Part shown: piece by piece, positions 1-64,000 of the stretch
Numbering within the stretch: the first letter of the stretch is position 1
How the letters are laid out: every line of letters begins with the position of its first letter
From: Opitutia bacterium
GTDB lineage: Bacteria > Verrucomicrobiota > Verrucomicrobiia > Opitutales > Opitutaceae
DNA length: 64,000 nucleotides
NCBI GenBank assembly: GCA_016217595.1
Contig: JACRHS010000020.1
Span: 124,001-188,000 of the forward strand
Direction: 5' to 3'
Notes under the pieces: model-generated
Told to the model about the DNA's origin: nothing
The model's input: the letters and a program-made list of their open reading frames with translations, nothing else
Database searches by the model: none
Translations under genes and position numbers: made by a program

Positions 1-334
1 TGATCTCAGACTCGGTTTTGCCCACGCCGGCAAACACGCTGGTTTTGACCCCCGCGCCCGCTGCGAGTGCACGCCGAATTTCACCACCGCTCACCAAATC
101 AAACCCCGCGCCGAGATTGGCAAAATGCCGCAACACCGCGAGCGAGCTATTGGCCTTGGCCGCATAGCACACCTGCACGTCCAAACCCGCCAGACTGCGC
201 ACCAGCCGCTGATAGTTGTCCGCCATCGTCGCCGCGCTGTAGACGTAAGTCGGTGTGCCGTAGAGCTGCGCCACAGCGCTCAAGTCGACAGTTTCGCATT
301 GGAGAGAATCGGCGGTGTAGTGGAAGTGATGCAT
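1..334 (-). CDS. lysA: Diaminopimelate decarboxylase, 5' part
   Basis: This is the N-terminal part (about 111 residues) of a PLP-dependent decarboxylase that converts meso-diaminopimelate to L-lysine in the cytoplasm. The rest lies beyond the left edge. Translating the minus strand from the ATG at 334 gives MHHFHYTADSLQCETVDL, followed by YGTPTYVYSAATM, CYAAKANSS and GAGFDLVSGGEI. The YAAKAN segment carries the PLP Schiff-base lysine of fold-type III decarboxylases, and the DLVSGGE segment is typical of LysA and its relatives. Other members of the family (ornithine, arginine or carboxynorspermidine decarboxylases) look alike at this end, but the spacing and wording fit LysA best. It is divergent from the small ORF that starts near 415, so the roughly 80 bases between them probably hold both promoters. 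Confidence 0.85.
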   Translation of the reverse strand, partial: MHHFHYTADSLQCETVDLSAVAQLYGTPTYVYSAATMADNYQRLVRSLAGLDVQVCYAAKANSSLAVLRHFANLGAGFDLVSGGEIRRALAAGAGVKTSVFAGVGKTESEI

Positions 335-414
335 GCGTGTAGAAAAATCGTCAAAACACGAAAACTAGCGGATTTCCCCTTGAGAAAACCACCTCTAATT
401 TCGATATAAGTACT

Positions 415-678
415 GTGCTTCTCTCATTGCGAAACCTCTGCCACCGCCCGGCCATCCCGCTTGGCCGGCTTGGCTATGAGACGCCCCCGGCCTCCCGGTT
501 GCGCTCCGAGCGTTTCGCGAGCTTCCTTGCCGACTGCAACCGCAAGACCCTCGACACACGCTGGCACGACGCCCTGCTCACCGTCCGGAAGCTGCTGCGC
601 AAAGCATTGGTGCTCGGAGCTGTAATCACACTCGTCTGGGTGGCGATCGAAAGCGCACAGGCCGTCGGCATGTTTTAA
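415..678 (+). CDS. Small putative membrane protein
   Basis: I do not recognise this 87-residue ORF. It has third-position G/C preference like its neighbours and ends in one clear hydrophobic helix (ALVLGAVITLVWVAIESA, residues about 64-81), with a basic stretch just before it. That would make a C-terminally anchored inner-membrane protein with its N-terminus in the cytoplasm. The start is unsure: GTG at 415 is the first usable codon, TTG at 427 is another, and no in-frame ATG lies upstream of the helix. A TATAAG hexamer at 405-410 is so close to the GTG that, if it is a -10 box, a later start or a leaderless message is implied. It lies 60 bases upstream of the lipoprotein gene and may be co-transcribed with it. 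The ORF may not be expressed. Confidence 0.4.
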   Translation: MLLSLRNLCHRPAIPLGRLGYETPPASRLRSERFASFLADCNRKTLDTRWHDALLTVRKLLRKALVLGAVITLVWVAIESAQAVGMF

Positions 679-738
679 ACTCAGCCAGGCGCACAAGCGC
701 TTGCCACGAGACGGTTCGCCAGTTGGTGTGACGCCCGC

Positions 739-1218
739 ATGAAAGCCCTGCTCACCCGCTTTTTGGTCATCGCCCTGTTTCTTTGCGGCCTTTGCGGCTG
801 CTCCAACGAAGTTAAACAGTTGAGCCGCATAGCTGTAGAAATTATTGAAGCAACTCCCGTGCCTGACGCCGCACGCGGCACCAAGGCGGTGCTGACGTTC
901 CGCTACACTAACGAGAACAACATCCCGCTCGCGGTGGCCGGCACCGCGCACAAGATTTATCTCAACAACGAGCTCGCGGCCAAAATTGTCAGCGAAGAGC
1001 CGATCGGCATGCCGCCGATGAAATCCGTCACCCAAAAAGTGACCGTGAAATTCGAGAAGCCCGAGGCAATCCAGAAGCTACTCGACACCGCCACCCAGCA
1101 AACGACCGCGTATCGCATTGATACCAAACTAACTGTGTTGCACGGCGAAGATCGCGATGAGATTACCTCGAAGAATCAAGGCTCGATCGACCTGCGCGCC
1201 CTGGCCGGCGCAAAATAA
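739..1218 (+). CDS. LEA14/WHy-domain-like lipoprotein
   Basis: This 159-residue secreted lipoprotein begins with a lipoprotein signal peptide (MKALLTRFLVIALFLCGLCGCS; lipobox around LCGC, probable lipidated Cys 21). The mature part matches the LEA14-like (WHy) beta-sandwich: a conserved LTFRYTNENNIPLAVAGTAHK stretch at about residues 52-72, then KIYLNNELAAKIVSEEP and a basic TQKVTVKF strand. Proteins of this type are found in many Gram-negative bacteria and archaea and are linked to desiccation or stress tolerance, but no enzymatic activity is known. The ATG at 739 is the only start that leaves a full signal peptide. It is transcribed away from lysA and converges with the large DUF3857 gene. 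Confidence 0.75.
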   Translation: MKALLTRFLVIALFLCGLCGCSNEVKQLSRIAVEIIEATPVPDAARGTKAVLTFRYTNENNIPLAVAGTAHKIYLNNELAAKIVSEEPIGMPPMKSVTQKVTVKFEKPEAIQKLLDTATQQTTAYRIDTKLTVLHGEDRDEITSKNQGSIDLRALAGAK

Positions 1219-1277
1219 AAAGCCGCTGCTCCCCCTTCGCGACATGGTCACTTTGCGGTGGGGTGGCCGCGCAATGA

Positions 1278-3995
1278 TTATTGCCGGAAAGTGCGCCGTA
1301 CCCGTTGCGAGAGCTGCATGTACGGCACCCAAATCAAAACGCCAACGACAAGCTTCGTGGCTTCAGCGTAAGTTTTGCCGGTCTCTCCAGTCTCAGCCAT
1401 GTTCAGGGAGTGCATCCAAATTACGTGCGCAATACCCCATAACGCAAAACTTGTCATCATTGCCACAAAGGTGATGGGGAAAGAAGCTTTGCGCCGATAA
1501 AATTGCAGCACCATCCCTGCCGCCCACGTGCAGTACAAGCCCCCGAAAAAACCTTCGGCCAAAACAAGCCAGCAAAAGCCTGGCACATAGCTGACGCTCT
1601 CTGCATCCGTCATTGTCACCCACCCTGGCCAATTGCCGATAAGCTGTGCGGTCTGCCAAAGTTCGCTGGCCAATACCAAGGGGCGCACAGTGACACCGAA
1701 TGCGACTAGAATCAGCCACCCGCCAATTCCCGCCAGATCTTCCCGGCCAAGAGGCGGCGGTTCCGCTAACGAGGCGGGACGATAACGGTAGAGCCAGAAA
1801 CTCAGCCCGATGCCGGCGATCAAACCAGCAATGGTCGCAATCGCCATGGGCCAAACTATACCCTCACGTTGCACTTCTTTCGCCAACCGGATGTTTTGGC
1901 TCAGGCTATACCCCAGGTACGAACGCACCTCGGCCATCTTCTTGACCCAATCGCTCATTCGTGCCGCCGGCACAAAATCAGCCAGCGTCCGCCAGTGGTA
2001 GGAGAGTAGCACCCGGCGCGGTTCCGCTCGTGTGCTGTACGCAAACGCAAAGGTATCGTCGCGCACCGTTACTTCCTGCGGTTTCACCGGCCAGTCTTTG
2101 GGAAGATCGAGTGTGATGCTGTGGTGGATCGAAAATGGATGCGCCAAACCGAAGGCAAACGCCCGTTCGGTGGTTTCAGGTCGTGGCAGGCGTTCGGACA
2201 TGGCCCAAGGCAGAACTTCCGCCACCCGGGAGTGCCCCTTGGCGTCAGTCTGCCAAAATTCCGGAACCTCGAACGTTGAGCGTGCGGTTAAGACATTCTT
2301 TTCCCGATCGTCGGTCCATTCAGTAACCCCACACGCCTTGATCTTGGGGTAATAGCGCGTCAAAAGCCCGGTGAGCTGCTTAATACCGTGCTCCGGATTA
2401 CTGAATCGACGATAATAACGGTATCCATCGGCCGTGCTTCCGTGATAAGTCGTGGTCACGACCAGCCGCGCCGGGTGGTCAAAAGCCGTTACGGTATAGT
2501 CCTCGTGCACACGCACCGCCGCGTCCGCCTTGTCCGACACCGTCAGGCTTGTCAGTCGGTCGGCGCTTGGTGCCAACACCAATGCATAACCGTAATCAGG
2601 CAGTGCCCGCTCGCGAAAAGCGCCGCCCTGCAAACCAATGGTTGGATCGATCCAGAGCTCGTTGGAGCTAAACTTCAAATCCCGCGCAGGCGGCGACGAA
2701 TCTACCACCGTCTTCACCGCACGCACCTGTTCCAACAACCCCTGACGCTGGGTCGGCCGCAAGGCGCCCGTACGATGAGCCAACGGCATCTGCACCTGCA
2801 CGATGGCGTGATCAAATGCCAGTGGCGAAGGCTGCAACCCCCGCACATGCCGGCGGAAATCGCTATGCACCAGCGCCACATGCGCGACCAAACCGATCTC
2901 ACGCAACATCGCGACCAGCAAAAGCGACTTGTCTTTGCAGTCGCCATATCTTCGTTCCAGCACCTCGGCTGGAGGCGAAGGCCGGTGCGTACTCTCGCCC
3001 AAATGAATCGCCAGATAGCGTATTTCATCCTGCACAAACCGCAGGAGGGCATTTGCTTTTTCCTCCTGCGTGACCATCCCCGCCGTCAATTCGGCCACCC
3101 GCGCCCGCACGGCCGGGTCCACGGCGTGCGAGAGGGCGAACAAACGCCGCCCCCAATCGGCGACTTCCGGCCAGTCCGCAAATTCTGTGAGCTGGAGAAA
3201 GGGATACTGGATTTCCCACCCCGGCGCGTCTGTCAGCGGCTGCACGGCTTTAAGGTCGGCAGCCTGCCAGGTCTGCTCGCACAACCCGCCTTGCATGACA
3301 CTGCGGTGCTCCGCGGAGAAACCGCCCTGAGCAACGACCTGGAGCGCGGTCTGCGGTGTCGTAAGCACGCGATAGTACAACCGGTCCACCGGCGCGCTGC
3401 TGGCGCCAGATAACATCCGGCTGAACCGTCCGGCAAACACAGGATTCTCGCCGGTGCGCGTAAACGCATACTCGACGATATCGCCCACCCGCAAATCGCG
3501 CAGAATGGCCAACACAGTCACCCGACCATGATAGGTAAAGCGCTCCGCGTCCTCTTCCTGGCGGAGCACTTGCAGCCCGCCAGCCGTCAAGGCCTCGCGC
3601 ATCTGCCCCGCGCGCCAGATCCGCAAGTAATGCCAGCGCAGTTGTTGGTAGCTGGGAGCATAGCTGAGATTAATTTGCCCGGCCGACTGCAAACCGGCCT
3701 CCGTCTCGATGCGCATCGCCACATGGGAAAATTGTGCCTGCATCGGCACATGAATCTGCTGTTCCAATACCATCAGGCGCGAGGGGAACGTAGCCGCGCC
3801 GGTGATTGCCGGAATCTGCGGCAGCGGCAAAGGCGTGGCTACCCATGCGGGAAGTTCTGGCGCGATCAATGAGGCAGGGTCGATCGCCTCGCCAGCGCGC
3901 AAAGAGCTTGTCGGCCAGCCCCAGAGAACAATCAGCGCTGCCAACCAGCACGCCCACTTGCGCCACCGCGTGGAGCATGGTGAGGCCAACAACAT
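1278..3995 (-). CDS. DUF3857/transglutaminase-like secreted protein with DUF2569 membrane tail
   Basis: This 905-residue protein has a signal peptide or anchor at residues 13-33, a DUF3857 domain (about 75-260) and a transglutaminase-like domain (about 290-410). The catalytic cysteine is Cys353 in RRYGDCKDKS and the histidine is His396 in AFDHAI. A long beta-rich region follows. The C-terminal 180 residues carry four or more hydrophobic helices, beginning with PMAIATIAGLIAGIGLSFWL and including GIGGWLILVAFGVTVRP, which is the DUF2569 signature. The TGase part would therefore lie in the periplasm, held by a membrane domain. DUF3857-TGase proteins are common in Bacteroidota and Verrucomicrobiota. 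They are thought to act on peptides or to build isopeptide bonds, but substrates are not known. The fusion to DUF2569 is uncommon enough to note. No partner gene is adjacent on the same strand; sdhB ends upstream, 64 bases away. Confidence 0.85.
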   Translation of the reverse strand: MLLASPCSTRWRKWACWLAALIVLWGWPTSSLRAGEAIDPASLIAPELPAWVATPLPLPQIPAITGAATFPSRLMVLEQQIHVPMQAQFSHVAMRIETEAGLQSAGQINLSYAPSYQQLRWHYLRIWRAGQMREALTAGGLQVLRQEEDAERFTYHGRVTVLAILRDLRVGDIVEYAFTRTGENPVFAGRFSRMLSGASSAPVDRLYYRVLTTPQTALQVVAQGGFSAEHRSVMQGGLCEQTWQAADLKAVQPLTDAPGWEIQYPFLQLTEFADWPEVADWGRRLFALSHAVDPAVRARVAELTAGMVTQEEKANALLRFVQDEIRYLAIHLGESTHRPSPPAEVLERRYGDCKDKSLLLVAMLREIGLVAHVALVHSDFRRHVRGLQPSPLAFDHAIVQVQMPLAHRTGALRPTQRQGLLEQVRAVKTVVDSSPPARDLKFSSNELWIDPTIGLQGGAFRERALPDYGYALVLAPSADRLTSLTVSDKADAAVRVHEDYTVTAFDHPARLVVTTTYHGSTADGYRYYRRFSNPEHGIKQLTGLLTRYYPKIKACGVTEWTDDREKNVLTARSTFEVPEFWQTDAKGHSRVAEVLPWAMSERLPRPETTERAFAFGLAHPFSIHHSITLDLPKDWPVKPQEVTVRDDTFAFAYSTRAEPRRVLLSYHWRTLADFVPAARMSDWVKKMAEVRSYLGYSLSQNIRLAKEVQREGIVWPMAIATIAGLIAGIGLSFWLYRYRPASLAEPPPLGREDLAGIGGWLILVAFGVTVRPLVLASELWQTAQLIGNWPGWVTMTDAESVSYVPGFCWLVLAEGFFGGLYCTWAAGMVLQFYRRKASFPITFVAMMTSFALWGIAHVIWMHSLNMAETGETGKTYAEATKLVVGVLIWVPYMQLSQRVRRTFRQ

Positions 3996-4059
3996 GTTTC
4001 GGGGTAAAGTTAGGCGCGCCGCTAACGACGCGCCAAGACAGGTTCAGCCATTGTCCAAC

Positions 4060-4872
4060 TCAGGCGCCGCCGGCGGTGCTGGTGCTCTTCGGACGGAAGG
4101 CTTCGAGCACGCTGGCGCGGAGATATTCGCGGTTCATCCGGGCGATGAAATCGTGCGAAATCGTCTTCGGGCATGCGGCGCTGCACTCGTACTGGTTCGT
4201 GCAGTTGCCAAAGCCGAGGTCGTCCATCGTCTTCACCATCGAAAGCACACGGCGCTCGCGCTCGGGCTGGCCTTGCGGCAACAGCGCGAATTGCGAGACC
4301 TTGGCGGCGACGAAGAGCATCGCGGAGGCGTTCTTACAGGCCGCCACGCATGCGCCGCAGCCGATGCAGGACGCCGCGTCCATCGCGAGATCGGCGCTGT
4401 CCTTCGGAATCGGCAGCGCGTTGGCGTCGCAGGGCGAGCCGGTGCGCACGCTGACGAAGCCGCCCGCCTGCTGAATCTTGTCGAACGCCGAGCGGTCGGT
4501 GATGAGATCCTTGATGACGGGGAACGGATGCGCGCGGAACGGCTCGATGGTGATCGTTTCGCCGTCCTTGAAGCTGCGCGTGTACGTCTGGCAGCTCGCG
4601 ACGCCGCGGTGCGGGCCGTGCGGCTTGCCGTTGATCACGAGCGAGCAGGTGCCGCAGATGCCTTCGCGACAGTCGTGCGCAAACGCGATGGGTTCCTGGC
4701 CCTGTTTGGTGAGCTCGTCGTTCACCACGTCGAGCATCTCCAGCAAGGACATGTTGGGGTTCATGTTCTTCGCCGGATAATCGACGAACTTGCCCGGCTG
4801 GGTGGGCCCGGCCTGACGCCAGACGCGGAGGGTGACAGAAATGTTCTTGGTGGAGTTGGTTTCAGCGACCAT
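4060..4872 (-). CDS. sdhB: Succinate dehydrogenase/fumarate reductase iron-sulfur subunit
   Basis: This 270-residue subunit passes electrons from the flavoprotein SdhA to the membrane quinone site in complex II. All three cluster motifs are present. The [2Fe-2S] site has Cys68, Cys73, Cys76 and Cys94 ([10 protein letters not shown]). The [4Fe-4S] site has Cys169, Cys172, Cys175 (CIGCGAC) and probably Cys234. The [3Fe-4S] site involves Cys179, Cys224 and Cys230 ([15 protein letters not shown]). The form resembles the B-type (Bacteroides/Wolinella/Bacillus-like) enzymes, in line with a single cytochrome b subunit upstream. It is last in the sdhC-sdhA-sdhB order, 58 bases after sdhA. Direction of reaction (succinate oxidation or fumarate reduction) cannot be told from sequence. 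Confidence 0.97.
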
Positions 4873-4930
4873 CGGAATTTCGATTTAAATTTTCGCTTCT
4901 CTGGTTGGACCGTCGGTCAATGCGCGCGGC

Positions 4931-6856
<1,926 letters not shown>

Positions 6857-6868
6857 GGCGGGAAAGAA

Positions 6869-7687
6869 TTAGCGGTGAGCGTTCGGGGTGGCGGCGGGTT
6901 TCGCCGGGGCGCAACAGGCGCCACAACCGGCGGCGGCAGCGGTGCCGGCGGCGGGTTTGGCGAGACCGGTCAGGATCGCGCCGGGAATGACGATGCTACC
7001 AAGGAAGTAAACGAGGCTGAAGATCCCCACGGCGCGGCGCAGGCAGCAAGCCCACTTATGATTCCGCACGCCGAGTGTCTGGAACATCGCATCGGCGCCG
7101 TGCCAGAGATGCAGCGAGAGCAGCCCGATCGCGACGACGTAGAAGATCGAGACGCAAGCGCTGCTGAAGCCGAGGTAAACCATGCTGTACACGTCGTGCA
7201 CCGCCGCGCCCTGCGCGACGATGGGAACCCCGAACAAATTGAAAGCCTGGGTCATGTGGTACTCGTCCAGGCTGGTCTTAAACGGCGTGCCGCCGTACCC
7301 AACGGTGAATTGCGCGATGTGGTAAATGATGAACGCGCCCACCACGATGCCCGTGTGCTTCATATAGCGGGAGGCAAACGCCGCCGCGAGCCAGCGGTTG
7401 ACGCCGTACTTCTCGGGGCCGCGCGCCTGGTTGTTCTCCACCGCCAGCGTGACCGCGGCCCACACGTGGACCACCACGCACGCCAGCAAGGTCAGCCGGA
7501 CCACCCAAAGGGCGGGCCCGAGCGACTGAAGAAAATGGGCGTACCCATTAATCTTATCAGGATGGGCAAAGATCTGCAGGTTGCCCACCAGATGCCCGGT
7601 CACGAAGATCACGAGAATGATCCCGGACACGGCCATGAGGAACTTTCGTCCGATGGACGAACAGAAGAGATTTCCTAGAAGGCTCAT
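6869..7687 (-). CDS. sdhC: Succinate dehydrogenase cytochrome b subunit
   Basis: This 272-residue membrane anchor of complex II belongs to the five-helix, di-heme type (TIGR02046-like), as expected next to B-type SdhA/B. I chose the ATG at 7687 (MSLLGNLFCSSIGRKFLMAV), which begins just before the first helix. The reading frame stays open upstream to about 7876, but that part looks non-coding. Histidines in the helices (VTGHLVGNL, VVHVWAAV, MKHTGIVVG, LHLWHGADA) are candidate heme ligands. The last 25 residues are a low-complexity tail with GCGACCAPAKPA, adding three cysteines not expected in this family. The gene leads the sdhCAB operon; the 210-base gap upstream probably holds its promoter. 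Confidence 0.93.
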   Translation of the reverse strand: MSLLGNLFCSSIGRKFLMAVSGIILVIFVTGHLVGNLQIFAHPDKINGYAHFLQSLGPALWVVRLTLLACVVVHVWAAVTLAVENNQARGPEKYGVNRWLAAAFASRYMKHTGIVVGAFIIYHIAQFTVGYGGTPFKTSLDEYHMTQAFNLFGVPIVAQGAAVHDVYSMVYLGFSSACVSIFYVVAIGLLSLHLWHGADAMFQTLGVRNHKWACCLRRAVGIFSLVYFLGSIVIPGAILTGLAKPAAGTAAAAGCGACCAPAKPAATPNAHR

Positions 7688-7897
7688 CGCGGCGTGTGAT
7701 TGAGTGAGTTCGGCTGAAAATCCCAACAGCGAGTACTTCGCCGCGGGGTGCCTTGGATAACGGGGCTGGCCAGCCGATGTAAAGGGCGCGGGCGGTTTCC
7801 GGCAACGAGCGGATGCGCATATAAGGCTCCCTAATTTTTCCCAAAACCCCGGGAGAAAACTGTTATCGCGCCGCAAACCCGGCGCCCGCCGCGCCGC

Positions 7898-9157
7898 TTA
7901 GCCGGCCAGAGGCTTGAGCAAGGCAAACTTCCCGCTCGCCGCCGGCGCGATGGTGCGACGCCGAAACGCGTTTACCCGCGCGCCGTCGCCCAGCAATGCC
8001 GCCAGCGCGTTCTCCACCGCCCGGTGATCGCCCGTGGTGTCGGCCACATAATGAAAATCCCACCGCGTCGCGCCCGTCTGGATCAACGAATAGTGCCAGC
8101 AGGCGAACGCCTCCGGCAGCACGGCGTCGATATCGCCCGTGGCCACGATCGAGCCATCGGCCCGGAAATACAGATCGCGTTCGCGCCCGAGGATGCGGAA
8201 GCCCGTCGACCGACGCTGCACGATGTCGCCCGTGTGGTAGCGCAGCAACGGCATCGCCTCACGGTCGCGTGTCGTGACGTAAATTTGAAAAACGTCCGCC
8301 AACCCTTCGCGCCACGGCACCAGCTCGATGAACGCGTTGGCATCGATCGCCTGCAAGTTGTCCTGAAACGCCTCGCCGACGAAAATGTACCCGGCCTCCG
8401 TGGAGCCGTAGAGGTCGACTTGCGCCGCCGGGAACACCTCGGCGATACGCCGGCTGTGCTGCAAACTGGCCTTGCCGTAGGTGAGAATCACCGCGCGCAG
8501 ACTCGGCACCCGCACGCCGCGCTTCGCCGCCGCCCGCGCCAGGAGCGAGAGATACACCGGCTCGCCTTCCAGCACCTCGGGTCGCACTGCCTGCAACTCC
8601 AGCACGATGCGATCCCACTCGCTCTCGGGAAACATGAACGGATCGCTGGAGAGATTGAGGTAAACTGTGCCGTCGTAGTATCGGTGCGGAAACGGATGAT
8701 CCTCGTATGGGCAGAGATTGCTCGAACAGCCGACTGGCGCCAACACGCACTTGCGATACGGCCGGCCGACAAACTCCCGCAGCACCTTAGACGCGCGGTA
8801 GGCCCGCTCAGTCTGCGCCGTCCACCACCCTTCTTCCATGATCACCGTCATCGGTCCCTGCGTGGTGCCGGAGGTCGCCTCGTACTCGAAACGCTTTTCC
8901 TGCAACCCGCGTTCGATCTCCCGGTAGTCGGCAAAAAACGCCTGATGCCCGCGCTCGACGATCTCCCGCTTGGACAGAATCGGAATCTCGCGGTAACGCG
9001 TCCACGGCAACGGTTCCTCGTGCAACCGGTAACGTTGCCCGTACAGCGGGCTGCGCGCGTATATCCGGCGGATTTCCCGCTCTAGCGCCACGGGCACAGA
9101 GCCGTTCTCGACGCGCCCAAGCGCATCGGGATGATTGGCAAAAGAGGAAGCGACCAT
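7898..9157 (-). CDS. PaaK/CapK-like adenylate-forming enzyme
   Basis: This 419-residue protein resembles phenylacetate-CoA ligase (PaaK) and the capsule protein CapK, cytoplasmic members of the adenylate-forming family that activate a carboxylic acid with ATP. Visible marks are the nucleotide loop YEATSGTTQGPMTV (about residues 92-105; family pattern S-[SG]-G-T-T-G), the A5-like DLYGSTEAGYI (about 245-255), and the A7-like LLRYHTGDIVQRR with the conserved aspartate. The substrate cannot be read from the sequence. No thiolation carrier, phenylacetate genes or capsule genes are nearby. It shares the strand and a 36-base gap with the Nudix gene upstream and may be co-transcribed with it. Confidence 0.75.
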   Translation of the reverse strand: MVASSFANHPDALGRVENGSVPVALEREIRRIYARSPLYGQRYRLHEEPLPWTRYREIPILSKREIVERGHQAFFADYREIERGLQEKRFEYEATSGTTQGPMTVIMEEGWWTAQTERAYRASKVLREFVGRPYRKCVLAPVGCSSNLCPYEDHPFPHRYYDGTVYLNLSSDPFMFPESEWDRIVLELQAVRPEVLEGEPVYLSLLARAAAKRGVRVPSLRAVILTYGKASLQHSRRIAEVFPAAQVDLYGSTEAGYIFVGEAFQDNLQAIDANAFIELVPWREGLADVFQIYVTTRDREAMPLLRYHTGDIVQRRSTGFRILGRERDLYFRADGSIVATGDIDAVLPEAFACWHYSLIQTGATRWDFHYVADTTGDHRAVENALAALLGDGARVNAFRRRTIAPAASGKFALLKPLAG

Positions 9158-9193
9158 GACGACGCCCGCAGCAAAGCCGCGCCCACCCCGATG

Positions 9194-9781
9194 TCAAACC
9201 GCCGGCCGGCTCCGCAACTCCGCCCAGCGCGGCTCAAACAACAGCAACGCGCACAGCGTCAGGCTGTGTCCGATACGACCGTCGCGCGTCCACGCCAGCA
9301 CATCATCGACGGGCGCGGTGCTGATCGCGATCTCCTCGTCGGCATCCCACGCGAGCGCCTGGGTGCGCGCGACTCCCTCCACCAGTACGATATGGCAACG
9401 GTTGTCCTGAATCGCGGGGTTGGGGTGCACCGAGCCCAGCAGCCGCGCCGTGCCGCCGGCAAAGCCGGTTTCCTCCGCCAGCTCGCGCACGCCGGCCGCC
9501 ACCGGATCTTCGCCGGCCTCGATCACGCCGCCAGGCACTTCGAGCGAAAATCCGTCGAGCCCGAAGCGAAACTGCCGCACGATCACGAGCTGCCGGTCGG
9601 TGGTGAGCGCCACGACGTTCACCCAATCAGGAGTGTGCACCACGACAAAGTCGCGCTCCGTACCGCGCTGCGGATGCCGGCAACGCACGCTGCGCAATTC
9701 CAGCACGCGCGTCGTGGCGACCACGCGCTCGGCGAGACGGGTCCAACGCGACGGTTCGGTAGCAGCGGGCGGCAAATTCAT
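9194..9781 (-). CDS. Nudix hydrolase, ADP-sugar pyrophosphatase type
   Basis: This 195-residue Nudix hydrolase would cleave a nucleoside diphosphate linked to another group, probably ADP-ribose or a related sugar nucleotide, using Mg ions in the cytoplasm. The Nudix box is complete: it starts at the Gly of GVIEA and runs on as GEDPVAAGVRELAEETGF, fitting Gx5Ex7REUxEExGU. The upstream VPGG and the downstream VHPNPAIQDNRCHIVL fit the ADP-ribose pyrophosphatase branch. I chose the ATG at 9781 (MNLPPAATEPSRW). A longer frame opens at 9814, but its first 11 codons lie inside the terminator of the LysM gene (9792-9828), so that start is unlikely. Confidence 0.85.
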   Translation of the reverse strand: MNLPPAATEPSRWTRLAERVVATTRVLELRSVRCRHPQRGTERDFVVVHTPDWVNVVALTTDRQLVIVRQFRFGLDGFSLEVPGGVIEAGEDPVAAGVRELAEETGFAGGTARLLGSVHPNPAIQDNRCHIVLVEGVARTQALAWDADEEIAISTAPVDDVLAWTRDGRIGHSLTLCALLLFEPRWAELRSRPAV

Positions 9782-9791
9782 GGGTGAGGGC

Positions 9792-9828
9792 AAAAAAAGT
9801 GCCTCCTGACCCAAAGGCGAGGAGGCAC
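9792..9828 (-). terminator. Rho-independent terminator of the LysM gene
   Basis: Read on the minus strand, a perfect 9-bp stem (GTGCCTCCT with AGGAGGCAC) and a 12-base loop are followed directly by seven Ts. It lies 31 bases after the LysM stop codon and just before the Nudix start, so it separates the two genes. Confidence 0.9.
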
Positions 9829-9858
9829 GGGAAAATTCTTTTGGTTTCTGCTGCGCGC

Positions 9859-10374
9859 TTATTTCTTCGGCAGCTTCAGCTTCTGACCGACGGAGAGCTT
9901 GTTGAAATTCACGCCGGGATTGACGGCTTTCAGCGCTTCCACCGAGACCCCGTTGGCCTTGGCGATGCTGGTGCCGATGTCGCCCTTCTTCACCACATAC
10001 TCGCCGGGACCGGCAACGGCGGGCTCGCCCTTGGCACCCTTGACGGGCGCGGCGACAGCCTTGGCCTTGGCGGCTTCCTCGATCTTGGTCACGCGATCGC
10101 GGACCTCGGTGATCATCTGACCCAGTTGGGTGACCGCATCCTGCGTCGAGTTCTGCAGTTTGGCGCGATCGGCGTTGGCCTTCTCCGCCGCGGACGCGGC
10201 AGCCGCGGCCTGCGATTCAACCGCAGTAACTTTCTCCGTGAGAGCAGCGATCTGATCATTGGCGCTCTTGACCTTCACAAATGCGATGATCGAGAGCAAA
10301 AGGCCGATCACGCCAATAATAACACCTGCCACCGGCAGGATGTTGTTGTTTTCACGAGAGGAAATAGTGTCCAT
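9859..10374 (-). CDS. Membrane-anchored coiled-coil LysM protein
   Basis: This 171-residue protein has an N-terminal membrane helix (ILPVAGVIIGVIGLLLSIIAFV, about residues 12-33). A coiled-coil stretch follows (about 38-105) with Ala/Glu/Lys-rich heptads such as IAALTEKVTAVESQ. The C-terminal LysM domain (about 125-170) reads YVVKKGDIGTSIAKANGVS and then VEALKAVNPGVNFNKLSVG. LysM binds N-acetylglucosamine-containing glycans, so the protein probably ties the inner membrane to peptidoglycan. It is monocistronic, with its own terminator right after it. The sequence upstream of the ATG is CTTTTCTTCC, a pyrimidine tract and not a Shine-Dalgarno site. Confidence 0.85.
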   Translation of the reverse strand: MDTISSRENNNILPVAGVIIGVIGLLLSIIAFVKVKSANDQIAALTEKVTAVESQAAAAASAAEKANADRAKLQNSTQDAVTQLGQMITEVRDRVTKIEEAAKAKAVAAPVKGAKGEPAVAGPGEYVVKKGDIGTSIAKANGVSVEALKAVNPGVNFNKLSVGQKLKLPKK

Positions 10375-10510
10375 GGAAGAAAAGGCTTAGGGGGCGATGA
10401 CTAGTGGAATCATTCGTTGAAGCAAGCAGAGATTCTCTGCCCGCCTCTGCCCAACCTCGCGCCCCATAACAGGGTGCCTCCGCACCGTCATGATTGACGC
10501 GCAAAAACGC

Positions 10511-11887
10511 TCAACGCACCTGCGCTTCCAGCCGCGCCACCGCCCCTGTGATGAGCGTTTCGATGTCGGGGGTCCAACGCAACGCCGGCAAACCGTAAAC
10601 ATCAAACGCACCAGCTTGATAGCCACCTTCCTCCCAGATTCGACGCGACGGGATGTACGCCATGACGTCGTTGGAATACCCTGCAATCCACGTGTTGGCG
10701 CCATACTTGGCCTTGAACATCAGCGCGTAGTCCACGCATACCTCACCGCCGAGCGCGATCCAGAGCTGCTCGCCGCCAAGTTTCCAGACTTCCACCGGAT
10801 ATTCGGGGTAACCCGTGGGCCAGACTTTGCCGTCCTTCAGCTCTTTCTCCAGCCGCTCCGCCCAACGCGCCTCGTAACTCCGCGGCGCGCCCCACCGCCG
10901 CAGGTCGGCCTTCGTCGGCTGTTGCCCGAACGCGAGGGGGATAAACGTATGCGCGCGCTGAAACTTCGGCGCCAGTGGACGCATCGGTTGCGCCATCACC
11001 GCCAACACCGCCGCGCCCATGCGCTCGCCGGCGGCTTTACATAACGCCAGCGTGCCGCGCGGAGCAGCGCTCTGATCGCTGCTGCAGCCCTCGAAGAAAA
11101 ACGCCTCGGCGCCGGCGTGCTCCGCCTCGATCTTGCGCCGCGCAAAACCGACGTAGTCTGCCGACCACACATTGCTCAGCAGCATGGAGGTATGCGCCGC
11201 GTAGCCGAACACCACCGCGAGCACCCGATCGTCGGGCGCTCGCACCGCCAACACCGGCACCGCGTGATCCGAAGGCCCCTGCGGCTTGGCGCCGCGTGCG
11301 ATATCACGTTCGCGATTGGCGCGGCGGTTGACGGCGAGAGGCAAACGCGTTTCGCCCGCAAACAGCCGGGCTGGTCGCCACTGCGCCAACGCCGCGTCCA
11401 CCGTCGCCACAATGGCCTCCTCGACGTCGCGCGAATATTCCGCGATCTGTTCGCGTTGGCGCGCGTCGAGCGGATAGACGTCGGGCAACGTGTCGCGCAA
11501 CGCCGGCCCGGAGTGCGTGTGCGATGCAGCGATCAAAAGCTGCGCGCGGCCGAGGCCGTGTTTGGCCTGAAGCCGGGCGCACAGATTTTCGTAGAGCCAT
11601 TTCGGCGTGCCCAGCAGATCGGTGGTGATCAACACGCCCACCCCGCCATCAGGCGCTTCGAGCGCGAGCGCCTTTACCCACAAATCGTCCAACGTGCCCT
11701 CGGCCGGTCGCGTGCGACTCGCAAAGCCGCCCATCCAGAGCAGTTCGCGCGGCGTGATGCGGGTCTTGGCCACGCCACAACGCCAGCCGGCTTCCTGCGC
11801 CGCGCCCGACGCCGCCACTGTCAGCGCCAACAACATCAGCGCCGCGATTTTCCCAACCGCACCCAATAGACCGCACCGAACTTTCAT
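10511..11887 (-). CDS. Secreted neutral/alkaline ceramidase-like protein
   Basis: This 458-residue exported protein resembles the neutral/alkaline non-lysosomal ceramidase family, Zn-dependent amidases that hydrolyse the N-acyl bond of ceramide. The start is the ATG at 11887, which gives a signal peptide (KIAALMLLALTVAASGAAQ). The frame continues open upstream without a usable signal. The mature part starts RCGVAKTRITP and contains TTDLLGTP and the metal-binding LLIAASHTHSGPAL, the clearest family mark. VFGYAAHTSML carries another conserved histidine. Many bacterial members of this family are annotated only as alkaline ceramidase-like and have no proven substrate. It is divergent from the topoisomerase gene, with about 107 bases between them, and no sphingolipid genes are close by. 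Confidence 0.78.
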   Translation of the reverse strand: MKVRCGLLGAVGKIAALMLLALTVAASGAAQEAGWRCGVAKTRITPRELLWMGGFASRTRPAEGTLDDLWVKALALEAPDGGVGVLITTDLLGTPKWLYENLCARLQAKHGLGRAQLLIAASHTHSGPALRDTLPDVYPLDARQREQIAEYSRDVEEAIVATVDAALAQWRPARLFAGETRLPLAVNRRANRERDIARGAKPQGPSDHAVPVLAVRAPDDRVLAVVFGYAAHTSMLLSNVWSADYVGFARRKIEAEHAGAEAFFFEGCSSDQSAAPRGTLALCKAAGERMGAAVLAVMAQPMRPLAPKFQRAHTFIPLAFGQQPTKADLRRWGAPRSYEARWAERLEKELKDGKVWPTGYPEYPVEVWKLGGEQLWIALGGEVCVDYALMFKAKYGANTWIAGYSNDVMAYIPSRRIWEEGGYQAGAFDVYGLPALRWTPDIETLITGAVARLEAQVR

Positions 11888-11994
11888 GCGCTCAATGAAC
11901 CGCGCCACCGTGCAAGCGCAATCCTCCACGCGCTCCGCGACAAGTTGCTTGCGGGACGGCGCGTCGCCGCTCTTGTTGAAGCCGTTTTCCTCCG

Positions 11995-14127
11995 ATGGCC
12001 AAACGCAAGAAAGACACCACGCAGTCCGAACTCCCGCTCGAAGGCGCAGCCGCGTCCGTCCCCGACGCCTCCACCGGCACTCCGCCCGCCGCCACGCCGC
12101 CGGCGACTCCGGCCGCGCCGAGCGATCCAGCGACAGCAACTCCCGCCGCGCCCGCGGAAAAGTGGCGGCCCGGAGCGGACAGCGAACGCGCCAACGATGC
12201 GCCCATCGCCCAGCATTACCGCGACTGGTTTCTCGATTACGCGAGCTACGTCATCCTCGACCGCGCCGTGCCGCACATCGACGACGGCCTGAAGCCCGTC
12301 CAGCGCCGCATTCTCCACACCCTTTGGGAAATGGACGACGGCCGGTTCCACAAGGTGGCCAACGTCGTCGGCTCCGCGATGCGGTATCACCCGCACGGCG
12401 ACGCCTCCATCGGCGCCGCGCTCGTCGGCATGGGCCAGCGCCACATGCTCGTCGAGCCGCAGGGCAACTTTGGCAACCCGCTCACCGGCGACGGCGCCGC
12501 CGCCCCGCGTTACATCGAGGCGCGCCTCACGGCGTTTGCGCGCGAGGTCGCGTTCAACCCCAAAACCACCACCTGGCAGCTCAGCTACGACGGCCGCAAC
12601 AAAGAGCCCGTCACGCTCCCGGCCAAATTTCCGCTCGTGCTGCTCGACGGCGCCGAGGGCATCGCGGTCGGCCTCACCACGAAAATCCTGCCGCACAATT
12701 TCAACGATCTCTGCCGCGCGGCGATCAATCATCTTCAGGGAAAACGTTTCCGCATCGTGCCGGATTTCCCCACTGGCGGCATCGCCGATTTCGCCGAGTA
12801 CCACGACGGCGAGCGCGGCGGCAAGGTGAAGGTCCGCGCCAAAATCGAGGCGCGCAGCAAGTACCTGCTCGCGATCACTGAAATCCCCTTCGGCACCGAC
12901 ACCACCTCCGTCATCGAGTCGATCCTCGCCGCCAACGCGAAGGGCAAGATCAAGGTCAAGCACATCGACGACAACACCGCCGAGCATGTTGAGATCCTCG
13001 TGCACCTGCCGCAGGGCAGCGACCCCGAGCAGGTGATCCAACAACTCTACGTGTTCACCGATTGCCAGGTGGCGATCTCGCCCACCGCCTGCGTGATCGA
13101 CCAGGACAAGCCCGTCTTCCTCGGCGTCTCCGACATCCTCCGCCGCTCGGTGGACAAAACCGTGCAGCTCCTCAAGCGCGAGCTGGAGATCCGCCTCGAA
13201 GAACTCGAGCAGCAATGGCACTGGGACTCGCTCGAGCGCATTTTCATCGAGGAGCGCATTTACCGCCGCATCGAGAAATCGAAGACGTGGGAAAGCGTGC
13301 TCGCGGAAATCCGCGAAGGGTTGGCGCCGTTCATCAAGAACCTCCGCCGCGAGGTGACGCACGACGACATCGTTCGCCTCACCGAAATCCGCATCAAACG
13401 CATCTCCGCCTACAACCGCTTCCAGGCCGACGAACAGCTCGGCAAGATCGAGGCTGAGATCAAAACGGTGAAGCACGACCTGCGGCACCTCACCGAGTAC
13501 GCGATCAAGTGGTTTGAGACGCTGCAGGAAAAATACGGCAAGAACTGCAAGCGCCGCACCACCTACGACGAGATCGAGCAGATCAGCGCCGCCGAAGTCG
13601 TCTCCGCCAACCAGCGCCTCTACGTCAATCGCGAGGAGGGCTTCATCGGCCTCAACTGGCGCAACCACGAGTTCGTGCAGGAGTGCACCATTCTCGACGA
13701 CGTCCTCTGTTTCATGGCCGACGGTTCGATGAAGGTCGCGCGCGTGGGCGAAAAAGTTTTCATGGGCCGCGACATCATCCATTGCGCCGTGCTGCCGAAG
13801 GACGGCGACAAGGTGTGTTACACGATGGTCTATCAGGACAAGGCCAGCGGAAAGGCCTTCGCCAAAAAATTCCAGATCGGCGGCGTCACCCGCGACAAGC
13901 TCTACCAGCTCGTGCCCAGCGAAGGCTCGCGCGTGGTGTACTTCGAGGTGAACGCCAACGAAAAAGCCTGCGCGAAGAAGCTGTTAATCTCCCTCGACGG
14001 CCGCAGTCGGGCCCGCGTGCGCGATTTCGAGTTCGATCTCGCCGCCATCGCCGTGAGCAATCGCTCCGCCAAAGGCCTCACCGTCACCAAATGGCCGGTG
14101 AAACTGGTCAAGCGCGTGGACGATTGA
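11995..14127 (+). CDS. Type IIA topoisomerase A subunit (topoisomerase IV/gyrase type)
   Basis: This 710-residue breakage-reunion subunit changes DNA linking number together with a GyrB/ParE partner that is not in the window. After a 65-residue Pro/Ala-rich N-terminal extension comes the winged-helix core: DDGLKPVQRRILHTL (about 96-110), YHPHGDASIG (131-140) and the catalytic Tyr173 in GAAAPRYIEARL. A coiled-coil region follows (about 430-530). The C-terminal part is shorter than the six-bladed GyrA pinwheel, and I see no GyrA box. It most resembles the ParC-like A subunit of Bacteroidota and Verrucomicrobiota. Quinolone-region positions equivalent to E. coli GyrA Ser83 and Asp87 are Ala137 and Ala141. 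The choice between parC and gyrA cannot be settled here, so no symbol is given. Confidence 0.92.
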   Translation: MAKRKKDTTQSELPLEGAAASVPDASTGTPPAATPPATPAAPSDPATATPAAPAEKWRPGADSERANDAPIAQHYRDWFLDYASYVILDRAVPHIDDGLKPVQRRILHTLWEMDDGRFHKVANVVGSAMRYHPHGDASIGAALVGMGQRHMLVEPQGNFGNPLTGDGAAAPRYIEARLTAFAREVAFNPKTTTWQLSYDGRNKEPVTLPAKFPLVLLDGAEGIAVGLTTKILPHNFNDLCRAAINHLQGKRFRIVPDFPTGGIADFAEYHDGERGGKVKVRAKIEARSKYLLAITEIPFGTDTTSVIESILAANAKGKIKVKHIDDNTAEHVEILVHLPQGSDPEQVIQQLYVFTDCQVAISPTACVIDQDKPVFLGVSDILRRSVDKTVQLLKRELEIRLEELEQQWHWDSLERIFIEERIYRRIEKSKTWESVLAEIREGLAPFIKNLRREVTHDDIVRLTEIRIKRISAYNRFQADEQLGKIEAEIKTVKHDLRHLTEYAIKWFETLQEKYGKNCKRRTTYDEIEQISAAEVVSANQRLYVNREEGFIGLNWRNHEFVQECTILDDVLCFMADGSMKVARVGEKVFMGRDIIHCAVLPKDGDKVCYTMVYQDKASGKAFAKKFQIGGVTRDKLYQLVPSEGSRVVYFEVNANEKACAKKLLISLDGRSRARVRDFEFDLAAIAVSNRSAKGLTVTKWPVKLVKRVDD

Positions 14128-14186
14128 ATGCTATCTCGCCAACGTGCCACGACGTAGTGCGGAGCTTCAGCCCGCACACCACCGCG

Positions 14187-14903
14187 ATGCAGGCTAGACC
14201 AGCGCGGGCAAAAGCCTCGCGCTACGAGCGAAGCCGCGCCCTGGCAAACCTCGCAGCACTACTCGCCCTCAGTCTCCTGTCCGGCTGCGCCACCCCGCCT
14301 GCCGCACGCGAGCCGCTCAACCTCGACACCGCCAAAGCCGCAGTCGTGCGTTACCACGATTCTGGTGACTACGCACGCGACCTCGCGGCAGTCGCCGTCG
14401 AAGCGCGCGCCTGGATCGAACAACGCGCCGCCCGCCGCGCCCCCGCCGAACGGCTGGCGGTGGTCTTCGACATCGATGAGACACTGCTCTCGAACTACCC
14501 GCACATCGCCGCGCAAGGTTTCGGTTACGTGCCCCGCGAGTGGGCGGCATGGGTGGCGCGCGGTGAGGCGCCAGCCCTCGCCCCGGTACGCGAAGTCTTT
14601 CTCGCCGCCCGCAAACTCGGACTCGCCGTGTTTCTCGTCACCGGCCGCGAAGAGCCGCGTGATCGCGCCGCGACCGAGGCCAACCTGCGCCGCGCCGGTT
14701 TGGGCGACTACACGCGCCTGATCATGCTCCCGGCGGGTGGTCAGCGCCGCACCAATGCCGAGTACAAAACCGCCGCCCGCCGCACATTGACCGACGAAGG
14801 ATACACCATCATCGCCAATCTCGGCGACCAGGCGAGCGACCTGACCGGCGGCCACGCCGAGCGCACTTTCAAACTGCCCAATCCGCTCTATCTGGCGGAG
14901 TGA
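14187..14903 (+). CDS. HAD-family acid phosphatase lipoprotein
   Basis: This 238-residue outer-membrane or periplasmic lipoprotein belongs to the class B/C acid phosphatase group (PF03767; e(P4)-like). A lipoprotein signal with lipobox LSGC puts the lipidated residue at Cys34. The HAD motif I is VVFDIDETLLSNY with Asp95 as nucleophile and Asp97 as acid/base. Motif II is VFLVTGREEPRD. Motif IV is probably NLGDQASDLTGGHA. Such enzymes dephosphorylate nucleotides or other organic phosphates outside the cytoplasm. The start ATG at 14187 lies 59 bases after the topoisomerase stop; the open frame upstream overlaps the topoisomerase gene in another frame and is not used. It may be transcribed as a read-through product of the topoisomerase gene. 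Confidence 0.85.
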   Translation: MQARPARAKASRYERSRALANLAALLALSLLSGCATPPAAREPLNLDTAKAAVVRYHDSGDYARDLAAVAVEARAWIEQRAARRAPAERLAVVFDIDETLLSNYPHIAAQGFGYVPREWAAWVARGEAPALAPVREVFLAARKLGLAVFLVTGREEPRDRAATEANLRRAGLGDYTRLIMLPAGGQRRTNAEYKTAARRTLTDEGYTIIANLGDQASDLTGGHAERTFKLPNPLYLAE

Positions 14904-14928
14904 CCCCTCCTCGCGCGCGAAGGCGGCG

Positions 14929-16059
14929 TCACAGTTTCATGCTCTGGATTTTCTCCGCCACGATGCGCGCGATCTTGCGGCCGCCCGAGGCCATGAAGTG
15001 CCCGGCATCGACAAAATCTTCGGGCGGGAAATCCGCCCCCGCCTGCACCGCCTGATAGCCGAGCCCCTCGGCAATGTCCTGCGTGAGCTGGACGGTGGAC
15101 CGAACTCGCGCGTGATCGGCCGCCGTCAGCGATTGCTGGAAAAAGGGATTGCCATAGAGCAAAACGATCAAGGTGCGCGAGCGCACCGCCGGCAGCAGAA
15201 ACCGGTCATAGCGCTCTGTAATCTGCACCTTGGTTTGCGGCTCAAGCTCCCATTGTCCGTCGGATTTTTCCACATAGCCCACACGTGCGAACCAGAGATT
15301 GTTCGCTTCATGACGCTTCCGCGCCTCCGTATCGTCGCGATTCCGGCGCTGCGCCTCCGCGATGCTGGGATCGTCGAACTCGACGTATTTTCCGCGCGGC
15401 CTGAACGGATGCGCCGGATAATAATCGCTCCAAACGGTGAAGAGCCAGTGGTAGCCGATCCATTGCCACAAATCGCAGGCATAGGTGACGGCATCGAGCC
15501 GCTTCCCGAGATGCAGTTCCTTGCCCGCGTCGGTTCGCAGCTCGCGCGCGATCTCGCGTTGCACGCGCTCCTGCCAGACCGGATCGTGCTTGAGCATGCC
15601 TTTGTAATAGGCGTCCCAGTAGAGGTGCCGGTAAGTTTCGCCGCCATCCAAAGGGTCGTTGTAAAAAGGAGTGCCGCTGCTGACGTACACGATCCTCGGG
15701 TAACGCGGGGAAAGTATCTGGTGAACGACGCCCGCGAATGCCGAGATGCCCGCCTGATCAATGGCATAATTTACCACGGCATAGCGGTCGCCGAGCAACC
15801 GCTGCAATTCGTGCGACCAAAGCTCGTCGGGATTTTGCCCCGTGCCGCGGAAATAGGAAGAGCCGCCGACCAGCACGAGGATCTTGTCGCGCGGCACCGT
15901 GGCCTCGACATACGCGACCAGCTCCTGCGCCGTGAGGTAAAACAGCGTCTGCGGCTGGAGCGGGTGGAAAAACCGCACATGCGCGCTAAACAAAGGCTTT
16001 GTCCCGGAGTAATAACCGGCGCCGACGCACAGCGCAAATCCCGCCACGAAGCCGATCAA
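14929..16059 (-). CDS. SGNH/GDSL-like protein of the MBOAT operon
   Basis: This protein of about 376 residues has an N-terminal membrane helix (FLIGFVAGFALCVGAGYY) and an SGNH-hydrolase-like periplasmic body. Block I reads ILVLVGGSSYFRGTG with the nucleophile Ser67 or Ser68. Block V reads EDFVDAGHFMASGG with the Asp-x-x-His pair. Such proteins next to MBOAT transporters (as in AlgX/AlgJ or DltD) receive acyl groups and esterify an extracellular polymer. The start is odd: no ATG exists near the N-terminus. TTG at 16059 is my choice. The frame opens right after the TAG stop of the upstream gene at 16114-16116 and is in the same frame as that gene. The end is convergent with the phosphatase gene. 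Confidence 0.75.
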   Translation of the reverse strand: MIGFVAGFALCVGAGYYSGTKPLFSAHVRFFHPLQPQTLFYLTAQELVAYVEATVPRDKILVLVGGSSYFRGTGQNPDELWSHELQRLLGDRYAVVNYAIDQAGISAFAGVVHQILSPRYPRIVYVSSGTPFYNDPLDGGETYRHLYWDAYYKGMLKHDPVWQERVQREIARELRTDAGKELHLGKRLDAVTYACDLWQWIGYHWLFTVWSDYYPAHPFRPRGKYVEFDDPSIAEAQRRNRDDTEARKRHEANNLWFARVGYVEKSDGQWELEPQTKVQITERYDRFLLPAVRSRTLIVLLYGNPFFQQSLTAADHARVRSTVQLTQDIAEGLGYQAVQAGADFPPEDFVDAGHFMASGGRKIARIVAEKIQSMKL

Positions 16060-16113
16060 AAACGGCTTGGCCGGAATCCAATGCAGCCACGCAAAGGCTT
16101 CCCGGGCCTCGCC

Positions 16114-16923
16114 CTATTTTTCCGCCACTGCCGCGGCGCCGGGTTGCGCCTCGCTGCTCCAAAACACCCCGCCAACGCGACGTCTCAGCCGATTAGCGCC
16201 TGCGCCCAAAGCCCCAACATAAACGCCCAGCCACGCTCCACAAATCGCGACAACAAGATAGGCTGCGGGCATCCAACCGGCCTGTTGTCGCCAATGGGAG
16301 CACCTTTCTCCCCAAGTGTAATAACGATCCGCCCCTGCGCCTTGCAGCACCGCGCCATCTGGTTTCCGCAGCATTCCTGTGAGCGAATCGGAACACGACG
16401 TGCCACCAATGCGATTGCAGCCCCACTGCACGGAGCGACGGCTGCATTCATGCGTGGAGACCTTGGCCTGCCAGCTCATGCCGCCCTCCACATGTATCGA
16501 GAGCATCTGCGTTTTCCTGGCGCCGGCCAAATTGACAAGCGCAGGCATCGCGATCTTCAACACGATCGGCTGACCGGGATTGACCTTTACCTCCGGAGAT
16601 AACGGGCCGCCAAAGCCCCAGCAGTCGAAGCCGAACACGAGGGTGTTCGCATCGACGTAGCGCACATAAAGAAAATCGGCGCTGCCGGCGGCGCCCGTGA
16701 CAATCAGCGGCTCGCTGCGTGCATCCGGATGCGTTGAGGGAGTGAACACCAATGTCAGCATATCCGGCAGCGGACGCGGTGCGCGCAGGCTGAAATCCAA
16801 CCCAAGCAATCCTGCAAACAGGAGGATCAGCACACCGACAAATGCCAGCCGCCGGCCCGTCGGCGCTGCCATTTCGCAACCCGTCGTGTTGGACTGCGGC
16901 GCGGCTGGTTCAGAAGGCGACAT
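16114..16923 (-). CDS. Unknown membrane protein of the MBOAT operon
   Basis: I do not recognise this 269-residue protein. It has an N-terminal helix (RLAFVGVLILLFAGLLGLDF, about residues 26-45), an extracytoplasmic beta-rich region of about 160 residues that contains several cysteines (a WGCNRIGGTSC stretch among them), and a second helix (PAAYLVVAICGAWLGVYVGA) near the C-terminus. The mature domain LTLVFTPSTHPDA... with FLYVRYVDANTLVFGFD reads like a jelly-roll or carbohydrate-binding fold, but that is only an impression. Start ATG at 16923 overlaps the end of the 50-residue ORF upstream by 14 bases, so translation is probably coupled. It sits between the acyltransferase and the SGNH gene, which suggests a role in the same O-acylation or glycan-export process. 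Confidence 0.7.
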   Translation of the reverse strand: MSPSEPAAPQSNTTGCEMAAPTGRRLAFVGVLILLFAGLLGLDFSLRAPRPLPDMLTLVFTPSTHPDARSEPLIVTGAAGSADFLYVRYVDANTLVFGFDCWGFGGPLSPEVKVNPGQPIVLKIAMPALVNLAGARKTQMLSIHVEGGMSWQAKVSTHECSRRSVQWGCNRIGGTSCSDSLTGMLRKPDGAVLQGAGADRYYTWGERCSHWRQQAGWMPAAYLVVAICGAWLGVYVGALGAGANRLRRRVGGVFWSSEAQPGAAAVAEK

Positions 16924-17062
16924 AGATGAAAGGCGTGGAAGGCAGCGACAGTCTATACGCGATGTAGTGCGCGCAAACGCCCGCCAGCGCCCCAAGGCAC
17001 ACAGCGCAGATCGTTTTCAAATAACGCCGCGATTTCGGCTCGTGTTGGTTATCGGCTTTCAT
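16910..17062 (-). CDS. Small DUF5989-like membrane protein
   Basis: This ORF of 50 residues begins MKADNQHEPKSRRYLKTICA, continues as one helix (CAVCLGALAGVCAHYIAY) and ends STPFIYVAF. A single-helix protein of about 50 residues ending in PFIYT-F is the mark of DUF5989, which is often found beside glycan or acyl-modification genes together with SGNH proteins. The start codon overlaps the MBOAT stop (ATGA overlap at 17059-17062), and the stop lies inside the start region of the next gene. Both overlaps are strong signs that it is translated. Function is unknown; by position it may be a small subunit or chaperone of the acyltransferase. Confidence 0.72.
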   Translation of the reverse strand: MKADNQHEPKSRRYLKTICAVCLGALAGVCAHYIAYRLSLPSTPFIYVAF

Positions 17063-18258
17063 TTGGCGACAAATAACAGCCGCACCATGTGCATACTCTC
17101 AGAGAGGGGATAGAAAAAGCAGATCCAGCCAAGGCCGACAAAAAGCATGGTCAGCGCCCAAGCCAGCAACGGCACTCGATTGAACAGTCGGGCCATAGCT
17201 CTGCCAACCGGCCCCAGCAAGGTCGGGTAACTGGTGCACACGACCAGCCCCACGCCGTGCCAGAGTCCCCAGAGGACGAAATTCCAATCCGGGCCATGCC
17301 ACAGCCCGCAGAGACCGAAAGCGATCAACCCGTTGAGCGCCTTTCGCCACACGCCCTGCCGGCTGCCGCCGAGCGGGATGTACACGTAATCGCGAATCCA
17401 GGAGCTGAGCGAAATATGCCAGCGCCGCCAAAAATCCTGGAGGTTGACTGCCAGATACGGCCATCGGAAATTCTCCCCGAGGCGAATGCCCAGCATGCGC
17501 GAAAGCCCGATGGCAATGTCGCTATAGCCGCTGAAATCGAGCAGAATTCTGAAGGCGATGGCCGTCACAAAAAGCCAGCGCCCGCCCAGCGACAGCTCCT
17601 GATAGTGTGCATGCCAATAGTGAATGCCCGCCGTCAGATTATCAGCGATCACCACTTTTTTCGCGTACCCCACGGCCACGCGCCACACGCCGAACTTCAA
17701 ATCGTCCAACGTGACCCGCCGCATGCCCTCGGCCAACGCCTGCAAGAACGGCTGATAGCGCTTGATCGGACCGGCCACCAGCGAAGGAAAGAAAAACGTG
17801 AAGGCCCAGAAATGCGCCGGGTTTTTAATCGAGGGCTGCCCCTTCCGCACATCGTAAAGATAATGCACAAACTCGAAGGCGAAAAAACTCACCCCGAGCG
17901 GCGGGGTCGCGGGCAGATGCGCGAGGAGAAGTTGATTGAGCTGCTCACCCCACTGGGGACTCAAATGCGCCAGCAGTTTCAGCGAAATGAAATGTGTGTA
18001 CTTGTAGAAAACCAGCGCCAGCACCGGCAACGCCATGCCGACGTCGATCAACCAGCGGCGCCGCGACAGCCCGGCGAGATAGGTCGTCGTACAGAGCACA
18101 ATGATCGGCACCATGCCCGCAGCGCCGGCAAACTTGCCGTGAAACACGGAACACGACACCAGCAACAACGCGAGCCGCAGCCACGCTGGTCTCGCCAGCC
18201 AGTACAGCGGCAAAACGCAGAGGATAAAAACGACAAACCAATAGGTGGTAAAAATCAT
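17059..18258 (-). CDS. MBOAT-family O-acyltransferase
   Basis: This 399-residue polytopic membrane protein belongs to the MBOAT family (AlgI/DltB-like), which moves acyl groups, usually acetyl, across the inner membrane for transfer to a polysaccharide. Family marks are GVSFFAFEFVHYLYDVRKG, FRILLDFSGYSDIAIGLSRM, FRWPYLAVNLQDFWRRWHIS, LSSWIRDYVYIPLGGSRQG, and the putative active-site histidine in GLCGLWHGPDWNFVLWG. The start is the ATG at 18258 (MIFTTYWFVVFILCVLPLYW). It leads a four-gene operon (MBOAT, DUF5989-like, unknown membrane protein, SGNH), all on the minus strand and closely packed. The acylated polymer is not known; an exopolysaccharide is the likely target. Confidence 0.92.
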   Translation of the reverse strand: MIFTTYWFVVFILCVLPLYWLARPAWLRLALLLVSCSVFHGKFAGAAGMVPIIVLCTTTYLAGLSRRRWLIDVGMALPVLALVFYKYTHFISLKLLAHLSPQWGEQLNQLLLAHLPATPPLGVSFFAFEFVHYLYDVRKGQPSIKNPAHFWAFTFFFPSLVAGPIKRYQPFLQALAEGMRRVTLDDLKFGVWRVAVGYAKKVVIADNLTAGIHYWHAHYQELSLGGRWLFVTAIAFRILLDFSGYSDIAIGLSRMLGIRLGENFRWPYLAVNLQDFWRRWHISLSSWIRDYVYIPLGGSRQGVWRKALNGLIAFGLCGLWHGPDWNFVLWGLWHGVGLVVCTSYPTLLGPVGRAMARLFNRVPLLAWALTMLFVGLGWICFFYPLSESMHMVRLLFVAK

Positions 18259-18408
18259 CGAAGCGTACCGACGCAGCCCGGCTGGTTGCGGCACGACGTC
18301 TAGGTTCGCGCCTCGCGGAATCCACACTAAACTTCAGCCAACTGCGACCTACCGACTTCCTGGAAGACCCGGGTCCTGCAGACGTCGGGACATACCACAA
18401 TGCAAATA

Positions 18409-20721
<2,313 letters not shown>

Positions 20722-20724
20722 CGC

Positions 20725-21501
20725 TCAGAGGAGTGCGCGCAGATAGGCGCACCACGCGTCGCAACCTTCGCCGGTCTTCGCGGAAACCTCGAAAACCTCG
20801 GCTTGCGGCGCGGCGCGGCGGATGTTGGCCAGCGCCAGCGCGCGGTCGAAGCCCATCGCGTCGGCGACATCGATTTTGGTGAGCACAACGGCGTGCGCGC
20901 TGCTGAACATCGGCGGGTATTTGAGCGGCTTGTCCTCGCCCTCGGTGCAGGAGACGAGCGTGATGCGGCGGTTTTCGCCGAGATCAAACGACGCGGGACA
21001 GACGAGATTGCCGACGTTCTCGATGAAAAGCAGGCGCACGCCGTCGAGCGGGATGGCGGCGAGTCCGCGCTGGATCATCGACGCATCGAGATGGCAGGTG
21101 CCGCCGGTGGTGATTTGCGCCACGGGCACGCCGGGCCGCCGGAGACGTTGCGCATCGTTGGCGGTTTCGAGATCGCCGACGAGCACCGCGCAACCCAACT
21201 CGGGTGCGAGCGTGCCGAGCGTGCGCTGGAGGAGCGTGGTTTTGCCCGCGCCGGGCGAGGAAACGAAATTCAGTGCGCGCAACCCGCGGGCGCGAAACAG
21301 CTCGCGGTTGACGGCGGCACGACGGTCGTTCTCGTCGAGAATGCGCACCTGGAGATCGACCACGCGCGGACCGCGCGGCGCGGGATCGCCGGGAGGAGGC
21401 GGCAGCGTGTCGGCGGGATCGCGCACGTCGACCACGACAACGTCGGGCGTCGAAGCAGGCGCGGTAGGCTGCGAAGGAGCAGGCTGGGCGGGAGCGGTCA
21501 T
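20725..21501 (-). CDS. hypB: Hydrogenase/urease nickel-insertion GTPase HypB
   Basis: HypB (258 residues) uses GTP hydrolysis to help HypA insert nickel into the hydrogenase large subunit. The P-loop is SSPGAGKTT (about 81-89). Cys136 and His137 in GGTCHLDASM form the metal site of the G domain. Further marks are IENVGNLVCPA and VLTKIDVADAMGFD. The C-terminus contains VSAKTGEGCDAWCAYL. The N-terminal 50 residues are Pro/Ala-rich and carry neither a His-rich nickel-storage stretch nor the CxxCGC high-affinity nickel motif. The start is ATG 21501, 4 bases after hypA; the longer open frame upstream overlaps hypA and is rejected. The gene is followed by hypF after 3 bases. Confidence 0.95.
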   Translation of the reverse strand: MTAPAQPAPSQPTAPASTPDVVVVDVRDPADTLPPPPGDPAPRGPRVVDLQVRILDENDRRAAVNRELFRARGLRALNFVSSPGAGKTTLLQRTLGTLAPELGCAVLVGDLETANDAQRLRRPGVPVAQITTGGTCHLDASMIQRGLAAIPLDGVRLLFIENVGNLVCPASFDLGENRRITLVSCTEGEDKPLKYPPMFSSAHAVVLTKIDVADAMGFDRALALANIRRAAPQAEVFEVSAKTGEGCDAWCAYLRALL

Positions 21502-21505
21502 GGCG

Positions 21506-21850
21506 TTAGGAAATTTCCAGGCGGACGAGATGCATTTCTTTGCCTTGCGTGAGAGTGCCGCCGAGAGCCTGGCAATGCGGACACTCGAAGAACAGACCGG
21601 TTTTCGGCTCGAACTCCCGTTCGCATTGTTGGCAACGGGCCCGCGCGGGAACCGTTTCGATTTCGAACTCCGCTCCCGCCGCGGACGATTCCGGGATGGC
21701 CACTTCGAGCGCAAAGCGCAACGCCTCGGGATCCACGCCCGACAGCGCGCCGATGCGCAGCACAATGCGATGCACGCGGGTGGCGCCCGCCTGTTGCGCT
21801 TGGGCCGCGACCTGCTGCAGGGCAGCCTGGGCGATTCCGAACTCGTGCAT
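21506..21850 (-). CDS. hypA: Hydrogenase nickel-insertion protein HypA
   Basis: HypA (114 residues) is the nickel metallochaperone that works with HypB. The N-terminal MHEFGIAQ supplies His2, the key nickel ligand. Cys73, Cys76, Cys90 and Cys93 (CQQC and CPHC) form the zinc site. Length is normal for the family. The start is ATG 21850; the frame is open further upstream but overlaps non-coding sequence up to the binding-protein gene. It is closely linked to hypB (4 bases). Confidence 0.95.
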   Translation of the reverse strand: MHEFGIAQAALQQVAAQAQQAGATRVHRIVLRIGALSGVDPEALRFALEVAIPESSAAGAEFEIETVPARARCQQCEREFEPKTGLFFECPHCQALGGTLTQGKEMHLVRLEIS

Positions 21851-21930
21851 GCCGCCGCAGCATGGCGGCCGCGTTGCGCCTGTCGAGTACGCGAGCGCCC
21901 GGCGACGTTCCGGATGCGTCGAACGCGAGC

Positions 21931-22896
21931 TTATTTCCGCTCGGCGAGCTTGGCCTTCAAGGCCGCGACATTGTCCTTCGTGACGATGTCGAAAGCGACG
22001 TTGATCATCGCCGGAGGCTTGGCGCCCTTGCACAGCTCAACCGCGGTCTCGACGGCCTTCACGCCCAGCGCGTGGGGATCCTGCGAGATGAAAACCGTCA
22101 GCGCCCCAGCTTCCAACGCCGCGGTAATTGTTGGCGTAAGCTGCATGCCGAAACCCACGTGTTTCACTTTGCCGGCCAGACCAATTTCTTTCAACGCGTC
22201 GACCATCGCTACGGTCGAGACCGTCATCGAGGTGAACACCGTCGCGATCTTGGGGTGTTTGGTGAAGAGGAGTTTGGCCTGCGCCAAGCCGGACTTGTCC
22301 TCGTCGTTCATGAACACATCCGAATGAATGACGATTTTGGGCGAGCGCGCGCGGAGCGATTGGATGGCCAGCTTTTCACGCGGGTTGAGTCCGTCCGGAC
22401 TGTAAGTGCGGAAGAAACCGACCTCCTCGTTTTCACCCACGGTGGCGACCAGTTTTTCGATGCCCGCAGTCGCGATCACTTGCTGGTCGATAGCCACGCC
22501 GGTGTTCTCGAAACCCGACAGGGGCGCCAGACCGACCACGACGATCTTAACACCTTTGGCTGCGACCGCGGCCAGCGCCTTATGCACATTTGCGTCGACC
22601 GTGTTTTGAAGGACAACAGGGGCAACAATGATCGCCTCAATCCCCTGCTCGGCCACAGCAGCAATCAGCTTCGTCTGGTAGGCGGCAGAAAAATCGATCG
22701 GCGGACATTTGACGATGGCTTCCACCTTGGACTGAGCGGCCGCCTGCCGCACGCCCTGACAATAACTACCCCAAAACGGATTGCTCTCGGGTCCGCTCGG
22801 AACGACCCCGATTTTTGCGGCAAAACCCAGAGAAGGCAAAAGACCAAGCGCCAGCATTGCTGCGCCAAATTTGTGCAGATGGGGGATAGTTTTCAT
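21931..22896 (-). CDS. Orphan sugar-type periplasmic binding protein
   Basis: This 321-residue exported protein belongs to the Peripla_BP_4 group (ribose/rhamnose/AI-2-type, cluster B substrate-binding proteins). It has a signal peptide (GAAMLALGLLPSLGFA), then the opening strand KIGVVPSGPESNPFWGSYCQGVRQAA and the hinge-type AIIVAPVVLQNTVDA. The second lobe includes PKIATVFTSMTVSTVAMVDALKEIG. No ABC permease or ATPase gene is adjacent, so the protein is an orphan, perhaps a sensor partner or one supplied by a transporter elsewhere. It lies between hypD and hypA, in the same direction, which is not a known hyp-cluster arrangement. The start ATG 22896 begins MKTIPHLHKFGAAM; a longer frame to 22929 adds residues before the signal and is less likely. 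Confidence 0.85.
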   Translation of the reverse strand: MKTIPHLHKFGAAMLALGLLPSLGFAAKIGVVPSGPESNPFWGSYCQGVRQAAAQSKVEAIVKCPPIDFSAAYQTKLIAAVAEQGIEAIIVAPVVLQNTVDANVHKALAAVAAKGVKIVVVGLAPLSGFENTGVAIDQQVIATAGIEKLVATVGENEEVGFFRTYSPDGLNPREKLAIQSLRARSPKIVIHSDVFMNDEDKSGLAQAKLLFTKHPKIATVFTSMTVSTVAMVDALKEIGLAGKVKHVGFGMQLTPTITAALEAGALTVFISQDPHALGVKAVETAVELCKGAKPPAMINVAFDIVTKDNVAALKAKLAERK

Positions 22897-22928
22897 GGCT
22901 GTAGGGGCATCGGACACAATGCACGACA

Positions 22929-22949
22929 CTCCTCAGCACACCTGAGGAG
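22929..22949 (-). promoter_or_regulatory. Inverted repeat in the leader of the binding-protein gene
   Basis: Perfect 8-bp arms (CTCCTCAG and CTGAGGAG) surround the 5-base loop CACAC, 33 bases upstream of the ATG at 22896. No T-run follows on either strand, so it is not a standard terminator. It could be an RNA hairpin in the leader or a repressor site. Its position suggests control of the binding-protein gene separately from hypCD. Confidence 0.45.
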
Positions 22950-23063
22950 CCATGGCACAAAGCAACCGATGTGACACCTGATATCGGCACGCCCGAAGGA
23001 ATTATTAAATTGGAATGCCAAGGCCGTTGCCCGCGACCTGGTTGCGCCACCGCGCGACACGCG

Positions 23064-24158
23064 TTACTCCGCCCGCCGCGACCGATACCGGTAATACGCA
23101 GCACAAGCGCCTTCGCTGGAAACCATCGGCGCGCCCAACGGCTGCTCCGGTGTGCAACGATTGCCGAAGGCCGGACACTCGTGCGGCTTCTTCGCGCCGC
23201 GCATGATCTCGCCGCTGATGCATGCCGTCGCTTCGGGCGCCGCATCGCAGGAAATAGAGAAGCGCGCGGCGGCATCGAACTCGCGCCATTCCGGACGCAG
23301 CGCATACCCGCTCTGCGGAATGCGACCAATCCCGCGCCAGTTGCGGTCAGCCACGCAGAAGACTTCGCGCATGGCCTGTTGGGCGCGGACATTCCCCTCG
23401 GGCCGCACGGCGCGGGCGTAGGCGTTGCCCACTTCGGCGCGGCCGGCCTCCAGCAAGCGTACACAATCGAGCACGCCTTGCAGGATGTCGACCGGCTCAA
23501 ATCCGGTAACCACAATCGGCACGCCGAACCGGGCCGCGAGCGGTCCGTACTCCGCCGTGCCCATCACCGCGCAAACGTGGCCCGCAGCAAGAAAACCCTG
23601 CACGCGATTGCCCGGCGACGAGAGGATCGCTGCGATGGCCGGCGGCACGAGCACGTGCGAGACGAGCAGCGAAAAGTTGGCCAACCCGAGCCGCCGCGCA
23701 TGCAACACCGCCAGGGCGTTGGCGGGTGCCGTCGTCTCGAAGCCCACCGCAAAAAACACCACCTCGCGGTCGCGATGGCGCGCAGCATAATCCACCGCAT
23801 CGAGTGGCGAGTACACCATCTGCACTTCGCCGCCGCGCGCCCGCGCCGTCAGCAAATCCAGCGTGGTCCCAGGCACGCGCAGCATGTCGCCAAAAGAGCA
23901 CAACGTCACCCCCGGTCGCGCCGCCAGCGCCACCGCCGCATCGATCAACTCGATCGGCGTGACACACACCGGACAGCCAGGCCCGTGGACAAGCGTCAGC
24001 GTGGGCGGCAACAGCTCATCGAGACCGAATTTGACGATGCTGTGCGTCTGCCCGCCGCAGATTTCCATGATCGTCCACGGTTGCGTGACCGTGCGGGCGA
24101 CCGCAGCCGCGAGCGTGCGCACCGCTGCGGCATCGCGATACTCGTCAACGAATTTCAT
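23064..24158 (-). CDS. hypD: Hydrogenase maturation protein HypD
   Basis: HypD (364 residues) carries a [4Fe-4S] cluster and is the scaffold on which HypC and HypE build the Fe(CN)2CO unit. Marks include [24 protein letters not shown] (about 70-82), [11 protein letters not shown]-like [12 protein letters not shown], and [16 protein letters not shown] cysteine-rich C-terminal region follows, with [18 protein letters not shown] and [11 protein letters not shown]. The ATG overlaps the hypC stop codon (ATGA), so the two are translationally coupled, as their products form a complex. A gap of 167 bases then separates it from the orphan binding-protein gene. Confidence 0.96.
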
Positions 24159-24421
24159 GGGGCCGGCCCGGTGCCAGGCGGAGCGAGCTCCTCCAGTTCA
24201 CCCATTTCCTTCAGATAGGAAAACACCTGCTGCGCCTCGGCTTCGTCGACGATGCTCAGCGCCATGCCGACATGCACCAGCACATAGTCGTCGATTTTCG
24301 CCTCCGGCACGCACGCGAGACTGACCTGCTTCACGATTCCGCCAAAGCTCACCCGGCCGCGGCGGAACAGCGGATCTTCGCCTTGGATTTCGAGAATTTT
24401 ACCGGGAACGGCGAGGCACAT
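24155..24421 (-). CDS. hypC: Hydrogenase maturation chaperone HypC
   Basis: HypC (88 residues) is the small chaperone that carries the Fe(CN)2CO unit with HypD to the hydrogenase large subunit. The start ATG 24421 gives the family-typical [10 protein letters not shown] with the essential Cys2; a longer frame upstream would bury that cysteine and is rejected. It contains [20 protein letters not shown], also typical. It is the first gene of the hyp cluster, 87 bases after the terminator of the upstream gene, so the promoter should lie in 24422-24507. Confidence 0.95.
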
Positions 24422-24507
24422 GGGCGGGAAGTGGCCGGCAGAATTGGCCGCCAACCCCAAACTGGCAACGGGGAAACGGTCCTATTCCCGCCGTCCGCAC
24501 GTTTCCG

Positions 24508-24542
24508 AAAAAAAAGGCGAGGCGCGTTCAGCGCCTCGCCTT
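24508..24542 (-). terminator. Rho-independent terminator of the coiled-coil gene
   Basis: On the minus strand a perfect 10-bp stem (GGCGAGGCGC with GCGCCTCGCC, loop of 5 bases) is followed by a run of eight Ts. It lies about 40 bases after the stop of the gene at 24583-25398 and isolates it from hypC. Confidence 0.93.
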
Positions 24543-24582
24543 GAGAATGGCTTCGAATAAAACTAAACCCTATTGGAACAAA

Positions 24583-25398
24583 TTATTTCTTCGGCTGCTG
24601 CGCTTCGAGTTCGGAGAGTTTCTTTTCGAGGCCGCTCATCTTGGCGATGAGTTCCTCCTCGATCTTTTTGCGCTCCGTGCTGTTCACGATGCTCATCTTC
24701 GACACATCACGCACCACGTTGGCGGGCAACGTGAGCAAGCGGGTGAGAAGCCCCTGATCCTTGAACGAGCTCAGATAGAGCGCGGTGACTTCATGGGAGA
24801 GCGCGAGCGATTCGCGCGCGACCACCTGCGTGGAGATCAAGTTATTGTTGAGCTGCTGGTTCTTCGCCATCTCCGCGGTGAGCACGACGCCGATCTGGTC
24901 GGAAATCCGCTGGGAATAACGGTCGATCTGTTCGCGGGTGAGATTCTGGTCGCGAGACATCTCGGCGAGGATGGGCTGGATGCGTTGCGCCATGCGCGAG
25001 GAAACTTTGTCGACCTGTTCGTTTTGAATCTTCTCGGCCTCTTCGGGCGTCTTCGGCAGCGGATTGTAGGGCTGCACTTTCTTCGCAATGGCCTCGGCGA
25101 GTTGGTTGACCTTGTCGGCGTTGAGTTTCGCGATCTCCTCATCGGTCATGAACACATCGGCGGCGCGCTTCTGAATCGCGTCTTTGAGCAGCTTGTCGAC
25201 GCTGTCGATCTGGCGGCGGGTGTCTTCGGCCGAGGCCTTGAGCTGGGCCTCAAACTGTTGCCGCTGTTCGGCCATCTTGGCCTGATTCATGGCGTCCATT
25301 TCCTGGACGGTTTTTTGGTTCAGCCAAAACGCGGCCGCGATGACCAAGGCGGCGGTGAGCACGATTGCGGGGAGCTGTTCTTTAAATTTTTGCCACAT
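24583..25398 (-). CDS. Unknown membrane-anchored coiled-coil protein
   Basis: I do not recognise this 271-residue protein. It starts MWQKFKEQLPAIVLTAALVIAAAFWLNQK, a short cytoplasmic start and one membrane helix (about residues 10-27). The remaining 240 residues are polar and largely helical. Coiled-coil segments occur at about 30-75 (Gln/Ala/Glu-rich) and 240-268 (IEEELIAKMSGLEKKLSELEAQ). A central part (about 80-230) includes TDEEIAKLNADKVNQLAEAI and a hydrophobic LLTRLLTLPANVVRDV. The protein probably stands in the periplasm as a tethered coiled coil. I chose ATG 25398, since the open frame upstream has no signal-like content. It is monocistronic with its own terminator. It is divergent from the small ORF starting at 25511. 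Confidence 0.72.
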   Translation of the reverse strand: MWQKFKEQLPAIVLTAALVIAAAFWLNQKTVQEMDAMNQAKMAEQRQQFEAQLKASAEDTRRQIDSVDKLLKDAIQKRAADVFMTDEEIAKLNADKVNQLAEAIAKKVQPYNPLPKTPEEAEKIQNEQVDKVSSRMAQRIQPILAEMSRDQNLTREQIDRYSQRISDQIGVVLTAEMAKNQQLNNNLISTQVVARESLALSHEVTALYLSSFKDQGLLTRLLTLPANVVRDVSKMSIVNSTERKKIEEELIAKMSGLEKKLSELEAQQPKK

Positions 25399-25510
25399 GA
25401 GGGGATTGGTTCGGGGATGAATGGTGAGCAAGGATGACACTAAAAGCAATGCTGCCTTGCGACAGGCTTTTGCGGTTGTTTTCGGGCCACTGCCGCACAG
25501 GTTGAAAACC

Positions 25511-25816
25511 ATGAGCCTCAATCGCAGCGAGCAGATGGTGTTCGATTATGTGCAGCAGCATCCCGAGGAGAGACACTTCTGGCAGGATAAAGTTCGCGGC
25601 CTCGCGGCGGGCTCGCCCGACACGCACCAGACTGCGCACACATTGGAGAGCGAATTGTGGCATTATTATTTGGAACGCAGCCGGGTAACCGAGCCGTTCC
25701 GCGGCGCGGTGGCGCGCGAAGGCGGACGCCGGACCAGCATGCGCAATCTCGCCGAGCATTGGCTGCGGCTTTGGGCGCCGCCGCGTCCGAAAAAAATCTC
25801 TCCGCCGGCACCCTGA
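25511..25816 (+). CDS. Small unknown protein
   Basis: This 101-residue protein begins MSLNRSEQMVFDYVQQHPEE and contains HFWQDKVRGLAA, LESELWHYYLERS and RTSMRNLAEHWLRLW. It looks like a compact helical, soluble cytoplasmic protein. I do not recognise a family, though the wording is that of a conserved hypothetical protein and not of random sequence. The start ATG 25511 is preferred over the longer frame from 25421, whose first 30 codons lie in the intergenic region. It is divergent from the coiled-coil gene. Confidence 0.65.
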   Translation: MSLNRSEQMVFDYVQQHPEERHFWQDKVRGLAAGSPDTHQTAHTLESELWHYYLERSRVTEPFRGAVAREGGRRTSMRNLAEHWLRLWAPPRPKKISPPAP

Positions 25817-26143
25817 GCGCGAGCCGCGCAGATCTCACGCTCGATCAGAGGGAAAAACCACGCGCCCGGCCTGCCTGCGCGACCGCAAAAACTGCGACCG
25901 CGATTTGACGCAAAGATGAATGGAACTTCTTTGTATCTCAGACGTCTTTCTCTGTGGTTCAAGTTTTCCGCCTAGCGGAAGATTTGGGGTAACAAAGAAA
26001 GCCAGTGGCGGGCCGCTTAGGGGTAGGCGGCCCGCCATCTTTTTTGGCCCTCAACAAACGCGGTGCAGGTGCTCCCGATGCCGCGGACATTGCGGCTTAG
26101 TTTCCTCTTGTCATCGACGCAGCTGACACCGCTGATCAATGCC
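25817..26143 (+). other. Intergenic region with a strong terminator
   Basis: No gene is convincing here. The stretch holds an AAAGA/CTTTG-rich sequence around 25910-26000 and a small hairpin (TCCGC-CTA-GCGGA, about 25968-25980). A strong plus-strand terminator follows at 26007-26045. The terminator is 190 bases after the stop of the 25511 gene, so either that message has a long 3' UTR or a small RNA ends here. Confidence 0.5.
26007..26045 (+). terminator. Rho-independent terminator, plus strand
   Basis: A perfect 10-bp stem (GGCGGGCCGC with GCGGCCCGCC) with a 10-base loop is followed by ATCTTTTTT. It has no T-run on the minus strand. It ends the transcript of the 25511 gene or of an unseen small RNA. 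Confidence 0.9.
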
Positions 26144-28240
26144 ATGCCCATGTCGGATGCCCAGCCGCCGGCGCACCGCCAGTCGCACCCGTGGGCGGCA
26201 CAGCTGGCCGCAATATTGCCGGCCTTCGCCGCCGGTGTTTTGGCGCTCGCGACGTTCGCCGCGTACGCCAACAGCTTTTCCGGCCCGTTCGTTTTCGACG
26301 ACATCGACGCGATCGCCGAAAACCTAACGCTGCGGCAACTGTGGCCGCCGTGGGGAGCGCTGCAGCCGCCCGCAGGTGGCCTGCCGGTGAGCGGACGCCC
26401 TGTGGTCAACTTCTCGTTTGCGCTCAACTACGCTGTCGGCGGCACTGCGGTTCGAGGCTACCATCTCGCGAATCTGCTCATTCACATAAGCGCGTCGCTT
26501 CTGCTTTTCGGAATCGTGCGACGAACCCTGCGTCGCGTGATGGCTACGCCGACAGCGAGCCAAGCCACTGCTACCAACCGCCCCACCCTGCTGGCTTTCA
26601 GTGTGGCGCTACTCTGGGCACTGCATCCGTTGCAAACCGCCTCGGTCACCTATCTCAGCCAGCGCGCGGAATCTTTGTTGGGACTGTTTTTCTTACTCAC
26701 GTTTTATGGTTTCGTCCGCTGGACAGAAAGAGACTCTGCGACAGCCGACGCAGCCAACCGGTCCGACGGTTCCAGCACAGGCTGGGCCACGCTTTCTGCC
26801 ACCGCCTGTCTCCTCGGCATGGCGACAAAGGAGGTCATGGTTTCGGCGCCGTTGCTGATTCTGTTGTTCGATCGCACCTTTGTCGCCGGGAGCTGGCGCG
26901 CAGCCTGGCAGCAGCGGCGGCGTTACTATCTGGCCCTCGCCGCGACGTGGTTGTTATTGGCCGGACTGGTCGCGACCACCGGAGGTCGCGGCGGAACTGC
27001 GGGTTTTGGCACGACTGTCACGTGGTGGAATTATGCCCTGCTGCAATTGCGGGCGATTCCACATTACGTGCAGCTGGCGTTCTGGCCGGACCCTCTGATT
27101 TTTTACTATGGCCGCCAATGGATTTGCTCCGGCACCGAGCTCATCGTCGGCGGTGTTGTTGTCGGGATCGGGGTGGGGCTCACCTTGTACGGAATCTGGC
27201 GGCGCACGGCGGCGGGTTTTCTCGGGGCCTGTTTCTTTGCGATCCTCGCTCCAAGCTCCAGCGTAGTGCCCGTGGCGACGGAGCTCATCGCCGAGCATCG
27301 TATGTATCTGCCCCTGGCTACGCTCGCCGTGTTGCTCGTCGTGGGCGGACACGCGCTGCTCGTGCGCACATTCGCATCGAAAGGCACCCTCGGTGCCACC
27401 ATGGGACTCGTTGGCTGCGCGCTGCTCGGAGTTAGCCTCGGGCTGGCGACGATCCGTCGCAATGCCGACTACCTCACGCCAATCACCCTCTGGAGCGACA
27501 CGGTTCGCAAAACCCCCTTCAACGCCGATGCGCGCAACAATCTCGGGCTCGCGCTGCTTCAGCAAGGCGACCGGTCCGCGGCGCTGACGCAGTTTTCCGC
27601 AGCGCTGAAGTTGCGGCCCGATTTTCCGGAAGCGTTGGGCAACCTCGGCAACACCCTCACCCAGGCCGGACGCGCGGCAGAGGCGATCGCCCCGCTCCAG
27701 CGCGCGCTCCAGTTGCATGCGAATTTCCCCGAATGTCACCTGAGCCTGGGCAACGCCTTGGCGAAAACACGCCAGCCGGCCGCAGCGCTCGGGCATTATC
27801 GGGAAGCCCTGCGCCTCAATCCACGTCTGACCGAAGCCCACATAAACCTCGCGAACGTGCTCGCGGAAACGGGCCAGCCGGCCGCAGCCATTCCCCACTA
27901 CCGACAAGCGCTGGAACAACGGCCCGAGTCCGTCGAAGCGCACTTCAATCTTGGCAATGCACTCGATCAACTGGGGCGCGCGGCAGAAGCCATCGCCTGT
28001 TACGAGCAGGCCCTGCGGCTCAGTCCGGCCAACACCGCCATCCTCGCCAATCTCGGCAACGCGCTTCTGACTGCCGGAAGCGTCCCCGAAGCCATCGCAC
28101 GGTACGAACAAGCGCTACGACTCGATGCCTCGCTCGCCCTCGTGCACCACAATCTCGGCATCGCGTTGCGCAAAGCCGGACGCGAACCAGAGGCCCAGCG
28201 GCACTTCGCCATAGCGAACCAACTCCGGAGTTCGCGTTAA
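26144..28240 (+). CDS. TMTC-like polytopic membrane protein with TPR tail
   Basis: This protein of about 698 residues resembles the TMTC (transmembrane and TPR) group of putative O-mannosyltransferases. The N-terminal 450 residues hold about ten or more membrane helices. The first loop carries the acidic pair Asp52-Asp53 in GPFVFDDIDAIAEN, typical of GT-C enzymes that use dolichyl- or polyprenyl-linked sugars. Further marks are ALHPLQTASVTYLSQRAE and PSSSVVPVATELIAEHRMYL. The C-terminal 240 residues are about seven TPR units, from DARNNLGLALLQQGDRSAA onward, and lie in the periplasm. Start choice is between the ATGs at 26144 and 26150. A role in protein glycosylation is plausible but not shown. 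It converges with the TonB receptor gene. Confidence 0.82.
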   Translation: MPMSDAQPPAHRQSHPWAAQLAAILPAFAAGVLALATFAAYANSFSGPFVFDDIDAIAENLTLRQLWPPWGALQPPAGGLPVSGRPVVNFSFALNYAVGGTAVRGYHLANLLIHISASLLLFGIVRRTLRRVMATPTASQATATNRPTLLAFSVALLWALHPLQTASVTYLSQRAESLLGLFFLLTFYGFVRWTERDSATADAANRSDGSSTGWATLSATACLLGMATKEVMVSAPLLILLFDRTFVAGSWRAAWQQRRRYYLALAATWLLLAGLVATTGGRGGTAGFGTTVTWWNYALLQLRAIPHYVQLAFWPDPLIFYYGRQWICSGTELIVGGVVVGIGVGLTLYGIWRRTAAGFLGACFFAILAPSSSVVPVATELIAEHRMYLPLATLAVLLVVGGHALLVRTFASKGTLGATMGLVGCALLGVSLGLATIRRNADYLTPITLWSDTVRKTPFNADARNNLGLALLQQGDRSAALTQFSAALKLRPDFPEALGNLGNTLTQAGRAAEAIAPLQRALQLHANFPECHLSLGNALAKTRQPAAALGHYREALRLNPRLTEAHINLANVLAETGQPAAAIPHYRQALEQRPESVEAHFNLGNALDQLGRAAEAIACYEQALRLSPANTAILANLGNALLTAGSVPEAIARYEQALRLDASLALVHHNLGIALRKAGREPEAQRHFAIANQLRSSR

Positions 28241-28279
28241 AAAAAAGAGCACCCGCGACGGCTAAACCGCCGCGGGTGC
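28239..28279 (-). terminator. Rho-independent terminator of the TonB receptor gene
   Basis: On the minus strand a 9-bp stem (GCACCCGCG with CGCGGGTGC, extended by an inner CGG/CCG pairing across one mismatch) is followed by a short CTC and eight Ts. It overlaps the stop codon of the TMTC-like gene, which comes from the other side. Confidence 0.88.
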
Positions 28280-28322
28280 CCCGCTATGCATACTACCCCT
28301 TGAACCTAACAAATTCTCCGAC

Positions 28323-31307
28323 TTAGAACCGGCCGGTGATGCCGAGGTTATAAGTCACACCTTGATAGAAGGCGCTGAACACCTGACCGCCAACGACTGC
28401 CTCTTGAGTGGGCGTGTTGTTCAGATTAAAGACATCAAGGAAGATGTCGTAATTGCGCGAAATCGTGTAGCGGGTTTTGAGGTCGTACATCGTGCGCCGC
28501 GCGGCCCAATAGGAGGTGTTTCCATTGGTCCCCAAAACTTTGACGTGGGGCCCGCGATAGCTGGCGAGCAACCGCACATTCAGGCCATAACGTTGATAAT
28601 TCAGGCTGGCGTTGCCGCTGTGCGGGACCAATCCCGCCAAGGTCTTCAGAGTGGTCGCGCCGCCATAATTGCCCTCGGAGGTCAAGGTGGTGAAGTTGCC
28701 CTGCACACCAAAGCCCTTCCAGAAACCAGGCAGCCAATTGCTGAACTGCTGCTGGTAGCTGACATCGAAACCACGCACCCAAGCACTGCCGATATTCCGA
28801 GGAGTGCTGAGCGTCCAATTTGCGTATTGGCCATCGAATCCGTTGTCCTGCCCGGCACCGATCGTGCTGGTATTGCTGGCGATGTAGTCCTTGATGTTCT
28901 TGTAGAAGGCACCGATGCGAATTTCGCCCACCGGCTCGAAATACCGCTCCACCGAGAACTCGAAGTTGTCTGAACGGTACGGCTTCAAATCCGGGTTGCC
29001 CATCGACACGGTGGAAGAGGTCGGACTGACGTTGATGATCTGCAAGATATTGGCGATCGGCGGCCGCGAGATCGACGAGTTATAGCTGAGGCGGAACAGC
29101 AGATTCTTCTGCGCCGTGTAGGTGAAGTGCACCCCGGGGAAAACATTGCGATAGTTGCCCGTCCGGGACAGCACGCCCTTGAACTTGGCTTTCGCCAGAG
29201 CCAGATTTTCAGCCGCAGTCAGCGTGGCATTGCTATTATATTGGGCACTACCATCGATCAGCAACATGGTGCCGCGCACATCGGTTTCCTCTACACGCAA
29301 GCCGCCGAGAACAGACAGCTTGCCGAGCTCCATTTTGCCCTCGGCGTAGGCCGCGGTGATCTGCTCACGGAAGCTGCCATCGGCATTATTCGAATTCACA
29401 AAATTCGACCAAGGCTGAGTCGCGCTCCCGGAGAAGAAGCCCGATTGAGCAATGTTGCCCTTGTCACTAACACCAGGGGGCACGATGAACGGCCAGGGGC
29501 CATAGCGGCCGCCACCCTGCAAGTAGGAGGTCTCGACATAAGGTGTGATACCTGTCGGACCGGTCCACACGTTGTCCGCACCGTAGTCGCGATACTGCGC
29601 GCGCGAATCGATCTGCAGTTTGGCGCCGACTTTGACGTAAACCGGCACTGCCGCATCCAGATCTTTGCGGAAATCGAACTTGAAGTTCCGCATGTTATCG
29701 GGCGAGGACCATGTCCACTTCTCCCGCAAGTAAGGCGTGTAGGTGGCCGGACTGGTCAACGAAGCGCCCGCTGTCTGCCGGAAGATCGGATACCGCTTGT
29801 CGCCACGGAAGTCCAAGCTCCAGCCCAGACCGGTCGGAGCCACGAGCTTGGTATCAGCGTAAACCGTGTCATAGCCCGGGTACCACACATCGGCGTGCGA
29901 GAAGAACGCGCTGACATCCAGCTTGGCGGTGTTCTTGAAGAGCTTAAAACTCGCGCCCGGATTGATGCTGTAGTTGTAAGACTTCTTCACGAAGGTGGAG
30001 GAGTTCGACTGCGCATTCGAGCTGGCCGCAGCTGTGGGCACCACATCGACAAACATCGGCGTCGAAGCCGCGCTGAAACTCGCCGCTGACGCACCCGTCT
30101 GGATGTTCCAGCGATAAAAGCGCTGATTCTGCGTATTGGAATTATAGTTGGTGCGGACGTACCAGTAGCTGCCATTGCCCAACTTATAATCCACATTGAA
30201 GCCGACATTGGTGGCTATGGCCGGGTAGTAAAAATCACCCGTGCCCCACTGCCGGATCATGCCCGTCGTACCATCATGGGAACCGGGCGCATGAAAATAG
30301 CCGGTATTCGCGCCTACTTGGGAATTGCCGATTTCGTCCTGCACCGTGAAGGAGCGCCGGCGCGCCGCATTAAACGAGAAGCCGAGGTTCCGCTCGCCGC
30401 CAAACACGCTCACCACATCCGAGTAAGCCAAGCTGACAGAATCGAGCCCGGAGGGCTTGCCCTGAATGGGATTGGCACTTGATTCACGCAACTTGCCCAG
30501 CAAGCCGGCATTCAACGTGATCTTGCGTCCAGAAGCATCGTAGGCGCGCTTGCTCTGGAGATTGACGAAACCGGCCACTGCGTTGGCGTCATGCTCCGGA
30601 AGCGGAGCTTTGATCAACTCGATGGAGTCGATGCTACCCGTGCCCATCTGCTCGATTTGATAATCGCGATTGGCCGAGGTACCGAAGGCCGAAGCCATCT
30701 GGTTGCCGTCAACCTGCATGGTGGAAAAGGCCGTGCCCATGCCGCGAATGAACAGCGTGCGCACTTCCGAACCGACGATTTCCGCCGTGATGTTCGGCAT
30801 GCGCTGCAAGAGCTCACCCGGATTGGCCGCCGGTGTGCCAAAGGTGTCCGTGGCGGCCACTGTCTTGGAGTTGGGTGCATCGCGCTGCACCTGCAAGGCA
30901 AGAGCGTTGCCTTCGCGCACACCTTTTACGGTGAAAGCCTCGAGCGTGTACACCTCCGAGCTCATGGCGATATCCTGCACCACCCGTTTGCCGGCGGTGA
31001 CGTTGACGGTCACGGTCACGGAATCCAGACCCGTGTAGGAAACGGTCACCTTCTGCATTCCTTCCGGAGCCTGGATGGTGAATGTGCCATCGGTTTCCGT
31101 GGATGTGCTGTATTTCGTGCCCTCGACCGAAACAAAGGCGCTGCGGAGCAAATCGCCCGTGGCCTTGTTGGAAACACGGCCGGTGATTTCACCGGTCGCG
31201 ACGATCTGCGCTGATAGGCAGGAGCTCAGATAGGCAAAAAGCAAAAAGCCGAGCGCCACGAGGGGACTCCGCTTCGTTGTTGGAGCAGTTGATCGATAAC
31301 TTTTCAT
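28323..31307 (-). CDS. TonB-dependent outer-membrane receptor
   Basis: This 994-residue receptor takes up a ligand too large for porins, using energy from an ExbB-ExbD-TonB complex. It has a signal peptide (LVALGFLLFAYLSSCLSAQ), a carboxypeptidase-D-regulatory-like domain (about 40-115, ITGRVSNKATGDLLRSAFVSV), a plug domain (about 130-265, LLQRMPNITAEIVGSEVRTLFIRGMG), and a 22-strand barrel ending in YNLGITGRF. This design is typical of the many sugar-uptake receptors of Opitutaceae. The nearby TIM-barrel sugar enzyme and the shared operator (31582-31607) point to a carbohydrate ligand. It is transcribed alone, with a 275-base leader and its own terminator. Confidence 0.93.
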   Translation of the reverse strand: MKSYRSTAPTTKRSPLVALGFLLFAYLSSCLSAQIVATGEITGRVSNKATGDLLRSAFVSVEGTKYSTSTETDGTFTIQAPEGMQKVTVSYTGLDSVTVTVNVTAGKRVVQDIAMSSEVYTLEAFTVKGVREGNALALQVQRDAPNSKTVAATDTFGTPAANPGELLQRMPNITAEIVGSEVRTLFIRGMGTAFSTMQVDGNQMASAFGTSANRDYQIEQMGTGSIDSIELIKAPLPEHDANAVAGFVNLQSKRAYDASGRKITLNAGLLGKLRESSANPIQGKPSGLDSVSLAYSDVVSVFGGERNLGFSFNAARRRSFTVQDEIGNSQVGANTGYFHAPGSHDGTTGMIRQWGTGDFYYPAIATNVGFNVDYKLGNGSYWYVRTNYNSNTQNQRFYRWNIQTGASAASFSAASTPMFVDVVPTAAASSNAQSNSSTFVKKSYNYSINPGASFKLFKNTAKLDVSAFFSHADVWYPGYDTVYADTKLVAPTGLGWSLDFRGDKRYPIFRQTAGASLTSPATYTPYLREKWTWSSPDNMRNFKFDFRKDLDAAVPVYVKVGAKLQIDSRAQYRDYGADNVWTGPTGITPYVETSYLQGGGRYGPWPFIVPPGVSDKGNIAQSGFFSGSATQPWSNFVNSNNADGSFREQITAAYAEGKMELGKLSVLGGLRVEETDVRGTMLLIDGSAQYNSNATLTAAENLALAKAKFKGVLSRTGNYRNVFPGVHFTYTAQKNLLFRLSYNSSISRPPIANILQIINVSPTSSTVSMGNPDLKPYRSDNFEFSVERYFEPVGEIRIGAFYKNIKDYIASNTSTIGAGQDNGFDGQYANWTLSTPRNIGSAWVRGFDVSYQQQFSNWLPGFWKGFGVQGNFTTLTSEGNYGGATTLKTLAGLVPHSGNASLNYQRYGLNVRLLASYRGPHVKVLGTNGNTSYWAARRTMYDLKTRYTISRNYDIFLDVFNLNNTPTQEAVVGGQVFSAFYQGVTYNLGITGRF

Positions 31308-31330
31308 GGTTTTGGTTGATGTTAGCTACG

Positions 31331-31343
31331 GTCGGTAACCGAC
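31331..31343. promoter_or_regulatory. Perfect 13-base palindrome in the receptor leader
   Basis: GTCGGT-A-ACCGAC has 6-bp arms around one base, 24 bases before the receptor ATG at 31307. It could be a protein-binding site or a small RNA hairpin in the leader that covers the start region. Its function is not known. Confidence 0.35.
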
Positions 31344-31581
31344 AGGATTGACTGAGTTGTCTTCGATGGAAATGAGCGCCGGTTTTTCCAGATTTAGCCC
31401 TTCGCGAATGAGCCATGCAGAACCGATGCGCAGTTGACCGTCACCCACGCCACCGGTCCCGCCATGGCGAATGCAAACGCCACGCACAGCAGAAATGGTG
31501 GGAGCAAAGATGGTGTTAACATCGCGGGGAAAGGGTGAGGGAGAATGGTGTGATAATAACATTCACCGGCCTTTAAGAAAA

Positions 31582-31607
31582 TGGCCAAAACCACGATATT
31601 TTTAGCA
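31582..31607. promoter_or_regulatory. LacI-like operator upstream of the TonB receptor gene
   Basis: This 26-base site begins TGGCCAAAA, has CG exactly at its centre (31594-31595) and ends TTTTTAGCA. It matches the site at 32722-32747 in 20 of 26 positions by eye. Imperfect dyad symmetry with a central CG is the usual shape of LacI/GalR-family operators. It lies 275 bases upstream of the receptor start. Confidence 0.6.
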
Positions 31608-31673
31608 AAAACCTCAGAACTACTCCAACCTCGCATGCTCGAGCCAGAGCGCGTCCGCACGGGTATGTGCAAC

Positions 31674-31702
31674 AAAAACGGCGCTCCTTTGGGGAGCGCC
31701 GT
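31674..31702 (-). terminator. Rho-independent terminator of the TIM-barrel isomerase gene
   Basis: On the minus strand a perfect 10-bp stem (ACGGCGCTCC with GGAGCGCCGT, 5-base loop) is followed by TTTTTGTTG. It lies 31 bases after the stop codon at 31733. Confidence 0.88.
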
Positions 31703-31732
31703 CGGCGATTAAAACAAGGACTGAGTCGGCGT

Positions 31733-32611
31733 TTACGCCCACACTTGGCGGACATACCGCCGCAGATTTTGCAGGCCTATCTCCAACGCCTGAACCGGCT
31801 CTTCCAGTCCCTCGAACTCGATGGACAACACGCCATCGTAGTTCGCCTGCTTCATAATTTTCAGGCACGAGAGAATCGGAACTTCGCCGTGTCCGACGAT
31901 GGTTCCCTTCAGATGATTGCCGCCGCGCGTCTGGAACCAGCCTTCGCCCGGCTCCGGCGCTGTGCCCGGCTTCACGTTGAAATCCTTCGTGTGCACATGC
32001 GACACGTACGGCATCAAACGTCCCACGGCCCGACCCGGCTCTTCGTCGGCACAGAGGAAATTGCCCATATCGATGAGCGCGCCGAAATTCGGGTGATCCA
32101 CCGCGTTGATCAACTTTTCAATGCGCTCACTGTCCTGACAAAAGAAACCGTGGTTCTCGACCATGGTCTTGATGCCAAGATCCGCAGCGAACTCCGTCAC
32201 CGCACGGCAGCCCTTGGCCAGCGTCGGCAACGCGTCATCGAAACTCCGACGACCTTTGTGTCCGGGCGGAAAGCCGCGCGTGGCATCGTGCCGCATGCCT
32301 GGCGCGCCAAGAATTTTCGCCACTCGCACCTCGTCCTTCAACCGCTCCGCCACCCCCTGCCAGTCGCGGCCCGGCTCATTGAGAAAATCCGCCCCGATGG
32401 TGTAGTTGGCAACGGCGATGCCCACGCGGTCGCATTCGGCGCGCACTTTCGGCGCAAAGGTCAGCGGCGTCTCGCCCGGCGGCAACGTGAGTGTGGAAAA
32501 CTCGATCACGTCGAAACCGAGCGCCTTGGTTTTGGCGATAATCTCGAGCTGGCCCATCTGGCCGGATTTGACGAGGCGAATGTAACTGTAGGAGCTGACA
32601 CCGAATTTCAT
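31733..32611 (-). CDS. Sugar phosphate isomerase/epimerase, xylose-isomerase-like TIM barrel
   Basis: This 292-residue protein has the AP-endonuclease-2/xylose-isomerase-like TIM-barrel fold. It begins MKFGVSSYSYIRLV and shows the metal-binding strands: TMVENHGFF (Glu), ALIDMGNFLC (Asp), HVHTKDFN (His) and VLSIEFEG (Glu). These fit a divalent-metal isomerase, epimerase or dehydratase for a sugar or polyol. The exact substrate is not readable. Many members of this group are encoded beside TonB receptors in Opitutaceae. It is a single-gene unit with its own terminator, and the operator-like site 111 bases upstream is shared with the TonB receptor gene, so both probably respond to the same sugar. 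Confidence 0.85.
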   Translation of the reverse strand: MKFGVSSYSYIRLVKSGQMGQLEIIAKTKALGFDVIEFSTLTLPPGETPLTFAPKVRAECDRVGIAVANYTIGADFLNEPGRDWQGVAERLKDEVRVAKILGAPGMRHDATRGFPPGHKGRRSFDDALPTLAKGCRAVTEFAADLGIKTMVENHGFFCQDSERIEKLINAVDHPNFGALIDMGNFLCADEEPGRAVGRLMPYVSHVHTKDFNVKPGTAPEPGEGWFQTRGGNHLKGTIVGHGEVPILSCLKIMKQANYDGVLSIEFEGLEEPVQALEIGLQNLRRYVRQVWA

Positions 32612-32721
32612 GGGAGAATAGGGAAATAAATAAACGCTGGGTTACCAGAGTCCCGGACCGGCGAAAACCTCTTTCTGCCGACAGGACTGCATAGCATACG
32701 GACAAAGCCGGGAGCTGAAAA

Positions 32722-32747
32722 TGGCCAAAATACCGATGTTTTTGGCA
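32722..32747. promoter_or_regulatory. LacI-like operator upstream of the TIM-barrel isomerase gene
   Basis: This 26-base dyad begins TGGCCAAAA, has CG at its exact centre (32734-32735) and ends TTTTTGGCA. Nine of 13 half-site positions are symmetric. It is the better conserved of the two copies in the window. Position 111 bases upstream of the ATG suits a repressor or activator site near the promoter. Confidence 0.65.
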
Positions 32748-32800
32748 TTAGCTTCAAAAGGCCGGGAAATCGCGCCCAGCCTTTGGCGCGACCAACAACC

Positions 32801-34255
32801 TCACAACGCCGCCAACACGCGCCGCAGCGTTTCGTCGACGAGCTTTGGATTGGCTTTGCCCTTGGCGGCTTTCATCACCGGGCCCTTCAGCGCGTTGATC
32901 GCGCTGTCTTTGCCGGCTTTGAACTCCGCCACAGCTTTCGCATTGCCGGCAATGGAGTCGCGACACCACTGCTCGAGCTCGCCCGTATCGGTCGGCGCGG
33001 CCTTCAGCCCTTTGCGATCGGCGATGACGTCGGGTTTTTCACCCGAGGCGAACATCTCGACGAAAATTTCCTTCGCGGCATTGGTGAGGACCGTGCCGGC
33101 TTCGATCAATTGCACGAGCGCGGCAAGGTGTGCCGGCGTCACTTTCGACTCGGCGAGCGGGAGCCTGGCATTGCCGAGCTCGCGCAGCAGGTCGTTGACG
33201 ATCCAGTTGCCCACGGCCTGCGCCTTGCCAGGCGCGAGTTGCGCCGCCGCCTCGAAGAAATCGCTCAACGCGCGGTCGGGCACGAGCACCGAGGTGATCG
33301 TGTAAGGGACTTGGTACTGTGTAAAAAACCGGCGCTGCTTGTCGAACGGCCGCTCGGGGCACTCGGCGAGCAGGCGCGCCTTCCACTCCTCGTCCACCTT
33401 CACCGGCATGAGGTCCGGGTCCGGGAAATAGCGGTAGTCGTGCGCCATTTCCTTCGAGCGGAGCGACTGCGAGGCGCCGGTCTGGCCGTCGTAGTCGCGC
33501 GTCTCCTGCACGAGCGTGCCGCCGGCTTCGACGACAGCGATCTGCCGCGCGATTTCGTGGGCGATGCCGTCGCGCACGAAGGAAATCGAGTTGAGATTTT
33601 TCAACTCCACCTTGGTGCCGAGGTACGTGGCGCCGACGGGACGGATGGAAATGTTGGCGTCGCAACGCAGCTGGCCCTTCTCCATGTCGCAATCGGAGAT
33701 GCCGCCGTACACCATCGTCTGCCGGAGCGAAGTGAGGTAAGCGAACGCCTCCTCGGCGCTATGCATCGCCGGGTCGGAGACGATCTCCATGAGCGGCGTG
33801 CCGGCGCGGTTGTAATCGACGAGCGACTCGCGGGCGAAGTGGTTGAGCTTGCCGACGTCTTCTTCGAGGTGAATGCGGGTGAGCGGGATCAGCTTGTGCT
33901 CGCCCATCACGTTGCGCGACGGGCCGGGCAGCTCGATCTCGACCGTCCCGCCGAGACAGATCGGCTGGTCGTACTGGGAGATCTGGTAGTTTTTCGGCGA
34001 GTCGGGATAGAAATAGTTTTTCCGGTCCCATTTGCAGACGGGCGCGATGGTGCAGCCGAGGAGGAGGCCGGCTTTGACGATCTTGTCGAGCGCCTCCTTG
34101 TTCATCACCGGCAGCACGCCGGGCAACGCGAGCACGACGGGGTCGGTCAGCGTGTTCTCCGGCTGGCCGAAGCCGGTCGCCACGCGCGTGAACATCTTCG
34201 AGCGCGTCTTGAGCTGGATGTGGACTTCGAGACCGATGACGGCTTCGTATTTCAT
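32801..34255 (-). CDS. gatB: Asp-tRNA(Asn)/Glu-tRNA(Gln) amidotransferase subunit B
   Basis: GatB (484 residues) phosphorylates and then amidates Glu-tRNA(Gln) or Asp-tRNA(Asn), using ammonia produced by GatA. The N-terminus has YEAVIGLEVHIQLKTRSKMF. Family marks include YFYPDSPKNYQISQYDQPIC, HLEEDVGKLNH and VDYNRAGTPLMEIVSDP. The GatB/YqeY domain forms the last 150 residues. Length is normal. It ends the pheT-gatC-gatA-gatB run, after a 91-base gap from gatA that holds one copy of a CACGAAA inverted-repeat element. The start is ATG 34255. Confidence 0.97.
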   Translation of the reverse strand: MKYEAVIGLEVHIQLKTRSKMFTRVATGFGQPENTLTDPVVLALPGVLPVMNKEALDKIVKAGLLLGCTIAPVCKWDRKNYFYPDSPKNYQISQYDQPICLGGTVEIELPGPSRNVMGEHKLIPLTRIHLEEDVGKLNHFARESLVDYNRAGTPLMEIVSDPAMHSAEEAFAYLTSLRQTMVYGGISDCDMEKGQLRCDANISIRPVGATYLGTKVELKNLNSISFVRDGIAHEIARQIAVVEAGGTLVQETRDYDGQTGASQSLRSKEMAHDYRYFPDPDLMPVKVDEEWKARLLAECPERPFDKQRRFFTQYQVPYTITSVLVPDRALSDFFEAAAQLAPGKAQAVGNWIVNDLLRELGNARLPLAESKVTPAHLAALVQLIEAGTVLTNAAKEIFVEMFASGEKPDVIADRKGLKAAPTDTGELEQWCRDSIAGNAKAVAEFKAGKDSAINALKGPVMKAAKGKANPKLVDETLRRVLAAL

Positions 34256-34271
34256 CTTACAGAGAGGTTTT

Positions 34272-34347
34272 AACCACGAAACAAACGAACGACACGAAAA
34301 CCGGAGGGAGAGCTTTCCTCTTTCGTTTCATTCGCGTTTCGCAGCTT
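34272..34347. repeat. CACGAAA inverted-repeat element, copy 1
   Basis: The left arm (34272-34300) has the tandem-like AACCACGAAACAAACGAAC and GACACGAAAA. The right arm (about 34318-34345) carries TTTCGTTTCATTCGCGTTTCG, partly its reverse complement. It fills most of the gatA-gatB gap, with the right end touching the gatA stop codon. A related element lies at 39681-39768. Confidence 0.5.
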
Positions 34348-35807
34348 CACAGTTTCGGGTGCTGGGTGTGCCAGGCGTGGCCTTGTTCGTAGGCGTGGGC
34401 GATGGCGAGCAGGTCGGCTTCCTGGAAAGGCCGGCCGATGATTTGCAGGCCGATGGGCAGGCCGCCGCGCGTGAAACCGCACGGAATCGACGCGCCCGGC
34501 AGGCCCGCGAGGTTCACGCCAATCGTGTAAATATCGAGCAGGTACATCGCCAGCGGGTCGGACTTCTCTCCGATCTTAAATGCCGGCACGGGCGATGTCG
34601 GCGTAAGAATCGCGTCCACTTCGCGGTACGCGTTGAGAAAATCCTGCCGAATCAGCGTGCGGACTTTTTGCGCCCGCAGGTAGTAAGCGTCGTAGTAGCC
34701 GCTGGAGAGCACGTAGGTGCCGAGAATGATGCGGCGCTTCACCTCCGCACCAAAGCCCTCGGCGCGCGAGTGGAAATAAATGTCAATGGCGTCGTTGGCC
34801 TTCGCGCTGCGGTGACCGTAACGGATGCCGTCGAACCGCGCGAGGTTCGAGGAGCACTCGGCCGTCGCGATAATGTAGTAGGTGGCGATGGCGTACTGCG
34901 TGTGCGGCAGCGACACCTCTTTGATTTCGCAACCGAGTTTCCGGTAATAATCGATCGCCGCCTGCACCGCCGCGCCCACTTCGGGATCGAGCCCGGCGCC
35001 GAAATATTCCTTTGGCACGCCGAGCTTCCACGGACCGCGCCGCTTTGACAGCTCCGCGCGGTAATCGGGAATCTCCGTCTTGAAGGACGTCGAATCGAGC
35101 GGATCGTGGCCCGCGATGGCGCCGAGCACGATGGCGGCGTCTTCGACCGTGCGGCCAAACGGCCCGATCTGGTCGAGCGACGACGCGTAAGCGATCAGCC
35201 CGTAACGCGACACGAGACCGTAGGACGGCTTCATGCCGACGACATTGCAGAATGCGGCCGGTTGCCGAATCGAGCCGCCGGTATCGGAGCCGAGCGTGGC
35301 GCACGCTTCGCCGGCCGCGAGCGCTGCCGCGCTGCCGCCCGAGGAACCGCCGGGCACACGGGCGAGATCCCAGGGATTGCTCGTGGTCTTGAATGCGGAG
35401 TTTTCCGTCGAGGAACCCATCGCAAACTCGTCGAGGTTGAGCCGGCCCCAACACACCGCGCCGGCCTCCTTCAGCTTGCGTGTCACGGTGGCGTCATACG
35501 GCGAAACGAAGTTCGCGAGCATCTTGCTCGACGCCGTGAGCGGCTGCCCGGCGACGGAGATGACGTCTTTCAAGCCGACCGGAATGCCGTCGAGCGGACC
35601 GCGCGACTGACCGGCGGCGCGGCGCTCGTCGGAGGCGCGAGCCCGCGCGAGCGCATCGGCGGCGTCGAAGGAGTTGAACGCCTTCACGCGGCTTTCGACC
35701 GCCTCGGTGCGCGCGATCACGGCCTGCATCAGCTCGACCGCGGAGAGTTTCTTCGCCGCCAGTTGGTCGGCAAGCGCGGCGACGGGTTGGTGAAATAATT
35801 CGGGCAT
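34347..35807 (-). CDS. gatA: Asp-tRNA(Asn)/Glu-tRNA(Gln) amidotransferase subunit A
   Basis: GatA (486 residues) is the glutaminase of the complex; it frees ammonia and channels it to GatB. The amidase signature is complete: catalytic Lys in [12 protein letters not shown] (about 80), [16 protein letters not shown], and the cis-Ser and nucleophile Ser in [13 protein letters not shown] (about 170-182). The start is ATG 35807 ([16 protein letters not shown]); the open frame upstream overlaps gatC and is rejected. It follows gatC by 14 bases. The presence of gatCAB next to tRNA-Gln and pheST suggests that Gln-tRNA, Asn-tRNA or both are formed by transamidation in this organism. Confidence 0.97.
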
Positions 35808-35821
35808 CGGAGTGGCGGGGT

Positions 35822-36112
35822 TTATTCCACGACCTTCGGGACCACGATCATGTTGTCGCGCTGCGCCGGAGCGTTGCGGAGCGCGGCCTCGACGGGCAGG
35901 CCGGGGCGCGCGACGTCGTCGGCCCACACGTTGTAGATCGGAAACGCGTGCGCCGTGGGCTCGATGCCGGCGATGTCGACGGTCTTGAGCTGTTCGATGT
36001 AGGCGAGCACGTCGCCGAGCTGGGCGGCGAATTGCGTTTTCTCCTCCGGCGTCAGCGCGATTCGCGCGAGATGCGCCACGTGGTCGATGTTGAGATCGGT
36101 GGGCGAAGGCAT
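35822..36112 (-). CDS. gatC: Asp-tRNA(Asn)/Glu-tRNA(Gln) amidotransferase subunit C
   Basis: GatC (96 residues) is the small subunit that wraps around the GatA-GatB interface and stabilises it. It begins [20 protein letters not shown] and shows [20 protein letters not shown] and the conserved C-terminal part [19 protein letters not shown]. It starts 4 bases after pheT stops, so the pheT and gatCAB genes share one message. Confidence 0.95.
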
Positions 36113-36116
36113 GGGA

Positions 36117-38582
36117 CTATTTGCGGATGGCGTAGCCGGCGGTTTTGACGAGCTCGTCCTGGATTTTCTGGAAGACGCCGTTGACCTCGTCGTCGGTCAG
36201 CGTCCGCTCGGCGGAGCGGAACACCAGCCCGAAGGCCAGGCTCTTCTTCCCCTCGGGCAAACCTTGCCCGCGGTAAACGTCGAATACGTTCACGCTCTCC
36301 AGCGCAAAGGCGTTGCCCACGGCGGCGCGGGCGGTCTTGGCGAGCACCTTCCGCACTTCGTCGGCGGGCGTGCCGGCTTCGACGACCAACGCGAGATCGC
36401 GCAACGCCGCCGGGAACAGCCCGAACGGAGCGAAGCGCCGGCGCGTGGTGTCGGCGGTGAGTTTCTCCGGCAAAATCGCGAACGTGCCGGCGTAAACTTT
36501 GCCTTCGAGCCCGAGCGATTTGACCAGCGCGAGGCTGAGCAAGCCGAGTTGCGCGAACCAGCCGTGCTGCAAATCGCCAACGGTGGCAGACTGGCCTTCC
36601 TGCCAGCCCCACGCCTGTCCGGTCAGCGGCACGAACGGCTGCCGCGCGAGATCGATGCCGGCCGACGCCGCCAACGCCTCGATGTGGTGTTTCGCGCCGA
36701 AGAAGTCCGCCGCCTCGCGCTGGAGCCAGCGCCGCTCGGTCTCCTCCGCGACGACAAATCCCACCGCGGCGCATTCGAAATTCTGGCCGTTGCGCTCGAT
36801 GAACACGCGGCCTGTCTCGAACAACCGCGCCGCCGGCACGCCGCGCGAGCGATTGAGCTTCAGCGACTCCAACAGGCCCATGATGAGCGTGGGCCGCAGG
36901 TGCGATTGGTCCTCGACGAACGGGTTGGCGAGCGCGAGCTCGGCCGCGGCGGTCTGCGAGGTCCAGGTGGCAAGCTCCTTGGCGGGCCGCAGCGTGTAGT
37001 TGACGCACTCGTGAAAATCGTGGCCCACGAGATAATCGGTCGCGCGGCGGTTGAACCGCACGATGGGATCGTCGTCGGCCAACAGGCCCGGCGACTGCAC
37101 CACGGCGGGCGGAATGCGCTCGGTGCCGTAGAGTCGCAAAACTTCCTCCACGAGATCGATCGGGCGGTCGAGATCGTCGCGCCAGCTCGGGATCGACACC
37201 GTCCAGCGCAGGCCGCCTTCGTCGGGCGTTTCCTCGCGGACCACGTTGAGTTCGAGCGATTCCAGCGCCGCCTTCATCTCAGCGTCGGCGATATCGAAAC
37301 CGAGCCGTTCGCGCACGTAGTCGGGCGTAACGACGATTTCGCGCGACCACGGTTTGTCGCCACCGACTTTGCACATCGGGCCGACGATTTTGCCACCGGC
37401 GGTTTCCACGATCAGATCGAGGGCGCGGTACGCGGCTTCCAGCGTGGTGTGCGGATCGACGCCACGCTCGAACCGGTAAGAAGAATCGGAGGAGAGCCCG
37501 AGGCGTTTCGACGTCCAGCGCACGGACTGGCGGCGGAAAATCGCCGCTTCGAGCACGATGTCGGTGGTGTCGTCGGCCACGCCGGAGTTTTCGCCGCCCA
37601 TCACACCGGCAACGACCACCGGCTTCTCGGCGTCGGCGATCACCAGCATCCGGCCGCTGAGCACGCGCTCCTTGCCGTCGAGCGTGATGAGCTTTTCGCC
37701 GTCGTTGGCGCGGCGCACCACGATCTGGTGTCCGGCGAGCCGGCGCGCGTCGAACGCGTGCAACGGTTGCCCGTACTCGAGCATCACGTAGTTGGTCACA
37801 TCGACGAGATTGTTGATCGGGCGCAGACCGGCGGCCGTGAGGCGCTCCTGCATCCATGTCGGACTCGGGCCGACCTTCACGCCGCTGACGACGTGCGCGG
37901 TGTAGAGCGGGCAATCCTCGGGCGCTTCGACGCGGACCGATTGGAGCAGATCAGGACGTTGCACGATGCCGAGCGTCTCGTCGATTTCGCCACGGAACTT
38001 GATCTGCGGGTAAACGAGATCCTGTTTGAACCACGCCGCGAGTTCGCGCGCCACGCCGAGGTGCGAGAGGCAGTCGGGGCGGTTGGGCGTCACTTCGAGG
38101 TCGAACACCGTGTCACCCGCCGGGAGCACCTGGTTGATCGGCAGACCGAGCGCGGGACGGTCGGTGAGGATGAGCAGGCCGGAGGCGTCTTCGGCAACGC
38201 CGAGTTCCTTGGCCGAGCACATCATGCCGTCGGAGAGCTGGCCGCGCACCTTGGCCTGCTTGATGACGAAATTGCCGGGCAGCACCGCGCCGGGCAGCGA
38301 AACCGGCACGCGGTCGCCGACCTTGTAGTTCTGCGCGCCGCAAACGATGGTCTTCACGCCATGCACGAGGCCGACGTCGACGGTGCAGACGGAGAGCTTG
38401 TCGGCGTTGGGGTGCTTGTCGCGGGTGAGCACCTCGCCGACGAACACGTTGTCCAACTTCGGCGCGCCGGTGGAGATCACGCCCTCAACTTCGAGGCCGA
38501 GGAAGGTGATCGCGCGGGTGATTTCTTCGACGGAAACGTCGAGCTGCAGATACGTTTTGAGCCAATTCAGGGAAATTTTCAT
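36117..38582 (-). CDS. pheT: Phenylalanine-tRNA ligase beta subunit
   Basis: PheT (821 residues) is the large, non-catalytic subunit of the (alpha-beta)2 enzyme. It binds tRNA(Phe) and edits mischarged Tyr. Domains in order are: N-terminal B1 with the EMAP/OB-type tRNA-binding fold (about 40-155, NVFVGEVLTRDKHPNADKLS); B3/B4 editing domain (about 215-395, DVTNYVMLEYGQPLHAFDA); B5 (about 400-475); the catalytic-like core B6/B7 (about 485-700); and the C-terminal anticodon-binding FDX-ACB domain (about 725-820, RFAPFGLFPAALRDLALVV). It starts 38 bases after pheS and leads into gatC after 4 bases. Confidence 0.97.
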   Translation of the reverse strand: MKISLNWLKTYLQLDVSVEEITRAITFLGLEVEGVISTGAPKLDNVFVGEVLTRDKHPNADKLSVCTVDVGLVHGVKTIVCGAQNYKVGDRVPVSLPGAVLPGNFVIKQAKVRGQLSDGMMCSAKELGVAEDASGLLILTDRPALGLPINQVLPAGDTVFDLEVTPNRPDCLSHLGVARELAAWFKQDLVYPQIKFRGEIDETLGIVQRPDLLQSVRVEAPEDCPLYTAHVVSGVKVGPSPTWMQERLTAAGLRPINNLVDVTNYVMLEYGQPLHAFDARRLAGHQIVVRRANDGEKLITLDGKERVLSGRMLVIADAEKPVVVAGVMGGENSGVADDTTDIVLEAAIFRRQSVRWTSKRLGLSSDSSYRFERGVDPHTTLEAAYRALDLIVETAGGKIVGPMCKVGGDKPWSREIVVTPDYVRERLGFDIADAEMKAALESLELNVVREETPDEGGLRWTVSIPSWRDDLDRPIDLVEEVLRLYGTERIPPAVVQSPGLLADDDPIVRFNRRATDYLVGHDFHECVNYTLRPAKELATWTSQTAAAELALANPFVEDQSHLRPTLIMGLLESLKLNRSRGVPAARLFETGRVFIERNGQNFECAAVGFVVAEETERRWLQREAADFFGAKHHIEALAASAGIDLARQPFVPLTGQAWGWQEGQSATVGDLQHGWFAQLGLLSLALVKSLGLEGKVYAGTFAILPEKLTADTTRRRFAPFGLFPAALRDLALVVEAGTPADEVRKVLAKTARAAVGNAFALESVNVFDVYRGQGLPEGKKSLAFGLVFRSAERTLTDDEVNGVFQKIQDELVKTAGYAIRK

Positions 38583-38620
38583 CGGGAGGTGGCAGGTTTG
38601 CTCACAACAGGGTCACGCAC

Positions 38621-39664
38621 TCACGCGAACTGCTTCAGGAAGCGCAGGTCGTTTTGGTAGAAATAGCGGATGTCATCGATGCCGTAGAGGAGCATCGCGA
38701 GGCGTTCGAGGCCCATGCCAAAGGCGTAGCCGCTCCACACCTTGGAGTCGTAGCCGACAGCGTCGAAGACCGTCGGATCGACCATGCCGCAGCCGCCGAT
38801 TTCGATCCACTCCTTGTTCACCTTCGGCAGATGCTTGGCGGTGAGATCGACCTCGAAGCTCGGTTCGGTGTAACCGAAATAGTGCGGGCGAAAACGCGTC
38901 TTGGTCTCTTTGCCCAGCAGCGAAGCGAAGATGTAATCGAGCAGCGCCTTCAGGTCGCGCACGGTGACGTTCTTGTCGACGTACAGGCACTCCAGCTGGT
39001 GGAAATTCGCCGAGTGCGTGGCGTCCGTGGTGTCGCGGCGGTAAACGCGCCCCGGCGACACGATGCGGATCGGCGGCGGGCCCTTGAGCATGGTGCGGAT
39101 TTGCACCGACGAAGTGTGCGTGCGTAGGAGGTATTTCTCCTCGGAAGTTTTCTTGGAGACGTTGCCGAACCGGGCGTTGTCGGGGAAATAAAACGTGTCC
39201 TGCGCGTCGCGAGCCGGGTGATCGGCGGGCGTGTTGAGTGCGTCGAAGCAGTAATACTCCGTCTCCACCTCCGGGCCGTCGGCGACGACGAAGCCGACCT
39301 TGCGCAAAATGCGGCACATCTCCTCACGCACGAGCGTGAGCGGATGGTAGGTACCGGGACCGCAGTCGGGCGCGGGGAGCGTCGGGTCGATCGCGGGTCC
39401 GAGCTGCGCGGTGAGCTCGAGGTGTTCGAGGCGCTGCAAGGTGGCGTCGAGGAGCGCCTGGAGCTGGGTCTTGGCCTCGTTGATCAGCTTGCCCATCGCG
39501 GGGCGCTGCTCCTTGGGCACGGTGCCCATCTGCTTCATCAACGCGGTGAGTTCGCCATTGGGGCCGACGTAGCGGGCTTTGGCGGCCTCGTAATCGGGGC
39601 GGCTGGCCAGTGCCGGAAACTCGGCCTGCGCCTTGGCGAGAAGGGAGGAAAGTTGGTCTTGCAT
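38621..39664 (-). CDS. pheS: Phenylalanine-tRNA ligase alpha subunit
   Basis: PheS (347 residues) is the catalytic class II subunit that activates phenylalanine and charges tRNA(Phe). The N-terminal coiled coil (about 1-85) is followed by the class II core: DTFYFPDNARFG, TDATHSANFHQLECLYVD (motif 2 region), FRPHYFGYTEPSFEVDL and the motif 3 GMGLERLAMLLYGIDD. The start is ATG 39664 (MQDQLSSLLAKAQAEF), with the pyrimidine tract TTCCTCTCCTCCC right before it. It follows the rplT terminator, so pheST-gatCAB forms its own transcription unit. Confidence 0.97.
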   Translation of the reverse strand: MQDQLSSLLAKAQAEFPALASRPDYEAAKARYVGPNGELTALMKQMGTVPKEQRPAMGKLINEAKTQLQALLDATLQRLEHLELTAQLGPAIDPTLPAPDCGPGTYHPLTLVREEMCRILRKVGFVVADGPEVETEYYCFDALNTPADHPARDAQDTFYFPDNARFGNVSKKTSEEKYLLRTHTSSVQIRTMLKGPPPIRIVSPGRVYRRDTTDATHSANFHQLECLYVDKNVTVRDLKALLDYIFASLLGKETKTRFRPHYFGYTEPSFEVDLTAKHLPKVNKEWIEIGGCGMVDPTVFDAVGYDSKVWSGYAFGMGLERLAMLLYGIDDIRYFYQNDLRFLKQFA

Positions 39665-39680
39665 GGGAGGAGAGGAATTT

Positions 39681-39768
39681 GCCCACGAAACACACGAAGG
39701 CACACGAAAGTGGGCGGACTGGTTAGCTGGGAGACGTTAGTGGTGTCATTTCGTGCGCATGGTGGGCA
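39681..39768. repeat. CACGAAA inverted-repeat element, copy 2
   Basis: The left arm (39681-39710) reads GCCCACGAAACACACGAAGG and CACACGAAAG. The right arm (about 39747-39767) carries CATTTCGTG and ends GGTGGGC, so the ends GCCCAC and GTGGGC pair perfectly. It lies just upstream of pheS, between pheS and the rplT terminator. Copy 1 is at 34272-34347. Confidence 0.5.
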
Positions 39769-39770
39769 GT

Positions 39771-39810
39771 AAAAAAAGAAGGACGGCACCTCAAAAATGA
39801 GGCCCGTCCT
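39771..39810 (-). terminator. Rho-independent terminator of rpmI-rplT
   Basis: On the minus strand a long stem (AGGACGG with CCGTCCT, and CCTCA with TGAGG, an internal bulge between) with a 4-base loop is followed by TTCTTTTTTT. It lies about 43 bases after the rplT stop. Confidence 0.9.
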
Positions 39811-39852
39811 CCGAAAGGATAGGAAGGCGAGCCCGCCCGGGCTCGCGCTGGG

Positions 39853-40236
39853 TTAGGCCTTCTTCGCAGCGGCGGCCTTGGCCTTCAACGCGTCCTGGGC
39901 TTGTTTGACCAGGGCGTTAAACGCCACTTCGTCGCGGATCGCCAGATCGCTCAGGACCCGGCGGTCGAGGCCGATGTTGGCGGCCTTCAGACCTTCCATG
40001 AAGCGGCTGTAGCTGATGCCGGCATTGCGGCAGGCCACATTGAGGCGCACGATCCAGAGGGCGCGCCAGTCGGCCTTCTTCTTTTTGCGCGCCGCGTAGG
40101 CATACTGCCAGGCATGCTGGACAGCTTCCTTCGCATAGCGGAAGAGCTTCGACTTGTTGGCGAAGTAACCCTTCGCGTAGCGAAGGACTTTTTTGCGGCG
40201 CTTGCGCGACGCGGGTGAGTTTGTAACACGAGGCAT
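39853..40236 (-). CDS. rplT: 50S ribosomal protein L20
   Basis: L20 (127 residues) binds 23S rRNA early in assembly of the large subunit. The sequence is typical: MPRVTNSPASRKRRKKVLRY, GYFANKSKLFRYAKEAVQHA, WIVRLNVACRNAGISYSRFM and LDRRVLSDLAIRD. It follows rpmI by 88 bases and ends at the terminator at 39771-39810. In many bacteria infC precedes rpmI-rplT; here it does not. Confidence 0.98.
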   Translation of the reverse strand: MPRVTNSPASRKRRKKVLRYAKGYFANKSKLFRYAKEAVQHAWQYAYAARKKKKADWRALWIVRLNVACRNAGISYSRFMEGLKAANIGLDRRVLSDLAIRDEVAFNALVKQAQDALKAKAAAAKKA

Positions 40237-40324
40237 GTTTTTATTTGATGAGGTTAGTCGTCGGCAGGTCGCCTTAAGGAATCACCCGCCGGACGAAGTT
40301 ATGGTTGATAGCGCGCTCGGCGGC

Positions 40325-40519
40325 TTAGAGCCCGAAGGGCAGGCAGCGTTTGAGCGGCTTGGCATGGCCTTCAGCGACCAGCTTGTCCCGGGAGGCACGA
40401 CGCTTCTGCTTCGTGCTCTTCGAGGCGAGCAAATGCCGAAAGCCCGGCGTACGACGCACCAGCTTGCCCTTAGCGGACAGCTTGAAGCGCTTGGCCACGG
40501 ATTTTTTCGTCTTTTGCAT
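40325..40519 (-). CDS. rpmI: 50S ribosomal protein L35
   Basis: L35 (64 residues) is recognised by MQKTKKSVAKRFKLSAKGKL and RRTPGFRHLLASKSTKQKRR. The start is ATG 40519; the open frame continues upstream without meaning. A pyrimidine tract (CGCCCGCTCTCTCC) precedes the ATG. It leads the rpmI-rplT pair; the promoter should lie in 40520-40800 on the minus strand, a gap with no other gene that also holds the promoter of tRNA-Lys on the plus strand. Confidence 0.95.
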   Translation of the reverse strand: MQKTKKSVAKRFKLSAKGKLVRRTPGFRHLLASKSTKQKRRASRDKLVAEGHAKPLKRCLPFGL

Positions 40520-40804
40520 GGAGAGAGCGGGCGAACACAGAGGGCGCGCGCCCGGTTGGCAAGGGGATTTTTTGCCGCAACGCCGGCCAGTCAGGCCCCA
40601 CCGGCACCGCGCCAGCCCGCCGCCCCGCCGCATCCTTGATCAGGATACGCCCGTTCCGGGAGGTGCCGGCGGACAAAATTTCGCTGCGAGATCAACCGCG
40701 CTTCCCACGCTACGCGACTGGCTTGATGAAAATTCCCCTGACCGGGGCAGGAAATGGTGTTGACTTGCCGAGCGAGATTTCGCGTTTTCGTCATCTTCAT
40801 TTTT

Positions 40805-40879
40805 GGCTTCCTAGCTCAATGGTAGAGCAGCTGACTCTTAATCAGTAGGTTCGGGGTTCGAGTCCCCGGGGAGCCACCA
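40805..40879 (+). tRNA. tRNA-Lys (anticodon CTT)
   Basis: A full cloverleaf: acceptor GGCTTCC pairs with GGGAGCC, D-loop AGCTCAATGGTAGAGC, anticodon loop CTCTTAA with anticodon CTT (reads AAG), T-loop GGTTCGAGTCCC, and an encoded CCA end. A TTGACT hexamer at 40760-40765 may be part of its promoter. Confidence 0.95.
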
Positions 40880-40978
40880 ATGTCGACCCCGCGCTGTCGC
40901 CGGGTACCGGTTCTTTGATTGCATGTCACCCATGTTTCACCGCCAACGCGGTGTCGCCTCCATGCTTTTTCCAGTTTC

Positions 40979-41053
40979 GCCGGCGTAGCTCAATGGCAGA
41001 GCACCTGTTTTGTAAACAGGGGGTTGCAGGTTCGACTCCCGTCGCTGGCTCCA
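40979..41053 (+). tRNA. tRNA-Thr (anticodon TGT)
   Basis: Acceptor GCCGGCG pairs with CGCTGGC (one G-T pair). The D-loop is AGCTCAATGGCAGAGC and the anticodon loop TTTGTAA gives TGT (reads ACA). The T-loop is GGTTCGACTCCC and CCA is encoded. It lies about 100 bases after tRNA-Lys, on the same strand. Confidence 0.95.
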
Positions 41054-41097
41054 TTCTCTCCGGGGCCTTGCGTGCCGCGGAATACACGTCCCTTCCC

Positions 41098-41171
41098 TGC
41101 CCGATAGTGTAATGGTAGCACAACAGATTCTGACTCTGTTTGTCTAGGTTCGAGTCCTAGTCGGGCAGCCA
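41098..41171 (+). tRNA. tRNA-Gln (anticodon CTG)
   Basis: Acceptor TGCCCGA pairs with TCGGGCA. The anticodon loop TTCTGAC gives CTG (reads CAG), the T-loop is GGTTCGAGTCCT, and CCA is encoded. The three tRNAs run in tandem at 40805-41171 and are probably one transcript. Confidence 0.94.
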
Positions 41172-41547
41172 AACCAACGATGCGTAAAAGTAAGTAGCAG
41201 GACAAACGGGGTTGACAGGTCCGTTCGCCTCCAGCCAAGTTCGCCCTTCTGCGCCCATCCTTCCGCAGCTATTTGCTTCCCACTTCGGCACGCTTTTCGC
41301 TTTACGTTCCGTTACCAATCCTCGCTTCACCCACAACTCATCCGACAAACTTGTTCGCAGCTCTGAATATTTAGCTTTACAAGTTCAGCCGATTTTCTAC
41401 CTTCCTAACAAGCTTTCAGGTCCAACCCAAAAATCACCCCGTTTTCGGCCCCTTTTGCTCCTGATCGCGACATCCCTGCGACTTTCTCCCGCGCCCGCTT
41501 TCACTCAATCGTACTAATCAACTCTCACACTCAAAGCTCCTCCTACT
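41172..41547 (+). promoter_or_regulatory. Upstream region of the Ton/Tol-like operon
   Basis: No gene is convincing in this 376-base gap between tRNA-Gln and the ExbB gene. A TTGACA hexamer at 41212-41217 is a good -35 box, but no clear -10 box follows at 16-18 bases. The region becomes AT- and C/T-rich after 41340, and a pyrimidine tract (GCTCCTCCTACT) stands before the ExbB start. Confidence 0.45.
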
Positions 41548-42222
41548 ATGATTACTAGCTCCCTCCCGATCGCGTTCCTCATGGGCTTTACCCCGATGGA
41601 ACTGTTCATCAAAGGCGGCCCCATCATGTGGCCGATTCTGCTGATCTCGTTCATCGGCCTCACGGTCATCGTTGAGCGCGTGCTGTTCATCGTGCGTGAA
41701 AATGGCAATCGCGACGCCGAGACAGTCGAGAAGATGCTGCAGAAGGTGGAAGCCAACGATCTCCAGGGCGCCGTCGAGCTGGGCAAGAAGAGCAAAGATT
41801 TCATCGCCCGCATCTTGGTATACAGCCTCACCAATCGCGATTTCTCGCTGCACAACGCGTTTGTGCGCGCCTCGAATCAAGAGCTCACCCGTTTCAATCA
41901 AGGCATGGCCATTCTCGACACCGTGATCACATCGGCTCCGCTGCTCGGCCTCCTCGGTACGGTCACGGGCATGATGGAGACGTTCGGCGCGCTCGGCGCG
42001 GGCGGCGACATCGCCTCTGCTGCCGGTAAGATCACCGGTGGTGTGGCTGAAGCGCTCATCGCCACGGCCTGCGGTCTCGCGATCGCCATCTCCGGCCTGC
42101 TGCCCTTCAATTATATGAACGCCCGCATTGAGGAGGCCAAACACGAGGTCGCCGATGCGTCCAATGCGCTCGAAATCCTCCTGAAGAAGTCCGAATCTCA
42201 CAGCTCGGCGGAACGCCGCTAA
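41548..42222 (+). CDS. MotA/TolQ/ExbB proton channel protein
   Basis: This 224-residue inner-membrane protein uses the proton gradient to drive a TonB- or TolA-like energiser. It has three membrane helices: about 22-45 (IMWPILLISFIGLTVIVERVLF), about 125-150 (DTVITSAPLLGLLGTVTGMM) and about 165-190 (GVAEALIATACGLAIAISGLLPF). The SAPLLGLLGTVTGM and ALIATACGLAIAI blocks are the family signature. It is too short for MotA. It leads a seven-gene operon with two ExbD genes and TonB. A pyrimidine tract, and not a Shine-Dalgarno site, precedes the ATG. Confidence 0.93.
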   Translation: MITSSLPIAFLMGFTPMELFIKGGPIMWPILLISFIGLTVIVERVLFIVRENGNRDAETVEKMLQKVEANDLQGAVELGKKSKDFIARILVYSLTNRDFSLHNAFVRASNQELTRFNQGMAILDTVITSAPLLGLLGTVTGMMETFGALGAGGDIASAAGKITGGVAEALIATACGLAIAISGLLPFNYMNARIEEAKHEVADASNALEILLKKSESHSSAERR

Positions 42223-42266
42223 GAAATCGGCTGTTCGTGCGTTGTAACCATTAACTCCCCCCTCCC

Positions 42267-42686
42267 ATGGCTGTAAAGAAGGCGCGTATCGAGATCATCC
42301 CTCTGATCGACGTCATCTTTTTTCTCCTCGCGACGTTCGTGCTGTTCACCTTGGCGCTCAACAAGTCCAATGGCTTGCCCGTCAAGTTACCGGATTCAGA
42401 GACCGGTGAACCGCGCGATCCCGCAGGCTCGGTGACCCTCACGGTTACCGAGGAAGGTACCATCGCTTGGGACAAGGAGCCGGTTACACTCGAGGAGTTC
42501 TTGGTTCGCCTTCGTCAATACAAGGCGACCGAGCCCAACCCGAAGGTCCTCATCAACGGTGACCAGAACGCTTACTTCAACCGGGCGGTCTACGTTTTCG
42601 ACGAAGTCCGCAAAGCCGGCATCACCAAAGTGTATATCGAGACATTGGTGAGATCCGAACCGGCACCTGGATCCAAGAAGAGTTAG
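42267..42686 (+). CDS. ExbD/TolR-family protein, first copy
   Basis: This 139-residue protein has a short basic N-terminus and one membrane helix (IEIIPLIDVIFFLLATFVLF, about 8-27) with the essential proton-carrying Asp15. The periplasmic domain is about 105 residues. It forms the stator complex with ExbB. It lies 44 bases after the ExbB gene and is followed after 49 bases by a second, clearly paralogous copy (the first 35 residues are nearly the same), so the complex may contain two kinds of ExbD. Confidence 0.94.
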   Translation: MAVKKARIEIIPLIDVIFFLLATFVLFTLALNKSNGLPVKLPDSETGEPRDPAGSVTLTVTEEGTIAWDKEPVTLEEFLVRLRQYKATEPNPKVLINGDQNAYFNRAVYVFDEVRKAGITKVYIETLVRSEPAPGSKKS

Positions 42687-42735
42687 TCATCGCGTCTAGT
42701 CATACATCAACGTCTGTCTTCCTACTTTTAATCCT

Positions 42736-43173
42736 ATGGCTGGTGGTGGCAGTTCCAAATCCGACGACGGCAAGAAGAAGGCTCGTATTGAGATCATTCC
42801 GCTCATCGACGTCATCTTCTTTCTTCTCGCAACCTTCGTGTTGTTCACGCTGTCGCTGAACAAGATCAACTCGTTGCCAGTGCAGTTACCGGTGGCATCC
42901 AATGCTCCGTTAACCAAACAGGAGGACACCACCGTCACCCTGCAAGTGTCTGAAGACGGTGCCTACTATTGGAACAAGGAACTGATCACCCTTTCGGAAG
43001 TCGCTCCTCGCTTGCAGCAGTACAAGGAAAAGCAGGGCACCTTGGCCCGCGTGCTTATTGCCAACGACGACAAGTCGAAATTCGGTGCCACGGTCCGTGT
43101 TCTGGACGAAGTCCGCAAAGCAGACATCGGCCAGGTTTCAGTTGAGACCCGCATTCGTCCCACTGGTCGCTAA
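42736..43173 (+). CDS. ExbD/TolR-family protein, second copy
   Basis: This 145-residue paralogue of the preceding gene has a short Gly/Ser/Lys-rich N-terminus (MAGGGSSKSDDGKKKARIEI), the same PLIDVIFFLLATFVLFTL helix with the conserved aspartate, and a periplasmic domain that is less alike. Two ExbD genes after one ExbB gene is a pattern seen in Bacteroidota and other bacteria with large TonB receptor sets. It lies 24 bases before the tonB gene. Confidence 0.94.
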   Translation: MAGGGSSKSDDGKKKARIEIIPLIDVIFFLLATFVLFTLSLNKINSLPVQLPVASNAPLTKQEDTTVTLQVSEDGAYYWNKELITLSEVAPRLQQYKEKQGTLARVLIANDDKSKFGATVRVLDEVRKADIGQVSVETRIRPTGR

Positions 43174-43197
43174 ACCGTCCAACGTCACCCTCCGCCC

Positions 43198-43872
43198 ATG
43201 CGCCGCGATTTTATCATCGGTATTTTGGCCTCAGTCATTTTCCACGTCGGATTTCTCTACGGAGGAAAGTTGGCCGACATGTTTTTCAAGCCTACCAAAA
43301 AGGCTGCCATTGTCGTTGAGGAGGCTCCGAAAATCGAATTGATGGAGATGCCCAAGATCGAACCGGAAGAGCCTGAGGTCGCTGAAGAAGCTTCCGATGT
43401 TAAGGCTGATGCGGTCGATTTCGCGCCGCCGATGCAGACCGATGTCCCGGCCATCGTAACAGACACTTCATTCGTTCAGCAGATTCAGCCGCCGCCTCCA
43501 GAAGGCGTGAAGCCCAATCCCGGGCTGATCACCATTCCCAAGGGATCCGCTCAGCAGCATGCCACCAAGCTGACCAACGTGTTCAATCTGGCAGAACTAG
43601 ATCAGATCCCCGTCGCACGCTATCAAGCCAAGCCGGTTTACCCATTTGAAATGCGCCGAGCCGGTGTGACCGGTGAAGTGACCGTCGGCTTCATCGTCGA
43701 CACCCAAGGCGAAGTGCGCGACGCCTACGCGGTCAAATCCACCCAACGCGAGTTCGAGGCTGCCGCCATTCAGGCCGTTTCCAAATGGAAGTTTAAGGCC
43801 GGCAAAAAAGGCGGTAAATCGGTCAATACCCGCATGCAAGTGCCCATCGTCTTCAGCATCACCGAGGAGTAA
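43198..43872 (+). CDS. TonB-family energy transducer
   Basis: This 224-residue protein has an N-terminal helix (IIGILASVIFHVGFLYGG, about 6-23) with the conserved SxxxH pattern (Ser12, His16), a short spacer and a C-terminal TonB domain. The domain (about 140-224) starts YQAKPVYPFEMRRAGVTGEV and ends with VNTRMQVPIVFSITEE. The spacer (about 35-120) is rich in Glu, Ala, Val and Pro (EEAPKIELMEMPKIEPEEPE) and so acidic, unlike the Pro-Lys-rich spacer of E. coli TonB. It is the fourth gene of the operon, followed after 6 bases by the TPR gene. Confidence 0.92.
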   Translation: MRRDFIIGILASVIFHVGFLYGGKLADMFFKPTKKAAIVVEEAPKIELMEMPKIEPEEPEVAEEASDVKADAVDFAPPMQTDVPAIVTDTSFVQQIQPPPPEGVKPNPGLITIPKGSAQQHATKLTNVFNLAELDQIPVARYQAKPVYPFEMRRAGVTGEVTVGFIVDTQGEVRDAYAVKSTQREFEAAAIQAVSKWKFKAGKKGGKSVNTRMQVPIVFSITEE

Positions 43873-43878
43873 TTTACT

Positions 43879-45351
43879 GTGACTTCCCTTCTCGCCCACA
43901 TTCCCTCTCTCCTTCGCCGTGGTTCGATCGCGGCCTTGTTGCTCGCTTCACTAGCCAGCCTGCCGTCATTGGGACAGGCCCAGCAGGCCCAGGGCGGAGC
44001 CAAAGCGAACAAGCACTTCATGTCCGACAAGCTGAGCGAAGAGCTCGGCAAGGTCAGACCGCTCTCAGATGCCAAGAAGTGGGACGAGGCCATTGTCATG
44101 GTCGACGGCCTGCTTAAACAGGCTGCGCCAGACAGCTTCGACCAGGTTCAGCTGCTCAACTACAAGGTTCAATTCCTGATTAATAAGGGTGACCTGCAAG
44201 CTGTGATTGAACCGCTCGAGAAGTCACTGAAACTCTCACAGCAGTTCAACTACTTGGACGCAGGCATCGAATCTGAGCTAACATACCTTTTGGCCCAGAT
44301 CTACTTCCAAGAAGCGGCCGCTAAAGATCGTACCCTTGAGCAACAGAAATACAATTTCACCAAGGCTGCTTACCACGCCGAGCGTTATCTGAGCAAATCC
44401 ACCAAGGTGAATCCGGATTCGCGCGTATTTTACGCCTCGATCCTCTACTACATGGCTCAGCTCGATCCTAAGAACCTCGATCTGGAGCTGCTCAAAAAGG
44501 CCGAGGATGAGACCCGCAAATGTCTCCTGATGTCGACCCGTCCAAAGGATCAGCATCAGCAACTGCTGCTCGCGATCCTGACCCAACGGACAGAGTACGT
44601 GAAGGCCGCCGAGGTTCTTGAACTGATGGTGAAGCAAAATCCCAACAGTAAAACCTTCTGGCAGCAGCTCGCCGCCATGTACCTGAGCTTGGCTTCCGAC
44701 AAGGATCCCAAGGTCGCTTACGCCAATAATGTTCGCGCCATTGTCACGATCGAACGTGCCCAGGCCGCCGGGCATATGAATACCTCCAAGGACAACTTCA
44801 ACCTCGTCGGTATCTACATCAACATCCAGCAGTACGAACAAGCCGCCCTCTTGCTGGAAAGCGGTCTGCGCAATGGCAAAATCGACAGCGAGCAGAGGAA
44901 TTGGGAATACTTGGCGATGTCCTACCAGCAAATGAACAAGGAGCTGAAGGCCATCGATGTTCTCAAAGAGGCCACCAAGCTTTTCCCCACTTCCGGACAA
45001 CTCAACTTTCAGATCGCGCAATATTATTACTCAATCGACAAGCCTGAGGATGCGTACCGTGAAGGCATGATCGCGCTCTCCAAAGGCAATCTCGAGCGCC
45101 CGTGGACGGTTTATTCTTACATCGCCTACTGGGCCTACGAGTGCCGCAAACTGGACGAAGCCCTTGCCGCCGCCAACAAGGCTTATGAATATCCCGAGTC
45201 GGCCAAAGACAATAGTCTTAAGCGCGTGAAACAAGTGATCGAAGAATCCATCAAGGAGCGCGAGTTTACCCGGGCACAAATCGAAGGCCAGCAGCAGCCC
45301 AAGTCTGAGGAAAAAAAGCAAGAGCCCAAGACTGCTGCCAAAAAAGCCTGA
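43879..45351 (+). CDS. Secreted TPR protein of the Ton/Tol-like operon
   Basis: This 490-residue protein starts with GTG and has a signal peptide (SIAALLLASLASLPSLGQAQ). The body is made of TPR-like helical pairs over the whole length. Clear units include VMVDGLLKQAAPDSFDQVQL, YVKAAEVLELMVKQNPNSKTF, and GRNGKIDSEQRNWEYLAMSY-like stretches near 330. The tail (about 455-490) is Lys/Glu/Gln-rich and polar. A periplasmic TPR protein in this position recalls CpoB/YbgF of the Tol-Pal system. The gene starts 6 bases after tonB, so translation is probably linked. Partner and role are not known. Confidence 0.82.
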   Translation: MTSLLAHIPSLLRRGSIAALLLASLASLPSLGQAQQAQGGAKANKHFMSDKLSEELGKVRPLSDAKKWDEAIVMVDGLLKQAAPDSFDQVQLLNYKVQFLINKGDLQAVIEPLEKSLKLSQQFNYLDAGIESELTYLLAQIYFQEAAAKDRTLEQQKYNFTKAAYHAERYLSKSTKVNPDSRVFYASILYYMAQLDPKNLDLELLKKAEDETRKCLLMSTRPKDQHQQLLLAILTQRTEYVKAAEVLELMVKQNPNSKTFWQQLAAMYLSLASDKDPKVAYANNVRAIVTIERAQAAGHMNTSKDNFNLVGIYINIQQYEQAALLLESGLRNGKIDSEQRNWEYLAMSYQQMNKELKAIDVLKEATKLFPTSGQLNFQIAQYYYSIDKPEDAYREGMIALSKGNLERPWTVYSYIAYWAYECRKLDEALAAANKAYEYPESAKDNSLKRVKQVIEESIKEREFTRAQIEGQQQPKSEEKKQEPKTAAKKA

Positions 45352-45377
45352 TTCGACACCTTAAATAACGATTTACC

Positions 45378-45920
45378 ATGAACAAAGCTTACGTCCTAGT
45401 CCCACTTATCGCCGTAATCCTGTTCGGCGGCTACTACTACTCTTTCAGCACCGCGTACGAAAAGAAAGAGCTGGCACAAAAAGCCGCCGAGAAAGAGGCG
45501 CATAATGCTAAGCTGCGCAAAGAAGCCGCTGATCGCGAAATCGCCATCAAGGCCGCCGTCGAAGCAGATAAGACCCGCAAGGAAGAAAAGGCCAAAAAAG
45601 AAGCCAAGGACAAGGCCGAGAAAGAAGCCCGCGCCGCCGCCGTCGAGCAACGCAACAAGGCGCAACGCGACCAAGGCAAACTGGAGACCCAGAAATTCCG
45701 CCTTTCCAAGGATGTCGAAGCCCTAAAGGAAGAGATTGCAAAGATTGAAGCCGAGAAGGTCCGCGCGGTCTCGGAAGCAGAATTCCTCAAAGTTTACGTC
45801 AAAGAAGCGGAAGCCAATGTTAAGGGCCTCACGGCTGTGCTCGACAAAATCGAATCTGCCAACCGAGCCAAGGCTGAGTTTGACCGCCAAGCTGCCGCTG
45901 CTGCCAAGGCCAAATCCTAA
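45378..45920 (+). CDS. Membrane-anchored coiled-coil protein, first copy
   Basis: This 180-residue protein has an N-terminal helix (AYVLVPLIAVILFGGYYYSF, about 4-23) and then a continuous Lys/Glu/Ala-rich coiled coil to the end (about 28-180), with a short break near residue 105. The composition, with repeated KKEA and AEKEA motifs, is like domain II of TolA, a long helix that spans the periplasm. No globular C-terminal domain follows. It is the sixth gene of the operon. The next gene codes for a similar protein, so the pair may form a heterodimer. Confidence 0.78.
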   Translation: MNKAYVLVPLIAVILFGGYYYSFSTAYEKKELAQKAAEKEAHNAKLRKEAADREIAIKAAVEADKTRKEEKAKKEAKDKAEKEARAAAVEQRNKAQRDQGKLETQKFRLSKDVEALKEEIAKIEAEKVRAVSEAEFLKVYVKEAEANVKGLTAVLDKIESANRAKAEFDRQAAAAAKAKS

Positions 45921-45944
45921 TTAACCTCCTCTCCCCTCTCTCGC

Positions 45945-46481
45945 ATGAAAAAGTGGCTCTACTTCATCGCTCCGGCTGTCGGCCTGGGTGTCTTCCTGTT
46001 CTTCTATTACGCGCACGTGGAAGAGGCCGGCAAACGCCTCGCCGCTAAAAAAGTTGAAATCGAAAAGCGCGACGCTGAAGAAGCGGCCAAAAAGAAAGCG
46101 CTGGAGGAGCGTGCCCGTCAGGATGCTGACCGTCTCGCGGCCGAGCGGGCCAAAGAAGAGGCAAAGAAACTTGCCGAGCGCGTCGCTGCCCAGGCCGCTG
46201 AGGACAAAAAGGTCAAAGACGCGACCGATCTCGCCTTGGGTGAATGCGACAAGTACACCAAGGAAATCGCCCGGATGGAGCGCGAGTTGTCCGACCTGCG
46301 CGCCAAGAAAGAAAAAACGACCCGCGAGTTTCTGGAGATCTCCAAACAGCTTGAGCTGGCCAAGATCGCCCGCCGCAATGCCGAGCTCGAAGTGCAGCGC
46401 ATGACCGAGATGGTCGCCACCAAGGCTGCGGAGAGCGCCATGGCGAAGTTCGTGCCGCCCCCGGCGCCAGTCGCCAAGTAA
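45945..46481 (+). CDS. Membrane-anchored coiled-coil protein, second copy
   Basis: This 178-residue protein has the same design as its neighbour: an N-terminal helix (KKWLYFIAPAVGLGVFLFFYYA, about 2-23) and a long Lys/Glu/Ala/Arg-rich coiled coil (about 28-160). Its C-terminus (KFVPPPAPVAK) is Pro-rich. It contains the single cysteine GECDKY near residue 100. It ends the operon, before a strong terminator. The pyrimidine tract ACCTCCTCTCCCCTCTCTCG precedes the ATG. Confidence 0.78.
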   Translation: MKKWLYFIAPAVGLGVFLFFYYAHVEEAGKRLAAKKVEIEKRDAEEAAKKKALEERARQDADRLAAERAKEEAKKLAERVAAQAAEDKKVKDATDLALGECDKYTKEIARMERELSDLRAKKEKTTREFLEISKQLELAKIARRNAELEVQRMTEMVATKAAESAMAKFVPPPAPVAK

Positions 46482-46506
46482 GCAGTCCCAATAGTTTTCA
46501 TTTTTC

Positions 46507-46548
46507 GCGGCTCAGCGTCGTTTACGACCTGAGCCGCTTTTCTTTTTT
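46507..46548 (+). terminator. Rho-independent terminator of the Ton/Tol-like operon
   Basis: A stem of nine bp (GCGGCTCAG with CTGAGCCGC), extended by the inner CGTCG-TTTA-CGAC pairing, is followed by TTTTCTTTTTT. It lies 25 bases after the stop of the last operon gene. Confidence 0.93.
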
Positions 46549-46550
46549 CC

Positions 46551-46580
46551 GACCATGCCGAGAGTCCGCCCGGCATGGTC
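46551..46580. promoter_or_regulatory. Perfect 10-bp inverted repeat upstream of the mannosidase gene
   Basis: GACCATGCCG at 46551-46560 and CGGCATGGTC at 46571-46580 are perfect reverse complements around 10 bases. It stands directly after the terminator T-run. It could be a regulator site or a second hairpin. Confidence 0.4.
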
Positions 46581-46596
46581 GCATTTTCGTTGGAGC

Positions 46597-46617
46597 GTAA
46601 CCGCGGTCACTGGTTAC
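46597..46617. promoter_or_regulatory. Dyad GTAACC-N9-GGTTAC upstream of the mannosidase gene
   Basis: Perfect 6-bp arms around nine bases, 249 bases upstream of the mannosidase start. The size suits a dimeric repressor such as a LacI or GntR-type sugar regulator. There is no second copy in the window. Confidence 0.35.
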
Positions 46618-46865
46618 AAGAATCCAACAAATGACACGGTTTTCCAAGGTGCCGGCACCCGGGGCTCGTGGCACAAAAGTCCCCACGCGACCGTCTCGCC
46701 GTCTGCCGATGGGATTTGCCGGCGTTCTCGTCGCCACGCTCTTGGTGCGCTAGGGACCGCCCGCCGCTGGACAGACCGCTCCGTCGCAGCGCCGCCGCCC
46801 CGACCGCCCGGCGAGCTTTCCCACTGCCTTGCGCATCCCCTCCGAGTTTCCCAACCCAGAAAGCC

Positions 46866-49800
46866 ATGTCATCACCCACCTCACTCCGCTCTCGGTTTCG
46901 CCACTCCGTCTCCTGGCTGAAGCTGCTCCCCTTGCTATGTGGCGCCATGCTCGCGCCATCAGCGCTCAGTGCCGCCGAAGCGCAACCGGAGACGTTTCAG
47001 ACCGCACCGGACCGGCCGGTCGACCTCGCGCGCGAGAAAAACCTCTACGCTGTCGGTTACGCGCACCTCGACACGCAATGGCGCTGGACCTACCCGCAGG
47101 TCATCCGCGAATTCATCCCCAACACGCTGCGCGACAACTTCGCCCTCTTCGCCAAATACCCCAACTACATCTTCAACTTCAGCGGCTCCCGGCGTTACGA
47201 GATGATGCAGGAGTACTACCCGACTGAGTTCCTGGAGCTGAAGCGCTGGATCGCCGCTGGTCGTTGGTTTCCCGCCGGCTCGTCGGTTGACGAAGGCGAC
47301 GCCATTGTGCCGTCGACCGAGGCGTTCATCCGCCACTTCCTCTATGGCAACCAATACTTCCGCCGCGAATTCGGCATCGCCAGCGACGAGTTCATGCTGC
47401 CCGACTGTTTCGGCTTTCCCGCCGCTCTGCCCAGCCTGCTGGCCCACGCCGGGATCAAGGGCTTCTCCACTCAAAAGCTGACCTGGGGCTCGCCAGTCGG
47501 CGTGCCGTTCAAGGTCGGCGTCTGGAACGGCCCCGATGGCAGCTCCGTCATCGCCGCACTCGATCCCGGCGCGTATGTCGGCAAGGTCACCGAGGACCTC
47601 AGCCGTTCCGACAAGTGGCTCAAACGCATCAACACGACCGGACAGATCTCCGGCGCCTACGTTGACTATCACTACTACGGCACCGGCGACATCGGCGGCG
47701 CGCCGAAGGAAGACTCCGTGCGCTGGATCGAAAAGAGCATCGTCGGGGGCGGCCCGGTGCGCGTGATCTCCGCGCGTGCCGACCGGATTTTCCAGGACCT
47801 CAAGCCTGCCCAAGTGGCAAAATTGCCGCGTTATCAGGGTGAATTGCTCCTCACCGAACACTCCGCCGGCTCCGTCACCTCGCAGGCCTACATGAAGCGT
47901 TGGAACCGCAAAAACGAGCTCCTCGCCGGCAGCGCCGAGCGTGCGGCCGTCGCCGCGCAATGGCTCGGTGGCGCTGCATATCCCGCGAAGAAACTTTACG
48001 ATGCCTGGGACCTCGTGCTCGGCACGCAAATGCACGACATGCTGCCCGGCACCAGCCATCCCAAGGGCTACGAATTCTGCTGGAACGACAATATCCTCGC
48101 CGCCAACCAATTTGCCGCCGCCCTCGAAGACTCCGTCGGCGCCGTGGCCACCGCCCTCGACACCCGCGCCGAGGGCGCTTCGCTCGTGGTGTTCAACTCG
48201 CTCGCGTTCGACCGCGAAGATGTCGTCGAAGCCGAACTCACCCTCGACCAAACGCCCTCCGCACTCGCCGCCTTCGGACCCGATGGCAAATCGACACCGG
48301 TGCAGATCCTCGGCCGCACGAGCGCCAACAAACTCAAGGTGGTGTTCGTCGCCCGCGTGCCCGCCGTGGGTTTCGCGACCTACGATGTCCGCCCCGCGAC
48401 TGCCGCGGCCACCGACGCAACGCTCAAAGCGACCGCCTCCACCCTCGAAAACGCCCGTTATCGCGTCACCGTCGACGCGCAGGGCGATCTCGCCTCGGTC
48501 TTCGACAAATCGCTCGACAAGGAGCTGCTGGCCGCGCCCGCCCGGCTCTCGTTCCAATACGAAAAGCCCATGCAATATCCGGCATGGAACATGGACTGGA
48601 CAGACCGCCAGAAGCCTTCCCGCGCTTTTGTGGACGGCCCGGCGAAAATTCGCGTGATCGAGTCCGGCCCGGTACGGGTGGCGCTCGAAATCGAGCGCGA
48701 AGCGCAGGGTTCAAAGTTCGTGCAAACCGTGCGTCTGAGTGCGGGTGCCACCGGCGAACGCGTGGAAATCGCCAACCGCATCGACTGGCATACCTACGAG
48801 TCGAGCCTCAAGGCCTCCTTCCCGCTCACCTCGGCCAATGCGCTCGCGACCTACGACTCGCAGGTCGGCACGATCCAGCGCGGCAACAATAACCCCCAGC
48901 GCTACGAAGTGCCGCAACACCAGTGGTTCGATCTCACCGCGACCGACGGCAGCTTCGGCGTCGCCGTGCTCAACGACTCCAAATACGGCTCCGACAAGCC
49001 CGACGACCGCACCATGCGGCTCACCCTCCTCTACTCGCCCGGCGTGCGTTACCGTTACCAGGACCAGGCCACGCAGGACTTCGGCCGCCACGACATCCTT
49101 TACGCACTCGCCAGCCACAAGGGCGACTGGCGCAAGGGCAATGTTCCGGCCCAAGCCGATTGCCTCAATCAGCCGCTGCAAGTCTTCCAAAGCGCCAAAC
49201 ACGAAGGCGCGCTCGGCCGCTCCTTCTCGCTGTGCAAACTCAGCGGTACGCAGGCCACCATCGTCGGCTTCAAGAAGGCCGAGGACAGCGACGAAATCAT
49301 CGTCCGCGTGAAGGAGCAGACCGGCGAAGTCGTCGGCGGCCTGCGTCTCTCGATGGCCGCACCGCTCGGCGCCGCCCGCGAAGTCGACGGCCAGGAACGT
49401 CCGCTCGGCGCCGCCACGCTGGAGCGCGGCGAACTGGTCTTCTCACTGCCGGGTTACGGTCTGCGGGCCTTCGCGCTCAAGCTCGGCACCGCTCCGGCCA
49501 AGCTGACTGCGCCCGCCTCGCAGCCCGTGGCGCTCGCCTTCAACGAGGACGTCTTCAGCACCAATGCCCGCCGCACCGACGGTCGCTTCGATACCGAGGG
49601 CCGCGCGTTTCCCGCCGAGCAATTACCCGCCAAGATCGTGAGCGAAGGCATCGAGTTCGTCATGGGCTCGACCGCTGACGGCCAGAACAACGCCGTCGCC
49701 GCCCGCGGCCAGACCATCGCGCTCCCCGCCGGCAAATTCAACCGCCTCTATGTCCTCGCCGCCGCCACCACTGACACCGCCGCACGCTTCCTCGTGGATG

Positions 49801-51257
49801 GCCGCCCGGTCGATCTCTCGGTGCAAGGCTGGACCGGCTACATCGGCCAATGGGACAACCGCCTCTGGAATGCCGAGGCGCCCGAGACCTGCTTCAACTG
49901 GAGCTTCGACTACGTCGGCCTCGTCCCCGGCTTTATCAAACGCGACACCGTCGCGTGGTATTGCTCGCACCGGCATGCCGCCAAGGACGACGAGCACTAC
50001 CAGTACAGCTACATCTACAAATATCGCATCGATCTGCCCGCCGGCGCCAAAGCGATCACCCTGCCCAATAATCCCAGCGTGCGCCTCTTTGCCGCCAGTG
50101 TGGCGAACAACGACCACGACGCGCTCGCCGCCGCCCAGCCGCTGTATGACCGCTTCGATGATCGCACGACCGGCGCGCCCAAGATCAACATCGCGAGCGG
50201 TTCGTTGAACGACACCGTCACCGTCGCCATCGAGCATCCGCTGTACTGGCGCGCAGGCTGCCTCCGCTACACCCTCGACGGCTCCGCGCCCACCGCCGCG
50301 TCGCCGGTTTACACCGCGCCGTTGACGATCAGCGCCAAGACCACCGTCAAGGCCTGTGCGCTCGACGCCGCCGGCCAGCCCGGCCCGATTGCGGCTGCCA
50401 CCGTTGCGGTTAACGACGTCACCGCGCCGACCGTGGTCGCCGCAGCAACGTCCGCTCCGTTGCCCGTGGTCCGTGTGCAATTCTCCGAACCCGTGCAAAA
50501 AGCCTCCGCCGAGACGGTCGCCAATTATCGCCTCGACCAGCCGCTGAAGGTCGCGAGCGCCAGGCTCGCCGCCGACGCCAGGAGCGTGTTGCTCACGTTG
50601 TCCGCTCCCGCGGCCGACGGTCCGCTCAATCTCACCGTGAGCGGCGTGCGCGATGCCTCACCCGCGGGCAACGCCATCGGCAGCCAGACGCTCGCCGTGG
50701 CCGCCCTCAAGCCGGTTTACCGCCACGCTCCGCTCGCCGCCGGTCAAAACGCCGAGGTCAAGGTCGCCGGCCTCCCGGTGAAAAAAGGCCAGCCGTGGAC
50801 GATGAACTTCTATGCCCGCCCCACCGCCAAGCCCGAGACGCGCACACTGCTCGCCGGCTTCGGCCGCCTCGACCAGAAGACCGCCGGCACCGGCCGCTAT
50901 CTCGCGCTCTTCGCCAACGGCCTCCATTTCTGGTCGATGAAACGCGGCGTGGAATCTTTCCCGCCGAGCGATATCGGCCACTGGCAGCAAACCTCGACCC
51001 AGCTCGATGTCGGCCGCTGGCAGATGCTCACCGTCGCGTACGACGGCAAGGAACTGCGCCTCTACAAAGACGGCTGCCTCATCGGCAAAGATTCGGTGAA
51101 TCTGTCGGACGACGAAAGCGTCGTGCGCCTCGCGCCGCTCGATCTCTGGGACAAAAAGCTGCGTTTCCAGGGCGAGATTCGTAACTTCGCCATCTGGAAT
51201 CAGGCGCTGTCCAGCGAACAGCTCCAGATTCTACTGACCACCGAGCTGCCCAACTAA
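46866..51257 (+). CDS. Secreted GH38 alpha-mannosidase with C-terminal accessory domains
   Basis: This 1463-residue exported enzyme belongs to glycoside hydrolase family 38 and should remove alpha-linked mannose from glycans. It has a signal peptide (residues about 16-37). The catalytic N-terminal domain has the zinc ligands His67 and Asp69 in YAHLDTQWRW and the nucleophile Asp180 in FMLPDCFGFP. Central and C-terminal GH38 domains follow to about 900. Added C-terminal parts look like a chitobiase/hexosaminidase C-terminal module (about 1125-1180, LYWRAGCLRYTLDGSAPTAA), an SbsA-type Ig-like domain (about 1190-1280) and a LamG/concanavalin-like domain (about 1290-1450, WTMNFYARP, VAYDGKELRLYKDG). 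The start ATG 46866 gives the signal. The family usually needs zinc or calcium. Confidence 0.9.
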   Translation: MSSPTSLRSRFRHSVSWLKLLPLLCGAMLAPSALSAAEAQPETFQTAPDRPVDLAREKNLYAVGYAHLDTQWRWTYPQVIREFIPNTLRDNFALFAKYPNYIFNFSGSRRYEMMQEYYPTEFLELKRWIAAGRWFPAGSSVDEGDAIVPSTEAFIRHFLYGNQYFRREFGIASDEFMLPDCFGFPAALPSLLAHAGIKGFSTQKLTWGSPVGVPFKVGVWNGPDGSSVIAALDPGAYVGKVTEDLSRSDKWLKRINTTGQISGAYVDYHYYGTGDIGGAPKEDSVRWIEKSIVGGGPVRVISARADRIFQDLKPAQVAKLPRYQGELLLTEHSAGSVTSQAYMKRWNRKNELLAGSAERAAVAAQWLGGAAYPAKKLYDAWDLVLGTQMHDMLPGTSHPKGYEFCWNDNILAANQFAAALEDSVGAVATALDTRAEGASLVVFNSLAFDREDVVEAELTLDQTPSALAAFGPDGKSTPVQILGRTSANKLKVVFVARVPAVGFATYDVRPATAAATDATLKATASTLENARYRVTVDAQGDLASVFDKSLDKELLAAPARLSFQYEKPMQYPAWNMDWTDRQKPSRAFVDGPAKIRVIESGPVRVALEIEREAQGSKFVQTVRLSAGATGERVEIANRIDWHTYESSLKASFPLTSANALATYDSQVGTIQRGNNNPQRYEVPQHQWFDLTATDGSFGVAVLNDSKYGSDKPDDRTMRLTLLYSPGVRYRYQDQATQDFGRHDILYALASHKGDWRKGNVPAQADCLNQPLQVFQSAKHEGALGRSFSLCKLSGTQATIVGFKKAEDSDEIIVRVKEQTGEVVGGLRLSMAAPLGAAREVDGQERPLGAATLERGELVFSLPGYGLRAFALKLGTAPAKLTAPASQPVALAFNEDVFSTNARRTDGRFDTEGRAFPAEQLPAKIVSEGIEFVMGSTADGQNNAVAARGQTIALPAGKFNRLYVLAAATTDTAARFLVDGRPVDLSVQGWTGYIGQWDNRLWNAEAPETCFNWSFDYVGLVPGFIKRDTVAWYCSHRHAAKDDEHYQYSYIYKYRIDLPAGAKAITLPNNPSVRLFAASVANNDHDALAAAQPLYDRFDDRTTGAPKINIASGSLNDTVTVAIEHPLYWRAGCLRYTLDGSAPTAASPVYTAPLTISAKTTVKACALDAAGQPGPIAAATVAVNDVTAPTVVAAATSAPLPVVRVQFSEPVQKASAETVANYRLDQPLKVASARLAADARSVLLTLSAPAADGPLNLTVSGVRDASPAGNAIGSQTLAVAALKPVYRHAPLAAGQNAEVKVAGLPVKKGQPWTMNFYARPTAKPETRTLLAGFGRLDQKTAGTGRYLALFANGLHFWSMKRGVESFPPSDIGHWQQTSTQLDVGRWQMLTVAYDGKELRLYKDGCLIGKDSVNLSDDESVVRLAPLDLWDKKLRFQGEIRNFAIWNQALSSEQLQILLTTELPN

Positions 51258-51276
51258 GGGCGGTTCGTTCCTTGGA

Positions 51277-52464
51277 ATGAAACGCGCGCTCCGCCGTCTC
51301 TTCGTTGCCGCCGCCCTGGTGTTCGCACTGGGCGGCGTCACGGCAGGAGCGCATCCGGCTTATCTGACCTCGGCCGTGGCCCAAGTGAAGGCCGACGGCA
51401 CGTACCGCGTGCAGCTCACCTTCGACGTCCTCGCGTTCGCGCTCAACGACACCTCGGAGCGCGTCAGCGATGACGCGATGTACGCCCTGCTCGACGGCCC
51501 GCGCGCCGAGCTCGACCGACGCATGGGCGAAGCGCGGGAACGGTTCGCGCGACACTTCCGCGTGCGCGCCGATGGACAGGAGCTCGCCGGCGAGACGTTC
51601 GCGTTTCCCACGGTCGACGAAGTTTTGCAGGCGAAAGATCCCGGCCGCAAAACGCGTCTGCCCGTGATCCTCTCCGCCGAAGCTTCCGGCACGCTGCCCG
51701 CCGGCACCCGCCGCATCGCCTGGCGGTTTCCCGAAGTGGTCGGCCGCGTGATCGTGATTGTCGAACGACAGGGCGAAGAAGCCATCAGCGAACCGGTGGC
51801 CGAGGGCGATTTCAGTACAGAGCAGGAGATAACACTTGCCGCGCCCGCCCAACACGCGCCGGCATCCGCTGCGCTCGCGCCACCCGCCGCACCCGCGCCG
51901 AGCGGTTGGCGCACAGCGGGGCGGTTTCTGCCGGTCGGCTTCGAACACATTTTGCCGCGCGGGCTCGATCACGTGTTGTTCGTGCTCGGGTTGTTCCTGC
52001 TGGCGGGCAGGCTATCGGCGCTGCTCTGGCAGGTGACGGCGTTTACCCTCGCGCACTCGGTCACCCTGGGGCTGGCGCTGTACGGCGTGGTGTCGGTGCC
52101 AACCGCCGTCGTGGAGCCGTTGATCGCCCTCTCGATCGTGCTGGTGGCGGTGGACAACCTGCGCGGTCGCGAGCTGCGGTGGTGGCGCGTGGCGGTGGTT
52201 TTCGCCTTCGGGCTCGTGCATGGCTTTGGGTTTGCCAGCGCATTGCTCACCGCCGGCCTGCCGCGCGCGGATTTTCTGCCGGCGCTGTGCGGCTTCAACG
52301 CGGGCGTCGAGCTCGGCCAGCTCGCCGTGCTCGGCCTCGCGTTTCTCGCCGGCGGCTGGTGGCGGCAACACGCCCATTACCGCCGCTGGGTCGTGGTGCC
52401 GGCTTCGCTCTGCATCGGCTTGATCGCGTGCGTTTGGACCGTGCAACGCCTGCTCGGAGCATGA
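51277..52464 (+). CDS. HupE/UreJ_2-like membrane protein
   Basis: This 395-residue protein has a signal peptide (RLFVAAALVFALGGVTAGAHP), a periplasmic N-terminal domain (about 25-200) and a C-terminal membrane domain of about six helices (about 215-390). The membrane part carries the HupE/UreJ_2 histidine pattern: GFEHILPRGLDHVLFVLGLF, AFTLAHSVTLGLA and GLVHGFGFASALL. HupE proteins are thought to move nickel or a related metal for hydrogenase or urease. A link with the hyp cluster of the window (27 kb away) is possible but not shown. It starts 19 bases after the mannosidase gene and might share its message by chance. Confidence 0.82.
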   Translation: MKRALRRLFVAAALVFALGGVTAGAHPAYLTSAVAQVKADGTYRVQLTFDVLAFALNDTSERVSDDAMYALLDGPRAELDRRMGEARERFARHFRVRADGQELAGETFAFPTVDEVLQAKDPGRKTRLPVILSAEASGTLPAGTRRIAWRFPEVVGRVIVIVERQGEEAISEPVAEGDFSTEQEITLAAPAQHAPASAALAPPAAPAPSGWRTAGRFLPVGFEHILPRGLDHVLFVLGLFLLAGRLSALLWQVTAFTLAHSVTLGLALYGVVSVPTAVVEPLIALSIVLVAVDNLRGRELRWWRVAVVFAFGLVHGFGFASALLTAGLPRADFLPALCGFNAGVELGQLAVLGLAFLAGGWWRQHAHYRRWVVVPASLCIGLIACVWTVQRLLGA

Positions 52465-52544
52465 AGGCGCGACCCAGGCGGAGTTTCCCCAAGTAAATAA
52501 ATTTGCCCAAGCTAGCACCGCTGCCCTAACTCCCCGGGTTCCGC

Positions 52545-53288
52545 ATGGCTTCCGCTTCTTCGCCCAACGTTCCCCAGCATGTCGCCATTATCATGGACGG
52601 CAACGGCCGCTGGGCCAAACAGCGCGGTCTGCCGCGTCTCGAAGGGCACCGCCGCGGCGTCGAGACCGTGCGCGAGATCATCGACGGCGCCCGTGAGCTC
52701 GGCATCCGTTACCTCACCCTCTACGCCTTCTCGGTCGAAAACAACCGCCGGCCGCAAGACGAGGTGGGCGGCCTGATGAGCCTGCTCGAATATTTCCTCG
52801 ACCGCGAAACCGCCACGCTGGTCAAAAATCAGGTCCGCCTGCTCACCATCGGTCGCACGCAGGAGCTGCCCGATTTCGTGCGCCGGCCGCTGGAGCGCGC
52901 GATTCAAGCCACCGCCCATTTCACCGAGCACACGCTAATCCTGGCCTTGAACTACGGCGCGCGCACCGAGCTGCTCGATGCGGTCGCCGCCTATTCCCGC
53001 GCCGTGGCCGCCGGCGCCGAGCCCGCCGCCGCGCCTTCGTGGGAAACGCTCAATCGCTACCTCTACACCGCCGCCATCCCCGACCCGGATCTGGTGATCC
53101 GCACTTCCGGCGAGATGCGCGTGAGCAACTTTCTGCTCCTGCAAAGCGCTTACGCCGAATACGTCTTCACGCCCACCCTCTGGCCGGATTTCACCAAGGA
53201 GGCGCTTGCCGTCGCCGTGGCGGACTACGCCCGCCGCGAACGCCGTTTCGGCCTGACCAGCGAACAGATGAAACCCTCCGGCGCCTAA
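52545..53288 (+). CDS. uppS: Isoprenyl (undecaprenyl) diphosphate synthase
   Basis: UppS (247 residues) makes the C55 lipid carrier for peptidoglycan and other wall polymers by adding isopentenyl units in cis form. Family marks are HVAIIMDGNGRWAKQRGLPR (catalytic Asp in the MDGNGRWA block), GHRRGVETV, LTLYAFSVENNRRP, LALNYGARTELLDAV, and the C-terminal PDLVIRTSGEMRVSNFLLLQ. The usual ENW at the substrate-binding loop reads ENN here. It starts the envelope operon uppS-cdsA-dxr-rseP-ispG. Confidence 0.95.
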   Translation: MASASSPNVPQHVAIIMDGNGRWAKQRGLPRLEGHRRGVETVREIIDGARELGIRYLTLYAFSVENNRRPQDEVGGLMSLLEYFLDRETATLVKNQVRLLTIGRTQELPDFVRRPLERAIQATAHFTEHTLILALNYGARTELLDAVAAYSRAVAAGAEPAAAPSWETLNRYLYTAAIPDPDLVIRTSGEMRVSNFLLLQSAYAEYVFTPTLWPDFTKEALAVAVADYARRERRFGLTSEQMKPSGA

Positions 53289-53315
53289 CCGCCGCCCCAC
53301 CGAACCGCTCCGCCC

Positions 53316-54137
53316 ATGCGTCAACGCATTCTCAGCACACTCATTCTGTGGTCCCTGGTGTACGTGTGCCTCCGCTATCTCGGCACCGTCGGCGCCGTGT
53401 GGATGGTGGCGCTCGTCGGCGTGCTCACGCTGCGCGAGTTCTACGCCATGCTCTCGCGCATGGGCCTCGATCCGTTTGACCGCTTCGGCACCGTGCTGGG
53501 CGCGGCCATCCTGCTCGCGCCGCTCTATCTCGTGCCCTACGGCATCAGCGCCGAGCTGTTGCTCGCGCTGGCGGTGATCGTGTTTTCCATCCGCATCCTC
53601 GGCGAACGCGATCCGCAGAACCGCGTGGAAACGCTCGCGTGGTCGCTCTTCGGCGTCGTCTACGTGCCGTTCCTGTTGCACTTCCTCGTCCGCGTGCTGC
53701 TGATCCGCACGCCGCACGAAAGCACGGGCCTGATCCTCGCGCTCTGGTTGATCGCCGTGGCGAAATTTTGCGACACCGGCGCGCTGCTCGTCGGCTGCGC
53801 CATCGGCCGCCACAAGATGGCGCCCGTCATCAGTCCAAAAAAATCCTGGGAGGGCGTGGCCGGCGGTCTCGTGATCTCCGCGCTCGTCGGCGCGGGTCTC
53901 GCCTGGGGCTGCCGCGATTATCTGCCGGCGAAATTCACACCAGCTGTTGCGATGCTCATCGCGTTGCCCGTCGCCGGACTCGCTATCGTGTCGGATCTCA
54001 TCGAGTCCATCATCAAGCGGCGCGCCGAGACGAAGGACACCGGCCAGACAATTCCCGGGATCGGCGGCGTCTTCGATTTGAGCGACAGCCTCATTCTCAC
54101 CGCGCCGCTGGGTTACGCGCTGTTTCAACTCTTCTAA
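53316..54137 (+). CDS. cdsA: Phosphatidate cytidylyltransferase
   Basis: CdsA (273 residues) makes CDP-diacylglycerol from phosphatidate and CTP, the branch point of phospholipid synthesis. It has about seven membrane helices. The C-terminal signature is present as SDLIESIIKRRAETKDTGQT and IPGIGGVFDLSDS, with the Mg-binding Asp residues; the family usually reads GDLxES at the start of it. ISPKKSWEGVAGGL is another typical block. It follows uppS after 27 bases and precedes dxr by 9 bases. Confidence 0.95.
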   Translation: MRQRILSTLILWSLVYVCLRYLGTVGAVWMVALVGVLTLREFYAMLSRMGLDPFDRFGTVLGAAILLAPLYLVPYGISAELLLALAVIVFSIRILGERDPQNRVETLAWSLFGVVYVPFLLHFLVRVLLIRTPHESTGLILALWLIAVAKFCDTGALLVGCAIGRHKMAPVISPKKSWEGVAGGLVISALVGAGLAWGCRDYLPAKFTPAVAMLIALPVAGLAIVSDLIESIIKRRAETKDTGQTIPGIGGVFDLSDSLILTAPLGYALFQLF

Positions 54138-54146
54138 CCGGCCCTG

Positions 54147-55340
54147 ATGCAACCGCCCGTCGCGCCCGCCTCTCCTCGCAAACGCGTCGTCCTGCTCGGC
54201 GCCACCGGTTCCATCGGCGAAAACACGCTGCGCGTGATCGCCGCGCATCCCGACAAGCTGGAGCTCGTGGGCATCGCCGCCCGTTCCAACTGGGAGAAAC
54301 TCGCCGCCATCGCGCAGGAATTTCGCGTGCCGCACATCGGCGTGTTCGAGGACACCGCCTACGCCGCCGCGCGGCGCACACCGGAGGCGTTTCCCGCCGG
54401 CGCCCAATTGTACGGCGGGTTGAGCGGTCTCGTCGAACTCGCGCAATTGCCCGAGGCCGACACCGTGCTCGTCGCCGTGGTCGGCACGACCGGCCTCCAT
54501 CCCGCCCTGGCCGCGCTCGGCGCCGGCAAGGATCTCGCGCTCGCCAGCAAGGAAATCCTCGTGCTCGCCGGCAAGTTCGTGCTCGCGGCGGCGCGGCAAA
54601 ACGGCGTCCGCCTCCTCCCCGTCGACAGCGAGCACAACGCCGTTTTCCAGTGCATCGAGGGCCATCCGCACGCGGCGCTCTCCCGCGTCACACTCACCGC
54701 CAGCGGCGGAGCGTTTCGCGACTGGCCGTTGGAACGCCTCACACAGGTGAAGACCGCCGACGCGCTCAAGCATCCCAACTGGGAAATGGGGCCGAAAATC
54801 ACCGTCGACTCCGCCACACTCGCCAACAAAGGCCTCGAACTCATCGAGGCGCAGTGCCTCTTCGGGCTGCGCCCGGAGCAATGCCACGCGGTGCTGCATC
54901 CGCAAAGCATCGTGCATTGCCTGGTGGAGTTCGCCGACGGCGCGATGCTCGCCCAGCTCTGCCCGCCGTCGATGACGTTCCCCATCCAGCACGCGCTGCT
55001 TTATCCGCGCCGGGTGCAAGGCGTGGAGGCGCCACTGGATCTCAACCGGCTCTTCTCGCTGGACTTCCGGCCGGTGGAGGAAGCGCGTTTCCCGATGTTG
55101 AAGCTCGCCCGCCAGGTCATGGCGACCGGCGGCTCTTCGCCGGCGATCTTCAACGCTGCCAACGAGATCGCCGTCGCCGCATTTTTGGCGGAGCGCATCC
55201 CGTTTCTCGCTATTCACCAACTTGTCGATAAGACTTTACAAACCCTGCCCCCTCGCGAGCCTTCTTCCCTCGATGAAGTTCTCGCCATCGACGCGACTGC
55301 CCGGCGCGTGGCCGCGGAACTTCTGCCCGCTGTTTGCTGA
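54147..55340 (+). CDS. dxr: 1-deoxy-D-xylulose 5-phosphate reductoisomerase
   Basis: Dxr (IspC, 397 residues) makes 2-C-methyl-D-erythritol 4-phosphate with NADPH in the MEP isoprenoid pathway. Family marks are LLGATGSIGENTLRVIAAH (NADPH binding), LLPVDSEHNAVFQCIEG (metal ligands Asp and Glu), LTASGGAFRDWPLERL, HPNWEMGPKITVDSATLANK and KGLELIEAQCLF. The segment LASKEILV differs slightly from the common LANKESLV. It overlaps nothing and follows cdsA by 9 bases. rseP follows after 67 bases. Confidence 0.96.
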   Translation: MQPPVAPASPRKRVVLLGATGSIGENTLRVIAAHPDKLELVGIAARSNWEKLAAIAQEFRVPHIGVFEDTAYAAARRTPEAFPAGAQLYGGLSGLVELAQLPEADTVLVAVVGTTGLHPALAALGAGKDLALASKEILVLAGKFVLAAARQNGVRLLPVDSEHNAVFQCIEGHPHAALSRVTLTASGGAFRDWPLERLTQVKTADALKHPNWEMGPKITVDSATLANKGLELIEAQCLFGLRPEQCHAVLHPQSIVHCLVEFADGAMLAQLCPPSMTFPIQHALLYPRRVQGVEAPLDLNRLFSLDFRPVEEARFPMLKLARQVMATGGSSPAIFNAANEIAVAAFLAERIPFLAIHQLVDKTLQTLPPREPSSLDEVLAIDATARRVAAELLPAVC

Positions 55341-55407
55341 ACGCCCAACCTGTGCCTAGTTTCCCGTCTGTCGCCTCGCTCCTTGTCCGCTCCTCCCGCT
55401 TCTCGGC

Positions 55408-56826
55408 ATGACCACCGACCTGTTCCAATCTTTGCTCTCCAACATCGGATCGATCGCGCTGGTCGTACTGTTTTTCGGCGGCTCGATCTTCGTGCATGAG
55501 CTCGGACACTTCTGGGCGGCGCGCCGCCGTGGTGTGCGCGTGGAGCGGTTTTCCATCGGCTTCGGGCCGAAAATCTTCTCGTGGCGCGGCAAAGACGGCG
55601 TGGAGTATTGCCTCTCTTGGCTGCCGCTCGGCGGCTACGTCGCATTGCCGCAACTCGCCGACATGCGCGCCATCGAGGGCGAGAGCGACATCGACACCGA
55701 GTCGCTGCCGCCGATCAGCTACACGAGCAAGATCATCGTCTTCGCCGCCGGCGCGACGATGAACATGGTGTTCGCGTTTGTCCTTGCATGCATTGTTTGG
55801 ATTGTCGGCCAGCCCACCAGCAGTTCGCTTTCATCTACGACGGTTGCTGAAGTTTTGCCGCAGATGGAAAATGGGGAAGGCAAAATGGTTCCTAGCCCAG
55901 CTTCACTTGCAGGGCTCCAAGCTGGCGACATCATACTTAAGGTCGATGGAATACCGGTGCAGTGGTTTGGTGAAATCGTTGAACAGTTATCACTCGGCAG
56001 CGGTTGGAATGCTGACGGCCAACGGCAGACGATTTTCACCATTCAGCGCAATGGCCAAACTATGGATGTAACTATCCGCCCGATTCTCAGCGGCAGCGAA
56101 AAGCTAAGAAAGGTTGGATTTGCCACTGTGGCAAAACTGGTTGTCGGCAAAGTAACACCTGCGTCACCAGCCGAAAGCATGGGTTTGCAGATCAATGACC
56201 AAATAATCGCAGTAAACCAAAAGTCTGTGCTCACAATTTCTCAATTGGTCGAAAGTCTGCAATCCCGGGACACCTCACATCTTGTATTAACGGTCCTACG
56301 TGGAGAACGTAGAGTGAATCTAACTTCTGATAAGTCGAAGTCTTCAAAAGACAGCGCAGACATTGGTATCGCCCTAAAATCTGGCGTGATCTTTACCCAC
56401 CCTACTCCCCTCAAACAAATTTCCACGGCGTTGAGCAAAACGGCCGACGGACTATTTGCGCTGATCAATCCTCGTTCCGATTTAGGACTTTCTCATATGA
56501 CCGGTCCTATTGGAATTATTCGTAGTTTTTTCGATCTAGCACAGGAGGGGCTCCCCTTTGCTCTTTGGTTCTCTGTCATCATCAATGTGAACCTCGCCAT
56601 TTTCAATCTGCTGCCGATCCCGGTCCTCGACGGCGGGCACATGCTTTTTGCCACCATCGCACGCCTCCGCGGCCGGCCGCTGCCGCTCAACTGGGTGATG
56701 ACCGCGCAAAGCGTTTTCATGGTGTTGCTCTTCTCGATGATTCTTTACGTGAGCTTCTTCGACGTGCGCCGGATCGTGCGCGATGTCCGAGCCGACCGCG
56801 CCGAAGCCACCGCGCCGGCGAAGTAA
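55408..56826 (+). CDS. rseP: RseP-like site-2 membrane metalloprotease
   Basis: This 472-residue intramembrane zinc protease cuts anti-sigma factors or other single-pass proteins in the membrane. The first helix holds the zinc motif HELGH (FVHELGHFWAARRR, His30 and His34). The third carries NLLPIPVLDGGHM with the zinc-binding aspartate near residue 409. One or two PDZ domains lie between (about 140-330). The part of the gene from about 55800 to 56570, which codes for the PDZ region, is much richer in A/T than the two ends of the gene and than its neighbours. This suggests recombination with foreign DNA. Reading frame and key residues are intact. Confidence 0.93.
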   Translation: MTTDLFQSLLSNIGSIALVVLFFGGSIFVHELGHFWAARRRGVRVERFSIGFGPKIFSWRGKDGVEYCLSWLPLGGYVALPQLADMRAIEGESDIDTESLPPISYTSKIIVFAAGATMNMVFAFVLACIVWIVGQPTSSSLSSTTVAEVLPQMENGEGKMVPSPASLAGLQAGDIILKVDGIPVQWFGEIVEQLSLGSGWNADGQRQTIFTIQRNGQTMDVTIRPILSGSEKLRKVGFATVAKLVVGKVTPASPAESMGLQINDQIIAVNQKSVLTISQLVESLQSRDTSHLVLTVLRGERRVNLTSDKSKSSKDSADIGIALKSGVIFTHPTPLKQISTALSKTADGLFALINPRSDLGLSHMTGPIGIIRSFFDLAQEGLPFALWFSVIINVNLAIFNLLPIPVLDGGHMLFATIARLRGRPLPLNWVMTAQSVFMVLLFSMILYVSFFDVRRIVRDVRADRAEATAPAK

Positions 56827-56924
56827 ACCCGGCCAAGTTGCCGCCGGCGGTTGAAGTTTGGGGGCAAACCCGTCTCCTTGCACGCGGCCACACCGCCGCC
56901 TAGTTTTCCGACTTCTTTCCTCCC

Positions 56925-58946
56925 ATGGCTTACTGCGCATCGCGTTTTCGCACTTTCCGCCGCCGCACCGTCGAAGTCCGCGTCGGCTCCGTCGGCATCG
57001 GCGGTTCGCATCCGATCCGCCTCCAATCCATGACGACCAGCGACACGCAAGACGTCGCCGCCACCGTAAAGGAGGCCATCGCCATCGCCGAGGCCGGCAG
57101 CGAGCTGGTCCGCGTCACTGCACCCAACGTCGCCGCCGCTCAATGCCTGCGCGAGATCCGCACCCGCTTCACTGCCGCCGGATTCGGCGCCGTGCCGTTG
57201 GTGGCCGACATCCATTTTCTGCCGCAGGCCGCGATGGAAGCCGTCGAGCACGTGGAAAAAATCCGCGTCAACCCCGGCAACTACGCCGACAAGAAAAAGT
57301 TCGCCGTCCGCGAGTACAGCGACGCCGATTACGACCGGGAACTGCAACGCCTCCACGAGGCATTCACACCGCTCGTTCTGCGCTGCAAAACGCTCGGCCG
57401 CGCGCTCCGTATCGGCACCAACCACGGCTCGCTCAGCGATCGCATCATGAACCGCTACGGCGACTCGCCGCTCGGCATGGTCGAGAGCGCGCTCGAATTC
57501 GTACGCATCTGCGAAAGCCATGGTTTCCACGACCTCGTGCTGTCGATGAAGGCCAGCAACCCGAAGATCGTCATCCAGACCTACCGTCTGCTGGTCGAAC
57601 GTATGGACGCCGCCCACCGCCCCTACCCGCTCCATCTCGGCGTGACCGAGGCCGGAGACGGCGAAGACGGCCGCATCAAGAGCACCATCGGCATCGGCGC
57701 CCTGCTGCTCGACGGCCTGGGCGATACCATCCGCGTCTCGCTCACGGAGGATTCCATTCACGAACTGCCAGTCGCCCGCGTCATCGCCGATCTCGCGATG
57801 AGCCGGTGGCATGCTGACTCCGCACCGCGGATACCGGAAACCGACGGCATCGATCCTTTCCGCTACACCCGGCGCACCACGCCCACTGTGACGCTCGGCA
57901 CCAGCATCTCCGCAGGCGCAAACCAACCACCGCGCGTGATTGTCCGCCTCGGGTCCGGCGATGTCGCCGCCCAGCTGGCCGCGCTGCGCACCCCGGCCCT
58001 GGCAGACACGCCGGCGGAAGGCGTGCTCCTCCCTGTGGCCCGCGCCGCCGATCTGGCGGCGTTGCCCGATGTTGGCCCGGCCGCAACCGTGCTTGAACTG
58101 GCACCGGAGATCGCCGCCGAGGACGTGCAACCGCATGCCGTCAGACTGCGGCCCGGCACTGTGCTGCTGCGTCGCTTTACTGCAAACGACGGCGCCCAGC
58201 TCACCGCCTTCGCCCGCCTGGCGCAGGAGCGAAAATTCACGCTCGCCCTCGACCTCGATCCGGCCGCGATCCCCGCGCTCGCCACCGCACTGCGTGCCGC
58301 CGAAGCCACCGCGTTCGTCTTCACGCTGTCGGCGCCGCCGCCCGCAAATTCCGCCGGCGCGCACCCGGTCGGAGCCTATCGCCTGCTGGCAGAGACACTG
58401 CGCGCGCACTCGCTGTACTGTCCCATATGGATACGAAATACCGTCCACACGGCCGTGCGACCGCTGACCGACGGCCTTACGCGCCTGCTGGAGGCCAGCC
58501 TGCTCACTGGTGCCCTGCTCGCCGACGGCATTGGCGATATCATCAGCGTGGAGACAGAGTCCGACCCCGCCCGCGCCACCCGGCTGGCCTACAACATCCT
58601 GCAAGGCGCCGGCGCCCGCATCTCCAAAACTGAATACGTCGCCTGCCCGAGCTGCGGCCGCACCCTGTTCGATCTCCAGACCACCACCCAGCGGATACGC
58701 GCCCAGACCGGGCACTTAAAGGGGGTAAAGATCGCCATCATGGGGTGTATCGTGAACGGTCCCGGCGAGATGGCTGACGCCGACTTCGGCTATGTCGGCG
58801 GCGCTCCGGGCCGCATCAATCTCTACGTGGGTAAACAGTGCGTACAGTTCAACTTACCACAGGAGGAAGCCGACGCCCGGCTCATCGCCCTGATCAAGGA
58901 ACACGGCAAATGGGTTGATCCCCGGCCCATTTCGACGACCGGATGA
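56925..58946 (+). CDS. ispG: 4-hydroxy-3-methylbut-2-enyl diphosphate synthase, large form
   Basis: IspG (GcpE, 673 residues) performs the reductive ring-opening of MEcPP in the MEP pathway, with a [4Fe-4S] cluster. The N-terminal TIM barrel starts VRVGSVGIGGSHPIRLQSMT. The C-terminal cluster domain has CPSCGRTLFDLQ and a third cysteine in IMGCIVNGPGEMADADFGYV. Between them lies an insertion of about 250 residues (about 300-560) as in the plant, Chlamydia and Bacteroidota three-domain form, which explains the length. It ends the uppS-cdsA-dxr-rseP-ispG operon, which joins isoprenoid and envelope steps. A pyrimidine tract (TTCTTTCCTCCC) precedes the ATG. Confidence 0.95.
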   Translation: MAYCASRFRTFRRRTVEVRVGSVGIGGSHPIRLQSMTTSDTQDVAATVKEAIAIAEAGSELVRVTAPNVAAAQCLREIRTRFTAAGFGAVPLVADIHFLPQAAMEAVEHVEKIRVNPGNYADKKKFAVREYSDADYDRELQRLHEAFTPLVLRCKTLGRALRIGTNHGSLSDRIMNRYGDSPLGMVESALEFVRICESHGFHDLVLSMKASNPKIVIQTYRLLVERMDAAHRPYPLHLGVTEAGDGEDGRIKSTIGIGALLLDGLGDTIRVSLTEDSIHELPVARVIADLAMSRWHADSAPRIPETDGIDPFRYTRRTTPTVTLGTSISAGANQPPRVIVRLGSGDVAAQLAALRTPALADTPAEGVLLPVARAADLAALPDVGPAATVLELAPEIAAEDVQPHAVRLRPGTVLLRRFTANDGAQLTAFARLAQERKFTLALDLDPAAIPALATALRAAEATAFVFTLSAPPPANSAGAHPVGAYRLLAETLRAHSLYCPIWIRNTVHTAVRPLTDGLTRLLEASLLTGALLADGIGDIISVETESDPARATRLAYNILQGAGARISKTEYVACPSCGRTLFDLQTTTQRIRAQTGHLKGVKIAIMGCIVNGPGEMADADFGYVGGAPGRINLYVGKQCVQFNLPQEEADARLIALIKEHGKWVDPRPISTTG

Positions 58947-59438
58947 GCCTTTCGTATCCATACGTGGAAACACGTAACGACCACGCCAAACCCACTTGTA
59001 ACCGACCATTCCCGAGGGAACCACGTGCCGCCATCGTAATGCCCCTCCACTACATTTCGCCGGCCGGTTGTATGGGGCCGGCAAAATACAGTTTTCCTGA
59101 CACGCCTTCCCGGACGCAAATCGTTGTGAATAACTTGTCAGAAAGTTGCTCTTGAAATGCCTTTTCGCTTTCCTGTTACTCCGCGCCTTCGCAATCTACC
59201 GCCCGTCACCAGTTGTTCTTTCTCACCACGCGCCTCCGCCCGTTTTTACGCTCCCTGCGAGCTTCTGCTAATTTTGTTAGCCGCCAGCAAGATACATCAT
59301 ATTCATATTATTTTAACCCCGTTTGGCGACTGATCCCCGATTTTCTCGCAGACGCAGCCTGTTTCCTGTGGCAAGGTGCCCCGTGAGCAAGACCGTCCAC
59401 TCCGCCTTGTGAATAAATTCTGATTCCGCGTCCTGCCC
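58947..59438. other. Non-coding region upstream of dnaA, candidate oriC
   Basis: This 492-base stretch holds no gene. It contains a hairpin with a GAAA loop (58963-58978) and two TGTGAATAA motifs (59125-59133 and 59408-59416), each one base away from the DnaA-box consensus TGTGGATAA. An AT-rich stretch at about 59265-59320 (ACATCATATTCATATTATTT) could be a DNA-unwinding element. These together, beside dnaA, suggest a replication origin. The box number is low, so the call is tentative. It also holds the dnaA promoter. Confidence 0.45.
58963..58978. promoter_or_regulatory. TACGTG-GAAA-CACGTA hairpin after ispG
   Basis: Perfect 6-bp arms enclose the tetraloop GAAA, 17 bases after the ispG stop. 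A GNRA loop makes a stable RNA hairpin, but no T-run follows, so it is not a standard terminator. It could protect the 3' end of the operon message or bind a protein as DNA. Confidence 0.4.
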
Positions 59439-60833
59439 ATGCCTACTTTGTCCCTGGCTCCCAGTCTCTGGGAAACCGTCAAATGCGACTTCAAGGGTCT
59501 CTTCCCTGAAGACGTGTTTCAGATGTGGTTTGAACCCATGGTGTGCCTCAGCACCACGGAAGACCACATGACGCTGGGCGTGCCCAACGACTTTGCGGCA
59601 ATCTGGATTCACGACAACTATCTGGACCTGATTACTCAACGACTGCGCCTTACGGCCGGTCGCTCGGTCAACGTCACCCTGCGCAAGCTCGATGCCGGGC
59701 ACCCCTCCCGGAACAACGGCGCCAATCATGCGGCGACCGATCTGCCCGCCGCCCCCCGCGCCCGCACCAACAACCGGCGCACCAGCCGGCACGATGACCG
59801 CAGCCCCACCTCGGGGATGCTCAACCCGCGCAACACGTTCGAAACGTTTGTCGTCGGCAGCAACAACCAGATGGCGCACGCCGCCGCCCTCGCCGTGGCC
59901 CAGTCGCCCGCGCAGGCCTACAACCCCCTTTTCATCTACGGCGACACCGGGCTCGGCAAAACCCACCTGATGCACGCCATCGGGCACGCCGTCCTGCGGC
60001 ACAACCCCGAAGCCCGCGTCGCTTACCTCTCGACCGAGAAATTTACCAACGAGTTCATCCAAGCCCTGCAAGAGAACGGCCTGACGCGTTTCCGTCAGCG
60101 TTACCGCAGCGCCGATGTCCTCTTGCTCGACGATGTGCAGTTCCTCGCCGGCAAAGAGCGCATTCAGGAGGAGTTCTTCCACACGTTCAACGACCTCTTC
60201 GAGTCGGGCAAACAAGTCGTCCTTTCGAGTGACCGGCGTGCCAGCGAGATCCAGAAACTCGAATCCCGCCTCGTCTCCCGTTTCGAATGGGGCCTGCCGG
60301 CCGATATCCAGCCGCCGGACTACGAGACCCGTGTGGCCATTCTCCGCACCAAGGCCGCCACGCTGAAGTTCGATGTCCCCCCGCTGGTGATTAATTTCAT
60401 CGCCCAGAACATCGCCAAGAACATCCGCCGGCTCGAAGGCGCGTTGATCAAGGTCGCCAGTTACGCCGCCCTCACGCACAAGCCGATGGATCTGCCGACG
60501 GCGGAGATGCTCCTGCAAGACGTGCTCATGGAGCAGGCGCAGAACCTCCTCACCATCGAGATCATTCAAAAACGAGTCGCCGATCACTATCAGATCCGCC
60601 ATAGCGACATGACGAGCAAACGCCGGCCGGCCAACATCGCCATCCCCCGGCAGATCGCCATGTATCTCACGCGCCAGCTCACGAAACATTCTCTGCAAGA
60701 AATCGGCGATGCTTACGGTGGCCGCGATCACGGCACTGTGATCCACGCCTGCAAATCGGTGGACAACATGATCGAGCAGGATTCGTCCGTGCGCGGCGCC
60801 ATCGAGTACCTCAAGGCGCAGCTTTCCCGGTAA
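59439..60833 (+). CDS. dnaA: Chromosomal replication initiator protein DnaA
   Basis: DnaA (464 residues) binds DnaA boxes at oriC and opens the duplex with ATP. Domain I is about 1-80 (LWETVKCDFKGLFPEDVFQM). Domain II is a short linker rich in Asn, Arg and Pro (about 85-125). Domain III, the AAA+ motor, has Walker A GDTGLGKTH (about 168-176), Walker B VLLLDDVQFLAGKE and sensor SSDRRASE. Domain IV, the DNA-binding part, ends with the signature GGRDHGTVIHACKSV (about 427-441). It is not followed by dnaN, unlike in many bacteria; a protein of unknown function follows instead. Confidence 0.97.
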   Translation: MPTLSLAPSLWETVKCDFKGLFPEDVFQMWFEPMVCLSTTEDHMTLGVPNDFAAIWIHDNYLDLITQRLRLTAGRSVNVTLRKLDAGHPSRNNGANHAATDLPAAPRARTNNRRTSRHDDRSPTSGMLNPRNTFETFVVGSNNQMAHAAALAVAQSPAQAYNPLFIYGDTGLGKTHLMHAIGHAVLRHNPEARVAYLSTEKFTNEFIQALQENGLTRFRQRYRSADVLLLDDVQFLAGKERIQEEFFHTFNDLFESGKQVVLSSDRRASEIQKLESRLVSRFEWGLPADIQPPDYETRVAILRTKAATLKFDVPPLVINFIAQNIAKNIRRLEGALIKVASYAALTHKPMDLPTAEMLLQDVLMEQAQNLLTIEIIQKRVADHYQIRHSDMTSKRRPANIAIPRQIAMYLTRQLTKHSLQEIGDAYGGRDHGTVIHACKSVDNMIEQDSSVRGAIEYLKAQLSR

Positions 60834-60944
60834 CGCCCGCCACTGCGGACGTTGCCCCAAGACCGCCGCGCGCCGCCCTGCGCGGCGCCAGCATCGAGAA
60901 TCGCGGTTGATTTGCCGCCCAACCTGGTTGTTAGCTTATCCGCC

Positions 60945-61544
60945 ATGAATCTCACTCCCGAGCAAAAACAAGCCGTCACGAGCTGGGTCACCTCCGGCGA
61001 CTCCCTGTCGAACGTCCAGAAAAAGCTCCGCGAGCAGTTTCAGCTCACGCTGACCTACATGGATGTGCGCTTCATCGTGGATGACCTCAATCTCGAGCTC
61101 AAAGACGCCCAACCCTCCCCCTCGGCCTCCGACGTCACCAAGGCGCCACCGGCCCGCCCTGCGCCCGAGAAGGGCGAAAAGAAAGGGTTTCTCGACAAAA
61201 TGAAGGAAAAGGTCGGGCTCGGCGGAAAAGCCGACGAGGAGGCCGTTGACGCCGAACTGGCCGAGGAAGACGAGCTCCCGCCCGAAGATCTGCCCGAGGA
61301 GGCTGCTCCGCCGGCCGGCCTGAGCAGCGTGCACGTCACGGTCGACAAAGTGACCCTCCTGCCCGGCGCGCTCGCCAGCGGCACCGTGACCTTTAGCGAC
61401 GGCGTTACCGGCAAATGGATCGTGGACCAGTACGGCCGCCCCGGCTTCACCGAAATCAGCCGGCCCGGTTATCGGCCCAGCCAAGCCGACGCCCAAGCCT
61501 TCATGCAAGAGCTCGGCGCTTCGCTCCAGAAACGCGGTTTCTGA
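60945..61544 (+). CDS. Unknown protein with an N-terminal helical and C-terminal beta domain
   Basis: I do not recognise this 199-residue protein. The N-terminal part (about 1-45, LTPEQKQAVTSWVTSGDSLS) looks like a small helical DNA- or protein-binding domain. A charged linker rich in Pro, Lys, Glu and Asp (about 50-120) contains FLDKMKEKVGLGGKA. The C-terminal part (about 120-199) is a small beta domain: VHVTVDKVTLLPGALASGTV, then VTFSDGVTGKWIVDQYGRPG. The start ATG 60945 lies 111 bases after dnaA. The longer frame from 60852 adds an unlikely N-terminus. It is probably soluble. Wording suggests a lineage-specific conserved protein. Confidence 0.68.
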   Translation: MNLTPEQKQAVTSWVTSGDSLSNVQKKLREQFQLTLTYMDVRFIVDDLNLELKDAQPSPSASDVTKAPPARPAPEKGEKKGFLDKMKEKVGLGGKADEEAVDAELAEEDELPPEDLPEEAAPPAGLSSVHVTVDKVTLLPGALASGTVTFSDGVTGKWIVDQYGRPGFTEISRPGYRPSQADAQAFMQELGASLQKRGF

Positions 61545-61660
61545 GCCCGCCGGGGTTTCCGCTCCACCCGCACATCGCCCACCGCCGGGAAAACGCCCGG
61601 CGGTTTGCAGCTTGGCCAGCGCGCACATAATATTGCGCCCGGTTTCACCCCTTGCCGCCT

Positions 61661-62671
61661 GTGACTGCTCAAACTCAACGGCGCCGCGTTCTCGTCATCG
61701 ACGACGACCCCATCCAATTCCGGTTGGTGCAGGAATTGTTTACGAAGTTTCGCGGCGAACGTTTCACTCTCGAATGGGCCTCGCAGTACGAAAACGGCCT
61801 GCGCCACCTGCTCTCCGGCGAATACTGCACCTGCCTCCTCGACTACCAACTCGGCAACCGCGACGGCCTGGAATTGCTGCGTGAAGCCCAGGCCGCGCAA
61901 TGCCGCACCCCTGTCATCGTGCTCACCGGCTGGTCGACGGAGGAAGTTGATTTTGCCGCGATGGACGCCGGCGCGTCGGACTACCTCGTCAAAGATGAAA
62001 TCACGCCGCGTCTGCTCGAACGCGCGATCCGCTACATCCTCAAGCTGCACGAGACCATGGAGGCGCTCCGCCAGCTCGCCACGCATGACGAGCTCACCGG
62101 CCTGTTTAACCGCCGCGAACTCATCCGCACACTCCGCGACGAAGCGCAGCGCGCCCAACGTTTCCGCCGCCCCTTCGCGCTGACGCTGATCGACCTCGAC
62201 CACTTCAAACAGATCAACGACACCCACGGCCACCAAGCGGGCGACCACGTATTGCGTCAGGTGGCCGACCGGCTCGCCGCCCACATACGCGCAGTGGATC
62301 GCGTGGCCCGCTACGGCGGCGAGGAATTCGCCCTGGTCCAGGTGGAAGCCGACCGCGTCACCGCCCTCGATGCCGCGCAGCGGCTCTGTGCCCAGTTCGC
62401 CGCCAATCCCTGCATCCTGCCGGAGCGCGGTCTGGTGTTGCCCGTCACGCTCAGCGCGGGCGTGGCGGCCTTCCCTGCCGATGGCGACACGATCGACGTG
62501 CTCGTGGAGGCCGCGGATCGCGCTCTCTACACCGCCAAAGCGCGCGGACGCAACATTGCCATCGGCGCGCACGAGGCCACCGCCAACATCCTCACGGCCG
62601 AACCACCAATTGCGTCCGTTGCGAGCGTTGCAGATAGCGCTGCGCAAACTCCGCCAGTTGCTCACGCGTGA
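61661..62671 (+). CDS. Response regulator with GGDEF domain (diguanylate cyclase)
   Basis: This protein of about 336 residues makes cyclic di-GMP under control of a receiver domain. The receiver (about 8-128) has the acidic pair VIDDDP, the phosphoacceptor Asp61 (CLLDYQLGNRDG) and the conserved Lys111 (LVKDE). A short helical linker leads to the GGDEF domain (about 145-310), with the active site RYGGEEF (219-223) and the inhibitory I-site RAVD (210-213), so it is likely active and feedback-inhibited. The start is either GTG 61661 or TTG 61652; no ATG is available. The last 27 codons overlap the 3' end of the M16 gene on the other strand. No histidine kinase is adjacent. Confidence 0.9.
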   Translation: MTAQTQRRRVLVIDDDPIQFRLVQELFTKFRGERFTLEWASQYENGLRHLLSGEYCTCLLDYQLGNRDGLELLREAQAAQCRTPVIVLTGWSTEEVDFAAMDAGASDYLVKDEITPRLLERAIRYILKLHETMEALRQLATHDELTGLFNRRELIRTLRDEAQRAQRFRRPFALTLIDLDHFKQINDTHGHQAGDHVLRQVADRLAAHIRAVDRVARYGGEEFALVQVEADRVTALDAAQRLCAQFAANPCILPERGLVLPVTLSAGVAAFPADGDTIDVLVEAADRALYTAKARGRNIAIGAHEATANILTAEPPIASVASVADSAAQTPPVAHA

Positions 62672-64000
62672 CGGCGGCGATGCGCTCATCGTAGTACGTG
62701 CCGTCGTCGTTGGGCAGACCGTAGAGCCGGTTCAATCCGGCGTGCATCGCGCGCGCGGAGTTGGATTGCAGCGCCTGCCGCCGCGCCGCCTTGAGGCGCG
62801 TCTGGCACCGGCTCAATTCCACCGGCTCGACTCCGCCCGCCGCCACGCGCGCGATCTCGGCGTCGATCTCCGCGAGCACCTGGGCCGCGCGCTCCGATGC
62901 CGTGCCGGCGAAGAAATAAAACATCGCCGCGTCCAGGCCGGTGACGCGCGCTGAACGCACGAAATAGGCGAGCCCCTGCTCCTCGCGCACGCGCTCGAAG
63001 AGCCGCGAAGCCATGCCGCTGAAAAGTTCGTCGGCGACCTCGCCCACGTAGAAATCGGCCGCCCCCAGCGTCGGCCCGGGAAACGCCTGCAACACCACCG
63101 CCTGCTCGCGCGGTTGTGTTTCCACAAAATCGCCCACGGCGGCCGCCCCGGTGAACGTCACTGCCGGCGCCGTCAGCGGCGTCTTGGGTAGCTTGGCCAG
63201 CCAGGCCCGCAATTTCGGCAACAACTGGCGCGGATCGAAATCGCCCGCGACCGCCACCACGGTGTTGGAGGCCACGACCAGCCGCCGGTACTGCGCCTTG
63301 ATGTCGGCGACCGTGAGCTGCCGCAGACTCGTCTCGTCGCCTTGCGCGTCGATGGCCAGCGGGTGTGAGCCAAAAAATTTCTGCCGGACGAGTTTCTTGG
63401 CCAGCGTCACGACATCGTCGTTGTCCTGCTGGAGCTCGGCCAGCTGCGCGTCGCGCTCAGTGGCAAAGGTCGTCGCGCGAAAATCCGGCGTGAGCAACGC
63501 GTCGCTCAACACCTGGAGCGCGCGATCGGTGTCGGTCGGCAACACCTCGGCGGCCAGCCCGAAACTGTTGTTGCCCGAGAACGGATAAAACGCGCCGCCG
63601 ACCTCCTCGATGTATTGCGCCACCGCAGCGGCGCTGCGCCGGCGGGTGTCCTTGGTGAGCAAGGTTGCGAGCAGGGCCGTGACGCCGCGCTTGCCCGGCG
63701 TCTCAAACATTGGCCCGCCCTGACAGAGCACGCGCAGGTGCAAGTTGGGCAGATGGCGGTCGGGGCGCAGCAATATGCGCACACCGTTGGGCAGCGTCGT
63801 CTCGGTGAACTCCGCCGTGGTGACCGTGCTGTTCGCACCCGCGGCAGTCGTGGGCGCGGCGCTTTTGGGATTCAGCGAAACCTCTGTGAGCCGCGAAGGC
63901 ACGAGGTAGGTGCGCAACACGCGTTGCAGCGAGGCGGCGGTGACGCCGCGCAATCGCTCGAAATAGCCGCGACTGAAATCGAGATCACCCGCCACCACTT
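62592..64000 (-). CDS. M16-family zinc peptidase, C-terminal part
   Basis: This is the C-terminal part (about 469 residues) of a long two-unit M16 peptidase whose start lies beyond the right edge. The first 45 residues (DFSRGYFERLRGVTAASLQR) look like the end of one M16 unit. A full second unit follows: TTLPNGVRILLRPDRHLPNL, a non-catalytic copy of the zinc region, GDFVETQPREQAVVLQAFPG and SGMASRLFERVREEQGLAYF. The zinc motif HxxEH is missing in this unit (DTRRRSAAAVAQYIEEVGG stands in its place). The active site should therefore lie in the missing N-terminal unit. Such tandem M16 proteins are periplasmic in many Gram-negative bacteria. Its end overlaps the diguanylate cyclase gene by 80 bases. 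Confidence 0.85.
   Translation of the reverse strand, partial: VVAGDLDFSRGYFERLRGVTAASLQRVLRTYLVPSRLTEVSLNPKSAAPTTAAGANSTVTTAEFTETTLPNGVRILLRPDRHLPNLHLRVLCQGGPMFETPGKRGVTALLATLLTKDTRRRSAAAVAQYIEEVGGAFYPFSGNNSFGLAAEVLPTDTDRALQVLSDALLTPDFRATTFATERDAQLAELQQDNDDVVTLAKKLVRQKFFGSHPLAIDAQGDETSLRQLTVADIKAQYRRLVVASNTVVAVAGDFDPRQLLPKLRAWLAKLPKTPLTAPAVTFTGAAAVGDFVETQPREQAVVLQAFPGPTLGAADFYVGEVADELFSGMASRLFERVREEQGLAYFVRSARVTGLDAAMFYFFAGTASERAAQVLAEIDAEIARVAAGGVEPVELSRCQTRLKAARRQALQSNSARAMHAGLNRLYGLPNDDGTYYDERIAAVTREQLAEFAQRYLQRSQRTQLVVRP

Follow-up and report, generated by a model that had tools for sequence, protein, structure and literature searches.

Paired operator-like sites upstream of a TonB-dependent receptor gene and a TIM-barrel enzyme gene probably belong to an AraC-type amino-sugar regulon

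The window analyzed here is a 64,000-nucleotide stretch of an Opitutia bacterium genome (contig JACRHS010000020.1, positions 124,001 to 188,000 of the forward strand) that carries two minus-strand genes, each preceded by a similar 26-base site. The gene at 28323..31307 encodes a 994-aa TonB-dependent receptor (TIGR01782) with CarbopepD_reg_2, Plug, and beta-barrel regions, and the gene at 31733..32611 encodes a 292-aa xylose-isomerase-like TIM-barrel enzyme that matches AP_endonuc_2. Terminator-like hairpins lie on the minus strand 3′ of the receptor gene (28246..28282) and between the TIM-barrel and receptor genes (31677..31703, with an 11-bp stem and a T tail), which agrees with a sequence-only reading of this DNA wherein each site was said to serve a separately terminated gene. 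The sites themselves are TGGCCAAAACCACGATATTTTTAGCA at 31582-31607 and TGGCCAAAATACCGATGTTTTTGGCA at 32722-32747. Their positions and common sequence are as that reading had described them, with identity at 21 of the 26 positions and no further copy in the window. Its count of nine symmetric half-site positions out of 13 for the second site is likewise exact, and the first site reaches 7/13 in the same 26-bp register. On the minus strand, where we predict them to be AraC-type operators of the receptor gene and the TIM-barrel gene, they read TGCTAAAAATATCGTGGTTTTGGCCA and TGCCAAAAACATCGGTATTTTGGCCA, respectively. The window contains no gene for a regulator, as had also been observed from the sequence.

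When the pattern common to both sites (TGGCCAAAANNNCGATRTTTTTRGCA, with up to three mismatches allowed) was used to search the window, only the two sites were recovered, against an expectation of 0 from 100 shuffles. Across the available genome, which amounts to 3.59 Mb and is 68% complete, the pattern yielded four matches and a reversed-pattern control yielded none. The two matches beyond the window are located at C9:27550 and C15:167978. The C9 site resides 10 bp upstream of a gene for an AraC-family protein (L003:591-1490), facing a divergent gene, and the encoded protein carries the AraC-type two-helix-turn-helix domain HTH_18 (PF12833, E=7e-20). The fourth match (C15:167978-168003, or L004:1501-1526) overlaps the start codons of a different AraC gene that is divergent from a ThuA gene. 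We set this match aside as mostly a coding coincidence, because homologs hold the similarity at the same codon position and in frame. That it represents an intragenic operator is the less probable interpretation.

A search of 56 related genomes with the 26-base pattern, allowing up to two mismatches, returned no matches because the relatives carry a different version of the site, YGTYAAAAACATCGTCRTTTNTGCCA. Taken by itself, this outcome would have implied that the sites are not conserved, but the orthologs of the regulator showed otherwise. Of 200 family genomes searched with the C9 regulator, 76 encode a relative at E≤1e-20. The SecA protein of the present genome shares 76-81% identity with its counterpart from an uncultured Opitutaceae bacterium, and the family is probably Opitutaceae. 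A matrix built exclusively from the four pattern matches of this genome was then run over the regions preceding the genes of the 29 best orthologs, which come from many genera. The top match fell at −20 to −36 from the start of the regulator gene in 27 of these 29 regions, always in divergent orientation, and its score was 14 or more in 23 of the 27. Lack of conservation in related genomes, which the sequence-only reading had named as grounds for abandoning the proposal, is thus contradicted by the regulator orthologs. Note that relatives (L165-L193) also carry a second element, TGGCATTTT, approximately 10 bases upstream of the site, which might be an extra half-site. This element is absent at the three C9-type sites of the present genome, where TGARG is found instead, in two of the three cases within TTTGAAG.

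We also derived a leave-out matrix from the relatives' sites only (28 sites, none of them from this genome) and scanned it over 175 kb of the organism's own sequence. The four highest scores belonged to the site of a NagB-PIG-L gene at C30 (37.5), the window sites at 32722 (34.8) and 31582 (32.9), and the C9 site (25.6), whereas the next unrelated match scored 11.3 and six simulated windows gave 8.6 or less. A sequence-only leave-out model (R2) applied genome-wide placed C6:73685 (E=0.002), the C30 site (E=0.006), and the 32722 site (E=0.018) as its best three matches. The 31582 site was not listed by this genome-wide model, and the genome-wide test is therefore less sensitive than the ungapped matrix, which recovered both window sites when applied to the own-genome loci. 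A weak model match at C11 was discarded since it falls in coding sequence.

The sites also occupy a fixed position relative to a promoter-like element. The sequence TANNNT starts exactly 23 nt past the 26-bp site in 36 of 37 non-redundant sites, and each of the other offsets (10 to 39) is represented by at most two sites. In the window, the corresponding −10-like hexamers on the minus strand are TATTAT (31553..31558) for the receptor gene and TATGCT (32693..32698) for the TIM-barrel gene, each exactly 23 nt past its site. At the C6 site, which precedes a GH20 hexosaminidase gene, the hexamer lies at 22 nt rather than 23. The downstream end of the site would fall at about −36, and no consensus sigma-70 promoter with a −35 element was found in the region of the window that contains the sites. 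Because of the fixed 23-nt spacing, the lack of a −35 match, and the family of the regulator, this geometry points to activation rather than repression. Both window sites are real and far above chance. Although the window holds just two copies, and their AT-rich core stands within a GC-rich genome, we attach a negligible probability to chance similarity or a non-regulatory repeat, which is refuted by the expectation of 0 from the shuffles, the empty reversed control, the fixed spacing to the −10 hexamer, and the recovery of the sites by the leave-out matrix.

The sites had originally been described as LacI-like, and a LacI-type repressor acting on an even palindrome with a central CG might be imagined to repress both genes. 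The window copies do resemble LacI operators in forming a short, imperfect dyad with a central CG, 9/13 symmetric in the better copy, and the LacI-type protein NagR controls N-acetylglucosamine use in Proteobacteria (PMC5343134). However, the best symmetry is in an odd register of 23 bp, GCYAAAA-N9-TTTTRGC, whose arms match at 7/7 positions in the second site and 6/7 in the first, and at a weak 4/7 in the consensus of the relatives. The even palindrome with central CG attains 8/13 in the relatives' consensus and 7-9/13 in this genome's own sites, short of what a LacI operator should display. Moreover, the genes identified next to the sites are AraC, nag, TonB, GH20, and CBM genes rather than LacI genes, and the placement at a fixed distance upstream of a −10 element without a −35 match suits activation. 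We therefore regard a LacI-type repressor as very improbable and assign the site class to the AraC-family (HTH_18) gene that it tracks. The related proposal that one regulator governs both uptake and breakdown fares better in part. The two sites are of a single class, and therefore one regulator, or a pair of paralogs, could co-control both processes, but its type is most probably AraC.

The identity of the genes behind the sites indicates what this class of operator controls. Directly 3′ of the relatives' sites, most loci carry a gene for a NagB-PIG-L fusion protein (glucosamine-6-P deaminase/deacetylase; PF01182 + PF02585). Genes for TonB receptors, GH20 hexosaminidases, a ROK-like kinase (with weak ROK similarity), and in one case a beta-lactamase/NamZ-type protein also occur in this position. 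Nineteen of 20 selected genomes possess one to three sites each at E≤0.01. In the present genome, sites outside the window precede the GH20 hexosaminidase gene (C6) and the NagB-PIG-L gene (C30), whose product matches the NCBIfam model "glucosamine-6-phosphate deaminase-like". Among the kinase genes, those of genus g58 (L255:3-1451 and L260:1624-3027) form a divergent ROK-like family with weak Pfam and NCBIfam scores and are candidates for an amino-sugar kinase. The site class thus fronts nagB, hexosaminidase, and kinase genes, and the predicted products of the regulon could together cleave, import, phosphorylate, and deacetylate/deaminate N-acetylglucosamine-type sugars.

Because the same class of site fronts NagB-PIG-L, GH20, ROK-like kinase, and TonB receptor genes, the most likely placement of the window's TonB receptor and TIM-barrel enzyme is in an amino-sugar regulon under an AraC-family activator. 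More specifically, we consider it quite probable that the window sites bind an AraC/XylS-family activator of an amino-sugar (N-acetylglucosamine-type) regulon that is distributed family-wide. The particular sugar and the reaction of the TIM-barrel enzyme are matters that we infer. In the mechanism that we propose, the activator would bind as a dimer at about −61 to −36 when the sugar signal is present, replace the −35 element, and recruit RNA polymerase. Separate transcripts would then start near 31546 for the receptor and near 32686 for the TIM-barrel enzyme. The activator most likely to act in this manner is the C9 paralog (L003:591-1490).

The genome encodes two such regulators, located at C9 and C30 (L014), which are paralogs with 55% identity. 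In a phylogenetic tree, the C30 protein falls in a clade linked to NagB, and the C9 protein, on a long branch, is basal to a clade containing the TonB-linked regulators. We favor C9 as the regulator of the window sites, and hold this assignment to be probable, because the window sites resemble the C9 site (20-21/26 identical positions) more than they resemble the site of the C30 locus (17/26). The variant TTTTRGCCA is also common to the window sites and the C9 site. Control of the window sites by the C30 protein of the NagB-PIG-L locus, or by both proteins jointly, is an appreciably less likely arrangement. It would be compatible with the membership of both proteins in one family, with the similarity of their sites, and with recognition helices that are largely conserved among C9, C30, and the relatives, but it does not match the closer resemblance of the window sites to the C9 site and the variant that they have in common. 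Near its recognition helices, C9 differs by carrying LRTQF for LRARF and IYCFS for IYSFS, and these changes, which are only suggestive, fit a shifted site.

The surroundings of the C9 gene raise a further question, which concerns the sugar rather than the regulator. Its divergent neighbor (L005:9765-12014) encodes a secreted-looking protein of 749 aa that contains a pair of Sialidase-like CBM domains and whose C-terminal portion, by eye, resembles beta-helix repeats. This protein matches no enzyme family and has no nag domain. Given the length of the C9 branch and the presence of this CBM gene, in place of a nag gene, next to the regulator gene, C9 may now respond to an inducer other than N-acetylglucosamine. 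It is conceivable, though we think it unlikely, that C9 and the window genes have moved to another glycan, such as the polymer recognized by the CBM protein, with the regulator being of amino-sugar descent. The derived variant of the site would be consistent with such a move, as would a TIM-barrel gene that is unlike the genes of the relatives' regulons. Nevertheless, a matrix derived only from relatives keeps the window sites within the nag class, and the nag regulon of the relatives includes TonB receptors. We therefore retain the assignment of the window genes to the amino-sugar regulon.

The TIM-barrel gene has an unusual distribution. Relatives of the protein with 55-73% identity are found in planctomycetes, Lentisphaerae, Clostridia, Latescibacterota, and one Opitutaceae contig, and genes for Gfo/Idh/MocA oxidoreductases often adjoin them. 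An ortholog search of 34 genomes from the family and the order recovered no close relative, none of the relatives' genomes was found to carry this gene 3′ of such a site, and a comparable site was sought at the loci in other phyla and not found. Because the relatives span distant phyla and none is close among the sampled family genomes, this pattern suggests that the TIM-barrel gene was acquired horizontally, and the regulon appears to have recruited it. Among solved structures, the closest is that of Art22 (PDB entry), for which no paper was found in the literature searched. Regarding the receptor, its nearest paralog (47%; C19:165669-169146) is located directly 3′ of another AraC-family gene, and the site class is absent at that locus. 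One tentative history, to which we give somewhat less than an even chance, is that a family-wide AraC-type N-acetylglucosamine activator was duplicated in this organism or its ancestors, that C9 and its operator changed together, and that a second regulon then recruited the TonB receptor and the TIM-barrel enzyme, the latter likely from another phylum.

Sugar-responsive activators of the AraC/XylS group bind sites that abut or replace the −35 element. The system described here resembles AraC, RhaS/RhaR, XylR, and MelR in its HTH_18 domain, in this placement of the site, and in the divergent layout of regulator and target, but its operator sequence differs from theirs, and similarity to named E. 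coli AraC/XylS proteins is restricted to the C-terminal region and lies far below equivalog cut-offs. For N-acetylglucosamine use in Proteobacteria, the regulators that have been reviewed are NagC (ROK), NagQ (GntR), and NagR (LacI), and the NagR regulons of Xanthomonas take in TonB receptors (PMC5343134). Those regulons are similar to the present one in that nagB catabolism, kinase, and chitin genes are co-controlled (PMC5343134), whereas here the regulator is of the AraC family and, judging from the geometry, an activator, and nagB forms a fusion with a PIG-L deacetylase domain. In the literature searched, which covers the field in part, we found no nag regulator of the AraC type reported for this group.

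The system is an ordinary AraC-type sugar regulon, and the regulon itself is new. With it, an AraC-family regulator joins the three regulators of this pathway reviewed for Proteobacteria, which are of the ROK, GntR, and LacI types, and the genome presents a pair of paralogs whose operators appear to have diverged. Otherwise generic TonB receptors gain likely functions, and the combination of the site, the 23-nt spacing, and the −10 hexamer offers a predictive operator/promoter rule for the use of amino sugars in a family that has received little study, probably the Opitutaceae.
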